From contig JAPPDJ010000018.1 in assembly GCA_028824555.1 (NCBI GenBank), positions 1 through 64,000 of the forward strand: a stretch of 64,000 nt of DNA. The letters run 5' to 3'. The translations under genes and the position numbers were made by a program. The notes beneath the pieces are model-generated. The model was given only the letters and a program-made list of their open reading frames with translations. It searched no databases and had not been told where the DNA came from. Position 1 is the stretch's first letter; the number at the start of each line of letters is the position of its first letter. The stretch is from Gammaproteobacteria bacterium (GTDB lineage Bacteria > Pseudomonadota > Gammaproteobacteria > Pseudomonadales > Azotimanducaceae). Shown here one piece after another: positions 1 to 64,000 of the stretch.

Positions 1-165
1 GCCCCCCCTCCGAGAAACGGCGAGGAACGCCGTTTCTCGACTCCCCCGCGAGGGGGGAGTGACAGGAAAGTGCGCGCCGCCACCGTTGTTGGGTGCGCGC
101 CGCCGCCGTTGTTGGGAATGCGAGGGCCCTCCTGTCACTCCCCCCTCACGGGGCACGGTCTGGTT
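1..165. repeat. Family B palindromic repeat (MITE-like), left-edge copy
   Basis: Bases 3-65 are the reverse complement of the family B unit: a hairpin of CGAGAAACGGCG and its complement, then the GACTCCCCCGCGAGGGGGGAGT palindrome block and TGACAGG. Next comes a near-tandem duplication of a 23-24 bp unit, GTGCGCGCCGCC-x-CCGTTGTTGGG (about 70-116). A partial outward-facing arm CCTGTCACTCCCCCCTC follows at about 131-147. Other copies lie near 25.8, 59.0 and 63.8 kb. No gene is seen before position 174. Confidence 0.75.
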
Positions 166-173
166 CCCTGCGA

Positions 174-1685
174 CTACTCTGGACTCGCGCAGTTAAAGCT
201 GGCGGCGTCGTCGACGTCGCCGTTGCCGTCGTGCTGGGCAACCTGTGGGTGCGGGCACATGGGACGGGTGAAGCGGCGAGATTGCTCTACGCGCTCGTCC
301 GGGCGGATGTGGGCCATGGCCACGGGGCCAGGCTGTGTTGCGAGGATGCGTTCCGGGGCGATGCCTTCCTCGCGCCAGCGGACGATGGGTTCGACGTAGT
401 CGGCTTGCCAGGCGCCGGGGCCGCCGGCGCAGTGCACCATTCCGGGCGACATGAACAGGCGAAAGAAATCGGCGGCTTCGTCAGCGCCGCCGGCGTGGCG
501 CTCTACATCCGCGAGGTAGTTGAGGGCGCGTTGGGGACGCAGCGGAACATCGTTCCAGCCTTGGTACATCAGGAGCTTGCCGCCATTCGCACGGAACTCG
601 CCAAGGTCGCCGGAGGGGACGTCCAAGGGTGACACGACGGCCGCGATTCGGGCTTGGTCGGTGGGATCGAACTCGGCAAGGTCAAAGGTTGGATCTTCGC
701 GCATGAGGAGCGAGAGCATTTCGCCCACCATGCCGACGATGGAGTTGCCGCCGGCGACTTCGTTGGGCAAGAGCCATGCGTGCCAGTCGCCAGCGGCTTC
801 GGCACCGGGTGGGACGCCGGGGGAAACCACGTTGCCGTCGGCATCGACGAGATCGGCATAGACGGTGCGGGCGGTGTCGACCTGACCGGCCGTGAGGCAG
901 CCTTCAGACTCACCCTCGGAACAGACGAGGCCTGGGAGGAACGTCTCGGGGTCGCACTGCATCGGGTCGCCGATGACGCCATCCTCGATGCCGTCGAGGA
1001 GATCGCACGCTTGCCGCGAGGCGTTGTCGAGCAGCACCAGAGACTCATCCGTCAGGGGCGCCGCTCGTTGTGCGCGATCCATCGTCACCGCCCACGGCAT
1101 GAACTCGAGGAAACGAAAGGCCGGCGCTCCGGCGATGATGCCGTCGTAGTCGGTCGGGAAGTGGAACGCTTCCAACATGGCGGCGCGGCCACCATTGGAG
1201 CAGCCTTGCAGATAGGCGTAGTCGATGTCGCGGCCGTAGTAGTGGCTGACGATGGCCTTGGCCGCTTGGGTCGAGAGGTGGACGCCGCGGTAGGCGTAGT
1301 CGAGCAGGGCTTCGGGCTGCGTCAGATAGGCGTTGCCGTCCACCGCCTCGTGGCCGGTGTCCGTGGACGCCATGGCGAAGCCTTCGGACAGCAGGCTCGT
1401 GACATCGCCGATGACGCCGGCGGCACCGCCCACGGCAGAGAACATGAAGCGCCCGTTCCAGTCTTCGGGCAGCGTGACCTCGAAGCGGATCGCCCGGTTG
1501 ATGACACCCCTGACGCGGCAGTGCGCCGGCAGTTGGTCGGTGGCCTCGACGAACATTCCCGGCTCAATGGCTTGCGAGAGGTCCGTGAGGCGCACTAGCG
1601 ACGCGCATTGCCGCGGGCCGTCCATCGCGGTGAACGCCGGCGCAGCCAGAACCAGCGCGAGCGCGCCACATGCCAAGTGCTTCAT
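174..1685 (-). CDS. Tannase/feruloyl esterase family secreted hydrolase
   Basis: The 503-residue product starts with a signal peptide (MKHLACGALALVLAAPAFTA), so it should act in the periplasm or outside the cell. Tannase-family enzymes hydrolyse aromatic (gallate, ferulate, MHET-type) esters. The nucleophile elbow GCSNGGR lies at 161-167 with Ser163 next to a Cys. Near the C-terminus, MVHCAGG supplies His next to Cys, so the family's CS-D-HC arrangement, in which a disulfide joins the two catalytic neighbours, is present. The Asp is probably in YQGWNDVPL. Length is usual for the family. The gene stands alone and faces away from the adenine deaminase-like gene. The true substrate cannot be read from the sequence. 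Confidence 0.88.
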   Translation of the reverse strand: MKHLACGALALVLAAPAFTAMDGPRQCASLVRLTDLSQAIEPGMFVEATDQLPAHCRVRGVINRAIRFEVTLPEDWNGRFMFSAVGGAAGVIGDVTSLLSEGFAMASTDTGHEAVDGNAYLTQPEALLDYAYRGVHLSTQAAKAIVSHYYGRDIDYAYLQGCSNGGRAAMLEAFHFPTDYDGIIAGAPAFRFLEFMPWAVTMDRAQRAAPLTDESLVLLDNASRQACDLLDGIEDGVIGDPMQCDPETFLPGLVCSEGESEGCLTAGQVDTARTVYADLVDADGNVVSPGVPPGAEAAGDWHAWLLPNEVAGGNSIVGMVGEMLSLLMREDPTFDLAEFDPTDQARIAAVVSPLDVPSGDLGEFRANGGKLLMYQGWNDVPLRPQRALNYLADVERHAGGADEAADFFRLFMSPGMVHCAGGPGAWQADYVEPIVRWREEGIAPERILATQPGPVAMAHIRPDERVEQSRRFTRPMCPHPQVAQHDGNGDVDDAASFNCASPE

Positions 1686-1807
1686 GTCCCTTCCCTCAAA
1701 AGTCGGTGCCGCTGCACCGTGTCGATTGCGCCAACCATAGCAATGGTGCGATCAGTCGGCCATCCTCCGCGCTGTGCGACGTCTGCGCTTTGGCAGCGGG
1801 GGGTGGA

Positions 1808-2833
1808 ATGGAACCGACACGCGAGAGTCCAGAGGACGCGTTCCTCAGGCGATTGCCGAAGGCCGAACTACACGTTCACATCGAGGGCACGTTCGAGCCG
1901 GAGCTGGTGTTCGACATGGCCGGGCGCAACGGCGTGCAGCTCCCGTATCGGTCGGCAGAGGAACTGCGCGAGGCGTATCGGTTCGCCGACTTGCAGGCGT
2001 TCCTCAACGTGTACTACCAAGGCATGGCCGCTTTGCTTGAGCAGCGCGACTTCTGCGAGTTGACGGTCGCCTATCTCGAACGGGCGCACGCCGATGGCGT
2101 GGTACACGCGGAGGTTTTCTTCGACCCGCAAGCGCACACGGGCCGGGGCGTTGGCTTCGATGTCGTTCTGGACGGCGTTTGCGAGGGGCTTGAAGAAGGC
2201 GCGCGACGGTTCGGAATCACCTCGCGCCTCATCCTGTGCTTCCTCCGGCATCTCGACGAGGAGGATGCCTTTCGCACGCTGGGGGCCGCACTGCCGCACC
2301 GCGATCGCATCTTCGGCGTCGGTCTCGACTCGTCCGAACTCGGGCATCCGCCAGCCAAGTTCCAGCGCGTGTTCCGCGAGGCCAGCGATGCGGGGTTCGT
2401 CCCGTTCGCACATGCCGGCGAGGAAGGCCCGCCAGACTATGTGCGCGAAGCTCTGGACCTGCTTGCCGTGGCGCGCATCGACCACGGCAACCGCGCCTTG
2501 GAGGACCCGGAGTTGGTGCGGCGTTTGGCGACCGAGCGCATTCCTCTCACAGTGTGCCCGCTGTCGAATCTCCGGCTCGGCGGGGTGGAGCGTCTGGAGG
2601 ACCATCCCTTGCGGCGGATGCTGGACGCCGGCCTCCTCGCCACCGTCAACTCCGACGATCCTGCCTACTTCGGCGGCTATCTGGTCGACAACTACCGCGC
2701 GGTGCGCGACGCACTCGGGCTGACGCGCGCCCAAATCGTCGAGCTCGCACGCAACTCCATCATTGCTTCATTTGCGCCACCCGCTGCCAAGGCGCATTGG
2801 ATCACCCAAATCGATGCGACGGAAATAAGCTAA
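1808..2833 (+). CDS. Adenine deaminase-like member of the adenosine/adenine deaminase family
   Basis: This 341-residue cytosolic metal hydrolase would convert adenine (or adenosine) to hypoxanthine (inosine) and ammonia in purine salvage. Metal ligands HVHIEG sit at 22-27, the catalytic HAGEEGPP motif is mid-protein, and SDDPAYFGGY lies near the C-terminus. The opening LPKAELHVHIEGTFEPEL and the FDPQAHTGRG and GLDSSELGHPP segments match bacterial adenine deaminases of the Pseudomonas type more closely than classical adenosine deaminase, so adenine is the likelier substrate. The frame stays open upstream to 1670, but MEPTRESPED at 1808 is the natural N-terminus. It is monocistronic, and a palindromic repeat at about 2861-2920 separates it from the convergent sialidase gene. 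Confidence 0.88.
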   Translation: MEPTRESPEDAFLRRLPKAELHVHIEGTFEPELVFDMAGRNGVQLPYRSAEELREAYRFADLQAFLNVYYQGMAALLEQRDFCELTVAYLERAHADGVVHAEVFFDPQAHTGRGVGFDVVLDGVCEGLEEGARRFGITSRLILCFLRHLDEEDAFRTLGAALPHRDRIFGVGLDSSELGHPPAKFQRVFREASDAGFVPFAHAGEEGPPDYVREALDLLAVARIDHGNRALEDPELVRRLATERIPLTVCPLSNLRLGGVERLEDHPLRRMLDAGLLATVNSDDPAYFGGYLVDNYRAVRDALGLTRAQIVELARNSIIASFAPPAAKAHWITQIDATEIS

Positions 2834-2860
2834 AGCTGCTACAACGTTGTTCCACGAATA

Positions 2861-2920
2861 GGGCGTCCGTGCGCCTTGCGGCGCACAGGGAAGGCAGAAT
2901 GCCTTCCCTCCGAGGGCCCG
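2861..2920. repeat. Family A palindromic repeat (half element)
   Basis: A small hairpin (GTGCGCCTTGCGGCGCAC) is followed by the AGGGAAGGCAGAATGCCTT palindrome and CCCTCCGAGGGCCCG. It lies between convergent genes, where it could also act as a transcription barrier. It is one of about eleven loci of this family in the window. Confidence 0.75.
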
Positions 2921-2937
2921 CTCCAGGTCCACAACCC

Positions 2938-4077
2938 TTACCCGTCGCGGATCCAGTCGGCGTCGAAGCGCGCGAGGCGTAGGTAGCGGTCGTCGTACAT
3001 GCCGGTGACGTGGTCGCATTCGTAGAGGCTGAGGAGCGTGCCATCCGGCAGGACGGCGAGATCGGAGTAGCCGGCGGGGCCACGTTCGAGCACGCGTGAC
3101 GCCGTCCAAGTCGCGCAGTCGTCTTCGCTCAGGCGTACCGTCAAGCGCTTGCGGTCAAAGGGCTTGCCGGTTTCGGCTGCGCCGACGCCGCGCTCGCCAG
3201 GGCCGCCGGGCATGGTGCGTTCCAAGACGCCCGGATGGGAGAACGCGAAGCCACGCCCATCCGCGGTGTCGAAGCCAACGAACCCAGCGCAGCAGATGGC
3301 TTCCACGAGGGCGTCGTCGAAGTGGGGCTCGGACCAGCCAGTCGCGCCGTCCTCGCTGATCGAGACCAAGCGCCGATGCGTGTGCGACTCCGAGCGGATG
3401 TTGCAGAGCACGCGACCGTCCGACAGTTCCGCCATGCAGGTCTCGTTCGGATGCCGGAACCGATCCTCGTTGTGCGCCACGAACTCCCCGCATTGCCAGG
3501 TGCGACCGTGGTCATCGCTGTACACGACCGCCACCTCGGAGGGCCGGTGTCCGAGTCGTCCGGGGCCGAATTCCGTTCCCGTGCCATCGGACATCCACGT
3601 TGCCACCACGAGCCGGCCGTTGCCTAGCTGTATCCCGTGGCCCGGGCCGATGGCGATGACCCGCCACGGATAATGCTGCCGAAACTCGCCGAAGACGGGA
3701 GTGACCTCGGCCGGTTCCGTGAACGTCAAGCCGTCGTCGTGGCTGCGCATGGAATAGACGCGGGCGTAGTTGTGGCAGAACAGCACTTCCACGTCGCCCG
3801 TGACGCGATCCGGGAAGCAGACGAAATTGTTGATCGGCCCGCCACCGGCATAGCGGCGATGGTGCACGGCCACAAACGGCGCTTGCCAGGTAGCGCCGCC
3901 GTCGAGGCTGCGCCGCATGACGATGTCGATCGGGTCCCAATCCCCGCCCCGGCCCTTGCGTGCCTCGCAGTGTGCCAGCACCACGCCCCGACTCGTCACG
4001 ACAATGCCGGGTATGCGATAGACGCGATAGCCGCCCGTACGAGCCTCGAACAGGTCCCGCTTGTCGCAATCACTCAC
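2938..4077 (-). CDS. Sialidase/neuraminidase-fold protein with Asp-box repeats
   Basis: The 379-residue protein has the six-bladed propeller hallmarks of exo-alpha-sialidases. VYRIPGI at 19-25 is the YRIP/FRIP arginine motif. Asp-box (BNR) repeats appear at about 57-64 (SLDGGATW), 112-119 (SHDDGLTF, degenerate) and 187-194 (SDDHGRTW), with further degenerate ones near the C-terminus. No signal peptide is visible, so it may be cytosolic, unlike most secreted sialidases. Members of this fold also cleave other glycosides or act as lyases, so sialic acid as substrate is unproven. No sialic acid catabolism genes (nan) are nearby. It converges with the adenine deaminase-like gene. Confidence 0.8.
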   Translation of the reverse strand: MSDCDKRDLFEARTGGYRVYRIPGIVVTSRGVVLAHCEARKGRGGDWDPIDIVMRRSLDGGATWQAPFVAVHHRRYAGGGPINNFVCFPDRVTGDVEVLFCHNYARVYSMRSHDDGLTFTEPAEVTPVFGEFRQHYPWRVIAIGPGHGIQLGNGRLVVATWMSDGTGTEFGPGRLGHRPSEVAVVYSDDHGRTWQCGEFVAHNEDRFRHPNETCMAELSDGRVLCNIRSESHTHRRLVSISEDGATGWSEPHFDDALVEAICCAGFVGFDTADGRGFAFSHPGVLERTMPGGPGERGVGAAETGKPFDRKRLTVRLSEDDCATWTASRVLERGPAGYSDLAVLPDGTLLSLYECDHVTGMYDDRYLRLARFDADWIRDG

Positions 4078-4113
4078 CGCTGCGGCGAAGCAGGCCGAGG
4101 GATTTCCGCGCCG

Positions 4114-4434
4114 TCAGGCCCCCGGCGGTCGATAGGCAACGCTCTTCGCTATCGCCTCGTCCACGGACTCAGGCGTCACCAGCACGGTGACCTTAATGTT
4201 GAGCGCTCCCGCAGCGCCAATGGCGATGGACAACGCCGTGGCCGCGGTTTCGTCAGGCAGGTCGACGATGAGATATATGTCCCACTCGCCGAAGGCGTAG
4301 TACAGCGCCTCCACCGTGCCACCCACGCTCTGAACCGTAGCCGTCAACGCGGCGCGCCGCGACGTTCCACCTTCCCGCTGCAGCCCGGCAAGTCCGGCCT
4401 GCGTGTAGTTGGCCTGGAACAGATACTTGCCCAT
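4114..4434 (-). CDS. GYD-domain protein
   Basis: This small protein of 106 residues is a GYD-domain family member (ferredoxin-like alpha/beta fold, named for a Gly-Tyr-Asp type motif). The family opens YLFQANYTQAG as here, and the characteristic stretch is YYAFGEWDIYLIVDLPDE. No biochemical role is established for the family. The start MGKYLF at 4434 is chosen because GAGGAGG lies directly upstream. It lies 36 bases upstream of the sialidase-like gene on the same strand, so the two may be co-transcribed. Confidence 0.8.
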   Translation of the reverse strand: MGKYLFQANYTQAGLAGLQREGGTSRRAALTATVQSVGGTVEALYYAFGEWDIYLIVDLPDETAATALSIAIGAAGALNIKVTVLVTPESVDEAIAKSVAYRPPGA

Positions 4435-4686
4435 GACCTCCTCCCGCACCTTGAGATTCACCAGGTTGGATCATCAGCCGAAGACAACGCCGGCGCAACT
4501 CGCTAGCAGACTGTCGGATTTTGGCCGTGAACCGGGCCTTAAGGAGGGGAGCTCCTGGCATGCGCAGGTACGTCAAGGCATGACGGGCGTCAGCGAGTCG
4601 AGGCTGGCTGGTGGCGTTGGTCGAGGCTGGCGCTTTGTTGGCGGTGTCTGGAACGCGGAGTGCGGTGGCCTTGGCCGGCTCCGCTG

Positions 4687-4740
4687 CGTGCGTGCCTTCG
4701 GCACGCTTGGAGGGCGGGACGCCCTCCGTCCAGAGAGGCC
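4687..4740. repeat. Family A palindromic repeat
   Basis: A hairpin GCGTGCCTTCGGCACGC is followed by GGAGGGCGGGACGCCCTCC. It lies in the intergenic space upstream of the SPOR-DUF5916 gene. This copy keeps only one arm of the paired element seen elsewhere. Confidence 0.75.
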
Positions 4741-4876
4741 CTCGCATGGCAGGGGCTGTTACCTTGGTTTTGCCGGCGGGCTCGTTCGAGGAGGGCTCGC
4801 CAATGCCGGCTAGCGCAACAAGGGGGGCCACCGGGGGCATCTATAATCGTGCCGGATTCGGTGTGAGGGGCTTTCC

Positions 4877-7813
4877 ATGAGGCGGGTGTTGCCGGCCCTC
4901 TTGGCCGGTGCGGCGATGTGGCTCTGCGGCGAGGCGTTGGCTGCCGCGGCGGTGCTTGGCAGCTTTCAAGCACGCAGCAATGCGGAGCGGTTTTGCACCG
5001 AGCTTGCGCGGCACCCGGAGCTTGGTGTTCGGGTGGTGGCGGCCCAAACGGATCGTGGGCGCCTGTTTCGCGTCATCTCGCGGTCGGGCGACGAAGGCGA
5101 AACCCGTGCCTTGATGGCGCGGGCACAAGCGCTGGGGATCACGGCAGTCTGGTACTGGGCAGACGCTCCCCACGCCGAGCCGGCGATGGAGCACGTTGCG
5201 GAAGAGATGCCCGCGGCGCCGCAGGTGCCAGCCCCTAGCGAAGACACGCCCGCACCCCAACCCACACCCACCGTGGCAGCCCAACCCGAGGAGGATGGCA
5301 CTCCGCCGCCCCCAGGTCGCCAACTGAAGCTGCAGGCCGCCGGCGAAGCCATCGTCGTGCCGCGCATCGAAGGCGCCGCAATCACCATGGACGGCCGCCT
5401 TGACGAAGCGATTTGGAATGACATCCCCGGCCACGACGACATGATGGTCATTGAGCCCGACACGCTCACGCCACCCCGCTTCCGCACCGTCAACCGTTTC
5501 TTCTATACCGACCGCGGCCTCTATGTGGGCGTGTGGAACGAACAGCCACCTGACACGCTGATCGCCCGTCTGTCCTCGCGCGACGATTACATCAATCGCG
5601 ACAGCTGGACTCTCACTCTGGACACCTCCGGGGAAGGGCTTTACGGCTATTGGTTCAGCGTCAACCTGGGCGGTACGGTGGGCGACGGCAAGGTGGCGCC
5701 GGAGCGCAACTACTCCCGCGAATGGGATGGCCCTTGGGACAGTGCCACGGCTGAACTGGACGACGGTTGGAGCACCGAACTCTTCCTGCCGTGGTCGATG
5801 ATGTCCATGCCTCGCGCGGCCGGCGACCGATCGATGGGCATCTTCGCATCGCGCAAGGTGGCTTATCTCGACGAACGCTGGGGCTGGCCGGCGCTGCCAC
5901 GCACGGTGGCACGGTTCATGTCGGCCTTGCAGCCGCTGTCGCTGCCGGGGGTGGTGCCAAAGGAGCAGCTCGAAGCCTACCCGTACATCTCCACCGCACT
6001 CGATGTAGCCGACAGCGGCGAGACATTCAACGCCGGCGTCGATGTCTTCTGGCGCCCGTCGTCGAACTTTCAGATCACCGCAGCGGCCTTGCCGGACTTC
6101 GGCGCCGTGGAAACCGACGACGTGGTCATCAACCTCACGGCGCGCGAGACCTACTTCCCGGAGAAGCGCCTGTTCTTCCTCGAAGGCAGTGAGATTTTCG
6201 CCACTTCCGGTCGCTCCGCAACGCCACGCCCCGGCGGCGGGAGCGGCGGCTCCGGCATGAGGGCGGACGACTCCGGCTCGAGACGCACCATGTCCTCGTT
6301 CCAGCGCACGCCGTCGAGCGTGCTCAACACCCGTCGCATCGGCGGCGCCCCGGTCATCGAATACGCCGACGACTTGGACGTCGCGCCGCATCGGCTGTCG
6401 CAGCCAACGGATCTGTTGGGTGCCGCGAAGATCACCGGCCAGACCGGCGGCGTGCGCTACGGCGTGCTCACCGCGTTCGAGGATGAACCGGTGCTGAAAG
6501 CCACCATGACCGATAGCCTCGGCATGGAGCAGGACGTACACGTGCGCGGCGACGGCCGCAACTTCGGCGTGGTTCGGGCCCTCTACGAAAACGTCGGCGA
6601 CGGCAGGCAGGCGTACGGCTACATCGGCACCCACGTCGATCATCCTTTGCGTTCCGCCACGGTGCATGGGCTGGACGCGCAGTACTTGAGCCCGGGCGGC
6701 AAGATTCTCGCCGAGCTGCAAGCCTTGACGAGCGATGTGCGCTGCACGGCCTCGCTCGAGGGCATGGCACGAACTCGCAAGTGTGACGAGGACATGGACG
6801 ACCGCCAGCAGGGCTACGGTGGCTGGGCGGACTTCTACTACACCCAAGCGCGCGGAATGCAGCACGGCGTTCGCCTCGATTTCGTCGATGAGAACCTCGA
6901 CATCAACGATGTTGGCTTCCTCGAACGCAACAGCAACTTCGGCGGCTTCTATTCCTTCACCATGATTCGCCCGGACGTCTTTGGCCTAAGGCGCATGACG
7001 ACGATGTTCTCCATCGCCAACTGGGACAACGCCGAGGGCCAGAACACGCGCACGGGCTCGTTCTTCCTCAACACCTTCACCTTCAAGAACCGCAACGAAC
7101 TGCGCACGGCGCTCCGCTATTTCCCAAGGCGTTGGGAAGACCTTGAGAGTCGTGGCAACGGCGTGTTCCGGATCGACGAACGCTACAACGTCGAGCTCGC
7201 GTTCGGCACCGACACCAGCCGGCCGATTGCCTGGAGCGCACAGGCCGTGGCGCAGAGCGAAGACCTCGGCGGCATGAGCTACACGGCAGCCCTCGGCGTG
7301 ACCCTGAAGCCGCTGGACCGCTTCTCGCTCGACTTCGACCTGCAATACATGGACCGCGACGGCTGGCTGCGCTATGTATGGAACGACGCCGACTTCGCCA
7401 CCTTTCAAGCTTCGGACCTGCAGCCCCGCCTGGCGGTGGACTACTTCCTCTCCGCCCGCCAGCAACTGCGCCTGACGATGCAATGGGCCGGCATTCGCGC
7501 CGAGGAGCAGGAACTGTTGCAAATCATCGAAGGCGAGGACGAACTGCAACCCCGCACCCGCCCAGAAGGCGAAGCGAACGACGATTTCACCATCAGCCAA
7601 CTCACAATGCAGCTTCGCTATCGCTGGCAAATCGCGCCCTTGTCGGACCTCTTCGTGGTGTACAACCGGGGCAGCAACCTCGCCAACGCCTACGACATGG
7701 ACGATCCGTTCGCGCGGCCTCGCGACGGCTTCGGCGAGCTTTACCGAGACGCCTTCACCGACCCCTTGGTGGACATGCTGGTGATCAAACTCCGCTACCG
7801 CCTCGGCGGCTAG
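4877..7813 (+). CDS. SPOR-like + CBM9-like + DUF5916 outer-membrane protein
   Basis: The 978-residue protein has a signal peptide at about 1-24. Next is an SPOR-like domain (about 27-95: VLGSFQARSNAERFCTEL, then FRVISRSG), which in other proteins binds denuded peptidoglycan. A proline-rich linker (about 110-150) follows, then a CBM9-like carbohydrate-binding domain (about 165-335, opening with MDGRLDEAIW). The long remainder matches DUF5916, a predicted beta-barrel: YFPEKRLFFLEGSEIF, alternating aromatic/polar strands and a C-terminal LVIKLRYRLGG. Glycan binding or processing at the outer membrane is inferred; DUF5916 has no proven function. The SPOR fusion is unusual. A family A repeat lies upstream and another downstream, so the gene looks monocistronic. 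Confidence 0.8.
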   Translation: MRRVLPALLAGAAMWLCGEALAAAAVLGSFQARSNAERFCTELARHPELGVRVVAAQTDRGRLFRVISRSGDEGETRALMARAQALGITAVWYWADAPHAEPAMEHVAEEMPAAPQVPAPSEDTPAPQPTPTVAAQPEEDGTPPPPGRQLKLQAAGEAIVVPRIEGAAITMDGRLDEAIWNDIPGHDDMMVIEPDTLTPPRFRTVNRFFYTDRGLYVGVWNEQPPDTLIARLSSRDDYINRDSWTLTLDTSGEGLYGYWFSVNLGGTVGDGKVAPERNYSREWDGPWDSATAELDDGWSTELFLPWSMMSMPRAAGDRSMGIFASRKVAYLDERWGWPALPRTVARFMSALQPLSLPGVVPKEQLEAYPYISTALDVADSGETFNAGVDVFWRPSSNFQITAAALPDFGAVETDDVVINLTARETYFPEKRLFFLEGSEIFATSGRSATPRPGGGSGGSGMRADDSGSRRTMSSFQRTPSSVLNTRRIGGAPVIEYADDLDVAPHRLSQPTDLLGAAKITGQTGGVRYGVLTAFEDEPVLKATMTDSLGMEQDVHVRGDGRNFGVVRALYENVGDGRQAYGYIGTHVDHPLRSATVHGLDAQYLSPGGKILAELQALTSDVRCTASLEGMARTRKCDEDMDDRQQGYGGWADFYYTQARGMQHGVRLDFVDENLDINDVGFLERNSNFGGFYSFTMIRPDVFGLRRMTTMFSIANWDNAEGQNTRTGSFFLNTFTFKNRNELRTALRYFPRRWEDLESRGNGVFRIDERYNVELAFGTDTSRPIAWSAQAVAQSEDLGGMSYTAALGVTLKPLDRFSLDFDLQYMDRDGWLRYVWNDADFATFQASDLQPRLAVDYFLSARQQLRLTMQWAGIRAEEQELLQIIEGEDELQPRTRPEGEANDDFTISQLTMQLRYRWQIAPLSDLFVVYNRGSNLANAYDMDDPFARPRDGFGELYRDAFTDPLVDMLVIKLRYRLGG

Positions 7814-7817
7814 GACC

Positions 7818-8010
7818 CTTGGAGGGAAGGCATTCTGCCTTCCCTGGCGTACCGTCAAGTGCGCTGATCAAAGGTTGCGGAAACAAGAAGGCGCCTGTCG
7901 GCGCCAGGGAAGGCAGAATGCCTTCCCTCCGAAGGCCCGTTGCACAAAGCGCCAGCACCCTGCGCGCCTTGTGGTGCATTTCGAGGGCGAGACGCCCTCG
8001 CTCCAGAGGA
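7818..8010. repeat. Family A palindromic repeat cluster (REPIN-like pair plus extra unit)
   Basis: Two inverted arms, GGAGGGAAGGCATTCTGCC at 7821-7839 and AGGGAAGGCAGAATGCC at 7907-7923, flank a spacer holding the hairpin AAGGCGCCTGTCGGCGCC. A further unit, CGAGGGCGAGACGCCCTCG, follows at about 7982-8000. The cluster fills the gap between the DUF5916 gene and the MFS gene. Confidence 0.8.
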
Positions 8011-8027
8011 CACAACCAGCCGCACGC

Positions 8028-9290
8028 ATGTCTGATCATCCCACACCCATCTACTACGGCTATTGGCTGATCGGCGTCGCCTTTGTGACGCAGCTTGTTG
8101 CCGTGGGCGTCACCAACTACGTCGCGGGGCCCTTCATGGCACCGATGGTGGAAGAGCTCGGCTGGAGCCGTGCCGAATACACCATCCCCCGCTCGCTCGG
8201 CATGTTCGTCATGGCCGGCGTCGGCTTCCTCATCGGCGCGCTGGTGGATCGACACGGTGGCCGTCGCTTCATGCTTTTCGGCACCCTTGCTTGCTCGGCA
8301 TCGCTGTGGCTTCTCGGCAGCACCGAAACGCTGGCCGGCTGGATCGTCGTGAACGGAGTGCTGCTCACCGCCGGCGCCGGACTCATGGGCAATCTCGTGG
8401 TCAACGTGACCCTCGCCAAGTGGTTCGTGGAACGGCGTGGCTTCGCCGTGGCGATGGCGGCGATGGGTGTTTCCTTTGCCGGCATTGCCGTCACGCCCGC
8501 CGTCACCTGGGCCATCCAAACCTGGGGTTGGCGCAGCGCCTGGGAAGCTCTGGCCGTGGCTTCGTTGTTGGTGGCGGCGCCCGTGTCGCTATTCGTGCGG
8601 CGCGCGCCGGAAGACCACGGCCTGCTGCCAGACGGCAAGACTGCGGCGGACGCCGCGGCCGGACGCACGGCCCTCGCCGAAGCCGACTTCGCCCGTTCCA
8701 TGACCAGACGCCAGGCGCTCGGCAGCTTTGCCTTCTATGCCCTGATCGTCGCTTTTGGCCTCTTCACCATCAACATCGTCGTCGTGCTGCTGCACGCCAT
8801 GCCGTGGCTCGACGACGAAGGCTTCACGCCAACACTGGCGGCGCAAATGATCGTCGTCACCTCCATTCCGGCGATGCTGGCTAAGCCCATTTGGGGGTTC
8901 TTCATCGACCGCCTACAGGCGCGGCCCCTCGGTGCACTCGGCAGTGCAGTCACCGGAGGTTCCCTGCTTCTCATCGTCGCTGCGCTCGCCTTCGACTCGC
9001 TGGCATGGGCAATCGTCGGCTTCTTCCTCCTGGGGGTGGGCTGGGGCGGCATGATCCCGATTCAGGAGGTGATTTGGGCGGGCTTCTTCGGCCGCCGCCA
9101 TCTGGGCGCAGTCCGCAGCGCCGCCATGCCGTTCTCGCTGGTCTTCGGCGCTGCCGCCCCGCTGCTCGTGGCGTACTACCGAGACAGTGTCGGTGACTAC
9201 ACCGGCGCCATGGTCGCTGTGGCGCTCGCCAACTTAACGGCAGCCATCCTCATGCTGGCGGTGAAGCCGCCGAGACCAACCGCGACGTGA
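8028..9290 (+). CDS. MFS transporter
   Basis: The 420-residue integral membrane protein has 12 predicted helices in two halves joined by a charged loop (about residues 200-225). It opens with YYGYWLIGVAFVTQLV, as in the monocarboxylate/oxalate-formate antiporter branch of the major facilitator superfamily. The loop motif GALVDRHGGRRFMLFG matches the MFS signature between helices 2 and 3, and the second-half counterpart is FFIDRLQARPLG. It should move a small organic anion with protons, but the substrate cannot be told. The start MSDHPTPIYYGYW at 8028 is preferred over upstream in-frame starts because the extension would be encoded by the repeat cluster. No partner gene gives a clue. Confidence 0.85.
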   Translation: MSDHPTPIYYGYWLIGVAFVTQLVAVGVTNYVAGPFMAPMVEELGWSRAEYTIPRSLGMFVMAGVGFLIGALVDRHGGRRFMLFGTLACSASLWLLGSTETLAGWIVVNGVLLTAGAGLMGNLVVNVTLAKWFVERRGFAVAMAAMGVSFAGIAVTPAVTWAIQTWGWRSAWEALAVASLLVAAPVSLFVRRAPEDHGLLPDGKTAADAAAGRTALAEADFARSMTRRQALGSFAFYALIVAFGLFTINIVVVLLHAMPWLDDEGFTPTLAAQMIVVTSIPAMLAKPIWGFFIDRLQARPLGALGSAVTGGSLLLIVAALAFDSLAWAIVGFFLLGVGWGGMIPIQEVIWAGFFGRRHLGAVRSAAMPFSLVFGAAAPLLVAYYRDSVGDYTGAMVAVALANLTAAILMLAVKPPRPTAT

Positions 9291-9303
9291 CGACGGACGG
9301 GCG

Positions 9304-10107
9304 CTATGCGTTGTCGTCTGGTGTCGCCGCCGTGGCTCGGAGGATGAGGATCATCTGTGGGCCACGGTGATACTCGCCTTCCTCACCATTGCCCTCTGCA
9401 CGAAGTCCTGGCGCTCGCGCGCTGCCAAGCACGACGGTCTGACCGTGCCTGATGTTGACGGTCGAACTGAGCAACTCGGTGCCGCGAGTCGTGAACCATA
9501 CGGTGAGGCGCAGGCTGGAATCGACGACGTTTAGATTGGAACCGGTCCGGGTGGGGCCCTCGCTGAACATGCCTGAGACTTTGTACGGCCGACCATCGGG
9601 AGCTTCCATCGGGATGTCAATCTGTCCCTGTCGTGTCGTGACAAACGCCTCGTCGAGCAGTCGGTATCCGTCAAAGCGAAGCACCTGCCTTAGCTGTGCC
9701 TCCACATCCGCGATCCGGGCGTCGGCTTCGCTTGCACCATTTGCCTCCACAAGCTGAAAGTGCAGCGTTGTCTCCGTCGAGGACACCGTTGCGCCGGCAT
9801 TGAGTTCGTCGATCACCCGACCTATGCGGTCCAGGTTATCCGCCGTCTCCCGTACGCTCAGCATGTTGCGGTCCGCCGAGATCATGCCGGGGTTGTGCGG
9901 GCGATCCCGATAGACGTACGCGTCGATTATGTTCGCGGCTTCCACGGGACTGACGCCTTCAAGCGTGAAAGTCCGCGTCTCCAAGGCGATCATGTGCGGT
10001 GGCAAGGTGCTGTTGGGGCGATCTGGTTCGGCAGCACGCTCCTCGCAACCCATGAGCACACACAGCACGGCCGCGACGGTCACGACGCAGATCGTCTTAT
10101 TGTTCAT
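9304..10107 (-). CDS. Lipoprotein with secretin-N-like domain, in ECF sigma operon
   Basis: The 267-residue protein has a lipoprotein signal peptide ending in LMGC (Cys21). Residues about 43-105 resemble the short secretin-N (NolW/N1-like) fold: RTFTLEGVSPVEAANIID, then GMISADRNMLSVRETADN. The C-terminal half (SLRLTVWFTTRGTELLSS, VNIRHGQTVVLGSA) resembles the start of secretin barrel domains, where GQTVVLGG-like strands occur. It is too short to form an outer-membrane channel. It is the last gene of a sigma/anti-sigma operon and overlaps the anti-sigma gene by 11 bases, so it may be a cell-envelope sensor or effector of that system. This role is inferred. Confidence 0.65.
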   Translation of the reverse strand: MNNKTICVVTVAAVLCVLMGCEERAAEPDRPNSTLPPHMIALETRTFTLEGVSPVEAANIIDAYVYRDRPHNPGMISADRNMLSVRETADNLDRIGRVIDELNAGATVSSTETTLHFQLVEANGASEADARIADVEAQLRQVLRFDGYRLLDEAFVTTRQGQIDIPMEAPDGRPYKVSGMFSEGPTRTGSNLNVVDSSLRLTVWFTTRGTELLSSTVNIRHGQTVVLGSARAPGLRAEGNGEEGEYHRGPQMILILRATAATPDDNA

Positions 10108-10588
10108 GCGGTTTCTCCTCTACCAGCCAGACGATCGTGATGTCTGGGTCTTCAGTCGGGATCACGACGACATCGTGACCGGGGGCGGCGGCCAGAAGCG
10201 GCCGCGGTGGGGGGTCGGTGGGAGACCACGGCTCGCCCACGAGTACCGGCTCCGGCGTGCGCGTGGCGAAATACAGCGTCACTGCGGCAACGGCGGCAGC
10301 CGCGGCGCCGGCGGCAGGCCAAGCGCCCCATTTGCGCCAAGCGGGTGCAATCCAGTGCCAAGCACTTCGTGAAGCACTGGCCTCTCCTTCCCGCGCCACC
10401 ACCGCCTTGGCATCAAGGGAGGGCGCGTGGCTCATCACGCCACCGAGCGCATCGGTAGCCGCCAAGATTCTCGCAACGGCTTCGCTGCATTCCGCACACG
10501 TTTCGATGTGCCGCGCCAGGTCGCCGCCAGAGTCGCGCAGTTCAGCAATGTCGGTGCTCAGCAACTCGGCGGTGCGCGGGCAAGTCAT
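10097..10588 (-). CDS. Anti-sigma factor with zinc-finger (ZAS) motif and one TM helix
   Basis: This 163-residue membrane protein holds the cognate ECF sigma factor inactive until a signal arrives. The N-terminal cytoplasmic part carries the anti-sigma zinc signature HIETCAEC (HxxxCxxC). A single membrane helix follows (PAAGAAAAAVAAVTLYFA), and the periplasmic tail is about 50 residues. The start MTCPRTAELL at 10588 overlaps the sigma gene stop in an ATGA arrangement, so the two are translationally coupled; the upstream alternative start would lie within the sigma gene. Its partner lipoprotein follows directly. The signal sensed is unknown. Confidence 0.85.
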   Translation of the reverse strand: MTCPRTAELLSTDIAELRDSGGDLARHIETCAECSEAVARILAATDALGGVMSHAPSLDAKAVVAREGEASASRSAWHWIAPAWRKWGAWPAAGAAAAAVAAVTLYFATRTPEPVLVGEPWSPTDPPPRPLLAAAPGHDVVVIPTEDPDITIVWLVEEKPHEQ

Positions 10589-11187
10589 CGCTCGTCCTCG
10601 ACACCAGGCCAAACGGCGATCATCCGTTGCCGAAGCCGCCGGCGCGCCTTGAACAAGCTGCCGCGCACGCTCGAGGGTCGGATGCGAAGCTCGCTTGCCA
10701 CATCGCTGATCGCGATGCCCTGCAGTTCCACGAGATCAAAGACCTCGCGCTGCCGCCGCGGCAACTCGCCAAGGAAATCGAGAAGCAGATCAACCAGTTC
10801 TTGCCTTCCCGCCCGATCGGCAGGTTCCGTTTCCGCCGGCGCGGCCAGCTCGGCGAGAACCTCCGCGTCCGCTCGCTCGAGTGGCGGCCGCTTGCGAAAC
10901 CGATCGATGGCCGCATTGCGGGTCACCCGATGCAGCCAGCCGGCGATCCGTTTGCCTTCTTGCGGCAAGGAGTCGATTCGACGAAGCATCTTCATCATCA
11001 CTTCCTGAACGACCTCCTCGGCGTCGTGGGGCCGGCCCACTTGCACCAGCGCGCGCCGATAGACGAACTTCGCCGCAAAGGCGACAAGCTCCTCGACAGC
11101 AACAGCATCGCCATTGCGAGCGGCAGCCAGCCGCTTGGCAAGTTGCATGTGCAAGCTGTCACCGTCCGTCTCACCGCGCACACTCAC
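10585..11187 (-). CDS. RNA polymerase ECF-type sigma factor
   Basis: The 200-residue sigma-70 family regulator has only regions 2 and 4. Region 2 (about 37-100) contains AEEVVQEVMMKMLRRI and the DNA-melting/-10 part WLHRVTRNAAIDRFRKR. Region 4 (about 140-190) is a helix-turn-helix, LPRRQREVFDLVELQGIAIS followed by VRGSLFKARRRLRQRM. It heads a three-gene operon with its anti-sigma factor and a secretin-like lipoprotein, and such operons usually autoregulate. I could not identify a self-like promoter by eye. Its regulon is unknown. Confidence 0.9.
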   Translation of the reverse strand: MSVRGETDGDSLHMQLAKRLAAARNGDAVAVEELVAFAAKFVYRRALVQVGRPHDAEEVVQEVMMKMLRRIDSLPQEGKRIAGWLHRVTRNAAIDRFRKRPPLERADAEVLAELAAPAETEPADRAGRQELVDLLLDFLGELPRRQREVFDLVELQGIAISDVASELRIRPSSVRGSLFKARRRLRQRMIAVWPGVEDER

Positions 11188-11299
11188 GCCACACCCGTAG
11201 CCCCCACCCCTGTAAGGACGTATCGCTCGGCTGAGTTGTTTACGCTGAGCGAGTCAATTTACGGCGGCTTGTGGCGCGAGCAGAAACGACGAACCTTCG

Positions 11300-11410
11300 G
11301 TGGGGAGGCATTCTGCCTTCCCTAAGCGCCTTAGGCGCTTTCCTTTGGCCAACTCGATGTCGGTGCACCTTGCGGCGCAAAGGGGAGGCAGGATGCCTTC
11401 CCTCCGAGGC
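11300..11410. repeat. Family A palindromic repeat (REPIN-like pair)
   Basis: Outer inverted arms GGGGAGGCATTCTGCC and GGGGAGGCAGGATGCC enclose two small hairpins, AAGCGCCTTAGGCGCTT and TGCACCTTGCGGCGCA. The pair lies between the start of the ECF operon (11187) and the end of the enoyl-CoA hydratase gene (11461). Nothing else is seen in 11188-11460. Confidence 0.8.
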
Positions 11411-11460
11411 GACGTGCTGGGCGCCGCTGACGCGCATGTGCGAGAGCATGCTCGCCCGAC

Positions 11461-12267
11461 TTAGCGGCCTCGGAACGCAGGAGGCTCCTTGCGAACGAAC
11501 GCAGCGGCGGAGCGGTGGTGGTCGTCGGAGTCGAAGCTCAGGGTCATGTGGGTGGCTTCGAGATCGAGGACTTCGGCAAGGGAGCCCCGTTCGGCGGCAT
11601 TGAGGTTCTTCTTCATGTGGCCGATGGCTGCGGTTGGCAGTTCCGCCAGGCGTCTTGCGTAGGTGGCGACGCCGGCTTCGTAGTCCTCGGTGGTGAAAAC
11701 CTCGTTGACAAGGCCCAGGCGCAACGCCTCGCGGGCCGGGATTCGGTCTGAGAGAAAATAGAGCTCGCGCGCCTTGGCCGCGCCCACCAGATGTGGCAGA
11801 AAGAAGGTGCCGCCGTAGTCGCCGGAAAGGCCGATCTTGGCGAAGGCGGTGGTGAGGAAAGCCGTCTCCACGGCGATGCGCAGATCGCAGGCAAGGGCAA
11901 AGGAGAGGCCGCCACCGGCAGCGGGCCCCGGAATCGCCGCCAGCGTCGGCTTCGGCATTTCGTGCAGCCAGCGGATCATTTCGGTGCTTGCGCGCAGGCC
12001 CAAAACCCGCTGCTGAAAGGAAGGGCGTTCGCGCGGGCCTTGGGACCCGGACGAAGCGCGGGCGAATCCCTTCACGTCGCCGCCGGCGCAAAATGCGTCC
12101 TCCGCCCCGGTCAGCACCAGCGCACGCACCTTGGGGTCTTGCCCCAAACGGGGAATGGCCTCCTGAAGCCCTGCCATCATCTCTGCGGACAGCGCGTTGC
12201 GTGCCTCCGGCCGGTTCATGGTAAGGGTGGCGACGCCATCGGCAAAGGTCTCGATCAAGTCCGGCAC
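11461..12267 (-). CDS. Enoyl-CoA hydratase/isomerase family protein
   Basis: This 268-residue crotonase-fold enzyme acts on enoyl-CoA thioesters in fatty acid or related acyl-CoA metabolism. The N-terminus (VATLTMNRPEARNAL) and the first oxyanion-hole segment (EDAFCAGGDVKGFA) are typical. The second oxyanion segment, PGPAAGGGLSFALACDL, gives the backbone NH groups. The usual hydratase Glu pair is not obvious: the region around KIGLSGDYGGTFFLPHLVG has Asp-Tyr instead, as in isomerase and dehalogenase-like branches, so hydration is not certain. It stands alone, divergent from rpoZ. Confidence 0.85.
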   Translation of the reverse strand: MPDLIETFADGVATLTMNRPEARNALSAEMMAGLQEAIPRLGQDPKVRALVLTGAEDAFCAGGDVKGFARASSGSQGPRERPSFQQRVLGLRASTEMIRWLHEMPKPTLAAIPGPAAGGGLSFALACDLRIAVETAFLTTAFAKIGLSGDYGGTFFLPHLVGAAKARELYFLSDRIPAREALRLGLVNEVFTTEDYEAGVATYARRLAELPTAAIGHMKKNLNAAERGSLAEVLDLEATHMTLSFDSDDHHRSAAAFVRKEPPAFRGR

Positions 12268-12492
12268 TTGTGCCTCTCTTTAGGCTCCTTGGGCGAGGGC
12301 CATTATGGCGGCTCGGAGGTGCGCTGTAGAAGCGGCGGCCTGGTGGCGGGGCCTTGCGGTGCAATATCGCCCCATCGGTGGGGTGTGACCATGTTTCAAT
12401 CTCTTTCCGTTGGTTGCTGCACGCTCGCGTCTTGGGCGACTTAGTGCTATGGTGCAAAGCTCGATTGTTCTTCAGGAGCTTGGGGCAAGAGC

Positions 12493-12768
12493 ATGGCTCG
12501 CGTGACCGTTGAAGATTGTCTGGAGCAAGTGGACAACCGCTTTGAACTGGTGATGGTGGCCAGCCGCCGGGCGCGGCAACTGCATCGCTATGGCGTCGAG
12601 CCCCTCGTGGACGAAGAGGACGACAAGCCCACCGTGCTCGCGCTGCGGGAAATCGCGGCCGGCCTCATCGACGACGAGGTGCTGGAAGCGGGCGATGTTC
12701 ACTTCGAGGAACCGCCACCGCTCGAAACGCCTTTCGGTTACGGAGATGACCGCGCCGACGACTTCTGA
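12493..12768 (+). CDS. rpoZ: DNA-directed RNA polymerase omega subunit
   Basis: The 91-residue omega subunit helps assemble the beta-prime subunit of RNA polymerase and forms part of the ppGpp site 1. The conserved opening [20 protein letters not shown] and the VASRRARQL motif identify it clearly, and the acidic C-terminal tail is common. The start lies 7 bases after a GGGGCAAGAGC stretch. It overlaps spoT by 23 bases, keeping the classic gammaproteobacterial rpoZ-spoT pairing; omega thus sits next to the enzyme that makes its ligand. Confidence 0.95.
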
Positions 12769-15214
12769 AGCCGCGCTTGACAGGCGGGTAGCCACTTCCG
12801 CGCCAACCGTCCCGGAAACATCCCAGGCGGCAGGCTCCTTACGTGCCACGCCTCCCGCGACCGAGCAGAACACACCGCAGTCCACCGCACCAACGGCCTT
12901 GGACGCTTCCCCGGCTGAAGGCTCCTTACAGGCCACGCATCCGGCGAGCGTGGAGAACGTGGCGCAATCCGCCGCGGCGCCCGCCTTGGACGCTTCCCCG
13001 GCTGAAGGCTCCTATTTCGTAAACCAAATGCGCCAGCAGGCGCGGCGCGACGCGGCGCCGGCGGACATCCACGTATTACTCGACACGCTCGCCGATTACC
13101 TGCCGCCGCACGAAGTGGAGGAGATCGAGCGCGCCTACCACTTCGCCGAGAGCTACCACGGCGGGCAGTTTCGCCGCACCGGCCACGCCTACATCACCCA
13201 CCCGCTGGCGGTGGCGCACATCCTCGCCGAGATGCGGATGGATCACCAGTCGGTGATGGCGGCGATCATGCATGACGTGCTCGAAGACACGGATGCATCG
13301 AAGTCCGCGCTGGCCGAGGAATTCGGCGAAGAGGTGGCGGACATCGTCGACGGGGTGTCCAAGCTCGGTTCCATCTTCCAGTCCCGCGCGGAGGCCCAGG
13401 CCGAGAACTTCCAGAAGATGGCAATGGCGACGGCGCGGGACTTGCGCGTCATTCTCGTCAAGCTCGCGGACCGGCTGCACAACATGCGCACCATCGGCGT
13501 GATGCCGCCGGAATCGCGCCGCCGCATTGCCCGCGAGACCCTCGACTACTACGCCCCCATCGCCAACCGGCTGGGCATGAATCTGGTGCGCGTGGAGTTC
13601 GAGGACCTGGGCTTCCAGGCGCTCTACCCGCTGCGCGCAGACCGCATCCGCCGGGCGGTCGAGTCGAAGAAGGGCGGCGGCAACCGCAAGGCACTGATGT
13701 CACACATCCGCGACACCTTGCAGGGGGCGCTCAGAAGGGAAGGGATCGAAGCGGAGGTGGTGAGCAGAGAGAAACACCTCTATTCCATCTATCGAAAGAT
13801 GAAGACGCAGCGCAAGTCGTTCCACAACATCATGGACGTGTTCGGCTTTCGCATCCTCGTGGCGCAAGCCGACACCTGCTACCGCGCCCTTGGCGTGGTT
13901 CACAACACCTTCAAGCCGGTGGCTGGCCGCTTCAAGGACTACATCGCCATTCCCAAGGCCAACGGCTATCAATCGCTGCACACGACGCTGTTCGGCATGA
14001 ACGCGGTGCCCATCGAGGTGCAGATTCGCACCCGCGCCATGGACACCGTGGCGGAGAACGGCATCGCTGGGCACTGGCTCTACAAGGACGACGGCAGCGG
14101 CGGCAGCCAAGTGCGCGCTCGACAATGGGTGGCGGGGCTTTTGGACCTGCAACAGCGCGCCGGCAACTCGCTGGAGTTCATTGAAAGCCTGAAGATCGAC
14201 CTGTTCCCGGATGAGGTGTATGTGTTCACCCCGGCCGGCGACATCCTGGAACTACCCCGCGGCGCCTGCCCCATCGACTTCGCCTACACCGTGCATACCG
14301 ACATCGGCAACCATTGCGTCAGCGCCAAAGTGGATCGGGTGCAGGTGCCGCTGTCGCAACAGCTTGAATCGGGGCAGACGGTGGAGATCGTCACGGCACC
14401 GAGCGCCAGGCCGAACCCAGACTGGCTCACTTTCACGGTGTCCATCCGCGCCCGGTCGGCGATTCGCCAGGCGCTCAAGGTGCAGCGGCGATCGGAGTCG
14501 ATCCGCCTCGGCCGCACGCTGCTCGATCGATCTCTCACCAATGCCGGCACTTCCATCAAGCAGCTCGATTTCCGTCGTCTGCGCAAGGTGTTCCGCGAGT
14601 TCGACACGCGCAAGCTAGACGATCTGCTGGAAAAGATCGGCATGGGGGACCTGCTTGCCTACATGGTGGCGCAAAAGCTCTTGGAGGCCGACAACCCGGA
14701 CTACGAGGCTGTGGACATCGATCAAGGCGGTCCGGTGGCCATCCGTGGCGGCGAAGGCTTGGTCATCACCTATGCGCGCTGCTGTGGTCCGGTGCCGGGA
14801 GAACCCGTGGCCGGGCATGTCACATCCGGCAAGGGGTTGGTCGTTCATGTAGAGACTTGCCCGAACGTGGCAGACCTGCGGCGGCGCTCGCCCCGGGAGC
14901 TGATTCCGGTGCGCTGGAGCGACACAACACACGGGGAATTCGACACGGTGCTGCTGCTCACCGTGCGGCGGCGCAAGGGAGTGATCGCGGAATTGGCCTC
15001 GACGGCCAATCAGGTGGACGCCGGCATCAGCAACCTGACGGTGGACGAGCACTCCTCCGAACTCTCCAGCGTGCGCCTGGCGCTCTCGGTCTCGGACAGG
15101 GACCACCTGCAGCGCGTCGAGCGCCGCCTGATGGCAATCCCTGCCGTACAAAACGTGCTGCGCCCGATCCACCGCCGCCACAGCGGCACCCGCGACGGGC
15201 AAGCCCAACACTAA
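12746..15214 (+). CDS. spoT: Bifunctional (p)ppGpp synthetase/hydrolase SpoT (RelA/SpoT family)
   Basis: The 822-residue stringent-response enzyme makes and degrades (p)ppGpp. The HD hydrolase domain (about 120-265) includes [20 protein letters not shown] and the metal motif HDVLEDT, so hydrolase activity looks intact. The synthetase domain (about 330-450) has [14 protein letters not shown] and [22 protein letters not shown] and zinc-finger domains follow ([30 protein letters not shown]), then a C-terminal ACT domain. ATG 12746 overlaps rpoZ. It gives about 95 extra N-terminal residues, including a duplicated 29-residue low-complexity unit; ATG 13028 ([11 protein letters not shown]) would give a standard 728-residue SpoT. 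The next backbone gene, recG, is displaced by about 5 kb. Confidence 0.93.
12833..13006 (+). repeat. Tandem 87-bp repeat in the 5' part of spoT
   Basis: Two copies of an 87-bp unit (12833-12919 and 12920-13006) encode two 29-residue units. Each starts GSL-x-AT-x-PA and ends ALDASPAE, and a third copy begins (GSY) at 13007. The DNA of the unit ends is identical over GACGCTTCCCCGGCTGAAGG. It falls in the non-conserved N-terminal extension. Confidence 0.85.
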
Positions 15215-15613
15215 ACAGGTTGATGTCGGGCTGGCGGGCTGCGGGGAAGCGCTGCGGCAACCCGATTTCGAGAACGGCGATAGGTGGGCCCCTGGGGAAT
15301 CTCGCCCTCGCGCCTAAGGCCCATTTCAGCCCGTGGTGTCTCACTTTGGCCTTTCCGGCGTAGCGAATGGCGCCGGAAAACCGGCGATCGTGTTCGCCTG
15401 GCTGCCGGCGCCCCCGGAGGGAGGGCGTCCCGCCCTCCATCGCGCCCGAAGGGCGCGTATCTTGCTGGTGCGAGTGTTCTGCGCGCCTTGCGGCGCGGTG
15501 GAGGGCGGGACGCCCTCCCTCCGGAGTACGGCGCGCCTCGGACCGGAAGGGCGGGGATCCTGCATTGCGTTTGGATGGCTCGAGTACCCGTGGCGCCCTT
15601 TTGCAGACGTCCC
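15215..15613. other. Intergenic region spoT to PhyH-like gene, with a paired family A element
   Basis: No gene is seen in these 399 bases. They hold a family A paired repeat at 15415-15533: GGAGGGAGGGCGTCCCGCC, then the hairpin GCGCCCGAAGGGCGC, AGTGTTCT, the hairpin GCGCGCCTTGCGGCGCG and GGAGGGCGGGACGCCCTCC. The left flank GCGATCGTGTTCGCCTGGCT recurs beside the copy near 60.6 kb. GGTGTCTCACTTTG at about 15338 also recurs there as its reverse complement. Confidence 0.75.
15415..15533. repeat. Family A palindromic repeat (complete REPIN-like pair)
   Basis: This is a complete paired element of about 119 bp: two outer self-palindromic arms in inverted orientation, with two inner hairpins between them. 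It is very similar to the copies at 37.5, 39.1 and 60.6 kb. Confidence 0.85.
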
Positions 15614-16444
15614 TCAATCGAACCCCACCAGCCGCCGCCCGAGCGGCGTCAGTTCCGCGGTCGGCCCCGGCTCCGGGTCCTGCTGTCCCGGCACCCGCTG
15701 GCGCACCGCCCAAGCCGGTGGCCGCTTCTCCCGAAAGAGGCGCTTGCGCTCTTCGCGGGTGGCTTCGTCGCCGGCCGGGTCCATGGCCACATACTGCACC
15801 CAGCGCGGCGCTGCGCCGTGGTTTAGGGCCGAAGAATGCGGCATGTGGCGATGCCAGATCACCATCGCCCCGGCGCCGCCGCCGACCGCTTCCACGCGGT
15901 GCTCGCCGGTGTTCAGCGCCTCTATCGCCTCCTTCACCTGCCGATCGTCGAGCCATTCATGGAGGCGCGCGTACACGTCCGGCAGGCAGCAGAACGCGCC
16001 CTGTTCCGGCGCCGTATCGCGCAGGTACACGAGCCCCTGGAATCCAGCCTCGGACCTCGGCTGGCGCGGATCGGCGTCCCAATGGAAGCCACTCATCCGC
16101 GGCACTTCAGACGCTAGCGCTGCCGGCGCTTTGAAGGACACGCGATCCATGGTCACCCAGAGCCGGTCCGTGTCGTAGAGCTGCCGAAACAGGTCGTGGA
16201 TGCCCGGCCACTGGCGCAGTGCCCACAGCGCCGGGTGGTGGTGCAGCGGCACGATGCCATGCCCGTGCATGGCGCGAGTCCGCCAACTGGCGGGGTCGTC
16301 GGCAACGATCCCCAGGAAGTCCGCCGTTGCGGCGAGCACGTCCTCGCAGAGTTCCCTCGGCACGACCTTCTCGACCACAAGGTAGCCTTTGGAGAACAGC
16401 TCCCGCCGCCGCTCCGCCGCCGTCTCCCATACACTCGCCGCCAT
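15614..16444 (-). CDS. Phytanoyl-CoA dioxygenase (PhyH) family protein
   Basis: This 276-residue member of the Fe(II)/2-oxoglutarate oxygenase PhyH family would hydroxylate an organic substrate with O2 and 2-oxoglutarate in the cytosol. The iron ligands are probably HWDAD mid-protein (HxD) and the His in RHMPHSSALN. The N-terminus ELFSKGYLVVEKVVPRELCE is the usual PhyH opening. The start at 16444 shares the CCATGG palindrome with the divergent kinase start at 16443, so the two start codons overlap by two bases. The true substrate is unknown. The neighbouring kinase and sugar-acid genes suggest a catabolic unit. Confidence 0.82.
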   Translation of the reverse strand: MAASVWETAAERRRELFSKGYLVVEKVVPRELCEDVLAATADFLGIVADDPASWRTRAMHGHGIVPLHHHPALWALRQWPGIHDLFRQLYDTDRLWVTMDRVSFKAPAALASEVPRMSGFHWDADPRQPRSEAGFQGLVYLRDTAPEQGAFCCLPDVYARLHEWLDDRQVKEAIEALNTGEHRVEAVGGGAGAMVIWHRHMPHSSALNHGAAPRWVQYVAMDPAGDEATREERKRLFREKRPPAWAVRQRVPGQQDPEPGPTAELTPLGRRLVGFD

Positions 16445-17858
16445 GGCCACATTCCTCACCGTTGACCTCGGCACCACCCGCCTCAAGGTGGCGGCATTCG
16501 CGCCGGACGGGGAACTGTTACAGCAAGCCGCTGTTCGACACAACCCGGGCGTCGATGGACAGAACGCCGACCACTGGTGGCGGGGCACGACAAGGCTGAT
16601 CGGCGAGCTGCTGTCGGGCCGCGTGACCGCGAAAGACGTGGTGGGCTTGTCGCTGTGCGGCCGGGCGGGGGCAGGCGTGTTCCTGGACCGCGCCGGCGAG
16701 GTGCTAATGCACCCTTGGGACGACCAGCGCCACGCCGCGGAACTCGCGAGATTGCGTGCTTGGCGCGCCGATGGCCGGCACTTGGCCAACTACGGCGCGG
16801 CGCTCGTGGCGAAGTTCCTTTGGCTTCGGCACCAGGCGCCCGAAGTCGCGAGGCGTTGCCGCCACGCTCTCTACGCCAAGGACTTCCTGCTGTTTCGACT
16901 CACCGGCGCGCACATGACGGACTGGTCCTCGGGGCCCGATGCGCCACAGTGGCATCCGCAACTGCACGAGCACTTCGACCTGCCGCCGGACCTGCTGCCC
17001 GCCCCCGCGCTGCCGTGGCAGATTGCCGGCCGGCTCAACGCCGCAGCCGCGCGCGAGACCGGCCTCACGGAGGGCATTCCGGTAGCGGTGGGCGCGCACG
17101 ACGGCATTTGCGCCAACGTAGGTGCCGGCGCCACGCGCCCGGGCGAATACGCCATCACCCTCGGCACGCACGCGGTCGTTCGTACGCCAACCATCGATCC
17201 GCCGGCCAACGCATACCGCTTCTACTCGCTGCCGCCGGACCGCCACATCATCGGCGGCAACGCCGTCCAGGGCGGCCGTTCGGTGGACTGGTTGCTCGAC
17301 ATCACCCGCGCCGGCGACCGGCCTAACGCCTACGCGAGCGCCGAGGAAAGCGCCGCCGCGATCGACGCGGGTGCGGACGGCGTTCGCTTTCTGCCGTTCC
17401 TGTCGGGGCAGGTGGCGCCGGAGTTGCGTCCCGCCGCCAGTGGCGCGTTTCTGGGCCTAGCCTTGCGTCACGGCAACGCCGCGCTGCACCGCGCCGTTCT
17501 GGAGGGCGTGAGCTTCGCCATCGCCGACATCGTGGACCAAGTCGTCGGCTGGTGCGGGCCGCCAACGCGCGTTCGCCTCACCGGCGGCGGCGCTAACAGC
17601 ATGCTGTGGCCGCACATCTTGGCGGCCGTCCTGGACACACCTCTCGAATGCTCGGACGAGGCGGTCGAGGGCCGCGGCGCGGCGATCTTCCTGGCCGTGG
17701 CGCTCGGCCACCAGCCCGATTACGACGCGGCCGCGGATGCGATGGTCCCATCGCCGCAGCGCATCGCGGCAGACGCGAATGCCGTCCTCAGCTATCGCGA
17801 CGTGCGCCGGCACTGGCAGCAAGTGCGCGATGCCACCAGAGTGCTGGACGACCTCTGA
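16443..17858 (+). CDS. FGGY-family carbohydrate kinase (xylulokinase-like)
   Basis: The 471-residue cytosolic kinase would phosphorylate a sugar or sugar alcohol with ATP. The first phosphate motif is FLTVDLGTTRLK at the N-terminus. GAHDGICANVGAG and GEYAITLGTHAVV lie mid-protein, and the adenosine/phosphate-2 motif is RLTGGGANSMLW. Length and layout fit xylulokinase/gluconate kinase relatives; the exact sugar cannot be named. ATG 16443 is chosen because MATFLTVDLGTT is the family N-terminus; an in-frame ATG at 16389 lies inside the divergent gene. It is followed by the deacetylase and PLP-enzyme genes on the same strand, 126 bases away. Confidence 0.88.
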   Translation: MATFLTVDLGTTRLKVAAFAPDGELLQQAAVRHNPGVDGQNADHWWRGTTRLIGELLSGRVTAKDVVGLSLCGRAGAGVFLDRAGEVLMHPWDDQRHAAELARLRAWRADGRHLANYGAALVAKFLWLRHQAPEVARRCRHALYAKDFLLFRLTGAHMTDWSSGPDAPQWHPQLHEHFDLPPDLLPAPALPWQIAGRLNAAAARETGLTEGIPVAVGAHDGICANVGAGATRPGEYAITLGTHAVVRTPTIDPPANAYRFYSLPPDRHIIGGNAVQGGRSVDWLLDITRAGDRPNAYASAEESAAAIDAGADGVRFLPFLSGQVAPELRPAASGAFLGLALRHGNAALHRAVLEGVSFAIADIVDQVVGWCGPPTRVRLTGGGANSMLWPHILAAVLDTPLECSDEAVEGRGAAIFLAVALGHQPDYDAAADAMVPSPQRIAADANAVLSYRDVRRHWQQVRDATRVLDDL

Positions 17859-17984
17859 GGCGGTTGCCAAGTCCGACAGGTGGCAGGGGTTGGTTTGCTG
17901 TTGGCGTTGTTCGAGGCTGGCGCGACTGCTGGCCTTTGTGCCGGGCTATAGTCGCGAGGGGAGACGAGGCGAAAGAGAGGGGCG

Positions 17985-19115
17985 ATGACGACGCTTACCA
18001 TCACCGGCGGCAAGCGGATTGACGTGGATGCCGGCACGACTCGCGACGACGATCTTCACATCGCCGACGACGTGGTCGTGGAAACCCTTGACCGACCGGC
18101 GGACCGGGTCGTGGACGTCCGCGGTGCCTTCGTCGCACCCGGTTTCATCGACCTGCACACGCACGTCTTCAGCCACCCGCTCTTCACCACCGCTCGCCTC
18201 GAAGCAGACCGCATCGGCACGCGCCAGGGGGTGGCTTGTGTGGTCGATGCCGGGTCGTCGGGGGCGACCACCGTCGACGCGTTCCCACGTTTCGTCCATG
18301 AGACGCAGCAAACGCGGGTGTTCGCATTCATCAACATCGGCAGCCCGGGCCTGCCGAATCTGGGTGGTGGCCATGCCTCGCGCCCGGACCTTTGCGATCT
18401 GCCCGGTGTCGTGCGCGCGCTCGAGCGCCACGACTGGCTGGTGGGCGTGAAGGTGCTCGCCAGCGCCTCGCACACCGGCAGCTTTGGCATCGAAGCGGTG
18501 AAGCTGGCACGCAAGGCGGCAGAACTGGCGGGCAAGCCGATGATGCTCCACATTGGCAACGCTCCACCGCTGATCGACGACGTGCTCGAGCTGCTGCGCC
18601 GCGGCGACATCGTCACGCACACCTACCACGGCAAGGTAGGCGGCGTTCTCGGCTATCGCGATCGGGTGATACCGGCCTTTCGCGATGCGGTGGAACGGGG
18701 TGTGATCGTCGATGTGGGGCATGGCCGCTCGTCGTTCAGCTTCCGGGTTTGCGAAACGGCGCTGGCGCAGGGCCTGCCGGTACACACGATCAGCTCGGAC
18801 CTGCACCGCGGCAACCTCGATCACCATGCGGTGTCGCTGGCACGCACGATGAGCAAGCTGCGTGCGCTCGGCATGTCGCTGATGGACACGGTGCGGGCGG
18901 TCACCCTGGCCCCTGCGGGGGCCGTTGGCCTCGAGCAGCTCGGCTTCGGAAGCTTCACCGTCGGCAGGCCCGCTTACGCCACCGTGTTCGAGGAGACCAC
19001 CGAACCGTGGCAAGTGGAGGATGCCGAGGGCGAACTGCGCACCGTACCCGGCCGCATCGAGACCCGGGGCGTCGCCATCGGCAGCACCTACCACGAGCGG
19101 GACGCCCCCTTGTGA
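17985..19115 (+). CDS. Amidohydrolase/deacetylase of the EF_0837 type
   Basis: The 376-residue metal-dependent hydrolase belongs to the amidohydrolase superfamily. The HxH metal motif is in GFIDLHTHVFSH (His58, His60). A probable carboxylated lysine is in WLVGVKVLAS, further metal ligands are in MLHIGNAPP and VTHTYHGK, and the catalytic Asp is in HTISSDLHRGN. Members of this group are encoded beside a SelA-like PLP enzyme, as here (the next gene overlaps by 4 bases), and are predicted to deacetylate an N-acetylated sugar acid or similar compound. Together they suggest breakdown of an amino sugar acid. Function is inferred from context. Confidence 0.82.
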   Translation: MTTLTITGGKRIDVDAGTTRDDDLHIADDVVVETLDRPADRVVDVRGAFVAPGFIDLHTHVFSHPLFTTARLEADRIGTRQGVACVVDAGSSGATTVDAFPRFVHETQQTRVFAFINIGSPGLPNLGGGHASRPDLCDLPGVVRALERHDWLVGVKVLASASHTGSFGIEAVKLARKAAELAGKPMMLHIGNAPPLIDDVLELLRRGDIVTHTYHGKVGGVLGYRDRVIPAFRDAVERGVIVDVGHGRSSFSFRVCETALAQGLPVHTISSDLHRGNLDHHAVSLARTMSKLRALGMSLMDTVRAVTLAPAGAVGLEQLGFGSFTVGRPAYATVFEETTEPWQVEDAEGELRTVPGRIETRGVAIGSTYHERDAPL

Positions 19116-20203
19116 ATCCGTTTCGCCGCATCGGCGTCGAAACCGTCATCAATGCGGCCGGCAAAATGACCGCTCTCGGCGGATCGGCCCAACACGAGAC
19201 CGTGGCCCAAGCGCAGGCCGAGGCGGCCCGGGCGCATGTGGATCTGGCGGAACTCCGCCATGCCGCCGGCCAACGCATCGCTGCCCGCACCGGCGCCGAG
19301 GCGGCCTGCATCACCACCGGGGCAGCCGCCGGCATCGCCATCGGCGTCGCCGCCATCCTCACCGGGCGCGACCTCGAGAAGATTCGTCGCGTGCCCGATG
19401 TCCCTGCACCGAGGGACATACTGATCCAACGCGGCCATGACGTGGACTTCGGCGCGGAAGTGACGCAGATGATCCGCCTGGGCGGCGGTCGACCGGTGGT
19501 GTTTGGCACCCTCGATGCCGTGACCGAGGACGACTTCTCTACGGCGTTGGCGGCGGACCCCAAGGCCCTCGTGTACGTCAAGTCGCACCATGCAGTGCAG
19601 CAGAATCGACTGTCGCTCGACGCTTGCCTCGGCCATGGCGTTCCGGTGTTGGTGGACGCTGCCGCAGAAAGCGATGTTCTGAGCTACATCGCGGCCGGCG
19701 CCGATCTGGTGACGTACTCCGGCGGCAAGGCCATCGGTGGGCCAACCTGCGGCTTCATCGCCGGTCGCCGCGATCTCATCGAAGCGTGCGAGTTGCAGGG
19801 CCGTGGCATCGCCCGCGCCATGAAGGTGGGCAAGGAACAGATCATGGGCCTGATGGCGGCGCTCGACAGGTTCGAGCCGTCCGCCGGCGACGACGAGGCC
19901 ATTCTCGCCGCGCTCCATGCTGGACTCTCGTCGTTCGCGAACGCGCGCATCGTCCCGGACCGCGCCGGTCGCCCCATCCGCCGGGTGGGCCTGGCAGACC
20001 CGCCCGACATGCTGCATGCCCTAGTGCAGCATCTGGCCGCCAGCGCACCGAGCATCCGCACCCGCAACCACCAGCTAAACGAAGGTCTGCTCCTGTTCGA
20101 CGTGCGCGAACTGCGTCGGCACGACGTGGCCACCATCGTCGAACGCGTACGCGCTTTCTACACCGACGTCGCGCCCTCGGGCAGCTGCAGAGGCTCCGCT
20201 TGA
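19112..20203 (+). CDS. SelA-like PLP enzyme, D-glucosaminate-6-phosphate ammonia-lyase (DgaE) type
   Basis: The 363-residue fold-type I PLP enzyme is related to SelA but belongs to the short DgaE/EF_0838 branch. The PLP lysine is in VTYSGGKAIGGP (Lys206). The N-terminus VETVINAAGKMTALGGS is typical, and the IRRVPDVP segment fits the group. DgaE converts D-glucosaminate 6-phosphate to 2-keto-3-deoxygluconate 6-phosphate plus ammonia. The start is GTG 19112, in a GTGA overlap with the deacetylase stop. It is not selenocysteine synthase, so it should not be linked to the selenoprotein at 35.8 kb. No KDPG-type aldolase (DgaF) is adjacent. Confidence 0.78.
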   Translation: MNPFRRIGVETVINAAGKMTALGGSAQHETVAQAQAEAARAHVDLAELRHAAGQRIAARTGAEAACITTGAAAGIAIGVAAILTGRDLEKIRRVPDVPAPRDILIQRGHDVDFGAEVTQMIRLGGGRPVVFGTLDAVTEDDFSTALAADPKALVYVKSHHAVQQNRLSLDACLGHGVPVLVDAAAESDVLSYIAAGADLVTYSGGKAIGGPTCGFIAGRRDLIEACELQGRGIARAMKVGKEQIMGLMAALDRFEPSAGDDEAILAALHAGLSSFANARIVPDRAGRPIRRVGLADPPDMLHALVQHLAASAPSIRTRNHQLNEGLLLFDVRELRRHDVATIVERVRAFYTDVAPSGSCRGSA

Positions 20204-20230
20204 GCGGGCGAATGGGAGCCGAGCGCTGGC

Positions 20231-20346
20231 CCTCGGAGGGAGGGCGTCTCGCCCTCCTGCGCGCCGTCAGGCGCGTTCCGTTGGCTGGAGGAATGCGTGC
20301 CTGCGGCACGCCAGGGAGGGCGAGATGCCCTCCCTCCGAGGGCCCG
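20231..20346. repeat. Family A palindromic repeat (REPIN-like pair)
   Basis: Outer arms GGAGGGAGGGCGTCTCGCC and GGAGGGCGAGATGCCCTCC enclose the hairpins GCGCGCCGTCAGGCGCG and GCGTGCCTGCGGCACGC. It lies between the PLP-enzyme gene and recG. After it, GGCTGTTAGCGCACCC followed by ACGGGCGCG (from about 20368) resembles a segment near 34.75 kb. Confidence 0.8.
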
Positions 20347-20488
20347 TGCATCGTCAAGTCCCGACAGGCTGTTAGCGCACCCTAACGGGCGCGTGGCAGT
20401 TCGCTGCGCGATCTGCTGGCCTACGGCATGAGCCCTAGCGACTCCAGAGCGCTTGGGTTTGGCGGCTAGCCGTGGTGGAATCTCTTGC

Positions 20489-22642
20489 ATGGGCGGACTG
20501 AAGCTTCGCGACTCCGTGACGGCGCTGCGGGGTGTGGGCCCGGGCTCCGCCAAGCGGCTTGCTCGTCTTGGCATCGCCGAAATCCGGGACCTATTGCTGC
20601 ATCTGCCGCTGCGATACCAAGACCGCACGCGGACGACGCCACTCGGCGAACTAGCGGCCGGCACCGAATGCCTCGTGGCCGGGGAAATCCTGGGCGCGGA
20701 CGTGAACTACGGTCGCCGCCGCTCCCTGCTGGTGCGCCTGCAGGACGACAGTGGCCGCCTGGCCATGCGCCTGTTCCACTACTCCCGGGGGCAGCGGGAG
20801 TCATTCGCGCCCGGCGCTTGGGTGCGGTGCTTCGGGGTCGTGCGGATGGGTCCTGCCGGTCACGAGATGGTGCATCCCGAGTACCGCCTGTTTCCGTCGG
20901 AACCGCCGCCGCCGGCACCCGAACTCACGCCCGTGTACCGACAAACCGAAGGCATCGCCACGGCTCGCCTCGCGGGATGGATTCAAGCGGCGCTAGCGGA
21001 CGTTGACGAGACGTTCGGAATCCCCCTGCCGGGACAGGACTTCCCGTTGCTGCTCGACGCCCTGCGCTGCGTCCACGGCCGGGCCATGGACGACAGCGAT
21101 GTCGAGGACGCACCGGAGGCGCGCACGGCGCGGCTTGCCGCCGCGCGCCGCCGCATCGTCCTGGACGAGCTGCTCGCGCACTATCTGGTGATGAAGCGCC
21201 GTCGGGCGGCGAGGGGGGGCCTCACCACCACCTCCCTGCCACCAACAAGACAGCTAGGACGCGAGCTGCTGCGCAATCTGGGCTTCCGCCTCACCGGCGC
21301 CCAGGCCCGCGTGGCGCGGGATGTGCTGAACGACCTCGCCTCCAACGTGCCCATGATGCGACTGCTGCAGGGCGATGTGGGTTCCGGCAAGACGGTCATC
21401 GCCGCATTCGCCGCAATCCGCGCTGCGGAACACGGCTGCCAGACGGCACTCATGGCACCCACCGAAATCCTTGCCGAGCAACATTTCGAGACGCTCAGCG
21501 CCTGGCTCGGGCCCCTCGGCATCGGCGTCGGCCTCTTGACCGGGCGTCTTGCCGCCGCGGAACGCCGAGCCCGGCTCGCGGCAGTGGAAGGCGGCGAAGA
21601 CCTTGTGGTGGTGGGCACTCATGCCCTGTTTCAGTCTGGGGTGGCGTTCCAAAGGCTCGCTCTCGCCATCGTCGACGAGCAACACCGCTTTGGCGTTGAG
21701 CAGCGCATGATGCTGCGGCACAAGGGGGAGGTGCCCCACCACCTGGTGATGACCGCCACGCCAATCCCCCGCACCTTGACGATGGCACTCTACGCCGACA
21801 TGGATGTTTCCGTGATCGACGAGCTGCCGCCCGGTCGTCACGCCGTGCGAACTCGGGTGGTGGCCATGTCGCGACGAAACGACGTGATCGCCCACGTCGG
21901 CCAAGCCGTGGCGGCTGGCGCGCAGGTGTATTGGGTCTGCACGGTGATCGACGGCCAGGAGGGCGAGGAGGGCCGGGCCGGGCGAGCGCAGGCAGCCGAG
22001 ACCACGACAACCGGCGAAGCGCCGCCAAGCATCGCATTCCGAACCGCGCCCAGAGACCCGGAGCGAGCCGCCACCACGACCTTCGACGAGTTGCAGGAAA
22101 TGCTCCCGGACGTGCGCTCCGCCTTGGTGCACGGCCGCTTGCCGGCGACCGAGAAGGCCACCGCCATGGCCGCGTTCAAGGCCGGGGAAATCGACTTGCT
22201 GGTGGCCACCACAGTCATCGAAGTGGGCGTGGATGTGCCCAACGCCTCTCTCATGGTGATCGACAACGCGGAACGATTGGGCCTCGCGCAGCTCCACCAA
22301 CTGCGCGGCCGCGTCGGCCGCGGCAGCGCCCGCAGCGACTGCGTGCTCCTCTACCAGCCACCGCTGTCAGAGGTGGCAGCGCAACGCCTCGCGGTGCTGC
22401 GCAAGACCAACGACGGCTTCGTCATCGCCGAGAAGGACCTCGAACTGCGCGGCCCCGGCGACATCCTCGGCACCCGCCAAACCGGCGAGCAGGCGTTCCG
22501 CGTCGCGGATCTGGCCGAGGATGCCGTGTTGGTCCCCCTCGCCACGCGCATCGGCGACAGCCTCCCAGACTCCCCCGAACTCGCAGGCCAAATCACCTCC
22601 ACCTGGGCCTTTGGCACCGACGCGGACTACGCGGGAATGTGA
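20489..22642 (+). CDS. recG: ATP-dependent DNA helicase RecG
   Basis: The 717-residue helicase reverses stalled replication forks and branch-migrates Holliday junctions. The N-terminal wedge/OB domain begins LRGVGPGSAKRLARLGI and carries YQDRTR. The helicase core has Walker A GDVGSGKT (about 295-302), motif Ia APTEILAEQH, motif II DEQHRFGV and motif III TATPIPRTL. HGRLPATEK, VIEVGVDVPNASLMVI and QLRGRVGRG follow. About 35 extra residues (EEGRAGRAQAAETTTTGEAP and beyond) lie between the VCTVIDGQ and TTFDELQ segments, a linker absent from the standard protein. ATG 20489 is used; TTG 20453 is a weaker alternative. This is the backbone gene normally close to spoT. Confidence 0.95.
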   Translation: MGGLKLRDSVTALRGVGPGSAKRLARLGIAEIRDLLLHLPLRYQDRTRTTPLGELAAGTECLVAGEILGADVNYGRRRSLLVRLQDDSGRLAMRLFHYSRGQRESFAPGAWVRCFGVVRMGPAGHEMVHPEYRLFPSEPPPPAPELTPVYRQTEGIATARLAGWIQAALADVDETFGIPLPGQDFPLLLDALRCVHGRAMDDSDVEDAPEARTARLAAARRRIVLDELLAHYLVMKRRRAARGGLTTTSLPPTRQLGRELLRNLGFRLTGAQARVARDVLNDLASNVPMMRLLQGDVGSGKTVIAAFAAIRAAEHGCQTALMAPTEILAEQHFETLSAWLGPLGIGVGLLTGRLAAAERRARLAAVEGGEDLVVVGTHALFQSGVAFQRLALAIVDEQHRFGVEQRMMLRHKGEVPHHLVMTATPIPRTLTMALYADMDVSVIDELPPGRHAVRTRVVAMSRRNDVIAHVGQAVAAGAQVYWVCTVIDGQEGEEGRAGRAQAAETTTTGEAPPSIAFRTAPRDPERAATTTFDELQEMLPDVRSALVHGRLPATEKATAMAAFKAGEIDLLVATTVIEVGVDVPNASLMVIDNAERLGLAQLHQLRGRVGRGSARSDCVLLYQPPLSEVAAQRLAVLRKTNDGFVIAEKDLELRGPGDILGTRQTGEQAFRVADLAEDAVLVPLATRIGDSLPDSPELAGQITSTWAFGTDADYAGM

Positions 22643-22761
22643 CGCGACGGGTTCGGCCGCGCCTTACGCCGCCTCGCCAACCGTCCGTCGGGGCCGCCTT
22701 TGCGTGTGCGAAAGTACAATGGCGTTGTCGCCTTTGTTACGTTGCAATACAGGAGCCATTG

Positions 22762-24327
22762 ATGCCGACAGACGTGCCGCCAACTGCCCTCCTGGTCGTA
22801 CTCGACGGTTGGGGGCATGCCCAGGCGCCGGCGGAGCCGGGGCAGCGCGAGAATGCCATCGCGGCCGCGCACACGCCGGTTTGGGATCGGCTGTGGGCGC
22901 ACGCGCCGACCACGCTGCTGTCGGCATCGTCGGAGGACGTGGGGTTGCCTGCGGGGCAGATGGGGAACTCCGAAGTTGGGCACATGAATCTGGGTGCGGG
23001 GCGCGTCATGCGTCAGGACCTCACGCGCATCGACCATGCCATCGCCACGGGCGACTTCTTTGCGAATCCGGCGCTGGAAGGTTCCATTGACGCTTCGCTC
23101 GCGAGCGGCGGTGCGCTGCACGTGCTTGGGCTTTTGTCGCCGGGGGGCGTTCACAGTCACGAAGACCAGGTTGCGGCATTCGTCACCCATGCGATCAAGC
23201 GGGGAGCCTTGGTGCGTTTGCACGCGTTCCTCGACGGCCGCGACACGCCTCCCAAGAGCGCAGCGCAATCCCTCAAGCGCTTCGAGCAAGACACCCCTGG
23301 TGTCATCGCCTCGATCGCGGGGCGCTACTACCCAATGGATCGCGACCGGCATTGGGACCGCATCGAGCGGGCATACGACACGCTGGTGCGCGGCGAAGCG
23401 GCATTCCGGTTCGACGATCCCATGACGGCGCTGGACGCCGCCTACCAGCGCGGCGAAACCGACGAGTTCGTACAACCGACATTGGTGGGGGCGGATGGCC
23501 AACAGCGCATCGCCGACGGCGATGCCGTCGTCTTCATGAACTTCCGCGCCGACCGCGCCCGTCAGCTCAGCCGAGCCTTCCTCGCCGAGGACTTCGACGG
23601 CTTCGGCCGCCAACGTGTCCGCTTGAGCGCCTTCGTCACCCTCACCCGCTACGCGGACGACATCGAAGCGCCCTGCGCGTTCGACAACGAAGTGCCGTGT
23701 CACACCTTCGGCGAAGTGCTCGCCAGCCTCGGCAAGACTCAGCTTCGCATCGCCGAGACGGAGAAGTACGCCCACGTCACGTTCTTCTTCTCGGGCGGCA
23801 GGGAGGCGCCGTTCGCCGGTGAAAGCCGCGTGCTGGTGCCTTCGCCTTCTGTGTCCACCTACGACCTCGCTCCGGCCATGTCTGCCCGCGAGGTAACCGA
23901 CCGGCTCGTCCGTGCGGTCGAGACGGGCGAGTTCGACGCAATTGTCTGCAACTTCGCTGGCGGCGACATGGTGGGACACACCGGCGTCTTCGACGCCGCC
24001 GTGCAGGCGGTGGAAACCATCGACGAGTGCCTCGGCCGCATCGAAGCCGCAGTGAAGCGAACCGGCTCCACCTGCCTAGTCACGGCCGACCACGGCAACG
24101 TCGAACGCATGATCGACCACCTGAGCGAACAGCCGCACACGGCCCACACCTCGTCGCCCGTGCCGCTTGTGTACCTCGGCCCCGACGAGGTGACGTTCTC
24201 CCAAGGCGGCACTCTTGCCGATGTTGCCCCGACCCTGCTCACACTCATGGGCATCCCGATGCCGAAGGAGATGACCGGACGACCCTTGTCCCAGTGCGCT
24301 GCAGCGTGGCGTCAGAGTGCCGGTTGA
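22762..24327 (+). CDS. gpmI: 2,3-bisphosphoglycerate-independent phosphoglycerate mutase
   Basis: The 521-residue cytosolic glycolytic enzyme interconverts 3- and 2-phosphoglycerate through a phosphoserine intermediate. The two-metal site starts LLVVLDGWGH (Asp15), and the nucleophile is Ser70 in MGNSEVGHMNLGAGR. GGVHSHEDQ and FLDGRDTPP are mid-protein, and VTADHGNVERMIDH carries late metal ligands. Length is typical (about 510-520). ATG 22762 has AGGAG 7 bases upstream. Its stop overlaps the EnvC-like gene by 11 bases, the usual gammaproteobacterial gpmI-envC order. Confidence 0.95.
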   Translation: MPTDVPPTALLVVLDGWGHAQAPAEPGQRENAIAAAHTPVWDRLWAHAPTTLLSASSEDVGLPAGQMGNSEVGHMNLGAGRVMRQDLTRIDHAIATGDFFANPALEGSIDASLASGGALHVLGLLSPGGVHSHEDQVAAFVTHAIKRGALVRLHAFLDGRDTPPKSAAQSLKRFEQDTPGVIASIAGRYYPMDRDRHWDRIERAYDTLVRGEAAFRFDDPMTALDAAYQRGETDEFVQPTLVGADGQQRIADGDAVVFMNFRADRARQLSRAFLAEDFDGFGRQRVRLSAFVTLTRYADDIEAPCAFDNEVPCHTFGEVLASLGKTQLRIAETEKYAHVTFFFSGGREAPFAGESRVLVPSPSVSTYDLAPAMSAREVTDRLVRAVETGEFDAIVCNFAGGDMVGHTGVFDAAVQAVETIDECLGRIEAAVKRTGSTCLVTADHGNVERMIDHLSEQPHTAHTSSPVPLVYLGPDEVTFSQGGTLADVAPTLLTLMGIPMPKEMTGRPLSQCAAAWRQSAG

Positions 24328-25495
24328 AAGGCGCGGGGCCCTGCTGCTCGCGGGGCTGGTCATCCTCGTCGCGACCAACGCGACCGCAGCGCAAGGAGAG
24401 GACGCGGAAGCCCGGCGCCAGCTTGGCGATGTCGTGGAGCAACTCAACGCCCTCGACACCTGGCTCACCGACGCCGACCGGCGCATGGCCGAGCAGCAGC
24501 AGGAACTCGCGAATGCCGACCGACGCATCGACGAGTTCACGCGCCAGATGCGCGAACTCACCCGCAAACAGGCGCAGGCTTCGGTGCGCGTGCAGTCGGT
24601 GCAGGACGAGCGCGCCGCGTTGGAGGCTGCACGAATGGAGCAGGCGCAGCGCATCGCCCAGCACATCCGCGATGCGTGGCGACACCCTCGCCGTGACTTC
24701 CTCAAGGCTCTGCTGAACCACCAAGACCCGGACGAGTTTGACCGCGCCGTGCGGATGCATGGCCATTTCGCGCGGGCACGGGCTGAGTCGCTGGCTTCGT
24801 TCCGCGCCACCCTCGAAGCGCTCGCCGGCAACGCCGACCGAGCCGCCGGCGAACGGCTCGTTCTCACCGAGGCGCGCACTTCCCTCCAAGAACGTCGCAA
24901 GGCGTTGGTACAAACCCGCTCCGAGCGCCAACACGCCATCGACCTCCTGCAAGCCGAACGGAGCGACCGCGCCGCCTTGCGCGAGCGCCTCCGGCGAGAC
25001 CGGGAGCGGCTCGAATCTCTGCTGACGGCCTTGGCACAGCGTCCCGCGTCGGACCCGACATCCCGCGACGTGCCGCCGGCGCTGTCCGGGCTTGATTTGG
25101 TGGAAGCCCGCGGCAAGTTGCCCTGGCCCGTGCAAGGCGAGATCGTCAACCGCTTCGGCCAGAACCGCGCCGGCGGCCGCATGACTTGGGAAGGCGTGCA
25201 GTTCAGCGCCTCCCCCGGCGAAGATGTCATCGCCGTGGCCAACGGCCGCGTCGTGTTCGCGGAATGGCTGCGCGGCTTTGGCCTTCTCACCATCGTCGAC
25301 CACGGCAACGGCCACCTGTCGCTATACGGTCACAGCGACGCGATCTACAAAACAGAAGGCGACTGGGTGTCCGGCGGCGAAGCCATCGCCTCCGCCGGCC
25401 AGAGCGGCGGCCGCGCCGATGTGGGCGTGTACTTCGAGGTGCGTGCCGACGGCGAACCGACGGACCCGATGGACTGGCTCGGCAGCAACCCCTAG
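24317..25495 (+). CDS. envC: EnvC-like murein hydrolase activator (degenerate LytM/M23 domain)
   Basis: The 392-residue periplasmic protein has a signal peptide (about 1-25), a long coiled coil (about 27-250) and a C-terminal LytM/M23 domain (about 275-392). EnvC-type proteins activate the septal amidases AmiA/B during division. The zinc ligands of active M23 peptidases are lost: the HxGxD position reads TWEGVQFSA, and the final LHFEVR is VYFEVR. The domain is therefore probably a regulator rather than an enzyme, as known for EnvC. YGHSDAIYKTEGDWV keeps the family pattern. The start is GTG 24317, overlapping gpmI. The ctpA gene that often follows is absent. Confidence 0.88.
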   Translation: MPVERRGALLLAGLVILVATNATAAQGEDAEARRQLGDVVEQLNALDTWLTDADRRMAEQQQELANADRRIDEFTRQMRELTRKQAQASVRVQSVQDERAALEAARMEQAQRIAQHIRDAWRHPRRDFLKALLNHQDPDEFDRAVRMHGHFARARAESLASFRATLEALAGNADRAAGERLVLTEARTSLQERRKALVQTRSERQHAIDLLQAERSDRAALRERLRRDRERLESLLTALAQRPASDPTSRDVPPALSGLDLVEARGKLPWPVQGEIVNRFGQNRAGGRMTWEGVQFSASPGEDVIAVANGRVVFAEWLRGFGLLTIVDHGNGHLSLYGHSDAIYKTEGDWVSGGEAIASAGQSGGRADVGVYFEVRADGEPTDPMDWLGSNP

Positions 25496-25622
25496 TTCCC
25501 TGAGCGGAGCTTAAGGCTACGGAGGCGCCCCGCACGAATCCCTCGGCGAATTCACGACGGGCGGGGACAAGCCCCGCCCCTACGAGGCCCGTCACGTTGG
25601 TCGCTTGAGGATTCGACTCGAG

Positions 25623-25671
25623 GCGAGGGCCTTGGGGGCGAGGGCGAGACGCCCTCGCCCCCAAAGGCCCC
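25623..25671. repeat. Family A-like palindromic repeat
   Basis: The unit is GGGGGCGAGGGCGAGACGCC followed by CTCGCCCCC: one palindromic arm flanked by GCCTTG and AAAGGCCCC. It is a variant related to the copy near 41.8 kb. Confidence 0.7.
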
Positions 25672-25762
25672 GTGCCGACGCGGCAGTGTCGGTCGCCGAA
25701 TCCATCGTTGCGCTTGAAGGCATCCCCGCCTCGCGTATGCCGCAATTCTGGATCGCGGCCCC

Positions 25763-25920
25763 TTCCTGTCACTCCCCCCTCGCGGGGGAGTCGAGAAAAG
25801 CGTCCTCGCTTTTCTCGGAGGGGGGGCCGCCGAAGGGCTGCGATGCCCCCTGTTGGCTTGGCCTTTCGGCGCCCCCCTCCGAGAAGGCCGAGGACGGGCG
25901 GGGACGAGCCCGTCCCCTAC
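25763..25920. repeat. Family B palindromic repeat (MITE-like), internal copy
   Basis: It begins CCTGTCACTCCCCCCTCG, then CGGGGGAGTCGAGAAAAGCG, then the hairpin GAAAAGCGTCCTCGCTTTTC and GGAGGGGGGGCCGCC. After about 45 bases a truncated inverted arm follows (GGCGCCCCCCTCCGAGAAGG). The right half is shortened compared with the copy near 59.0 kb. Confidence 0.8.
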
Positions 25921-25956
25921 AGCGCCGCTGTCAGAAGGCCCGACCCGTTGTCCAAC

Positions 25957-27192
<1,236 letters not shown>

Positions 27193-27261
27193 CAGACTCT
27201 CCTCACCCCAACCTTCTTGCGAGCGTCCCAAGTCTGACGTATCGCAAGAACACCCACCATA

Positions 27262-29169
27262 ATGCGAGCCGTGGACGTCACGGCAGAACTCCATCGCGCC
27301 GCCGCATCGCTGCGGGCGGGACACGCCGCCAGAGCGAAGCGGGCGGCGCAGGATGTGCTGGCGGTCGAGCCTAGCAACGCCAGGGCCCGGCACCTGCTCG
27401 GCGCCGCTTTCGCCCGCGAGGGCAACCTGGCGAAAGCCATCGACCATCTACAAACCGCTGCGCGAGCGATGCCCGGGCAGCGTGCCGTGGCAGCGGACCT
27501 CGCCGCAGCGTGGCAACGCCATGCGGATGGTCTGTTTGGCGAAGGCCGGGACGACGACGCCCGCTCAGCGCAGCGCGAAGCGATTTCCTGCGACCCGTTC
27601 TTCCCCGACATCCGGGCGGCGATCCAGGCCGGCGCGGAAGGCCGCCTGCGCGATGCCGAAACCGGCTACCGAGACGTGCTCAAAGCGGACCCGAACCACA
27701 TCCATGCCCTCGTGGGCCTCGCCAATATCGCCATCGACCGCAACGCGCCGGACGACGCCGAGCGCTTACTCGGGCGGGCCATGTCGGTCTCCGCCAACGT
27801 CAGCCACGTGCATCGTGCTCTGGCCCGCCTAGCTATGAGCCGGTCGCGATTCCCGGAGGCCGAGGCTGCGGCAGGGCGCGCGGTGAAGCTCAATCCCGAG
27901 CTCGCCGAGAGCTGGACGACGTTGGGCACGGTGCTGGCGTGGGGCCTCAAGCAGGCGGAAGCGGCAAACGCATTCGAGCGCGCGCTCGCGATCAACCCGA
28001 AGCAGCCGCGCGTGCATCTCTCGCTCGGCCACGTCCACAAGGCACTCGGCAACTCGGATGCGAGCATCCGCGCCTACCGAAACGCAGTGGGTGCCGACGC
28101 TGGTCTGGGCGAGGCGTGGTGGAGCCTTGCCGATCTCAAGACCTATCGCTTCACGGATGCAGAACGAGGCGCCATGCAGGCGGCGCAGGAACGCAAGGAC
28201 CTGTTCGGCCGCGACCGCGCTGCGCTCCACTTCGCCCTCGGCAAGGCGTTCGAGGACAGCGGCGAGGTGGACCAAGCGTTCGAGCACTACCGCCGCGGCA
28301 ACGATCTGCGCGCGAGCCACGAGTCGTTCAACGTGGAACGGTTCGAGGCGCAGTGCCAGCGTTTGCGGCAGGCGTTTACGGCGACTGCGCTCGCCGAGAA
28401 GCAGGGAACGGGACGCTCGGCAGTTGATCCTGCTCCCATACCCATCTTCGTCATCGGCCTGCCCCGTTCCGGCTCCACGCTGGTGGACCAGATCCTCTCG
28501 TCCCACAGCCGCGTGCAAGGAACGATGGAACTGCCTCATGTGCTCGGCTACGTGCGCGAGCTCGAACGCGGCGCCGGCTACCCGGACGCCGCGCAGCAAA
28601 TGTCGCCCGAGGACTTGCAAGCCTTGGGCGAGCGCTACCTTGCGGAAACCGCCTCCCACCGCGGCGATGCCCCGTACTTCGTGGACAAGATGCCCAACAA
28701 CTTCCTCCACGTCGGCCTCATCGCCGGCATGTTGCCGCAGGCACGTTTTGTGGACACCCGCCGCCATCCATTGGGCTGTGCCTTGAGCATCTACAAGCAG
28801 AATTTCGCCCGCGGCCAATCCTTCAGCTATCGCCTGGACACCCTCGCCGCCTACTACAAGGGCTACCTCGAAATGATGCGCCACTGGCAGAGCGTGCTGC
28901 CGGGCCGCATCCACCGCGTCATCTACGAACGCATGGTGGACCACACCGAAGCCGAAACCCGCCGCCTCCTCGCCCACTGCGACCTGCCCTTCGAGGAATC
29001 GTGCCTCCGCTTTTTCGAAACCGACCGCGTGGTCCGCACTGCCAGCGCCGAGCAAGTGCGCCAGCCCATCTACACCGACGCCAAGGAACACTGGCAGGCC
29101 TTTGGGCCGCACCTCTCGGCTCTCGAATCTGCCTTGGGCGACGCACTGCATAGGTGGGACAGAGCCTGA
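27262..29169 (+). CDS. TPR-repeat sulfotransferase
   Basis: The 635-residue protein has N-terminal tetratricopeptide repeats (about 1-300; for example AGRAVKLNPELAESWTTLGT and LAINPKQPRVHLSLGHVHKA). The C-terminal sulfotransferase domain is about 390-630. The PAPS 5'-phosphosulfate loop is GLPRSGSTLV at 399-408, and the 3'-phosphate side has FVDTRRHPLGCALSIYKQNF. It would transfer sulfate from PAPS to a protein, glycan or small molecule, with the TPRs choosing the partner. No signal peptide is seen. It precedes a TonB-dependent receptor gene by 84 bases on the same strand, an arrangement I have seen in related marine gammaproteobacteria. The acceptor is unknown. Confidence 0.88.
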   Translation: MRAVDVTAELHRAAASLRAGHAARAKRAAQDVLAVEPSNARARHLLGAAFAREGNLAKAIDHLQTAARAMPGQRAVAADLAAAWQRHADGLFGEGRDDDARSAQREAISCDPFFPDIRAAIQAGAEGRLRDAETGYRDVLKADPNHIHALVGLANIAIDRNAPDDAERLLGRAMSVSANVSHVHRALARLAMSRSRFPEAEAAAGRAVKLNPELAESWTTLGTVLAWGLKQAEAANAFERALAINPKQPRVHLSLGHVHKALGNSDASIRAYRNAVGADAGLGEAWWSLADLKTYRFTDAERGAMQAAQERKDLFGRDRAALHFALGKAFEDSGEVDQAFEHYRRGNDLRASHESFNVERFEAQCQRLRQAFTATALAEKQGTGRSAVDPAPIPIFVIGLPRSGSTLVDQILSSHSRVQGTMELPHVLGYVRELERGAGYPDAAQQMSPEDLQALGERYLAETASHRGDAPYFVDKMPNNFLHVGLIAGMLPQARFVDTRRHPLGCALSIYKQNFARGQSFSYRLDTLAAYYKGYLEMMRHWQSVLPGRIHRVIYERMVDHTEAETRRLLAHCDLPFEESCLRFFETDRVVRTASAEQVRQPIYTDAKEHWQAFGPHLSALESALGDALHRWDRA

Positions 29170-29253
29170 CTCCGCCTTCCGCGGCGCTTGGCCGTTGCTT
29201 CCCAAGCGCAGTGGTGTACATTGGCGCATCCGTCGCTGCCGGCCGGAGGAGCC

Positions 29254-31653
29254 ATGCGGAAGTCGCCAAAGACCCGGTGCCGAGAGACCAGCGCGCCCTC
29301 CCGCAACGGCGCCCCGCCGTTCCCGCTTTCCAAACTCGCGATCGCAGTCGCCGCCGCATCGGGGCTTGGCGCTGCGCCGTCTCTGCATGCTCAGGAGGCG
29401 TCGGCTTCAGCGCCGGCGCTCGAGGAAGTGATCGTCACCGCCCGCAAGCGGGAGTCCAACATTCAGGACACGCCGGTGAGCATTCAGGCGTTCACCTCGG
29501 ACGACCTGGAGCGGATGGACCTCGACCGGTTCGAGGATTTCGCCGATCAGTCGCCTTCGCTTTCCTACATCAGCGCCGGCCCCGGCACGCAGCTCATGCA
29601 CATTCGCGGCGTGTCCGACGGCGGCATCCCGCATGTCTTCCGCACCAACGACGCGACCACCAGCTACTACTTGGATGAGCAACCGGTGAACGGGCGGGCC
29701 GGCGGTGCGCCGGACCTCCACCTCTACGACATCGAACGCATCGAGGTGCTGCGCGGGCCAGAGGGCACCTACTACGGTGCAAGCTCGGTCTCTGGCACGG
29801 TGCGGATCATCACCAACAAGCCCGATACGGAAGAGACCGCCTACGGCTTCGATCTTGCCGGCGGCAGCATCGCCCACGGCGACACCACCTACACGGCGGA
29901 GGGCTTCGGCAACCTGCCGCTGTCGGATCGGGCTGCGGTTCGCGCCGTTTTCTGGCACGACAAGTCGAACGGCTTCGTGGACAACATCGAGCAGGACTTC
30001 ACCTACAGCAACGGCGTGACGGTGAACAACCGGCAGTGGGCCGGCGAGGACTACAACGAAGAGGAAACAACCGGCGGCCGCATCGCCCTTAGCTTCGATA
30101 TCAACGAGGATTGGCAGGTGCTGGGCACGGCCATGACCCAGGCCACCAAGACTGTGGGCGCATGGGATCACGACCCCACCCGGCACGGCGACCTCGAAGT
30201 GACCCGGCGCGGCCCGGAATACACGAATCTGAACCACGCCCAATACGCCTTCACCCTCACCGGCGAGACCGGCATCGGCGATCTCGTGTACGCGACGAGC
30301 TACTACGACCGCGACGACCTCGCCGTGAACGATTATTCCGACTACGTCGAATACGCCTCGTTCGGGAGCTGGGTGCAGCAGCACGCCTGCGAGAACTTCT
30401 ACTGGTATGGCTTCACCGGCTGCGCCGACCCGAGCATCTTCTTCGAAAGCGAAGCCAACGCCAGCCGCTGGTCCCACGAACTCAGGATGGCGTCCACCGG
30501 CGAAGGCCGTTTGAACTGGATTGGAGGCATCTACTCCGAGACCGGGCGCTACGACGGTTATCTGTTCTGGGAAATGCCGGGCATCAACTTCACCAGCGGC
30601 CCGGCGGAGTACTACGTCAGCCGCGACGGCGGCACGCCGCTGCCGCTCGAGTGGTGGAGCTGCCCCGGCTGGAAGGGCACGAACAGCTATGCCGCGGCGT
30701 TTGGCGACGTGTCCTGGGACTTCACTGATCAACTCACCCTCGCCGCAGGGATGCGCGTGTTCCGCGCCGACGACGGCGAGGGCAGTGGCTGGAGTTGCGG
30801 CTATCCGTGGGAGCCCAAGGAGTACGACGCAGACCAGCCGGGCGAATCGGACACCGACCAAACCCTCAAGTTCAGCGCCCAGTACGACCTCTCCGAGGAC
30901 GTACTGATCTACGCTGCCTACGGCGAAGGCTTCCGTCGCGGCAGCCGCAACCCCAACGTCACCCACCCGGAGGTGCCGGAGTTCTACGAATCCGACTTCA
31001 GCCGTTCGTGGGAGGTAGGCTGGAAGTCGACGATGGCCGAGGGTCGGGTGGTGCTGAACGGCGCCGCCTACTTCATCGACTGGGACAACTTCCAGACGGT
31101 CCTCTACGACCTCCTCACGGTGCCGTTCAACTTCCGTCGCAACGTGGAAGGCGCCACCATCCGGGGCGTCGAAGCCGACCTCACGGCGGTGCTGAGCGAG
31201 AACTGGACGCTCACCGGCGGCCTCGCCTTCAACCGCGCGGAACTCGTGGGCGACTTTGCCACCATCGCCCGAGAACCTCGCTTCGTCTATGCCGCCGAAG
31301 GGCGCCGCCTCGCGCACACGCCGGAGTGGAGCGCGTCGGTGGGCCTCAGCTACGACCGCCCCTTGAGCGGCAACCGCGCCGTGTATGGCCTCTTCAACTG
31401 GTCCTTCACCGACGAGCGCTGGAACCTGCTCGCGCGCCAGAGTGAACAGCCACCGGTGCTCATGGACGCCTATTCCCTCGTCAACGTCCGCGCCGGCATG
31501 GACTTCAACGGCGGCGCCTGGGGAGCGGAGCTCTTCATCACGAATCTGACGGACGAGCGAGCGCAGATCTTCCAGAACTCGGGCTACTACGACTCGCGCA
31601 TCACCACCAACCGGCCGAGAACCATCGGCATCCGGCTGAAGGTGCGCTCCTAG
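29254..31653 (+). CDS. TonB-dependent outer-membrane receptor
   Basis: The 799-residue receptor would take up a ligand across the outer membrane using TonB energy. A signal peptide ends at about LGAAPSLHAQ. The TonB-box region is EEVIVTARKRESNIQDTPVS, followed by the plug domain (IRGVSDGGIPHVFRT; IERIEVLRGPEGTYYGASSV). A 22-strand barrel follows, with FITNLTDERAQIF near the end. The final residues are RTIGIRLKVRS, without the usual terminal aromatic. ATG 29254 has GGAGGAG a few bases upstream. The ligand is not evident; many receptors of this group are annotated for iron complexes but import plant or algal compounds. Confidence 0.92.
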   Translation: MRKSPKTRCRETSAPSRNGAPPFPLSKLAIAVAAASGLGAAPSLHAQEASASAPALEEVIVTARKRESNIQDTPVSIQAFTSDDLERMDLDRFEDFADQSPSLSYISAGPGTQLMHIRGVSDGGIPHVFRTNDATTSYYLDEQPVNGRAGGAPDLHLYDIERIEVLRGPEGTYYGASSVSGTVRIITNKPDTEETAYGFDLAGGSIAHGDTTYTAEGFGNLPLSDRAAVRAVFWHDKSNGFVDNIEQDFTYSNGVTVNNRQWAGEDYNEEETTGGRIALSFDINEDWQVLGTAMTQATKTVGAWDHDPTRHGDLEVTRRGPEYTNLNHAQYAFTLTGETGIGDLVYATSYYDRDDLAVNDYSDYVEYASFGSWVQQHACENFYWYGFTGCADPSIFFESEANASRWSHELRMASTGEGRLNWIGGIYSETGRYDGYLFWEMPGINFTSGPAEYYVSRDGGTPLPLEWWSCPGWKGTNSYAAAFGDVSWDFTDQLTLAAGMRVFRADDGEGSGWSCGYPWEPKEYDADQPGESDTDQTLKFSAQYDLSEDVLIYAAYGEGFRRGSRNPNVTHPEVPEFYESDFSRSWEVGWKSTMAEGRVVLNGAAYFIDWDNFQTVLYDLLTVPFNFRRNVEGATIRGVEADLTAVLSENWTLTGGLAFNRAELVGDFATIAREPRFVYAAEGRRLAHTPEWSASVGLSYDRPLSGNRAVYGLFNWSFTDERWNLLARQSEQPPVLMDAYSLVNVRAGMDFNGGAWGAELFITNLTDERAQIFQNSGYYDSRITTNRPRTIGIRLKVRS

Positions 31654-31693
31654 CAGCCTACCGTCTCGCGGTAAGGCCAGGCGAAGGAACGGC

Positions 31694-32818
31694 GTGGGCG
31701 TTCACGGCACCGTCATCGACTGCGACTCCCACGTGATGGAGCCGGCCGATCTGTGGCAGCGCTATCTCGAACCTGCCTATCGGGACCGCGCGATTCGGAT
31801 CGAGGAAACCGACGGCGTCGAGCAACTCGTCATCGGCGAGAAGGTCGTGCTCGAACGGGTGCTCGCCGGCTTGGGCGGCGCCAACATCGACCGCCGCAAG
31901 CTCTTCACCGAACCACATCGCTACATCGACGGCTGCCCGCCGGCGAGCTACGACCCCCACGAACGGGCGAAGCTGCTCGACAGTTGGGGCGTGGACCGCG
32001 GCGTGCTGTTCCCCACGATCGGCATCCTGCCGTTCCCGGAAGAAGACGTCGATCTCGCCTCCGCCTACTGCCGCGCCTACAACACCTGGCAGGCGGAGTT
32101 CTTCCAGACGATTCCCGACCGCGTGGTGCCCATCGCCACGATCAACTGGCACGACGTGGACGAAGCTGCCAAGGAACTCGACCGCTGCCTCGCGCTCGGC
32201 TTCCGGGGCCTGTTCGTGCCACCGGAAACCATCGCTGGCAAGAGCCCTGGCGACGCCCATTTCGACCCCCTGTGGTCGCGCTGCCAAGAAGCGGGAATCC
32301 CCGGCTGCCTGCACGTCATCGTCCGCTTCGACGGCGCCGCAGCTCCCTTCGCCGGCTGGCGCACGGCTGGCTTGGGTCCCACGTTCGGCTTCTCGCTCGG
32401 CGCAACCGGACAGCTCATTCCCGCACTCGCCGCCCTAGTCCTTGGCGGCCTCTTCGACCGCTTCGAGAATCTCAAGATCGTCAGCGTCGAGGCGGGCTGT
32501 GGCTTCGCGGCCTACCTGATGGACCGCCTAGACGAAAAACACCACTTCTTCCGCCCCCTCTCGCTAACCCCACTGGCGGAACGCCCCAGCGACTACATCC
32601 GCCGCAACTGCTACTTCGTCGCCGAACCGGAAGAACGCACCATCAGCGCCATGATGGACCTCGTAGGCGAAGACCACATCCTCTGGGGCAGCGACTACCC
32701 CCACGTGGACTCCCGCCTCGACGCCGCGGACCTGATGCGCGAATCGGTGAGGGCCGAATCCGGAGAACGCCTGGCGGGATTCTTGGGCAAGAACGCGATG
32801 CGCGTGTTCGACCTTTAG
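31694..32818 (+). CDS. Amidohydrolase-2 family (ACMSD-like) metal hydrolase or decarboxylase
   Basis: The 374-residue TIM-barrel enzyme has the N-terminal motif VIDCDSHVMEPADLW, in which Asp/His replace the usual HxH (as in ACMSD and related decarboxylases and hydrolases). VEAGCGFAAYLMDRLDEK and ILWGSDYPHVDS near the C-terminus carry the other ligands. These enzymes act on aromatic acids or lactones, often in ring-cleavage pathways. The start is GTG 31694, with GAAGGA upstream. It follows the TonB receptor by 40 bases and could be co-transcribed. The exact reaction is unknown. Confidence 0.85.
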   Translation: MGVHGTVIDCDSHVMEPADLWQRYLEPAYRDRAIRIEETDGVEQLVIGEKVVLERVLAGLGGANIDRRKLFTEPHRYIDGCPPASYDPHERAKLLDSWGVDRGVLFPTIGILPFPEEDVDLASAYCRAYNTWQAEFFQTIPDRVVPIATINWHDVDEAAKELDRCLALGFRGLFVPPETIAGKSPGDAHFDPLWSRCQEAGIPGCLHVIVRFDGAAAPFAGWRTAGLGPTFGFSLGATGQLIPALAALVLGGLFDRFENLKIVSVEAGCGFAAYLMDRLDEKHHFFRPLSLTPLAERPSDYIRRNCYFVAEPEERTISAMMDLVGEDHILWGSDYPHVDSRLDAADLMRESVRAESGERLAGFLGKNAMRVFDL

Positions 32819-32884
32819 GGGCCCCGAACAAGCACCTCCCATCGACATGCCCTCTTCGGGAGGGCGCCTCCATCGCCCGGGGGC

Positions 32885-33712
32885 TCAGTGAAACGGCCGA
32901 TCTCCCTTCACCGTCACCCGGATGCCGCTTCGGGTTTGGGGGTAGTAGTCCCAGATGGCGACGTGTTGGACGCAGCGGTTGTCCCACATGGCGATGGAGT
33001 GGGCCTGCCATTGGAAGCGGCACTGGAACGCCGGGTTCTTGATGTGCTCGAACAGGAAGTCGAGCAAGGCGCGGCTTTCCGTGCGTGACAACCCTTCGAT
33101 GCGGCGGGTGAAGCCGGCGTTGACGAACAGTGCCTTGCGCCCGGTGACCGGGTGGGTGCGGATCACCGGGTGGGAGGCTTTCGGGAACTCGCGCTGCGGC
33201 TTGTGGTCGCCGTATTGGCCGGTGTAGTCGGACTCGTGTCGGGCGGTCAGGCCGTCCAAAAGCGTGCGCATCGGCTCGCTCAAGGCGTCGTAGGCCTCGT
33301 ACATGCTGGCGAACAGCGTGTCGCCGCCATGCTTCGGCACCGTCTCGAGATGCAGGATGCTGCCGAGGGGTGGTTCTTCGTCGGCGGAGACGTCCGAGTG
33401 CCAGCCGGCGCCGTTCTGCCGGAACGACTCCTTGTCTGTGTGGATCATCATCAGTTCCGGATTGCCGTGCGCATAGGGTGCGGCCGGATGGATGTGCAGT
33501 TCCCCAAAGCGACGCCCGAAGGCGAGGTGCTGCTCCGCCGAGATGTGCTGGTCGCGCAGGAAGATCACCTGATGCGCCATCCAGGCGGCGTGGATTTCCT
33601 CGAAGGCGTCGTCGCTCAATGGGCGAGCGAGGTCGACGCCGTGCAACGTAGCGCCGATGGTGGGCGTGAGCGGCTCCACCTCGACGTGGCGATAGACGCG
33701 TCCTGCGTTCAT
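32885..33712 (-). CDS. TauD/TfdA family 2-oxoglutarate-dependent dioxygenase
   Basis: The 275-residue Fe(II)/2-oxoglutarate oxygenase opens VEPLTPTIGATLHGVDLARP. The facial triad is probably His-x-Asp in GAGWHSDVSADEEPP and the late His in NRCVQHVAIWDYYPQTR, whose Arg should bind 2-oxoglutarate. TauD/TfdA enzymes hydroxylate taurine, phenoxyacetates or other acids to release sulfite or aldehydes; no sulfonate genes lie nearby, so the substrate is open. It is the second gene of a minus-strand pair with the cyclase-family gene, 12 bases apart. Confidence 0.88.
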   Translation of the reverse strand: MNAGRVYRHVEVEPLTPTIGATLHGVDLARPLSDDAFEEIHAAWMAHQVIFLRDQHISAEQHLAFGRRFGELHIHPAAPYAHGNPELMMIHTDKESFRQNGAGWHSDVSADEEPPLGSILHLETVPKHGGDTLFASMYEAYDALSEPMRTLLDGLTARHESDYTGQYGDHKPQREFPKASHPVIRTHPVTGRKALFVNAGFTRRIEGLSRTESRALLDFLFEHIKNPAFQCRFQWQAHSIAMWDNRCVQHVAIWDYYPQTRSGIRVTVKGDRPFH

Positions 33713-33724
33713 TTTGGCTTCCCC

Positions 33725-34675
33725 CTAACGAATCGCGATGGGATTGATGATCATCTGCACTGCGCCGCGCACCTTGGCCTGCCCAAGCACGAACAGGAAC
33801 TCGAACGCGCCGTCACGCACCAGCGGACCGGTGTTCATCGTCTCCAAGATGTAGATGCCATTCTCCTTCAGCAGGATGACGTGGCCCTGGAAGGGTCGGG
33901 CCGGATCCGGCGGTGGCACCACGTCGAGGCCCCAGGTGTCGGCGCCCACTGCGACCACGTTCTTGTCCGCCATGTATTGCGCCACTTCCTCGGTCTGGCC
34001 CGGCTCCGCCGCCACCCAAACCTCCGGCTCCGCTACCAGCTTGGCGTCCGTCCAGCCGGTGTGGAACAGCACCACATCGCCTTCCCGAACCGGCGTGCCC
34101 TGCTTCTGCTGCACCGATTCGACATCCTCCACGGTGAAGTACTGCCCCGCCTCCATGCTCTCGACGCCGAAGTGGCCGGCCATGTCCAGCACGATGCCGC
34201 GTGCGACGATGGGCGGGACTTTCTCGATGCCGAGCTTGGTGAGGCCCGTGATGCCGGCGAAGTCGCTGGCGTGGTTGCAGTTGTAGTAGGTGCCGTCGGG
34301 GCCGCCGAGATGCCCCAAGCCGTCGATCTGCGGCCCGATGCCGAACCACCCTTGGAAGACGTCGTCGTTGTAGGTGGCGTTCGGGAACGGCCGGTTGCCC
34401 TCCTGCTGGTTCGGCTGCACCACCTGCAGCATCAGGCCGCGTGGCGCGAAGGCCGGGGTGGTGGAGTCGATGACGATGCCGAGGCTGTAGGTCTTGCCCG
34501 TCTTGATGAGCTTGGACGCCGCCAGCACCGACTCTGCCGTGATGAGGTTGGCGCTACCGATCTCGTCGTCCGCGCCCCAGTGCGAGTGCTGGCACTCGTC
34601 CGCCCACGCCGCGCCGCCGAATGCTGCGGCCAGCAATGCCGACGCGACCACGCGCGTCCCATGTTGCCTGTTCAT
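33725..34675 (-). CDS. Cyclase family (kynurenine formamidase-like) protein, exported
   Basis: The 316-residue protein has a signal peptide (MNRQHGTRVVASALLAAAFG, continuing to AWA). It belongs to the metal-dependent cyclase/formamidase family (PF04199). The canonical HxGTHxDxPxH zinc site is altered: the segment reads IDGLGHLGGPDGTYYNCN, keeping one His, as in the larger cyclase-family group found with dehydrogenases. DVVLFHTGW and VVGVDTWGLD-like stretches are typical. ATG 34675 has a strong AAGGAGG. It heads the two-gene unit with the TauD-like oxygenase. The reaction is unknown. Confidence 0.82.
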   Translation of the reverse strand: MNRQHGTRVVASALLAAAFGGAAWADECQHSHWGADDEIGSANLITAESVLAASKLIKTGKTYSLGIVIDSTTPAFAPRGLMLQVVQPNQQEGNRPFPNATYNDDVFQGWFGIGPQIDGLGHLGGPDGTYYNCNHASDFAGITGLTKLGIEKVPPIVARGIVLDMAGHFGVESMEAGQYFTVEDVESVQQKQGTPVREGDVVLFHTGWTDAKLVAEPEVWVAAEPGQTEEVAQYMADKNVVAVGADTWGLDVVPPPDPARPFQGHVILLKENGIYILETMNTGPLVRDGAFEFLFVLGQAKVRGAVQMIINPIAIR

Positions 34676-34775
34676 GCCCCCTCCTTGTCGCTTTGCCCGC
34701 GCCAGGAGGCCGTCGCTACGGGGCGGCCTTCTGCTTGGGCTCCGGTGTTAGCGCGCCCTTTCGGGCGCCTCGGCC

Positions 34776-34820
34776 AACAGCCTTCGGACCTCGCCGCTAC
34801 GACGCAGTCCGAAGGCTGTT
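34776..34820. promoter_or_regulatory. Perfect 14-bp inverted repeat in a divergent intergenic region
   Basis: AACAGCCTTCGGAC (34776-34789) and GTCCGAAGGCTGTT (34807-34820) are exact reverse complements separated by 17 bases. They lie between the divergent cyclase-family (start 34675) and enoyl-CoA hydratase (start 34862) genes. No T-tract follows and no gene ends here, so an operator or repeat remnant is likelier than a terminator. A smaller hairpin, GCGCGCCCTTTCGGGCGC, lies just upstream. Confidence 0.6.
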
Positions 34821-34861
34821 AGCATCGTCGCAAGTGTGCTGGAGGGCAAGGGCAGCAAAAC

Positions 34862-35680
34862 ATGACCGAAACCGACGAGATTCTGTGCGAGCGCAAGGGT
34901 GAACAGGACGGCATCCTCTGGCTGACGCTGAACCGGCCGGAGCGCCTGAACGCATTGACGTTCCCGCTCCTGCGCAAGATGCGGGAGATCCTCGTGGACG
35001 CCCGCTTCGACCGCACCGTGCGCTGCGTCGTCATCACCGGTGCCGGACGCGGCTTCTGCGCCGGCATGGACATGGCAGGCGGCAGCGGCGGCGAGTCACA
35101 GCCGTCGGACGGCTCCGTGGATGTCGAAGGCTATCGGCTCAACTTCCGCCACGAAGTGGAAACCTACGTTGCGCTCCGGCGCCTCGAGGTGCCGGTGGTT
35201 GCCGCCGTCAATGGCCCCTGCGTCGGTGCCGGCTTCGACCTCGCCAGCCACTGCGACCTCGCCATCGGCTCGACCGCCGCCCGCTATCAGGTGGCCTACG
35301 TGCGCCGAGGTCTCTACGCCGACCTTGGCGGCTTCTGGTCGCTGCCGAAGATCCTCGGCTGGCGCAAGGCGATGGAGATGATGATGACCGGGCGCTTCAT
35401 GAGCGCCGAAGAGGCGCACGAGTGCGGCTTCACCAACTATCTGGTCGAGCCGGACGAGTTCGACGAGCGAGCGATGGAGTTCGCGCTGCAGATCGAGGCA
35501 GGCCCTCCCATCGGCCAGAAGGTGGGCAAGATGCTCGCCTATCGCACGGCGCATCTCGACTACGACACCGCCATGCAGTGGTCTGAAACCGCCATACCGC
35601 TGGTGGGGCTGTCGCAGGACTTCGGCGAGGGCGTGGCGGCATTCCGCGAGAAGCGCGACGCGACCTTCAAGGGGCGTTAG
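34862..35680 (+). CDS. Enoyl-CoA hydratase/isomerase family protein
   Basis: The 272-residue crotonase-fold protein has the N-terminus GILWLTLNRPERLNALTFP. The first oxyanion segment is AGRGFCAGMDMAGG and the second is VNGPCVGAGFDLASHCDLAI. The usual catalytic Glu region reads VRRGLYADLGGFWSLPKILG, again without an obvious Glu pair. It acts on acyl-CoA thioesters. It is the first of three same-strand genes (glutathione peroxidase, CaiB-type CoA-transferase), and the pairing with the CoA-transferase suggests degradation of an organic acid through its CoA ester. ATG 34862 follows GGAGGGCAAGGGCAG. Confidence 0.87.
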   Translation: MTETDEILCERKGEQDGILWLTLNRPERLNALTFPLLRKMREILVDARFDRTVRCVVITGAGRGFCAGMDMAGGSGGESQPSDGSVDVEGYRLNFRHEVETYVALRRLEVPVVAAVNGPCVGAGFDLASHCDLAIGSTAARYQVAYVRRGLYADLGGFWSLPKILGWRKAMEMMMTGRFMSAEEAHECGFTNYLVEPDEFDERAMEFALQIEAGPPIGQKVGKMLAYRTAHLDYDTAMQWSETAIPLVGLSQDFGEGVAAFREKRDATFKGR

Positions 35681-35749
35681 CAACCTCCCGTGGCGACCTT
35701 TGGCCGCATCTACCACACGCAGTCCTCAGGCCATTGACAGGAGGCAGCA

Positions 35750-36220
35750 ATGACCGCCTTCCACGACATCACCATGAACGCCATCACCGGCGAGCCGTTG
35801 ACCTTCTCCAAGTACAAGGGCCAAGCGTGCCTGGTGGTGAATCTCGCCAGCCAATGAGGCATGACCAAACAGTACGCAGGTCTGCGTACCCTGCAGGAGA
35901 GCGGCGCGGTGACGGTGCTTGGCTTCCCCTGCAACCAGTTCGGACGCCAGGAACCCGGCAGCAACGAGGAAATCCTTGAGTTCGCCCGCTCCCGCTACGA
36001 CTGCAACTTCCAGCTCTTCGAGAAGGTGGAGGTGAACGGCGACGGCGCCTGCGAGCTCTATCGGTTGCTGAAGGCCGCACAGCCGGGTGCCGACGGTGGC
36101 GAGGACATCCCCTGGAACTTCACCAAGTTTCTCGTCGGCCCAAACGGCAACGTGCTGGCGCGCTACGAACCAGGCATGACGCCTGCCAAGATCGGCGAAG
36201 ACCTCTCGTCACGCCTATGA
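35750..36220 (+). CDS. Glutathione peroxidase, probable selenoprotein (UGA read as selenocysteine)
   Basis: The 156-residue thiol/seleno-peroxidase would reduce hydroperoxides with glutathione or thioredoxin. ATG 35750 has AGGAGG a few bases upstream. The frame meets TGA at 35855-35857 (residue 36), exactly where the catalytic Cys/Sec stands: CLVVNLASQ, TGA, GMTKQYAGL. The rest of the family follows in the same frame to 36220, including FPCNQFGRQEPGSNEEI (catalytic Gln) and PWNFTKFLVGPNG (catalytic Trp and Asn). A SECIS-like hairpin follows the TGA. Conventional calling would start at 35861 and lose the active site. A sequencing error (TGA for TGC) is the alternative; the hairpin argues against it. 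No sel genes are in the window. Confidence 0.9.
35870..35893 (+). promoter_or_regulatory. Bacterial SECIS-like hairpin
   Basis: A 7-bp stem GTACGCA (35872-35878) and TGCGTAC (35883-35889) is closed by the loop GGTC, 21 bases after the TGA counting to the loop. An outer CA/TG extension is interrupted by a CC bulge. The central decamer GCAGGTCTGC is the same as the apical part of the E. coli fdhF SECIS element, which binds SelB. The distance fits bacterial SECIS elements. Confidence 0.82.
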
Positions 36221-36247
36221 GCCACCACATGCGCTAAGGGGAACACC

Positions 36248-37435
36248 ATGCCGGCACTCGATGGCCTGCGCATTCTCGACATGACCCAATACGAGGCGGG
36301 CACCTCCTGCACCCAGGCCTTGGCGTGGCTCGGTGCCGACGTGGTGAAGGTGGAGGCGCCGGGACGCGGTGACCCCGGCCGTGGCCCAAGCGGCAACGGC
36401 GAGTACTTCGTGGTCTGGAACTCCAACAAGCGCAGCGTCGCCATCGACCTCAAGAACCCCCGCGGTCGCGCCCTCTTGCTCGACATGCTGCCGAACTACG
36501 ACGTGTTCGTGGAGAACTACGGCCCCGGCGTGATGGAGAAGCTCAATCTCACCTACGACGTGATGAAGGCCGTGAAGCCCGACATCATCTATGCCCGGCT
36601 CAAGGGCTTCGGCCTCAGCGGCCCCTGGGCCGACTACAAGTGCTACGACATGGTGGCGCAGTCCGCTGCCGGCGCCTTCTCCATCACCGGCGAAGCGGAC
36701 GGGCCGCCCCTTCGCCCCGGCCCTACCACCGGCGACGCCGGCACCGGCGTGCAAATGGCCCTCGCCATCTCCGCCGCCTACATCCAGAAACTCAACACCG
36801 GCAAGGGGCAAATGATCGAGGTGTCGATGCAGGAGGCCATGACCTACTACCTGCGCACCGCCACCTCCGGCGGCAACTACGGCGAACGCGCCGCCCGCCG
36901 CTCCGGCAACGGCGGCCTGCCCACCATGACCCTCTACCGCTGCCAGGGCGACGGCGCCAACGACTACGTGTACATCATGGCCGTCACCCCACGCATGTGG
37001 GAATCGTTGGCGCACGCCATCGGCCGCGCGGACCTGCTCGAAGACCCACGCTTCAAGGAGCCAAGGAACCGCTACGCCAACGCCGAGGCCCTCCAGGCCG
37101 AAATCGAGGCGTGGACCCTCGCGCGCGACAAGTATCAAGCCATGCGCGAACTCGCCGAGGGCGGCGTACCCGCCAGCGCCGTGCTCGACACCGCCGACCT
37201 CTACCGCAACCCCCACCTCGTCGAACGCGGCTTCGTCCACGAAGTGGAACACGACGCCCTCGGCAAGGTGACCCTGCTCGGCTGGGCCGCCCGCATGTCC
37301 GAAAGCCACGTCCCCATCAAGGCCGCCCCCCTGCTCGGCAGCCACACCCGGGAAGTGCTAGGTGCGGACCTCGGCTTGGACGATGCGGCGATGGAAGAAC
37401 TGTCGGCAGCCGGCATCGTCGGCGAACCCGGCTAG
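36248..37435 (+). CDS. CaiB/BaiF family (class III) CoA-transferase
   Basis: The 395-residue transferase moves CoA between carboxylic acids through an aspartyl-CoA anhydride. The N-terminus LDGLRILDMTQYEAGTSCTQ is typical, followed by LGADVVKVEAPGRGDPGRG. The catalytic Asp is probably in WADYKCYDMVAQSAAGAFS. SMQEAMTYYLRT and GVPASAVLDTADLYRNPH are later family segments. It follows the glutathione peroxidase by 27 bases and lies downstream of an enoyl-CoA hydratase, fitting activation of an organic acid and its breakdown. The acid is not identifiable. A family A paired repeat lies after the stop. Confidence 0.9.
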   Translation: MPALDGLRILDMTQYEAGTSCTQALAWLGADVVKVEAPGRGDPGRGPSGNGEYFVVWNSNKRSVAIDLKNPRGRALLLDMLPNYDVFVENYGPGVMEKLNLTYDVMKAVKPDIIYARLKGFGLSGPWADYKCYDMVAQSAAGAFSITGEADGPPLRPGPTTGDAGTGVQMALAISAAYIQKLNTGKGQMIEVSMQEAMTYYLRTATSGGNYGERAARRSGNGGLPTMTLYRCQGDGANDYVYIMAVTPRMWESLAHAIGRADLLEDPRFKEPRNRYANAEALQAEIEAWTLARDKYQAMRELAEGGVPASAVLDTADLYRNPHLVERGFVHEVEHDALGKVTLLGWAARMSESHVPIKAAPLLGSHTREVLGADLGLDDAAMEELSAAGIVGEPG

Positions 37436-37459
37436 CAGCCTGTCGGACCTGGTGCGCCG

Positions 37460-37573
37460 CCGGAGGAGAGCGTCCCGCTCTCCATCGCGCCGCTAGGCGC
37501 GCAGAACATTCGCTGACCATCAAGGATGCGCGCCCTTACGGGCGCGATGGAGGGCGGGACGCCCTCCCTCCGG
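37460..37573. repeat. Family A palindromic repeat (complete REPIN-like pair)
   Basis: Outer arms GGAGGAGAGCGTCCCGCTCTCC and GGAGGGCGGGACGCCCTCC are inverted. Inner hairpins GCGCCGCTAGGCGC and GCGCGCCCTTACGGGCGCG lie between, with the central AGAACATTCGCT. It falls between convergent CoA-transferase and SDR genes. Confidence 0.85.
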
Positions 37574-37712
37574 ACCACCGTGCCAGGCGCTGTGCGACTC
37601 AGCATGGGCCACTACCATGCCCCGCAGTTCCCCATTGGGCGCAGAGTTCGAGCGGCACAGCCACACCGGCGCCATTCCTCCGCTGGTGGAAGGGCTTTGG
37701 TCAGATGCTCAC

Positions 37713-38474
37713 CTAGTGGTTCCACCAAGGCTGGTCCGACCAGGAGCGCAGATCCAGCTCGTGCGTCCAAACCGATCGATGCTGGTTCGCGAGGTAGTGG
37801 TATGCGTCGGCGATCCGCTCCGGCAGCATCAGCCCGTCTTCGGCGCCGCGGGTGGCACGCAACTCTTGATACCGCTCGGGGCCCAGCATCTTCCCGAGCG
37901 TGTCCGGCGCATCTACCGAACCGTCCACGACGACGTGCGCGACATGAATCCCCTTCGGTGACAGCTCCGCATTCAGCGTCTGGCACAGCATGCGCCGCCC
38001 GCCCATCGCCGCCGCGTGCGAGTGCTGCCCGGCATTGCCGCGCACCGCGGCGGTGGCCGAGGTGACGATGATGGTGCCGCTGCCGCGCTCCACCATCGCT
38101 GGCGCCACTGCCTGCGCCAGCCGAAAGAGCCCGAACGTCGCTAACCGCCAACCCATCTCGAAGGCCTTGAGGCTGGTGTTCTCAAGGCTGCGATTGCCGA
38201 TTTGGGCGCCGAGATTGAACACCGCAATCTCGATGGGCCCGATTTCCGCCTCCGTCGCCGCCACCCGCTCCTCGATCGTGCCTTCCACGACCGCGTTCAT
38301 CAGAAAGCCTGAAGCCGTGCCACCTGCGCCTTCGATGTCGCGGACGAGCTTGGCCAGCCCCGCCTCGTCACTGCGCCGACACAGCACCGCGTGAAATCCC
38401 TCGCGGGCAAACCGCTTGCCCACCGTGCCGCCAATCCCGGCACCGGCTCCAATAACCAAACAGACAGGCTTCAT
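37713..38474 (-). CDS. Atypical short-chain dehydrogenase/reductase family protein
   Basis: The 253-residue Rossmann-fold protein has the nucleotide motif VIGAGAGIGGTVGKRFA at the N-terminus. A Ser stands at the catalytic position (TIIVTSATAAVRG). The usual YxxxK is missing: the aligned stretch reads QHSHAAAMGGRRML, so Tyr appears as His (or Ser) and Lys as Met. SPKGIHVAHVVVDGSVDAPD matches a subgroup of atypical SDRs. Classical ketone reduction is therefore doubtful, although cofactor binding looks intact. ATG 38474 is chosen since MKPVCLVIGAG is the family N-terminus and GGGAG lies upstream. It is divergent from the VOC gene. Confidence 0.82.
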   Translation of the reverse strand: MKPVCLVIGAGAGIGGTVGKRFAREGFHAVLCRRSDEAGLAKLVRDIEGAGGTASGFLMNAVVEGTIEERVAATEAEIGPIEIAVFNLGAQIGNRSLENTSLKAFEMGWRLATFGLFRLAQAVAPAMVERGSGTIIVTSATAAVRGNAGQHSHAAAMGGRRMLCQTLNAELSPKGIHVAHVVVDGSVDAPDTLGKMLGPERYQELRATRGAEDGLMLPERIADAYHYLANQHRSVWTHELDLRSWSDQPWWNH

Positions 38475-38552
38475 TACCACTCCCTTGCGATGACTTGGAC
38501 AGGCCAAAAAGGGTCCTACGGCCGCGTGCGGCGCATCTTACAGACGAAAGGT

Positions 38553-38954
38553 ATGCTGCCGGCATCTGATCTGCCCGACCAAGCCATGTTCCGCTCCGCC
38601 GCACCCGTGTTCCCCGTTGCCGATGTCAATGCCGCCGTGCGGTGGTACGCAGACGTGCTCGGCTTCGAGGCGCTGCACGTGAATGCCGACGCGGACGGCA
38701 CGGCGAACTACGCCATCGTCCGCTTGGGCGAGGTGCAGGTCCACCTCCTGCAAAACGGCTTCGAGGACGAGTCGATGCGCTCCCCCGCCGAGGCGATGTT
38801 GACGATGTCTGGCGACATCGACGCCCTTGCGGTGCGGCTCAAGCAACGGGGTCTCGTCTTCCACCGCGAGATTGCGGATCAGCCCTGGGGAGCCAGGGAC
38901 TTCACCGTGCTGGACCCAGACGGCAACCGCATATGGATCGCCGCTTTCGGCTAG
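38553..38954 (+). CDS. VOC family protein (glyoxalase/bleomycin-resistance fold)
   Basis: The 133-residue protein has the paired beta-alpha-beta-beta-beta fold: APVFPVADVNAAVRWYADVL at the N-terminus and FTVLDPDGNRIWIAAFG at the C-terminus, with YAIVRLGEVQVHLLQNG between. The family includes glyoxalases, dioxygenases and antibiotic-binding proteins. Metal ligands are not obvious except His in VQVHLLQ and a late Glu/Asp, so it may be a binding protein. MLPASDL (38553) or MFRSAAP (38586) may be the start. Its function cannot be narrowed further. Confidence 0.78.
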   Translation: MLPASDLPDQAMFRSAAPVFPVADVNAAVRWYADVLGFEALHVNADADGTANYAIVRLGEVQVHLLQNGFEDESMRSPAEAMLTMSGDIDALAVRLKQRGLVFHREIADQPWGARDFTVLDPDGNRIWIAAFG

Positions 38955-39293
38955 GCACACACCCTCGCCAACCCGCCACGTCGACGGTCGGCGGTTTCAT
39001 TTTCGACTTGCCCAGCGCCCGCTCCGTCCTCGGAGGGAGGGCGTCCCGCCCTCCATCGCGCCGCCAGGCGCGGAGAACACTCGCTGCACCGGCATGACGC
39101 GCGCCCTTGCGGGCGCGTTGGAGGGCGAGACGCCCTCCCTCCAGAGTGCGCCGGGCCGGCCAGTCCTACACGATCGCCGGGCCCCAACCCCCACCTCCCC
39201 GTGACCTCCCTCCGGAGCGCCGACAGCGCGGCTCGATTCGGCCATAATGCGCGGTTCACCTAAAGCCAAGACGCGGGAGGCGGCAGGCAAGGC
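38955..39293. other. Intergenic region with a complete family A element
   Basis: No gene is seen in these 339 bases before the FO synthase gene. The paired element at 39031-39143 has arms GGAGGGAGGGCGTCCCGCC and GGAGGGCGAGACGCCCTCC, inner hairpins GCGCCGCCAGGCGC and GCGCGCCCTTGCGGGCGCG, and AGAACACTCGCT in the centre. GGGAGGCGGCAGGCAAGG just before 39294 serves as the ribosome-binding region. Confidence 0.75.
39031..39143. repeat. Family A palindromic repeat (complete REPIN-like pair)
   Basis: The inverted outer arms and two inner hairpins are almost the same as the copy at 60595-60704. Between them stand AGAACACTCGCT and a short variable spacer. Confidence 0.85.
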
Positions 39294-41759
39294 ATGAGCA
39301 TCGCGAGGGTTCTCGAACGCGCCCTAGACGGCAAGCTGCCCACCGACGACGAGGCGCTGCTCCTTGCCGACCATGCCGACACCGCTGCCCTCGCCAACGT
39401 TGCCGCCACGCTCAGAGACCGCGGCTTCCTGAATCTCGTTACCTACTCGCGCAAGGTCTTCATCCCGCTCACGCACCTTTGTCGCGACGTCTGCCACTAC
39501 TGCACCTTTGCGCAAACTCCCTCGAAGCTCGACGTCCCCTACATGGACCTGGACGCCGTGCTGGAGGTCGCGCGCAATGGCGCCCGGCTCGGCTGCAAGG
39601 AGGCGCTGTTCACCCTGGGCGAGAAGCCGGAACTGCGCTACCGCGCCGCCCGCGAATGGCTGGCCGAGCACGGCTACGCCACCACCTTGGAATACCTGCG
39701 CGATGCCGCCGAGGCCGTGTTCAAGGAAACGGGCCTCTTGCCCCATCTCAACCCCGGCAACATGACGCCGGAAGAGATCGAGATGCTGCGCCCGGTTTCG
39801 CCTTCGATGGGCATCATGCTCGAATCCGCCTCCGAGCGGCTCACCGAGAAGGGCATGCCGCACTACGGCTCGCCGGACAAGGTTCCGGCGGTGCGGCTGA
39901 AGACGCTCGACGATGCGGGCGCTGCCAACATCCCCTTCACCACCGGCATCTTGATCGGCATCGGTGAAACCCGTCGGGAACGCATCGAGTCGCTCCTGGC
40001 CATCCGCAAGGTGCAGGAACGGCGCGGCCACATTCAGGAAATCATCATCCAGAACTTCCGTGCCAAGCCCGGTACCAAGATGCGCGCGGCGCCGGAGCCC
40101 GACCTCGAGGAACTGCTGTGGACCATCGCCGTGGCGCGCATCCTCTTCGGCGAATCCATGAGCGTGCAGGCACCGCCGAACCTCAGCCCCGGCGTGTTGC
40201 CGCAGATCGTCGCCGCCGGCATCAACGACTGGGGCGGCGTCTCGCCCCTCACGCCCGACTTCGTCAATCCCGAAGCGCCGTGGCCGCATCTCGACGAACT
40301 CGCCCGCGAGACCAAGGCCGCCGGCAAGACCCTGCACGAACGCCTCACCATCTATCCCGAATACGCGCAGAACGTGCAGCGCTGGGTCGATCCCGGCCTT
40401 GCGAGCGCCGTGCTCGACGCCATCGACGGCGAAGGACTCCCGCGCACAGACACCTGGTCGCCCGGGGAGGACGAACCGCCCCCCACAGAAATCCTGCACC
40501 AGATCGGCCAGCAGCCGAAGCAGGTTTCCAGCGACGTTGCCGAGATCCTCGAAAGCGCGCGTCGGGGCGAGGACCTTGCCGAGGCCGACCTCGTCCGCCT
40601 CATCCGCGCCCGCGGCGACGACTTCGGCGCCGTGGTGCAAGCGGCCAACACCCTGCGCGAGGAAACCGCTGGCGACACCGTCTCCTTCGTCGTCAACCGC
40701 AACATCAACTACACCAACATCTGCTACTTCAAGTGCCAGTTCTGCGCCTTCTCCAAGGGCAAGCTGGCCGAGAACCTGCGCGGCCGCCCGTATGACCTGA
40801 GCCCCGAAGAGATCGCCCGCCGCGTACGCGAGGCATGGGACCGGGGCGGCACCGAAGTGTGCATGCAGGGCGGCATTCACCCGGAATACACCGGCGCCAC
40901 CTATCTCGACATCCTGCGCACCGTGCGCGAAGCCGTACCGGAAATGCACATCCACGCCTTCTCGCCCTTGGAAGTGTGGCAAGGCGCAGCAACCTCCAAC
41001 CTGCCCTTGCCGGATTACCTCCAGCAGCTCAAGGACGCCGGCCTCGGCACCCTGCCCGGCACTGCCGCCGAAATCCTCGACGACGAGGTGCGCGCCGTCA
41101 TCTGCCCTGACAAGATCAACACCTCCCAGTGGCTCGAAGTGATGGAAGCCGCGCACGAGGTGGGCTTCCGCACCACCGCCACCATCATGTACGGCCACGT
41201 GGATCAGCCCAAGCACTGGGCCCGCCACCTGATCCGCGTGCGCGACCTGCAAAAGCGCACCGGCGGCTTCACCGAATTCGTGCCGCTGCCGTTCGTCCAC
41301 ATGGAAGCCCCGCTCTACCTCAAGGGCAAGGCCCGCCGCGGCCCCACCTTCCGCGAAGCCATCCTCGTCCACTCGGTGGCGCGCTTGGCCCTGCACCCAC
41401 ACATCACCAACATCCAGGCAAGCTGGGTGAAGCTCGGCCACGAAGGCGTGCGCGCGGCCTTGAACGCCGGCTGCAACGACCTGGGCGGCACGCTGATGAA
41501 CGAGAGCATCACCCGCGCCGCCGGCACCGTCCACGGCCAGGAAACCTCACCCCAGTGCATGATCGACATCATCGAATCCGCCGGCCGCACGCCCCGCCAG
41601 CGCACCACCACCTACCACGACGCCTCGCCAGAGCTGATCGCCAAGGGCCTAGCCGCCGGCGAACTCGACGAAATCGTCAACACCCCCGCCCGCAAATACG
41701 AACGCAAGCGCAGCAAGGACAACTTGGTACGAAACGCGATTCCGGCAGTGGAGGTGTAG
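39294..41759 (+). CDS. fbiC: FO synthase (7,8-didemethyl-8-hydroxy-5-deazariboflavin synthase), fused CofG-CofH
   Basis: The 821-residue bifunctional radical SAM enzyme makes FO, the chromophore of cofactor F420, from tyrosine and 5-amino-6-ribitylaminouracil. The CofG half carries the first [4Fe-4S] motif HLCRDVCHYC (Cys63, 67, 70). The CofH half carries NICYFKCQFCAFSKG (Cys477, 481, 484). CofG typically has TLGEKPE, as seen here, and CofH has CMQGGIHPEY and the LPLPFVHMEAPLYLKG segment. Length fits actinobacterial FbiC. Fused FbiC is unusual for a gammaproteobacterium. A DDN-type enzyme of the F420-binding family lies at 60.8 kb. No cofC, cofD or cofE is seen in the window, so FO versus full F420 cannot be settled. 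Confidence 0.93.
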   Translation: MSIARVLERALDGKLPTDDEALLLADHADTAALANVAATLRDRGFLNLVTYSRKVFIPLTHLCRDVCHYCTFAQTPSKLDVPYMDLDAVLEVARNGARLGCKEALFTLGEKPELRYRAAREWLAEHGYATTLEYLRDAAEAVFKETGLLPHLNPGNMTPEEIEMLRPVSPSMGIMLESASERLTEKGMPHYGSPDKVPAVRLKTLDDAGAANIPFTTGILIGIGETRRERIESLLAIRKVQERRGHIQEIIIQNFRAKPGTKMRAAPEPDLEELLWTIAVARILFGESMSVQAPPNLSPGVLPQIVAAGINDWGGVSPLTPDFVNPEAPWPHLDELARETKAAGKTLHERLTIYPEYAQNVQRWVDPGLASAVLDAIDGEGLPRTDTWSPGEDEPPPTEILHQIGQQPKQVSSDVAEILESARRGEDLAEADLVRLIRARGDDFGAVVQAANTLREETAGDTVSFVVNRNINYTNICYFKCQFCAFSKGKLAENLRGRPYDLSPEEIARRVREAWDRGGTEVCMQGGIHPEYTGATYLDILRTVREAVPEMHIHAFSPLEVWQGAATSNLPLPDYLQQLKDAGLGTLPGTAAEILDDEVRAVICPDKINTSQWLEVMEAAHEVGFRTTATIMYGHVDQPKHWARHLIRVRDLQKRTGGFTEFVPLPFVHMEAPLYLKGKARRGPTFREAILVHSVARLALHPHITNIQASWVKLGHEGVRAALNAGCNDLGGTLMNESITRAAGTVHGQETSPQCMIDIIESAGRTPRQRTTTYHDASPELIAKGLAAGELDEIVNTPARKYERKRSKDNLVRNAIPAVEV

Positions 41760-41800
41760 AGCGCACGTCTCCGCTCTACTCGAAGGCGGGTGACACGCCA

Positions 41801-41838
41801 CTAGGGGCGAGGGCACCTTCCCTCGCCCCTGGCCCCCA
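41801..41838. repeat. Family A-like palindromic repeat (short)
   Basis: AGGGGCGAGGGCACCTTCC then CTCGCCCCT forms a hairpin between the FO synthase and helicase genes. It may act as a terminator of fbiC. It resembles the unit near 25.65 kb. Confidence 0.6.
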
Positions 41839-41916
41839 AAGAGCTGCGAGAGGCCAATGCCTCCGCACCCCTACTCGATTTCTGCGGCGCGGAGCCACGG
41901 CCTATACTTCCGTCTC

Positions 41917-44868
41917 ATGCCCATGCACCCCATCCATCGACGCTATTACGCCGAGGACTTGGTGCGGCTGCGCCGGGCGGGGGAGCGACGGCGGCATATT
42001 GCGTCGCAGCGCCGGGGGCGGGTGGATCCGAATCCGCATCAGATCGATGCGGTGATGTTCGCGTTGCAGCGGATCCCTCAAGGGGGCTGCATCCTTGCGG
42101 ACGAGGTGGGGCTCGGCAAGACCATCGAGGCGGGGCTGGTCATCGCCCAGGTGATGGCGGAGAGCGCCACCCGCATCCTCATCGTCGTGCCGCGACCGCT
42201 GCTTGGGCAATGGCAAGACGAGCTGTCACTCCTGTTCGGCATCGAAGCGGTTGAGGCGGCAGAGCCCGACGCCGATCTTGCCGCCGACGGGGTCTTTCTG
42301 GTGGGCAGGGAATACGCCGGCGGCAGGGCCGGTCACGGTCGCCTGCGCGAAGCGCCGCCCTTTGACCTCTGCCTCATCGACGAGGCGCACGAGGTGTTCG
42401 CCGGCATCCACCGCCGCTACGACGGCGATGGGCAGTATCGCGAAGACAGTCCCTACGCCCGCACTGCCCACCGAGTGCGCGAGATCATCGGTGCGGCACC
42501 CGTGTTGCTCCTCTCCGCAACGCCGATTCAGAACTCCTTGAGCGAGCTTTGGGGGCTCGTGCAATACGTGGACCCCAGCGGCACGCTGCTCGGCGACAAA
42601 CCCGTGTTCGAGAAGGTCTTCTGCGCCGACGACGGGCGCGGCGTGACAATGGAGCAAGCGGACGAACTCAAGCGCCGCCTCGGCACCGTGGTGCAGCGCA
42701 CGCTCCGGCGGCAGGCGCAGGAATTCATGGAGCAGCCGTTCGTCAGCAGGCATGCGCGGCTTTTCGAGTACCGCATGAGCGCCGCCGAACGGGCGCTCTA
42801 CGACGACGTGACCACCTACCTCCTGTCCCCGCGCCTTCACGCCTTCAGCGGCAAGGCCCGACAACTGTTGCTGCTCGGCTTCCACCGCCGCATGGCTTCC
42901 TCTACGGCCGCCCTCGCGGCGAGCCTTGAACGCGTGGCCGAACGCCTGCGCGCAATGCTGCGCGGTGACCCTGCCGATGCGGCCACCGCCTTTTCGGACG
43001 ACTTGGAGGACGATGCCGAAGAGGAACAGGAGGCAGAAGCGCCAAAGCCCAAGGCACCGGAGCTGCCCATCGAAGCTTCCCCAAACCAACAGGGCATGGA
43101 GGACGAGCTGGCGCTGGTGGAGAGCTTCGTCGAGCGCGCCCGGAGCCTCCCGCACGACAGCAAGGCCGCGAGCCTGGTCAAGGCCGTGCGCATGGTGCTG
43201 GACCGCCCGGCAGACCGCCGCAAGATGGTGGTGTTCACCGAGTCTCTCACCACACAGGACTACCTGCAGGGCCTCTTGATCCGCCAGACGGAACTGCGCG
43301 ACGAAGACATCACGCTCTTCCGCGGCGTCAACGACTCCCCCCGTGCCCAGGCGGCCTTGCGCGCTTGGCGCGAGAACCGCCAGAGCGACGTGCGCCTAAG
43401 CCCATCCGCCGCCATGCGCCTCGCCTTGGTCGATGAGTTCCGCCAACGCTCCACCGTGATGATCTGCTCCGAAGCCGGCGCCAAGGGCCTTAACCTGCAG
43501 TTCTGCGACACCGTGGTGAACTACGACCTGCCCTGGAACCCGCAGCGCATCGAACAGCGCATCGGCCGCTGCCATCGCTATCGCCAGAAGCGCGATGTCA
43601 CCGTCATCAACTTCCTCGCCGCCGACAACGAAGCCCAGCGCCTCACCTTCGACATCCTCGCGAGCAAGCTCGACCTCTTCGGCGATGTGCTCGACATGTC
43701 CGACGTGGTGCTGCAAACGCCGCGCTCGAACGCGTCCGAGGAACTCGCCTCTGCCCTCGGCTCCAACTTCGAGGGCGAACTGCGCCGCATCTGGGATCGC
43801 GCGCGATCGGTGGAAGAGGTGGAGGAGGAGCTGCGCCGCCTCAGCGAGACGATGGAGGAGCGCCGGCAGGAACTGCAGCGCATCCGCTCCCGCACCGCGG
43901 GCCTCATCGAATCCAGTCTCGACGGTTCCGTACGCGATGTGTTCCGGGACATTCAGGACGAGTTGCCGGAGGCTCTCGCCACCTTCGATGCCGAGCTAGA
44001 GCGGGTGCTCACAGCCTATCTCGACGCCGCCGACCTCGCCTGGCGGGTGGACGAACGCGGCAATCGGCGCCTGCACATCGGCGCATCGCGGCGACTGCCG
44101 GGGCGCTTTGCCGAGGGCGCCTCCGTGGCCTTGGGCGGCTCGTCCGCCAACGGCGAAGAGACGCTGCACCTCGCCCACGACCTCATCAAGGCTGCCGTGG
44201 CCGAAGCACGGCAGGCCGGCAGCGGCGCCTTTCGCGTGCGCTTTGCGCTCGGCACCGACGCTCCCGCCCCGCTCCGTAATCGGCGCGGCCAACGAGGCCG
44301 ACTCGCACTCACCAAGGTTGCCCACCTCGGCTTCGAACGGGAAGAGCGGCTCTGCGTCACCGCGGTGTTCGAGGATTCGGAAGTGCTGAAACCCGCCGAA
44401 GCCGCACTCGAACTCGTGCGTCAGCCCTGCACGGACAGCGCGCCATTCGATCCCCCGCTCGCGGTCAGCGCCGACGAACTCGACGAGGTGGTGGACGAGG
44501 AGATGTTCCTGGATCAGTCGGAAGCCGCCGAAGCGGACCAGAAGGGCTTCGAGGACGCGATGGAGCAACTCGATCAATATCTCGCCGACCGCACGCTGGT
44601 GCTGCGCCGAACCCTCGAACTGCAGCGCAAGCGGCTGACAGGCGCCGAACGCGCCCGCGACGCCGCCATCGGCGCAGACAATCGCGCCCAGGCGGGCGAG
44701 CGGGTGGTCGCCGCGGAACGGGAACTCGCCCGGATCGAGCGCGCCATCGAGGCTCTCGCGACGCGCGATGACCCGGCTTACGCCCGCGCCAAGGAGCGTG
44801 CGCACAGCCGCCGCTATGCCTTGCCTACTGTGGAGAGACTGCTGACCGCGGAGTTCGAGATCGCGTGA
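41917..44868 (+). CDS. SNF2/RapA-like DEAD/DEAH-box helicase or translocase
   Basis: This 983-residue superfamily 2 ATPase begins MPMHPIHRRYYAEDL. Walker A is ADEVGLGKTIEAG (about 61-73), typical of SNF2/RapA proteins. The DEAH box is LIDEAH (155-158 core), and motif III is LLLSATPIQNSLSELWGL. The second RecA domain has MVVFTESLTTQDYLQ, EAGAKGLNLQF and RIEQRIGRCHRYRQ. A further 400 residues include coiled-coil stretches (SETMEERRQELQRIRSRTA). Such enzymes translocate on double-stranded DNA and move or remove bound protein. Its stop overlaps an upstream in-frame GTG (44865) of the next gene, and the next two genes encode a Mre11-like nuclease and a Rad50-like ATPase. RapA in the strict sense is unlikely because of this context. 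Confidence 0.88.
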   Translation: MPMHPIHRRYYAEDLVRLRRAGERRRHIASQRRGRVDPNPHQIDAVMFALQRIPQGGCILADEVGLGKTIEAGLVIAQVMAESATRILIVVPRPLLGQWQDELSLLFGIEAVEAAEPDADLAADGVFLVGREYAGGRAGHGRLREAPPFDLCLIDEAHEVFAGIHRRYDGDGQYREDSPYARTAHRVREIIGAAPVLLLSATPIQNSLSELWGLVQYVDPSGTLLGDKPVFEKVFCADDGRGVTMEQADELKRRLGTVVQRTLRRQAQEFMEQPFVSRHARLFEYRMSAAERALYDDVTTYLLSPRLHAFSGKARQLLLLGFHRRMASSTAALAASLERVAERLRAMLRGDPADAATAFSDDLEDDAEEEQEAEAPKPKAPELPIEASPNQQGMEDELALVESFVERARSLPHDSKAASLVKAVRMVLDRPADRRKMVVFTESLTTQDYLQGLLIRQTELRDEDITLFRGVNDSPRAQAALRAWRENRQSDVRLSPSAAMRLALVDEFRQRSTVMICSEAGAKGLNLQFCDTVVNYDLPWNPQRIEQRIGRCHRYRQKRDVTVINFLAADNEAQRLTFDILASKLDLFGDVLDMSDVVLQTPRSNASEELASALGSNFEGELRRIWDRARSVEEVEEELRRLSETMEERRQELQRIRSRTAGLIESSLDGSVRDVFRDIQDELPEALATFDAELERVLTAYLDAADLAWRVDERGNRRLHIGASRRLPGRFAEGASVALGGSSANGEETLHLAHDLIKAAVAEARQAGSGAFRVRFALGTDAPAPLRNRRGQRGRLALTKVAHLGFEREERLCVTAVFEDSEVLKPAEAALELVRQPCTDSAPFDPPLAVSADELDEVVDEEMFLDQSEAAEADQKGFEDAMEQLDQYLADRTLVLRRTLELQRKRLTGAERARDAAIGADNRAQAGERVVAAERELARIERAIEALATRDDPAYARAKERAHSRRYALPTVERLLTAEFEIA

Positions 44869-44921
44869 CCAAGGACGCTGCCGGCAATGCCCCCGGAGGG
44901 CAACGACGAGAGGAGGACGAT

Positions 44922-46082
44922 GTGGCGCTGACCTTGCTGCACACCGCAGACTGGCATCTGGGCCGGCGCTTTCCGGCGTTCGGCCGCGAGCAGGAACTGC
45001 GGCTCACCCGGGCCCGGCTCGAGGTGGTGGGACGCATCCTGGACCTTGCCGAAAGCCGCAACGTCGACGCCGTGCTGTGTGCTGGCGATCTCTTCGACAG
45101 CCCGAACCCGGACGAGGAGTGGTGGGACGGCGTGCTCAAGGAGTTCACGCGCCGCAACTGGCAGCGCCCTGTCGTGCTCCTGCCCGGCAACCACGATCCG
45201 CTGACGCCGAACTCGCTCTATCACCCGTCGCATCGGTTCCGCTCGAACCTGCCCGACTATGTGCATGTGGTGGACGCCAAGGGTTGGCAACTGCCGCTCG
45301 GCGAGGATGCCGAGGTGGTGGCTTCGCCTTGTCTCTCGCACGCCGGTCAAACCGATCTCGCCGCCTCGTTGCCGCAGCGGGCCGAAGACGATGACCGCAT
45401 CCGCATTGGCCTCGTGCATGGCCAGACGTTCGACATCGAAGGCCACCAGACCAACTTCCCCATTGCCAAGGGCACCGCCGACGAACGCGGCTTCGACTAT
45501 CTCGCCATCGGCGACACTCACGCCTTTCGCGATGTCGAGCCAGATGCCGCTGCGCCCACCGTCTATCCCGGCGCACCCGAAGCGACCAACTTCGGCGAGC
45601 GAGACACCGGCAACGTGGCCGTCGTGTTCTTCCCCCTCGATCGCCGCCGCCGCGCCATCGTCCGCAAGGAAGCGGTGGGCACCTGGAACTGGCGCGAGGA
45701 AACCTGCACCTCCCTTTCCGCATTGCGGGCGCTCAGGGCTGATCCCAAACTACGCCGCACCGTCCTGCGCCTGACTCTCGAAATGGAGTTGCCGATGGCG
45801 GAATACGACGAGGCCGAGCGCATCCTCTCGGAGCTTGAAGGCTCCATGGCGGCGACGCCGCGGGCGGGCGTTCTCGACGTGCAGCGCGAAGACCTGCGCC
45901 TCGCCGCAAACGCGCCCATCGAGTTCGACGGCGATCTTCCGGAGGTGCTGAAGGAAGCCGCCGAACGCCTCCGGGCGAGGGCAGAAAACGAGCCGGAAGT
46001 GGCTGGCCGCGCCTTGCACCATCTCTATCGACTCATCAAGGAACCGTCGTCCTCCGATCAGGAGCGCCCCGGTGCCGTCTGA
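44922..46082 (+). CDS. Mre11/SbcD-like DNA repair exonuclease (metallophosphoesterase)
   Basis: The 386-residue calcineurin-like phosphoesterase would cut DNA ends with two Mn ions. Motif I is LLHTADWHLGRRF (DxH), motif II is LCAGDLFDSPNPDEE (GDxxD) and motif III is LLPGNHDPLT (GNHD). The late motif reads LAIGDTHAFRDV, in place of the usual GHxH. GTG 44922 is preferred because AGAGGAGG lies 6-13 bases upstream; a GTG at 44865 in frame overlaps the helicase stop. It sits between the SNF2-like helicase and the Rad50-like ATPase, overlapping the latter by 11 bases, so the three are made together. It differs from canonical SbcD in its C-terminal part. Confidence 0.87.
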   Translation: MALTLLHTADWHLGRRFPAFGREQELRLTRARLEVVGRILDLAESRNVDAVLCAGDLFDSPNPDEEWWDGVLKEFTRRNWQRPVVLLPGNHDPLTPNSLYHPSHRFRSNLPDYVHVVDAKGWQLPLGEDAEVVASPCLSHAGQTDLAASLPQRAEDDDRIRIGLVHGQTFDIEGHQTNFPIAKGTADERGFDYLAIGDTHAFRDVEPDAAAPTVYPGAPEATNFGERDTGNVAVVFFPLDRRRRAIVRKEAVGTWNWREETCTSLSALRALRADPKLRRTVLRLTLEMELPMAEYDEAERILSELEGSMAATPRAGVLDVQREDLRLAANAPIEFDGDLPEVLKEAAERLRARAENEPEVAGRALHHLYRLIKEPSSSDQERPGAV

Positions 46083-49000
46083 AGCCATGTGGATTCGCCG
46101 CCTGGAAGTGACCCACTGCGCCGGCATTGCCGCCGCCGGCATCGACTTCGAGCCGGGCCTCAACGTCCTGCACGGCCCCAACGAACTCGGCAAGTCGAGC
46201 CTCGTCGCCGCCATCCGCGCGGCGCTCTTGCTGCAATCCACCTCAACCGCGGCCGAGGACCTCTTCGACTGGAACACCATCGAACCACCCGCCACCACAC
46301 TCGTTCTCGAACAGGAACCGGGGCGCATCTGGAGGGTTCGCAAGGAGTTCGGCCGCCGCGGCCACGCCTATCTCGATTTCTCCCGCGATGGCCAGCAGTT
46401 TCAGGCAGAGCACCGCGGCCGGGAAGTCGAAGGCAGCCTGCAAGAGATTCTGCGCTGGGGAATCGAGGCACCGGGGGGGCGTGGCGGGCGCCGTGGAATG
46501 CCCTCATCCCTCATCACCACGGCGCTCTTGGGCGAACAGAGCGACGTGGTTGGCATCCTCCACCAGAGCCTCGCCGACGACCCGAACGCGTCTGGTCGTG
46601 AGCGACTCACCGAGGCATTGCAGGCTCTGGCGGAAGACCCGCGCTTCAAGCAAGTGGTGAATGCCGTGCAAGGCAAGGTGGACGAAGCCTTCACCGCCAC
46701 CGGCAGAAAGCGCACCGGCCGAGGCTCGCCGTGGGCAGATCTCCGGCAACGGCGAGAGAACGCTGTGGCGCGGGAACGGGACATTCGTCAGCAAGTGGCC
46801 GCCAGCCAAGGCGCACGGGAGCAAGTGGGGCAACTCGGTGAGCAACTGTTCGCTGCCAGGGCCGAGACGGAACGCCTCGCGGATGCGTTGCAGCGGCGGC
46901 GCCAGCGAGAGGCCGCCGAACAAGCACGCAAGGACGCTCAAGCCGGGTTCGAGCGTGTGCAAGGCATCGTCGCGCAGCTAACAGAGAACGAGCAGGCTGT
47001 CGAAGCGGCGACGGCCACGGCAGCTCAGCTTGACGCGGATCGGGCGCAACTGGAGACGGAACTGAATGCACTGGCGCCCCTAGCAGAAGCCGCCGAGGCT
47101 CGCGTGCAGGAGCTCGAATCCGGCGCTGAAGAGCAGCAGCGGCGCCTGCGCGAACAAGAAGCGGAAAACCGTCGCCTTGCCCTCGACGCCGAAGACAAGG
47201 CGCACCAGAACCGCGTGGCCGAAGCCGGGCGGCTCGCGAGTCTTGCGAGCGAGATCGAAGCCGCCACGAAAACAGCGGACAGGCTCGAACAGGAACTCGC
47301 CGGCAAACGTGAACTGGTGCAACGCGCGCGGGACGAGAACGAGGACGACACCGCGGACATCGACGAGCTCGAGTTCAAGCGCTCGGTGGTCCAGTTCCTT
47401 GCGGCAGCGGCGGCGCGGGAAGTGGCCCAACAAGCACGCGACGCGGCCCGAACGCTCGCCTCGCAGGCCGACGAGCAAGAGCAGCAAGCCGTCGCCGCGC
47501 GCGAAGAGGCCGCCCGGCTCAACGCGCCTGACGCCGCCGAGATCGAGCGTCTGCGTGCGGCGCAGACGACTTGGGAGGTGGCGCGGGCGAAAGTCTCCGT
47601 CGGCTTCGTTGCGGAGGTGACGCTGCTCGCCGGCGACGGCGAAGCGCAAGCCGAGGTGGACGGTGAGTCGCGTTCCGTGCCTCTTGCTGCCAACAAGGCC
47701 GCCGCCGTCGAGGCAGAACGGGACCTCACCCTCACGATCCCGGAGGTCGCCACCTTGCGTGTCCAAGGCGGTGGCGCAAACCTGCGCGCGGATGCCGACG
47801 CCGCCGAACGGCGTTGGCAAGATGCATCGAGCGCGGTGTTCGGCCGCACAGGATGCGACACGCTGCAAGCGCTCGTGGAACTCAAGAACCGTGCAGACGA
47901 GCTTCTCGCGCACGCAGACCAACTTGCCCGCGATGCGGATTCGGCCCGTCTTCGAGCCGACGGCATCGACGCACTCGAACAGCGCGTGGTGACCGAGGAA
48001 GCGACAGCGCAACACCATCGCGCCGCAGTGGAGGAGTTCCTGGACCCGGGCGAAAGCGTCGAAGAAGCGTTGCACCAGCTCCAGGCCGAGGACCAGCCCC
48101 TCCAAGACGAAGCGTCGCTCACGGGCGAGATCGAGCAACGCAAGGAAAGCCTTCAGAAGCGCGAGCGCCTTTGCGACCGGTTCGACAACGAGATCAATAC
48201 CGACGCCCGCGACCTGGCCCGGCAGCGCGAGGAACTAGCGGCCAGGGAGACTCGCTTCGCCGATGGCGCAGAGCAGGCTGGCGACTGGCGCTCGACGCTT
48301 CAAGGTGCCGAGGCCGAAAGCGCACGAATCGCCCGCGAACGCAGCGCCGTCGAAACCGAACTCGAAGCCATCCGCACTGAAGCCACGACCCAGGTGGAGG
48401 CCGCGCGCGAAGCGAGCGAGGAGTCGGGCCGCCGCCTTGCCGCCGTGCAGCAGGCTTTTGAGCAGAAGACCGACGCCCTCGCCGCTGCCAACAAAGAACT
48501 AGCGCATCTGCAAGGCGAGACCAGACCATTGCGCGCCAATGCGGAAGGCGAGGACCTTGAAGCCGCCCAAGCGGCCCTCGAAGCGGCAAGTCAGGCCCTC
48601 GCCGAACTACCAGCGGGCGACGACACCTTCGACATTCCCGAAACCGAACGCCAAGCACTGCGGGCAAAGCGCCTCGTCGCCGACCTCGAATCGGAACTGC
48701 GCAAGGCCGAGGGCGCGCTAGAACAGATGGGCGGCCAAGTGCTCGAAGAGCAGCGCGAACAGGTAGAGGAAACGGTCAAGGCCCTCGACAGCCGCGAGCG
48801 TGAACTAGAGCTCGACTACGAAGCCTGGCGCTTGCTGCGCGACACCCTCACCGAAGCCGACGAAGCGAGCGCCGCCCACCTAGGCAGCGCCCTCGTGGAA
48901 CCGGTGAGCCGCCGCATGGGCGCCTTAACCGGCGGCCGCTACGGCGACATCGCCATCGGCCCACAGCTCAACGCCACAGGCATTGCCCTCGCCGGCGGCG

Positions 49001-49437
49001 ACCGCCCCTTCACCAGCCTCTCCATCGGCACCCAGGAACAGATCGCCCTCCTCCTCCGCCTCGCCATCGCCGAGGCCCTCGGCACCTTCCTGATTCTCGA
49101 CGACCAACTGACCCAATCCGACACCAGCCGCATGAACGCCATGCACGGCGTCCTCACCGAAGCTGCCGAGCGCGTCCAAGTGGTCATATTCACTTGCCAT
49201 CCAGACAGCTATCCCCTCGACGCAGCCAACGTGGTGGACCTAACCCAACATGTGATACGCAGCGACCGGGCACCCGAAAGCCCGTCCATCCAACCGGCCA
49301 GCAACAATCCGACGGGCTTTGAGGCGTCTGAGGAACCACCACACCGAACAAACCGCCGACGCCGACGAAACCCGCCCGACACCAACGAAGCCGTCGACAC
49401 GGCCACCGCCCTCAAGAACTCGATGGAAAGCCGCTAA
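46072..49437 (+). CDS. Rad50/YhaN-like AAA ATPase with long coiled coil
   Basis: The 1121-residue SMC-like ATPase has N-terminal Walker A HGPNELGKSSLVAAIR (35-42 core). About 750 residues of heptad-rich, Glu/Arg/Ala-rich coiled coil follow. The C-terminal ATPase lobe has signature-like LSIGTQEQIALLLRLAIAEA and Walker B FLILDDQLTQSD (about 1005-1016). The GPNELGKSS loop is the YhaN/Rad50 type. No CxxC zinc hook is visible in the coiled coil, so it is not a standard SbcC. It pairs with the upstream Mre11-like nuclease as SbcC does with SbcD. GTG 46072 is chosen because AGGAGCG lies 6 bases upstream. The last 60 residues are low-complexity and charged. Confidence 0.87.
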   Translation: MPSEAMWIRRLEVTHCAGIAAAGIDFEPGLNVLHGPNELGKSSLVAAIRAALLLQSTSTAAEDLFDWNTIEPPATTLVLEQEPGRIWRVRKEFGRRGHAYLDFSRDGQQFQAEHRGREVEGSLQEILRWGIEAPGGRGGRRGMPSSLITTALLGEQSDVVGILHQSLADDPNASGRERLTEALQALAEDPRFKQVVNAVQGKVDEAFTATGRKRTGRGSPWADLRQRRENAVARERDIRQQVAASQGAREQVGQLGEQLFAARAETERLADALQRRRQREAAEQARKDAQAGFERVQGIVAQLTENEQAVEAATATAAQLDADRAQLETELNALAPLAEAAEARVQELESGAEEQQRRLREQEAENRRLALDAEDKAHQNRVAEAGRLASLASEIEAATKTADRLEQELAGKRELVQRARDENEDDTADIDELEFKRSVVQFLAAAAAREVAQQARDAARTLASQADEQEQQAVAAREEAARLNAPDAAEIERLRAAQTTWEVARAKVSVGFVAEVTLLAGDGEAQAEVDGESRSVPLAANKAAAVEAERDLTLTIPEVATLRVQGGGANLRADADAAERRWQDASSAVFGRTGCDTLQALVELKNRADELLAHADQLARDADSARLRADGIDALEQRVVTEEATAQHHRAAVEEFLDPGESVEEALHQLQAEDQPLQDEASLTGEIEQRKESLQKRERLCDRFDNEINTDARDLARQREELAARETRFADGAEQAGDWRSTLQGAEAESARIARERSAVETELEAIRTEATTQVEAAREASEESGRRLAAVQQAFEQKTDALAAANKELAHLQGETRPLRANAEGEDLEAAQAALEAASQALAELPAGDDTFDIPETERQALRAKRLVADLESELRKAEGALEQMGGQVLEEQREQVEETVKALDSRERELELDYEAWRLLRDTLTEADEASAAHLGSALVEPVSRRMGALTGGRYGDIAIGPQLNATGIALAGGDRPFTSLSIGTQEQIALLLRLAIAEALGTFLILDDQLTQSDTSRMNAMHGVLTEAAERVQVVIFTCHPDSYPLDAANVVDLTQHVIRSDRAPESPSIQPASNNPTGFEASEEPPHRTNRRRRRNPPDTNEAVDTATALKNSMESR

Positions 49438-49497
49438 AGGCGACCTCGCGCCGCACGGCACGTGCTTCGCTAGTGGACGCGCTGTTCCAACGGGCCC

Positions 49498-49905
49498 TCA
49501 CGAGGCTGTGAGCCATTGCTGCCGCACCTGTTTCACGATCGCTCTGGCGATGTTCGGATTGTCGGGGTTCACGATCAGCGTCTGCGTCGCCGGCGAAACC
49601 AGCACATCCATATCCTCCATCGGCACGACACCGAGCAGCACCTCGTCACCAAGAACCAACGCCCCGGTCACACACCCTCGATTCTCGAACTCGATGGCTA
49701 CCGGGCCGACGTAAGCGACTAGCCGTGTGCTGCCGTCCGCAATCGTTACTTCCCGCTTGAACAACTCGACAAGACCAAGCTGCACAGCCACATGCTCGGG
49801 GATGCAGAGGTTCATGGCGCCAGTGTCCACCAAGGACCGGACATGCAGCGGCTTAACGTCCCGAGCGGGATTCGACAGCCTTAGATCGGCGTTGATCAGC
49901 CCCAT
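49498..49905 (-). CDS. Clan AA retropepsin-like aspartic protease
   Basis: The 135-residue single-domain protein is of the retroviral aspartic protease type. The catalytic triplet is in VRSLVDTGAMNLCIPEHVA (DTG), followed by VVPMEDMDVLVSPATQTLIV, a typical small beta-barrel end. Such proteins act as homodimers, and their bacterial roles are mostly unknown. ATG 49905 (MGLINADLRL) has AGGGAG upstream. It converges with the Rad50-like gene, 60 bases away, so it is not part of that operon's transcript. Confidence 0.82.
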   Translation of the reverse strand: MGLINADLRLSNPARDVKPLHVRSLVDTGAMNLCIPEHVAVQLGLVELFKREVTIADGSTRLVAYVGPVAIEFENRGCVTGALVLGDEVLLGVVPMEDMDVLVSPATQTLIVNPDNPNIARAIVKQVRQQWLTAS

Positions 49906-50260
49906 CGTTCGCTCCCTGCATTGGCCCAACAAGCCTACCGGATTTGGAGAGAGGTCGAACGCAGGCACCTGGCGGAAGTCGCCGCCCAATACTCAGATGT
50001 TCAAGGCGTGACATGGCATGCGCTGCGAGGCCATGGTGCCGGCGCCATGTTGGAGGCTCCCGGTTTGGTGGCGGACGCCATTGTGTCGTTTTGGGACGAT
50101 ATCGGGTTCAGCTTCGATAGGATGCCTACTGCCCCACACTGGGTCGAACCCGCACCAACCCACCCCGTTGGATCCAGCGCCGGATCAATGTGAGGGAGCT
50201 TGCAGCCAACGCTTCGATTGGCGAATGTTCCTCGAGTGGGCCCAGACCGCCCCAACACAA
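49906..50260. other. Region without a confident gene
   Basis: About 355 bases lie between the aspartic protease start and the 51-bp leader. A plus-strand open frame (49921-50193, about 90 residues, TTG start, no Shine-Dalgarno) encodes a plausible but unrecognised peptide including YRIWREVERRHLAEVAA and AIVSFWDDIGFSF. It may be a gene remnant. I see no conserved motif. Confidence 0.4.
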
Positions 50261-50311
50261 CTCTCCATACGCTGGGTTACGATTCGTCCACCGTAACGCG
50301 ACGAACTGGAG
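50261..50311 (+). promoter_or_regulatory. 51-bp leader repeat, copy 1 (before the ABC operon)
   Basis: This stretch is identical at 48 of 51 positions to 56142-56192. It contains an inverted repeat, GTTACG (50276-50281) and CGTAAC (50292-50297), 10 bases apart, and ends CGACGAACTGGAG. In copy 2 this end serves as the ribosome-binding site of an ATG gene. Here an ATG at 50318 opens only a four-codon frame (ATGAGGAACCCGTGA), whose stop overlaps the GTG start of the binding-protein gene. Confidence 0.75.
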
Positions 50312-50328
50312 AGATCTATGAGGAACCC

Positions 50329-51912
50329 GTGATCTCGCTCGATCTGCTGCCGGGTCGGCGCGCCGTCCGCACGTTCGCGGTCTGCGGCGTTCTGTCGCTG
50401 GCCGCCTGTTCGCAGCGCGAGACGGTGGACGCGCCGGCCCTCCCGGTGGCAGACGCCGGCCAGACGGTACGCTTCGGCACCCCGAGCCCAATGGTCACGT
50501 TCGACCCGCACGTCGCCGACACGGGACCGCAGTTCTCGACCTACCTGACGCTGGTCTACGACGGCCTGACGAGCATCAACCCCGACAGCTTGAGCGAGGC
50601 CCTTCCGGGACTCGCGACTTCGTGGACCTGGCCCGACGAGCACACCATCGACCTGACCCTGCGCCGGGACGTGCGCTTCATTGACGGCGAGCGGTTCGAC
50701 GCGCACGTCGCCAAGGCCAACCTCGATCGGTTGATGGAACTGAAGGGGCCGCGGATCAACACCGTCGCGTCGATGTACGCGGCCGAGGTGCTGGACCCCT
50801 TCACCCTGAGGCTCCACCTGCACTTCCCGGATCCGAGGCTGCTCCCCAACCTCGGCGGATCGCCGGGGCTGATGGTGAGTCCCGCCGCTTTCGACAACGA
50901 GGATCTCGACCTCAATCCCGTGGGCACCGGACCGTGGCGCTACGACCGGGCGCGCTCGGTACTCGGCGAAGTGCTGCACTTCGTGCCAAACCCGGACTAC
51001 TTCGATCCGGCCTTTCGCGACGCGCCGGCCGTCGACGTCCATGAACTCACGAACAACCGCGCGCGCCTGAACGCCCTCATTTCGGGCCAGATCGACATTG
51101 CCGTGGTGGGCCCGACCGAGGCCGCACCCGCGCGCGACCGGGGCTTTGCCGTCAGCCAGCGCGCCAACCGCTGGTTCGGGCTGACGATTCTGGACCGCTC
51201 CGGAGACCTGGTGCCGGAGATGGGCGACCCCCGGGTACGCCAGGCGCTCGGCTTCGCGGTGGACCGTCAGGCGATCGCGGATGCGGTGTACTTCGGCTAT
51301 GCGCGGCCCACCTCGCAGCCGATGCGCCCCGGCCACATTGGCCACGACCCGGAGCTCGAGGGTTTCTTCTCATACGATCCGGGACGCGCCCGGGCCCTGC
51401 TCGACGAAGCCGGCATCGACACGTTCGCCTTTACCGTACCCGTCACGGCCAGCAGCATCCCGCAGTACGAGGCCGTCCAGGCCTACCTGCGCCGGGTCGG
51501 TATCGACATGCGCATCGAAGTCATCGAGAACGGCAGCATCGCGGCGCTGGCCCGCAGCCGCGACTACCCGGTCAACACCATCGGCTACCCGAACTTCGAC
51601 CCCGACAGCCGCCACCCCGCGATCTGGTCCGTCACCGCCGGCTTCAACCCCTTCGGCTACGAGGACGAGCGGCTCGAACGGCTCGCCGCGGAAGCGATCG
51701 AGAGCCTCGACGCGGACCTGCGGCACCGCAACTACCGCGACTACTTCAACATCGTGGTCAAGGACGTGCTGACCCTCGTGTACCTGCAGATCGACGACCT
51801 CGTGGTCTATGACGCGAACAAGCTCACTGGCGTGCGGGTCGGACGCTTCATCGACCCGTTGATGCGAGACATCCGGTTGCGCTCCCTCCCGGTTGCGGCG
51901 GCGGCCCGATGA
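50329..51912 (+). CDS. ABC transporter substrate-binding lipoprotein (solute-binding family 5)
   Basis: The 527-residue peptide/nickel-type binding protein delivers its ligand to the permeases encoded next. The N-terminus is a lipoprotein signal ending LSLAAC (Cys28). GLATSWTWPDEHTIDLTLR, the GVRFHDG-like stretch DVRFIDGERFDAHV, and NPVGTGPWRYDR are family 5 landmarks. GTG 50329 is the only start that gives this signal peptide; GAGGA lies upstream. Proteins of this family bind oligopeptides, dipeptides, opines, nickel or glutathione; the ligand here is unknown. It is the first gene of a four-gene operon. Confidence 0.9.
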   Translation: MISLDLLPGRRAVRTFAVCGVLSLAACSQRETVDAPALPVADAGQTVRFGTPSPMVTFDPHVADTGPQFSTYLTLVYDGLTSINPDSLSEALPGLATSWTWPDEHTIDLTLRRDVRFIDGERFDAHVAKANLDRLMELKGPRINTVASMYAAEVLDPFTLRLHLHFPDPRLLPNLGGSPGLMVSPAAFDNEDLDLNPVGTGPWRYDRARSVLGEVLHFVPNPDYFDPAFRDAPAVDVHELTNNRARLNALISGQIDIAVVGPTEAAPARDRGFAVSQRANRWFGLTILDRSGDLVPEMGDPRVRQALGFAVDRQAIADAVYFGYARPTSQPMRPGHIGHDPELEGFFSYDPGRARALLDEAGIDTFAFTVPVTASSIPQYEAVQAYLRRVGIDMRIEVIENGSIAALARSRDYPVNTIGYPNFDPDSRHPAIWSVTAGFNPFGYEDERLERLAAEAIESLDADLRHRNYRDYFNIVVKDVLTLVYLQIDDLVVYDANKLTGVRVGRFIDPLMRDIRLRSLPVAAAAR

Positions 51913-51934
51913 GCCCGGCGGCGTCGACGCACAC

Positions 51935-52879
51935 ATGCTGAAGCTGCTCGCGGCGCGCATCGTGGGGCTCGTCCCCCTGCTCCTGATCGTCTCGTTCCTG
52001 ACCTTCCTGATGCTGCACCTCGTGCCCGGCGACATCCGCGACATCGTTCTAGGGGTCGATGCGACCCCGGAGCAGTACGAGGAACTCGGCGACAAACTCG
52101 GTCTCGACGATCCGTTCGTCATCCAGTACGGACGCTGGCTCTTCAAGGCCGTGCAGGGAGACCTCGGCACCTCCGCCTACAACAGCCAGACCGTGGTCGA
52201 TGCCGTCCTCGACACCTTGCCGGTGACGCTGTCGCTGACGTTCGGGGGAATGCTGGTCGGGGTGCTGATCGGCGTTCCCGCCGGGGTCTGGGCGGGCCTG
52301 CACCGCGGCTCGCTGGTAGACCGGGCGGCGGTCCTCGGCGCGACCGTCGGCCAGGCGCTGCCGAACTTCTGGATCGCCATCATCCTGGTGATTCCGTTCG
52401 CCCTGTGGTGGCAGCTACTGCCGGCGACGGGCTTCACGCCGCCGACCGAGAGCGTCGTCGAGTGGCTGCGCAGCGTGGCGCTCGCGTCCGTTGCGCTCGG
52501 CACGTCGGCAAGCGCGGCGCTGGCGCGGCAAACCCGCGGCGCGGTCATCGACGTGCTCGCCACCGACTACATCCGCACGGCGCGGGCCAAGGGCCTGCCG
52601 GAACGCACCGTGACCTTCCGTCATGCGCTGAAGAACGCTGCGGTGCCGATCGTCACGACCATCGGCTTTCAGGTCAACGGATTGCTCGGCGGCGCGCTGA
52701 TCGTCGAGCAGGTGTTTGGTCTGAACGGCTTCGGCTCCCTCGCCATCGAGGCCGTGCGCACCCAGAACATCCCGATCATGCAGGGCGTGGTGATGATGGG
52801 CACGCTGGTGATCGTCGCCGTCAACATCGCCGTGGACGTCGCCTACAGCTACGTCAATCCTAGGATGAGGCCGGCGTGA
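51935..52879 (+). CDS. ABC transporter permease (DppB/OppB type)
   Basis: The 314-residue inner-membrane permease has six predicted helices. It starts MLKLLAARIVGLVPLLLIVS and has LMLHLVPGDIRDIVLG, the family N-terminus. The EAA loop (TDYIRTARAKGLPERTVTFR) docks on the ATPase. ATG 51935 is chosen because it begins the first helix; it lies 22 bases after the binding-protein stop. Its stop overlaps the GTG start of the fused permease-ATPase (GTGA). Confidence 0.92.
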   Translation: MLKLLAARIVGLVPLLLIVSFLTFLMLHLVPGDIRDIVLGVDATPEQYEELGDKLGLDDPFVIQYGRWLFKAVQGDLGTSAYNSQTVVDAVLDTLPVTLSLTFGGMLVGVLIGVPAGVWAGLHRGSLVDRAAVLGATVGQALPNFWIAIILVIPFALWWQLLPATGFTPPTESVVEWLRSVALASVALGTSASAALARQTRGAVIDVLATDYIRTARAKGLPERTVTFRHALKNAAVPIVTTIGFQVNGLLGGALIVEQVFGLNGFGSLAIEAVRTQNIPIMQGVVMMGTLVIVAVNIAVDVAYSYVNPRMRPA

Positions 52880-54837
52880 GCGCACCTCGCGCCGCCGCGG
52901 CGCCGCTCGAGGACGAAGCGAGGGGAAGCGCCGCGCCGCTAACGGGCAGCGAACGCTTCCTGCGCGCCTTCCTGCAGCACCGGCCGGCGGTCGTTTCGGC
53001 CGGCTATCTCACGGCGCTCGTGCTGATCGCACTCGCCGGACTGCACGTGGTGCCCCAGGACCCGCTGACCATCGACCTCGCCCGCACCTTCGAGGGCCCG
53101 TCGGCCGAGCACTGGCTCGGTACGGACCATCTCGGGCGCAGCACGCTCGCCCGCATCGTCGCCGCGACCGCCGTGGCGCTGAAGGCCGCGGCCCTCGGCG
53201 TCGGCATCGCGCTCGGGCTCGGCGCGCCGCTCGGATTGCTCTCGGGGTACTTCGGCGGCTGGTGGGACCGCATCGCCATGCGCGTGGTCGAAGCCATCAT
53301 CGCGCTCCCCGCCCTGCTGGTCGCGATCGCCATCCTCGCGATCCTGGGGCCGAGCCTTACCAACGCCATGATTGCCCTCGGCGTCGCCAACGCGACGGCC
53401 TTCTACCGTCTCATGCGTGCAACCGCGCTCGAGGTGCGGGAGGCGGTTTACGTCGACGCCGCGAGAGTCAGCGGCGCGGCGACCGCGCGCATTCTCATGC
53501 GCCACGTGCTGCCGAACGTGACGGGTCCGCTCACCGTGCAGACGACGCTCACCTTCGCCTACGTGCTGCTCGCCGAGGCCGGACTGTCCTTCATCGGGCT
53601 CGGCGTGCAGCCGCCCGAGGCGAGCTGGGGCGTCATGCTCGCGACCGCACAGAACTATCTGCACCACCATCCGTTCATGGTGGCACCGCCTGGCTTGATG
53701 ATCGTCTTCAGCGTGCTCGCCTTCAATCTGGTCGGCGACGGCCTGCGCGACGCGCTCGCCAGGGTCGAGGTGCATCCGGCCGCGGCGCACAAACCGGCGG
53801 GCGGCGTCGGCGCGCCCGGTCGCGTGGCGGAAATCTCCGCCGCCGAAGACACGCCGATCCTCGTGGTGCGCGATCTCGAAGTGAGCTTCCCGGCGCCGCG
53901 CGGCGGCGAACTGACGGTGGTGAGCGGCGTCGGCTTCGAGGTAGGCGCCGGACGCACCGTGGGCCTCGTCGGCGAGTCCGGCTGCGGCAAGTCGGTGACC
54001 GCGATGGCTATCATGGGTCTCCTCGGCGAGGCGGGACGCATCGGCCGCGGCTCTATCCGCTTCGCGGGGCGGGAACTCGTCGGCATGCCGAGGAGCGAAC
54101 TGAACCGCATCCGCGGCGACGAGATCGCCATGATCTTCCAGGAGCCTTCGGCCAGCCTGAATCCCGCCTTCACCGTCCGCCACCAGATCACCGAGACCTT
54201 GCGCGTCCACGAGAGGCTGACGCGGCGCCAGGCCGCGGCGCGTGCGGTCGAGCTGCTCGACCATGTCGGCATACCCAGCGCGGCGCAGCGTGCCGACGAC
54301 TATCCGCACCAGTTCTCCGGCGGCATGGCGCAGCGGGCGATGATCGCCATGGCGCTCGCCTGCAATCCGAAACTCCTCATCGCCGACGAGCCCACCACCG
54401 CGCTCGACGTCACCATCCAGGCGCAGGTACTCGACCTCCTGACGGCACTGCAGGAAGAGCACGGCATGGCGATCCTGCTCATCACGCACGATCTCGGCGT
54501 CATCGCCGACATGTGCGACGAAGCACTGGTCATGTATGCCGGCATGATCGTCGAGCGCGGACCGGCCGAGCCTCTGCTCGCCGAGCCCGCGCATCCGTAC
54601 ACCAATGGGCTGCTGGCCTCGATGCCCCAGAGCGGCGCCCGGCAGCAAGCGCTGCCCCAGATTGGAGGAACGGTGCCGCCAGCCTGGGCCTGGCCGCAAG
54701 GGTGCCGTTTCCATCCACGCTGTCCGCACGCAAGTGCCGAGTGCACCAACGGCGACATCGCCCTGCGCGAGGTGGCAACGGAGCGTGCCGCCCGCTGCGT
54801 GCGCCTGGTCGAAATCGACCCCGCGGAAGGTTGGTAG
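52876..54837 (+). CDS. Fused ABC transporter permease (DppC type) and ATPase (DppD type)
   Basis: The 653-residue fusion has an N-terminal permease (about 25-300) with [17 protein letters not shown], typical of DppC, and the EAA loop [20 protein letters not shown]. After a 25-residue linker the ATPase domain (about 325-653) has Walker [15 protein letters not shown], signature [16 protein letters not shown], Walker [16 protein letters not shown] and the H-loop ITHDLGV. The C-terminal oligopeptide-transporter domain with [14 protein letters not shown] provides an Fe-S-like Cys cluster. In most operons these are separate dppC and dppD genes. The start is GTG 52876, overlapping the dppB-like gene; the stop overlaps the next ATPase start. 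Confidence 0.92.
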
Positions 54838-55913
54838 TGGCCCACGCCGCGCCCGGGGCCAACACCCCGTTGCTCGAAGTCGAGGACCTGCACGTCGACT
54901 TCCGCGTTCGGCGCGGGCTGTTCGGTGCGGCGTCCTATACCGTGCATGCCGTCGCCGGCGTGAGCTTCGGCATCGAGCGCGGCGAGACGCTCGGCATCGT
55001 CGGCGAGTCGGGCTCGGGCAAGTCCACCCTCGGGCGCGCCCTGCTGCGGCTCGTCGACGCGAAGCGGGGGGCGATTCGCCTCGACGGCCGGGAGGTGCGG
55101 AACCTCACGGGCCGCATGCTCGATTTCCGGCGCGACCTGCAGGTCGTGTTCCAGGACCCGCAAGCCTCCCTGAATCCATCCATGGTGGTCGCGGACATTG
55201 TCGGCGAGCCACTCACCATTCACTTTGGCCTGCGCGGAGCCGAACGGGATTCGCGGGTCGCCGAGCTGCTCGGACGCGTCGGCCTCGCCCACTATCATCT
55301 CGAGCGCTATCCGTCCGAGTTCTCGGGCGGCCAGCGCCAACGCATCGCCGTCGCGCGGGCGCTGGCGCTCGAGCCCCGCCTGATCGTCTGCGACGAACCG
55401 GTAAGCGCCCTGGACGTCTCGACACAGAGTCAGGCCATCAACCTGCTCGAGGAGCTGCAGGCGTCGTTCGGCATCGCTTACCTCTTCATCGCCCACGACC
55501 TCGCCGTGGTGCGGCATATCAGCCACCGGGTCGGCGTCATGTACCTCGGCCGGCTGGTCGAACTCGGGCCGGTGGACCGGGTGCACGAACTGCCCGCGCA
55601 TCCCTACACCGAGATGCTGCTGGCCGCGGCTCCCGTCGCCGACGTCGCCGCCCAGCGCCGGCGCAAAGCCGCGCGCCGGCAGATGCCGGCGACCGAACTC
55701 CCGAGCCCCATCGCCCCGCCGCCGGGCTGTCCGTTCCATACCCGCTGCACGCATGCCATGGACGTCTGTCGCCGCGAGATGCCGTCGCCCTCGCCCGTCG
55801 ACGGCGGCGGCTGGGTCGCCTGCCACCTGCAATCGGCGGGGCCGCGGCTGGCGGGCAGGCCGCTTTCGGTCGAGCCGAAGCGGCAGCGACCAGCCGTCTC
55901 CGGGCGGACCTGA
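54837..55913 (+). CDS. ABC transporter ATPase (DppF/OppF type)
   Basis: The 358-residue second ATPase of the peptide-type transporter has Walker [19 protein letters not shown], signature [17 protein letters not shown], Walker [17 protein letters not shown] and H-loop [29 protein letters not shown] precedes the C-terminal domain with [16 protein letters not shown]. The start is GTG 54837, overlapping the fused gene by one base (TAGTG). This gene completes the operon, which now has every part of a DppABCDF-like importer. The substrate is probably a peptide or similar compound. Confidence 0.92.
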
Positions 55914-56141
55914 CGGTTTGCGAACGACGGCGCGCCTGCGCGGTCAGGGGACACGCCTCGACCTGCCCCACACGCTGTCTGTCGCCAGGTCCGCCGTGCC
56001 AGGCACGTTCTCGCGCTTGCAGACCGCGTCACCGGCTGCACGACCACACCTTTCTCGTCCGTGCCTGAGCAAGTGTTTCCACCACAAGTCCAGTGGAGCC
56101 CCCAGCCGCATCACCGGTTTCCGCAGAGTCGTCCCCCGCCG
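55914..56141. other. Short intergenic spacer after the ABC operon
   Basis: These 228 bases before the second leader copy show no gene, repeat of either family or clear terminator. The base composition is slightly less GC-rich than the operon. Confidence 0.5.
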
Positions 56142-56192
56142 CTCTCCATGTGCTGGGTTACGATTCGGCCACCGTAACGCGACGAACTGGAG
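56142..56192 (+). promoter_or_regulatory. 51-bp leader repeat, copy 2 (before the S9 peptidase)
   Basis: It carries the same element as 50261-50311, with three mismatches. The inverted repeat GTTACG/CGTAAC is conserved. Here the ATG at 56198 follows ACTGGAGCAAAC, so the leader directly supplies the ribosome-binding site of the peptidase gene. This looks like the native arrangement. Confidence 0.75.
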
Positions 56193-56197
56193 CAAAC

Positions 56198-58945
56198 ATG
56201 CTCGGGCACCCAGCGGATCAGAAACGTGTCAAGGCACGGATTGCCTATGGCCTGCTTTGCATCTCCGCCCTCGCCTGTGGCGGGCCGGCGATTGCCGAGG
56301 ATGCCGCCGGGGGCGACCCATTCGCCAATCTGCCGCCGCTCATTGATCGCAACGTCTTCTTCGGCGATCCCGAGATTTCCGGGGCACAGCTTTCGCCGGA
56401 CGGAGAGTGGATTTCGTTCCGCAAGCCCTATCGGGGGGTGGTGAATGTTTGGGTGAAGGGCATTGACCAGCCGTTTGATGCGGCGCGCCCCCTCACCGCC
56501 GACGCCAAGCGGCCACTCGCGGGGCATTTCTGGACCGAGGACAGTCGCTATGTGCTGTTCGTGCAGGATGAAGGGGGCACGGAGGACTACCACGTCTACG
56601 CCGTCGATCCCGGCGCCGAGGCTGATGAGGAGTCCGGCGTTCCGCCGGCGCGTGACCTCACTCCCATTGAGGGCATACGCGCCCTCATCTACGCAGTGCC
56701 GGAGGGGACGCCCGGGCAGATCATCGTTGGCCTGAACGACCGCGATGCTTCGCTGCACGATGTCTATCGGCTCGACATCGACACGGGCGAGCGCGAGCTG
56801 CTGATCGAAAATGACGTCAACGTCAGCGCATGGATCACGGATCTCGCTGGCGAAGTCCGCCTCGCCATGCGCGAGCGACCAGATGGCGGCACAGACATCC
56901 TCGTCGTCGAGGACGGTGCGCTCGGGCGGGTGCTCTATGGCTGCAACTGGGAGGAGACGTGCGCGGCAAGTCGTTTCCACAAGGACGGCGAGCGCGTGTA
57001 TGTGGCGAGCAACAAGGACGAGGACCTGATTCGGCTGCTGCTGGTGGATGTGGCTACCGGCGATGCGGAACTCATCGATGTTGACCCGGAAGCCGAGGTG
57101 GACCTTGGCGGCGCGGTTTTCTCCGATGCCACCGACGAGCTCGTCGCCACGGCGTACGTCGGCGAGCGGCAGCGCATCTATCCGCGCACCGAGGCGTTTG
57201 CGAACGAACTCGCGTGGGTCAGGGAACGGTTGCCGGAGGGCGAGCTCGCGTATCCGTCATCCACCGAGGACGAAACGCTGTCCATCGTTGCCGTCACCAG
57301 CGACGTCAACCCCGGTGCCGTGTATCTGTTCAACCGCGCCGAGAAGACTCTGGACAAGCTCTACGACTCGCGACCCGAATTGCCAAGCGATCAACTCGCC
57401 AACATGCAGCCGATCCGCTACGAGGCGCGAGACGGCCGCGAGATTCCAGCGTATCTGGTTGTTCCGAAAGGTGTCGCGCCGAAGATGCTGCCAACTGTGA
57501 TCATGCCGCATGGCGGGCCATGGGGCCGCGACACTTGGGGATATGGCCCATTGACGCAGTTCCTCGCCAACCGGGGCTATGCGGTGATGAGCCCGAATTT
57601 CCGCGGCTCGACCGGCTATGGCAAGCGCTTTCTCAACGAAGGCAACGGCGAGTGGGGCACCGGCGTCATGCAGCACGACATCACCGATGGCGTGCAATAC
57701 CTCATCGACCAAGGCATCGCCGATCCGGACCGGGTGGGCATCATGGGCGGCTCCTACGGGGGCTATGCGACGCTCGCTGGCGTGACGTTCACGCCAGAGC
57801 TTTACGCCGCTGGTGTGTCGATCGTCGGCCCGTCAAACATCATCACCCTGATGAACTCGATCCCGCCGTACTGGCTCCCTGTCAAGCAGATGTTCATGCG
57901 CCGAGTCGGTGACCCGGACGACCCGGTAGATCGCGCCCGGCTCGAGTCACAATCCCCCTTCTTCCACGCCGAGAACATCGAAGCGCCGCTCCTCATCATC
58001 CAGGGCGCGAACGACCCGCGGGTGAAGAAGGCGGAATCCGAGCAGATCGTGGTGCGCCTGCGCGAACTCGAACGCCCGGTGGAATACATGCTGGCGCCGG
58101 ACGAAGGCCACGGCTTCGTCGGCCGCGAAAACCGCCTCGCCATGTTCGCGCGCGTCGAGAGCTTCTTCGCCGAGCATTTGGGCGGTCGGGCGCAGGAAGG
58201 CATGGCGCCGGATGTGGCAGAGCGGCTGGCGGCGCTAAACGTCAACATCAACGATGTGGAGATGCCCGAAGTCGTAGTTGCCGACAGTGAAGCACCCAAG
58301 GTCGTGCTTGACGGAACGGTCCTGTCACCCGCCACCCTCACTTACGAAGTGACCATGCAGGCGGGCGGCCAGTCGCTGGCGATGACCAGCACAACCGCAC
58401 GAACCCGCGCGACCCACGACGACGAGGAGGCGTGGCGAGTCGAGACCACCGTCGAGTCGCCGATGGGCAATGCCACGGACACCGTGTTGCTGCGGGTGAG
58501 CGACTTGACGCCGGTGCAGCGCACCATTCAACAAGGACCCATGACCGCGACAATCGACTTCGCTGAAGGTGCCATAACCGGCGAGATGCTGATGTCCGGC
58601 GCATCCACACCCTTCGAGGTGCCCGTTGACGGGCCGGTCGTTGGCCATCTCGAGACCGCGCTCGCCGCCATGCCCCTCGCGGAGGGATTCCAAACCCAAG
58701 TCCGAACGTTCCAACCCGGCATGGGGAACACGCAGCTGCTCAACCTCTCCCTCGTCGGCACGGAGACGGTCGAAACCCCGGCGGGGAGCTTCGACACATA
58801 CCGAATCGACTTGCAGGGCGACGACGGCTCCTCCGGGACCATGTGGGTGACCGAGCAGCAGCCCCATCGTGGGATCAAGGCGGAAATGGTGCTGCCGGCA
58901 ATGGGCGGCGCGACCGCCACCTCGGTGTTGACGAAGGCTGAATGA
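56198..58945 (+). CDS. S9 family peptidase (prolyl oligopeptidase/acyl-peptide hydrolase type) with C-terminal extra domain
   Basis: The 915-residue exported peptidase has a signal peptide (about 10-30: IAYGLLCISALACGGPAIA). A seven-bladed propeller (about 45-400) follows, then the alpha/beta hydrolase (about 405-680). The catalytic Ser is in MGGSYGGYATLAG, the Asp is in QGANDPRVKKAE and the His is in DEGHGFVGREN. A further 200 residues (LTYEVTMQAGGQSLAM; VETPAGSFDTYRIDLQGDD) resemble a DUF3108-type beta-sheet domain rarely seen on S9 peptidases. It probably degrades peptides in the periplasm. The peptide-type ABC importer upstream suggests use of peptides, but the two are separate transcription units. 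Confidence 0.9.
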   Translation: MLGHPADQKRVKARIAYGLLCISALACGGPAIAEDAAGGDPFANLPPLIDRNVFFGDPEISGAQLSPDGEWISFRKPYRGVVNVWVKGIDQPFDAARPLTADAKRPLAGHFWTEDSRYVLFVQDEGGTEDYHVYAVDPGAEADEESGVPPARDLTPIEGIRALIYAVPEGTPGQIIVGLNDRDASLHDVYRLDIDTGERELLIENDVNVSAWITDLAGEVRLAMRERPDGGTDILVVEDGALGRVLYGCNWEETCAASRFHKDGERVYVASNKDEDLIRLLLVDVATGDAELIDVDPEAEVDLGGAVFSDATDELVATAYVGERQRIYPRTEAFANELAWVRERLPEGELAYPSSTEDETLSIVAVTSDVNPGAVYLFNRAEKTLDKLYDSRPELPSDQLANMQPIRYEARDGREIPAYLVVPKGVAPKMLPTVIMPHGGPWGRDTWGYGPLTQFLANRGYAVMSPNFRGSTGYGKRFLNEGNGEWGTGVMQHDITDGVQYLIDQGIADPDRVGIMGGSYGGYATLAGVTFTPELYAAGVSIVGPSNIITLMNSIPPYWLPVKQMFMRRVGDPDDPVDRARLESQSPFFHAENIEAPLLIIQGANDPRVKKAESEQIVVRLRELERPVEYMLAPDEGHGFVGRENRLAMFARVESFFAEHLGGRAQEGMAPDVAERLAALNVNINDVEMPEVVVADSEAPKVVLDGTVLSPATLTYEVTMQAGGQSLAMTSTTARTRATHDDEEAWRVETTVESPMGNATDTVLLRVSDLTPVQRTIQQGPMTATIDFAEGAITGEMLMSGASTPFEVPVDGPVVGHLETALAAMPLAEGFQTQVRTFQPGMGNTQLLNLSLVGTETVETPAGSFDTYRIDLQGDDGSSGTMWVTEQQPHRGIKAEMVLPAMGGATATSVLTKAE

Positions 58946-58983
58946 GCTAGGAGCTTGCCCACGCCGCCGCCAAGTGCGCCCTC

Positions 58984-59155
58984 CCGTCACTCCCCCCTCG
59001 CGGGGGAGTCGAGAAAAGCGTCCTCGCTTTTCTCGGAGGGGGGGCCGCCGAAGGGTTGCAGATGGCTCCTCGTTGGTTGCTCCTAGGCGGCCCCCCCTCC
59101 GAGAAAGGCCGAGGACGGCCTTTCTCGACTCCCCCTCGAGGGGGGAGTGACAGGA
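58984..59155. repeat. Family B palindromic repeat (complete MITE-like element)
   Basis: This is the best-preserved copy, about 172 bp. The left arm is CTGTCACTCCCCCCTCG-like, then GGGGGAGTCGAGAAAAGCG, the hairpin GAAAAGCGTCCTCGCTTTTC, GGAGGGGGGGCCGCC and a unique centre (about 35 bases). The right arm is its inverse: GGCGGCCCCCCCTCCGAGAA, the hairpin GAAAGGCCGAGGACGGCCTTTC, and GGGGGGAGTGACAGG. It lies between the S9 peptidase and a convergent PhyH-like gene and contains no ORF. Confidence 0.85.
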
Positions 59156-59227
59156 AAGCCCGCGACGACACGTGCGGAAGTCCATGGAGGCTCTCGTCCT
59201 AGGGGGCCTCCCCTTCAAAAGGTTGGC

Positions 59228-60508
59228 TCAGCCGCGAGCGGCCTCGATGCGTTGCTTCATCCGATAGATCGTTAGCTGGTCGCGGAGTTCGGCTGGCACG
59301 GGCGAGTCCATGGCGCGGATGCGGCGGTACTCGCCTTTCTCCATCGCGAGGCGCATGCCGACGGTCGTCTTGGGCCCCGAGTAGGAGGCGATTTCCAGCA
59401 GGCCCGAGGAGTGGTAGCCCATGCGCGCCAGAAGCTTGTCGGAAGCGTTCTCGAGCACCTCCGGATCCACCGATAGCTGCCAGTTTTCCTGCTGGCGGAG
59501 CCACGGCTTCACATTCGAGTTGGTCATGATGTAGCGCCACTCGTCGGTGTGGTTGACGCCGGTGCCGTGCAGCAGGCGGCCGTCCATCAGCATCACCGTT
59601 CCACCCTTGGCTTCCACGTTCACCGCCGGCGGCAGGGGTCCGACTTCGCCACCGGCGGGCACCTGGGAGACCAGGCGATGGCTGGTAGGGATCACCAGCG
59701 TGCCGCCGTTCACCTCGTTGACGTCCTGCATGATGTACACGGTGTTGACGAGGATCGGCGCGTGGGGTGTCTGGATCGGGTGGATGGCACCCGAGTCCTG
59801 ATGCAGGTTCTGGGGATAGCTGCCCGGGCGGGCGATGTTGGAGGCGAATGAGTAGGCGTAGTGGCCGGGGCCAAGCAGCTCCTCATTGAGCTGCTCGAGC
59901 ATCGGCCCGCCCTGCACCCACTCCGGGTCGAACTCGATGCATTTGGCGAAGCACTCGCCCTTGTTCACCAGCGTCCACATGATGTGGAAGTGCGGCGTCA
60001 TGTCGGCGAGGCCGCACTCTCGCTCCGCTTCCGCCTGGCGCTTCAGGCGCTCCAGCATGTGGGCGCACTGAAACTCGCTCATGGCGTCTTCGATGAGGCA
60101 GAAGCCGTACTTGTCGAGGTCGCGGCGCGCCTTGTGGATGTCCTTGGTCTCTCGCGGCAGGTCGTCGAAGCGCCTCCAGTAGTCGTGCTTGCGAGGAACA
60201 GTGGTGTCGTAGTACGGCGTTCCGTTCAGGCCCCCGCCTTCGGCGCTGCGACCGGCCTCGAACAGTGGGCAGTGGAAGCGCTTCGTCAGGGAGCCGTTGG
60301 GCCTCTTGGCGCGAAGGCCATTGCCGCCGACCGGCGGCTTCAGCCACGGATTGTTGCGGTGCATGGAGCGGAACGGCTCGCCGGAACGGAACCAGCGTGC
60401 ATCTTGAAGCTGGGATGCCTCATCCGATAGCGCTGCGACATTCTGCGGCAGGAACTCGACGGGGATCTCCGGAACGCCGTTCTCGTTGCGCCTTGGTCTC
60501 TCGCTCAT
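59228..60508 (-). CDS. Phytanoyl-CoA dioxygenase (PhyH) family protein, long form
   Basis: The 426-residue protein is long for the family, with about 130 extra N-terminal residues (rich in Arg, Asn, Pro and Gly) before the PhyH core. In the core, KYGFCLIEDAMSEFQCAHML is the PhyH opening. QNLHQDSGAIHPIQTPHAP holds the HxD iron ligands, and RLLHGTGVNHTDEWR the late His with an Arg for 2-oxoglutarate. It would hydroxylate an unknown substrate. ATG 60508 is followed by a domain-free but in-frame segment. It converges with the S9 peptidase gene and is divergent from the deazaflavin oxidoreductase gene. Confidence 0.82.
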   Translation of the reverse strand: MSERPRRNENGVPEIPVEFLPQNVAALSDEASQLQDARWFRSGEPFRSMHRNNPWLKPPVGGNGLRAKRPNGSLTKRFHCPLFEAGRSAEGGGLNGTPYYDTTVPRKHDYWRRFDDLPRETKDIHKARRDLDKYGFCLIEDAMSEFQCAHMLERLKRQAEAERECGLADMTPHFHIMWTLVNKGECFAKCIEFDPEWVQGGPMLEQLNEELLGPGHYAYSFASNIARPGSYPQNLHQDSGAIHPIQTPHAPILVNTVYIMQDVNEVNGGTLVIPTSHRLVSQVPAGGEVGPLPPAVNVEAKGGTVMLMDGRLLHGTGVNHTDEWRYIMTNSNVKPWLRQQENWQLSVDPEVLENASDKLLARMGYHSSGLLEIASYSGPKTTVGMRLAMEKGEYRRIRAMDSPVPAELRDQLTIYRMKQRIEAARG

Positions 60509-60822
60509 GAGTCGTCGCCGCGCCTTTGGGGGAGAACGAGTATAGCCACCGGCCTCGGTGCGATCGTGTTCGACTGGCTGTGCCGGCGCCGTTCTGGAGG
60601 GAGGGCGTCCCGCCCTCCATCGCGCCGTCAGGCGCGCAGAACACTCGCTACACCAGGAAGATGCGCGCCCTTGCGGGCGCGGGAGGGCGGGACGCCCTCC
60701 GTCCAAAACGGCGCACGTGCTGCAAGTCAAAGTGAGACACCACCAGCGACGCACGGACTCATGAAAAACTGCCAAGTGATAGGCTTTCTCCTTTTGCCAG
60801 CAAGAGGGGGTCAAGAGAAGGC
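60509..60822. other. Intergenic region with a complete family A element
   Basis: No gene lies in these 314 bases between divergent genes. The paired repeat at 60595-60704 fills the centre. Its left flank GCGATCGTGTTCGACTGGCT matches that of the 15.4 kb copy, and CAAAGTGAGACACC (about 60728) is the reverse complement of the left flank there. GGGGGTCAAGAGAAGGC precedes the ATG at 60823. Confidence 0.75.
60595..60704. repeat. Family A palindromic repeat (complete REPIN-like pair)
   Basis: Inverted arms GGAGGGAGGGCGTCCCGCC and GGAGGGCGGGACGCCCTCC enclose inner hairpins GCGCCGTCAGGCGC and GCGCGCCCTTGCGGGCGCG, with the central AGAACACTCGCT. It lies between divergent genes, so it is not a terminator here. 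Confidence 0.85.
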
Positions 60823-61257
60823 ATGGCCGAGTACATCCCTACGCCCATCAAGTGGGTGCGCGATCAGGTGGAGCTATACGAAGGCAGCAACGGCGCCGAG
60901 GGCGTGGAGCTCATGCAGACGGGCCTGCCCTGCATCATCGTCACCCACACCGGCAACAAGACCGGCGCCGTCCGCAAGACCCCGCTGATGCGTGTCGAGG
61001 ACAACGGCAGCTACGTCTTGGTAGGTTCCCAAGGCGGTGCGCCGAAGAACCCCGTGTGGGTTTACAACCTCCGCGCCAACGCCTCGGTGCAGATTCGCGA
61101 CCGTGCGGATGTATCCGAGATGCGCGTGCGCGAAATCACGGACGATGCCGAACGGGCCCGGCTCTGGGCCCTGGCCGTCGCCGCCTATCCCCCCTACGAG
61201 GACTACCAGAACAAGACCAGCCGGAAGATCCCGGTGTTCCTGGCGGAGCCAGCGTAG
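60823..61257 (+). CDS. Deazaflavin-dependent (F420) oxidoreductase/nitroreductase family (DDN type)
   Basis: The 144-residue split beta-barrel protein is of the DDN family, whose actinobacterial members use F420H2. The N-terminus has KWVRDQVELYEGSNGAEG, then PCIIVTHTGNKTGAVRKTPL, the core of the family. VLVGSQGGAPKNPVWVYNLR is the most conserved stretch, and VREITDDAERARLWALAVAA fits the C-terminal helix. It may reduce quinones, aromatics or unsaturated lactones with F420H2. The FO synthase at 39.3 kb in the same window supports a cofactor supply. It stands alone. Confidence 0.87.
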   Translation: MAEYIPTPIKWVRDQVELYEGSNGAEGVELMQTGLPCIIVTHTGNKTGAVRKTPLMRVEDNGSYVLVGSQGGAPKNPVWVYNLRANASVQIRDRADVSEMRVREITDDAERARLWALAVAAYPPYEDYQNKTSRKIPVFLAEPA

Positions 61258-61290
61258 GCAACGCCCTTATCGTCTCCAGCAGCCGTGCAA

Positions 61291-61320
61291 AGGGCCTATC
61301 CCGACGCTCGTTAAGGCCCT
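61291..61320. terminator. Possible terminator hairpin between convergent genes
   Basis: AGGGCCT (61291-61297) and AGGCCCT (61314-61320) are complementary and 16 bases apart. They lie between the deazaflavin oxidoreductase stop and the minus-strand deacylase stop (61319-61321). No T-tract follows, so the call is weak. Confidence 0.4.
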
Positions 61321-62980
61321 AGCCGCTGCTGCGGATCACCCTCCCGGGGCGTTCGCCCGTGTGTTCGTCGTCTCGGAGGATCACGTGGCCGTTGACGACG
61401 GTGGCCTTGTAGCCGGCTGCGCGTTGGATCAGGCGGCTCTTGCCGTGGGGGAAGTCGCGGACGACTTCGGGGCGGCGTTCTTCCACCCGTTCTGGATCGA
61501 GCACGTTGATGTCGGCCTTCATTCCAGGCGCCAGTGTGCCGCGGTCCTTTAGGTCCAGCACGCGGGCGGCGGAGCTGGTCATGCGACGAACCGCTTCGGC
61601 CAGCGAGAGTTTGCGTTGGTCGCGCACCCAGTGGCTGAGAAGGAACGAAGCCCAGCCGGAATCCATGATCTGGGAGACGTGGGCGCCGGCGTCGCCTAGA
61701 CCCGGCACCACCCAATCGCGGGCCATCAGCGCTTCCACCGCGTCGAAGTTCATGTTGAAGAAAGGGCGGTGGAAGACGGCACTGCCATCGCTTTCCAGCA
61801 CCAGCCGGAGCCAGGCTTCGGCCGGGTGCTCGCCGGCTGCGGCTGCCAGAGCCGCAAGGTTGTCTTCGGCGGGTTTGGTGTAGATGGGGCGGTCGCCGTC
61901 GCCAACCCAGCGCAGGCCTGCGGCGAAGGCGTCGCTCGCTGGGTCTGCCTTCGCTGCGGCCACGAGTTCGGCGCGGAATGCCGGATCGCGAATGGCGTCC
62001 AAGCGACGATCCACGTCGAGTTCGCGCAGTTTCGCCCAGGCAGGGAAGAAGATGTTGGTCTTGAGCGCAGAGACGAAGCCGCCAGGGCGCGGCACCGTGA
62101 CGCCGTAGATCTCAAGCCCTTCGGCGCGCAGGTCTTCGACGATCTGGTGCGGGTCTTCGAAGCGGAAGCTCTCGGTTTCCACCACGCTGAAAAGCACGCG
62201 GCCGTTGCCGGCGCGGGCCTGGCGGCCAAGGAACTCGAGGTCGCGGCCAATGGCGTTCTTGTCGTACCACGGCACGTTCTGCATCAGGCCGTTGTGGGCG
62301 CCCACTTGCCGGGCGATGGCTTCGAGCTCTTCCGCTTCCGCAAACGTGCCGGGGATGGAGCGGCCGTCCGGCAGCCGGTGGGCGGGAAGCCGGTTGGTGG
62401 AGAACCCGATGGCGCCGTCGCGCACAGATTGTCCGGCCACTTCGGCGATGCGAGCGGTTTCCTCCGGCGTCGGGTTCTCGTCGATGCCGCGCTCCCCCAT
62501 CACATAGAAGCGCACCGCGCCGTGGCCAACCATGCCGGTAACGTTGATGGCCGGATTCATGCCTTCCAGGGCGTTGAGGTATTCGCCGTAGCTTTCCCAG
62601 TTCCACGGCAGGCCATCGATGATTGCCTCGCGGGGGATGTCCTCGACGGTCTCCATCATCTCTGCGAGGAACTGCCGATCCTGTGGCTTGCAGGGCGCGA
62701 AGGTAACGCCGCAGTTGCCGAGCAACGCCGTGGTGACGCCATGCCAAGAGACTGGCGTCAGCATTGGGTCCCAGCCGATCTGGGCGTCGAGGTGGGTGTG
62801 CAGGTCGATGAAGCCCGGCGTCCCGGCAAGGCCATCGGCGCGAATCTCCTCGCGCCCGCGCTCCTGCACCCGACCGATGGCCGTGATGGTGTCCCCATCC
62901 ACCGCGAGATCGGCAGCGAACGGCTCGCCGCCGGAGCCATCGACCACCAGACCGTCCCGAATCACAAGATCGTGGCTCAT
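61319..62980 (-). CDS. N-acyl-D-amino-acid deacylase (D-aminoacylase) family amidohydrolase
   Basis: The 553-residue zinc-dependent amidohydrolase would remove the acyl group from N-acyl-D-amino acids or similar amides. The N-terminus LVIRDGLVVDGSGGEPFAAD is followed by the metal-binding GFIDLHTHLDAQIGWDP and by HGVTTALLGNCGVTFAPC, the D-aminoacylase hallmark. AHVSQIMDSGWASFLLSHWV and GTLAPGMKADINVLDPE lie near the C-terminus. ATG 62980 (MSHDLVIRDG) is chosen because the family starts there. The substrate is not established. It is the second of two minus-strand genes with creA upstream, 83 bases apart. Confidence 0.88.
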   Translation of the reverse strand: MSHDLVIRDGLVVDGSGGEPFAADLAVDGDTITAIGRVQERGREEIRADGLAGTPGFIDLHTHLDAQIGWDPMLTPVSWHGVTTALLGNCGVTFAPCKPQDRQFLAEMMETVEDIPREAIIDGLPWNWESYGEYLNALEGMNPAINVTGMVGHGAVRFYVMGERGIDENPTPEETARIAEVAGQSVRDGAIGFSTNRLPAHRLPDGRSIPGTFAEAEELEAIARQVGAHNGLMQNVPWYDKNAIGRDLEFLGRQARAGNGRVLFSVVETESFRFEDPHQIVEDLRAEGLEIYGVTVPRPGGFVSALKTNIFFPAWAKLRELDVDRRLDAIRDPAFRAELVAAAKADPASDAFAAGLRWVGDGDRPIYTKPAEDNLAALAAAAGEHPAEAWLRLVLESDGSAVFHRPFFNMNFDAVEALMARDWVVPGLGDAGAHVSQIMDSGWASFLLSHWVRDQRKLSLAEAVRRMTSSAARVLDLKDRGTLAPGMKADINVLDPERVEERRPEVVRDFPHGKSRLIQRAAGYKATVVNGHVILRDDEHTGERPGRVIRSSG

Positions 62981-63063
62981 TCGCTTCACTCCATCCGTGG
63001 CAGGCAATCGCCCATGCAGCGAAGACTACGCCATATCCATGCCGCACACTCTGCCCGGCGCTG

Positions 63064-63555
63064 CTACTGGCCGTCGTCGCAGCGCGCCAGTGGGGTCTCG
63101 TCTCCGGGCCAAGGCATGATGGGAACGGTGGAGATGGCGTTCTTGGGGGAGCCGTCCACCAGTTTCTCGCTGTACACGAGATAAACGAGGGTGTTGCGGG
63201 TCTCGTCGCAGAAGCGGACGACGCTGAGGCGCTTGAACAGCGCCGAGCGGCGCTCGCTGAAGACGGGATCGCCGGCATCCAGCTTGCCGCTGATGCGGAT
63301 GGGGCCCACTTGGCGGCAAGCGATGGAGGCGTCGGAGGTGTCCTCGGCGAGCCCCACCATGCTGGTCAGGCCACCAGACACCGCCCGGCTGACATGGCAG
63401 GCGACGCCTTGCACTTGCTCGTCGTCGAAGGCGTCCACGGCCACCTTGTGGTCGGGCCCCAAGAGCTGGAACGCCGTATCGACCGTGCCGATCTCCTCCG
63501 CAACGGCCGTGAAGGCAAGCGCCCCAATGAACGCCACGGCCACCTTCACCGGCAT
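63064..63555 (-). CDS. creA: CreA family protein
   Basis: The 163-residue periplasmic protein of the CreA family has no established function, although it is widespread in proteobacteria. A signal peptide ([19 protein letters not shown]) is followed by [20 protein letters not shown], the conserved start, and [20 protein letters not shown]. The C-terminal [20 protein letters not shown] is typical. ATG 63555 is chosen for the signal peptide. It stands alone or with the deacylase. Confidence 0.92.
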
Positions 63556-63949
63556 CGTCCCGAACGCAGTTCGCGGGCCCTGCGCGCGATGCCTCGGCCC
63601 GCAACAACGTCTATCCGACCGGAATCCTCTTGGCGCCATTGCCCAACTCCTACCCGCAAGCTTGCGTTCGCCTCGAAACATACTCCGAACGACCAGCGGT
63701 TGCAGACGGCGAAAGGGGTGTTGGCGCCTCTGCACAGCCCGCAGGCCCGCGCATCCCCAACAACGGTGGCGGCGCGCACTTTCCTGTCACTCCCCCCTCG
63801 AGGGGGAGTCGAGAAAAGCGTCCCCGCTTTTCTCGGAGGGGGGGCTTCTCGCAGGAGGGGGTGTTCTAACTCCGGTGCAGGCGTCCTTCCCTACGGCGCG
63901 GCCTCCGAGCAGAGCCTATAGGCCCTTTGATGGGCGGGCTTTGCCTTCC
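63556..63949. other. Intergenic region with a family B repeat
   Basis: No gene is seen in these 394 bases. A family B unit lies at 63783-63845. CCCAACAACGGTGGCGGCGC (from about 63750) runs up to it, the inverse of the segment after the left-edge copy. Confidence 0.6.
63783..63845. repeat. Family B palindromic repeat (single arm)
   Basis: It reads TGTCACTCCCCCCTCGAGGG, then GGAGTCGAGAAAAGCGTCCC and the hairpin CTTTTCTCGGAGGGGGGG. Only one half of the element is present. Its 5' flank GGCGGCGCGCACTTTCC is shared with the left-edge copy in opposite orientation. Confidence 0.8.
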
Positions 63950-64000
63950 TTACACCAAGCTCGACAGGAACTCCAACGTGCGGGCGCGGGCACCGTCTTC
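63950..64000 (-). CDS. 3' end of a minus-strand gene cut by the window edge
   Basis: Read on the minus strand, the last bases give EDGARARTLEFLSSLV and a TAA stop at 63950-63952. The short C-terminus resembles the end of an alpha/beta hydrolase, but 16 residues are too few for a family call. It could equally be a chance open frame. Confidence 0.35.
   Translation of the reverse strand, partial: EDGARARTLEFLSSLV

Follow-up and report, generated by a model that had tools for sequence, protein, structure and literature searches.

A glutathione peroxidase gene with a predicted selenocysteine codon, and without the resolving cysteine of bacterial homologues, in a gammaproteobacterial lineage

The locus and its reading frame

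The window analysed here is the whole stretch of 64,000 nt, which belongs to a 4.2-Mb gammaproteobacterial genome (96% complete, a draft of 182 contigs). It harbours a gene for a glutathione peroxidase (GPx) with an in-frame TGA at codon 36 (Table 1), which an earlier note, made from the letters of the DNA, had proposed to be read as selenocysteine (Sec). Direct reading bore out the ATG at 35750 with its AGGAGG, the TGA at 35855-35857 and the continuation of the frame to 36220. The final stop is again a TGA (36218-36220), and apart from codon 36 the frame is open from the ATG. The internal TGA lies at the catalytic position of the family, in the motif NLASQ-TGA-GMTKQY as claimed, and homologues have TGA, TGC or TGT there.

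Table 1. Features of the GPx locus (positions within the window)
Feature	Position	Strand	Remarks
AGGAGG ribosome-binding site	35739..35744	+	5 nt before the ATG; read directly
Sec-glutathione peroxidase gene	35750..36220	+	156 residues with TGA codon 36 as Sec; Pfam GSHPx, predicted model
TGA codon 36	35855..35857	+	peroxidatic residue, predicted selenocysteine; TGA/TGC/TGT at this codon in homologues
Shortened frame from ordinary ORF calling	35861..36220	+	119 aa, without the active-site residue
SECIS-type hairpin	35872..35889	+	stem GTACGCA/TGCGTAC, loop GGTC at 35879-35882; low synonymous variation of its codons
Codon 79 (Ala)	35984..35986	+	where bacterial Cys-GPx have their resolving cysteine
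Codon 101 (Cys)	36050..36052	+	near-invariant within the Sec clade

The 156-residue read-through product matches the Pfam family GSHPx over the full profile with 120.6 bits (cut-off 27); the 119-aa frame matches it from profile position 36 only. An AlphaFold2 model of the product, with Cys replacing Sec, has a mean pLDDT of 94.9. When this predicted model was used for a fold search in the PDB, the best matches were GPx-family chains. By their titles, the 50 matches listed are GPx-family structures or GPX4-derived designs, and they include tryparedoxin peroxidase and human PDI-peroxidase. The predicted fold is shared with mammalian GPX4 (PHGPx; 2obi, 6elw and 6hn3, TM 0.89-0.90 by query length); the sequence identity in the fold match is about 44%.

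The earlier note had foreseen that ordinary gene calling would yield a truncated protein, and the ORF list indeed gives only the 119-aa frame. Ordinary ORF calling of this gene results in a shortened peroxidase without its active site. This list and the draft state of the assembly would also suit a real stop at codon 36, due to a pseudogene or to a sequencing or assembly error; the gene would then yield no more than a shortened product starting at 35861. This possibility is weighed below, together with the distribution of the codon.

Sec-GPx is already a known bacterial selenoprotein family, of which the gene described here is a further member. In the accessible parts of the respective papers, Sec-GPx with a bacterial SECIS element is reported from the Sargasso Sea data set, with five sequences in the table (PMC1088965), it is listed for the Global Ocean Sampling data set, where the first number in the table row is 40 (PMC2398784), and it is described for Treponema denticola (PMC1794560). 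The tables of two reviews, also available in part, give the motif UxxT for the family (PMC13188914, PMC9312934), which is fitted by UGMT in our protein. A GSHPx domain with Sec predicted at the peroxidatic position and a SECIS directly downstream is common to our gene and the family as outlined in the available text of PMC1088965. In contrast to the Sargasso Sea, Global Ocean Sampling and T. denticola members, the gene described here is gammaproteobacterial, judging by the titles of its nearest records. Less expected is that the Sec residue shared by this lineage goes with the absence of the second catalytic cysteine.

The hairpin downstream of the TGA codon

A hairpin starts 14 nt past the TGA, in which 35872-35878 pairs with 35883-35889. 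The 7-bp stem and its GGTC loop had been described before and were recovered by direct reading and by folding. A hairpin that directly follows the UGA and carries a guanosine in its small apical loop corresponds to the bacterial SECIS as defined in the accessible part of PMC1088965. In mammalian genes such as that of GPX4, the SECIS lies in the 3'-UTR according to the general rule given in the same text, whereas here it is located in the coding region.

The sequence GCAGGTCTGC, which the earlier note had likened to the apex of the E. coli fdhF SECIS, was found in E. coli fdhF too, and both elements carry the GGUC loop on a GCA/UGC upper stem. The fdhF stretch of 47 nt used for this comparison matches 5,368 of 5,426 E. 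coli genomes, and the three rows listed are all annotated as fdhF. The two elements differ in that the stem described here has seven continuous pairs and its loop is 21 nt away from the UGA, while the fdhF fold contains a bulge and the loop distance is 18 nt. The bulged U of the fdhF SECIS has a role in SelB binding. According to the folding, a bulged U of this type below the upper stem is absent from our hairpin.

The folding energy of the hairpin alone is not unusual when compared to shuffled sequences (z -1.08, and z -0.53 in a second test), and the case for the hairpin thus rests on its conservation. An Rfam scan of the window gave no match at the gathering thresholds. For the comparison with relatives, identical stretches were collapsed and the interrupted gene described below (L059) was dropped, and L031 had no row, which left 29 distinct stretches with TGA and 69 with Cys. 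GCAGGTCTGC is present in 23 of the former and in none of the latter. It is missing from six TGA stretches, of which three have ACACAGGTCTGTGT, changed on both sides of the stem so that the pairing is kept, and the other three have the 6-base loop CGGGTT instead of GGTC on a stem of 6-7 bp. Three further TGA stretches of the 29 have a mismatch within the stem. The hairpin energies overlap in their ranges, with a mean of -8.9 and a weakest value of -5.3 kcal/mol in the Sec stretches versus a mean of -2.9 and a best value of -8.2 kcal/mol in the Cys stretches, of which two (2/69) can form a 7-pair stem somewhere if G-U is allowed.

The codons of the stem-loop (41-46) show low synonymous variation. 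Its four conserved four- or sixfold degenerate codons, 43-46, have a synonymous entropy of 0.48-0.52, as compared to a lowest value of 0.61 and a mean of 1.6 for the 40 other conserved codons of this kind (stem-loop lower, p 6e-4). The third base of codon 47 is no longer part of the stem; this codon varies more (entropy 1.33) and was counted among the other codons. This conservation at synonymous sites argues against a real stop at codon 36. Covariation is weak: the seven stem pairs are formed in 96.8% of the cells (27 sequences), and one pair changes on both sides, from G-C to A-U, in three sequences. Two of five covariation measures do not exceed the shuffles; "pairs changed on both sides" was reached in 157 and "further pair types" in all of 500 shuffles. 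Moreover, a hairpin slid by -2 scores slightly higher in covariation (0.088 vs 0.079).

Selenocysteine genes and the distribution of the TGA form

The presence of selA, selB, selD and tRNA-Sec in the genome had been set beforehand as the test on which the selenocysteine reading could fail, and all four were found. The genes selA (515.8 bits) and selB (382.6 bits) are adjacent on contig 99, about 6 kb from the gene for tRNA-Sec (67.1 bits), and selD (243.7 bits) is located on contig 88; all scores are over the respective cut-offs. ARAGORN also reports a tRNA-SeC with the anticodon tca. The genome contains one GPx match only, and it also harbours the glutathione synthetase gene gshB (390.7 bits, over the cut-off).

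The earlier note had stated that the window holds no other selenoprotein or sel gene. A coarse screen of the window for frames joined by a TGA, with a coding-like GC content to either side of it, gave four, of which the Sec-GPx gene alone was taken as a candidate. Another consists of the terminal TGA of the Sec-GPx gene and the gene that follows, while the frames at 4116 and 29167 resemble, by eye, unrelated genes lying side by side. As to sel genes, Pfam SelA partially matches the protein encoded at 19112-20200 (+), with 45.2 bits over profile positions 192-259 of 367. As a selA gene it was rejected, with 49.3 bits against the selA cut-off of 267.9 and with the selA of this genome located on contig 99. 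The frame beside it, 17985-19115, is amidohydrolase-like by eye. The neighbours of the GPx gene in 33725-37435 encode an enoyl-CoA hydratase/isomerase family protein, a family III CoA-transferase and a putative cyclase, and no link to selenium was seen in them. At the level of the genome, a second fdhF-like TGA-hairpin at C163 was also discarded, since the pattern gave three matches (two of them at the Sec-GPx gene) and the backward control two, which is not above chance. In a search limited to the FdhA and SelD families, the matches in the genome (six and three places, respectively) contain no internal stop.

The distribution of the TGA form was analysed in 58 genomes, namely the own genome and 57 relatives. 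A GPx match was found in 51 of them, and 28 have the TGA form, which recurs down to 54% protein identity. Such a recurrence is more than chance would give. The 28 genomes span 15 genus codes, and the frame is otherwise intact over the match in 27 of them; in the remaining one (G014) the gene is interrupted. The TGA codon was checked on the fetched locus in 27 genomes, and in G014 via the same contig, fetched as L059. A selA match is present in all 28 genomes with the TGA form, in 27 of them over the cut-off and in one (G033) as a contig-edge fragment with 262.7 bits (cut-off 267.9), as compared to 7 of the 23 genomes with stop-free matches only (Fisher p 3e-8 by genome, and 2e-5 if every genus code is entered a single time). 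Outside the family, the TGA form was found in a genome of another family of the same order (G039). Two named records, L060 and L061, contain it as well, and the title of L061 is K189A clade. In a class-wide sample of 274 genomes, of which 85 have a GPx match, it was found in the own genome only.

The same TGA in so many genomes with an otherwise intact frame, each of them with a selA match, argues strongly against a real stop, and we consider a pseudogene or a sequencing or assembly error very improbable. It is also conceivable that the UGA is read as another amino acid, by near-cognate suppression or in a changed code. Read-through of UGA by other tRNAs occurs in other organisms, but nothing specific favours it here, and the GPx frame itself ends in TGA. 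Further, the genome encodes tRNA-Sec together with selA, selB and selD. Of the 109 loci covering codon 36, 39 have TGA, 49 have TGC and 21 have TGT there, a count in which some genomes are present twice because two collections were used; a further locus, L031, which brings the total to 110, is a fragment of the interrupted gene and does not include the codon. Where it is not TGA, the codon thus specifies Cys in 70 of 70 loci, which also speaks against an arbitrary amino acid, and we regard this explanation as extremely improbable.

Based on these comparisons, 35750-36220 is almost certainly a functional glutathione peroxidase in which the catalytic residue 36 would be selenocysteine. In the proposed mechanism, SelB would bind the GGUC hairpin just 3' of the UGA in the mRNA and deliver tRNA-Sec, which would decode the UGA at 35855. 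Peroxides, the presumed substrate, would then be reduced via Sec36 together with Gln67, Trp122 and Asn123. Correctly read, the gene indicates selenium use for peroxide defence in this lineage.

The absent resolving cysteine and the history of the predicted Sec residue

The residues Gln67, Trp122 and Asn123, which we take to be the catalytic residues of the GPx family, are kept downstream in the same frame, as had been claimed. They are invariant in 29 Sec and 96 Cys proteins; the Cys set consists of the best matches to our query and is not a random sample. In yeast Gpx3, the resolving cysteine is Cys82, located in the helix after the FPCNQF strand. Position 79 matches it by the spacing from the peroxidatic Cys, and it can therefore be assigned as the site of the bacterial resolving cysteine. 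In line with this assignment, bacterial GPx have both cysteines according to the available part of PMC8614756.

Position 79 is Cys in 95 of the 96 Cys proteins and in none of the 29 Sec proteins, which have Ala (28) or Val (1) instead. In our protein it is Ala79, and thus the resolving cysteine of two-cysteine (thioredoxin-type) GPx is lacking. The Sec proteins differ in this point, and in Sec for Cys at position 36, from the two-cysteine Cys-GPx of bacteria and yeast, with which they share the family and the catalytic Gln, Trp and Asn. In the aligned GPX4 chain 8q8n the resolving position is likewise occupied by Ala; however, the aligned GPX4 chain has His where our protein has Cys101. A limited literature search revealed no title or beginning of an abstract dealing with bacterial Sec-GPx that have lost the resolving cysteine, which is no claim that such a loss is unpublished. 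For Sec-GPx of sponge symbionts, the titles and abstract beginnings returned held nothing on the topic, the match concerning tumour ferroptosis.

In a quick tree of 127 distinct proteins, in which codon 36 was masked, all 29 Sec proteins fall into one clade (SH-aLRT 99), which also contains two Cys proteins (L042 and L049, from the genomes G029 and G034, respectively). Duplicates were collapsed by identical sequence, and the interrupted gene (L059, L031) was left out of the tree and of the residue comparison. Four genomes of the same family have a stop-free match only (G022, G025, G029 and G034), G029 and G034 alone being represented in the tree; both have selA. Three changes between Sec and Cys suffice on this tree, compared to a mean of about 26 in shuffles. 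The simplest reading is one gain of Sec followed by two returns to Cys, although the unrooted tree cannot prove the direction. In both nested Cys proteins position 79 is not Cys, and the stretch downstream of codon 36 no longer folds into the hairpin.

The absence of Cys79 together with the presence of Cys101 suggests either a GPX4-like mechanism with one Sec or a substitute resolving cysteine. The Sec enzyme probably works like GPX4. Since it lacks the resolving cysteine of its bacterial Cys homologues, oxidised Sec36 would most likely be reduced by glutathione, and the presence of gshB suits this reductant. Alternatively, Cys101 could be the new partner of Sec36 in the second step. Such a rewired two-residue cycle, in which Cys101 (or Cys27) would resolve Sec36 and thioredoxin would perhaps be the reductant, could explain why Cys101 is found in 28 of 29 Sec but only in 3 of 96 Cys proteins, and Cys27 in 24 of 29 versus none of 96. 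Both nested Cys proteins, moreover, keep Cys101 without a cysteine at position 79. However, the three Cys-GPx with Cys101 also have a cysteine at position 79, and Cys101 may therefore have another role. Considering also gshB, we find a rewired cycle rather unlikely, and prefer reduction by glutathione.

It is tempting to speculate about the history of the lineage as a whole, even if the following scenario is a doubtful one. A two-cysteine GPx would have turned into a one-Sec enzyme, the gain of Sec going with the loss of the resolving cysteine and Cys101 becoming fixed as the partner of Sec; at least two members would later have gone back to Cys, the resolving cysteine remaining absent and decayed hairpins being left behind. 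If true, this would provide a natural series in which the reasons for gaining and losing Sec could be studied. In any case, the 28 genomes with the TGA form, the two nested Cys members and the transposon-interrupted gene are a comparative set for studying gain and loss of Sec and its link to the resolving cysteine.

Two single loci deserve a description of their own. In the Cys form of L042 (1501-1956), GGTC is kept at the loop position while the stem is degraded, and the stretch looks like a relic SECIS. In L059 (264-3012), which is the gene of G014 by contig coordinates, an insertion of 2,733 bases splits the Sec-GPx gene inside the hairpin. The insertion has perfect terminal inverted repeats of 25 bases and is flanked by an 8-base target duplication spanning the loop; its minus strand codes for a transposase of the IS1595/ISXO2 type.
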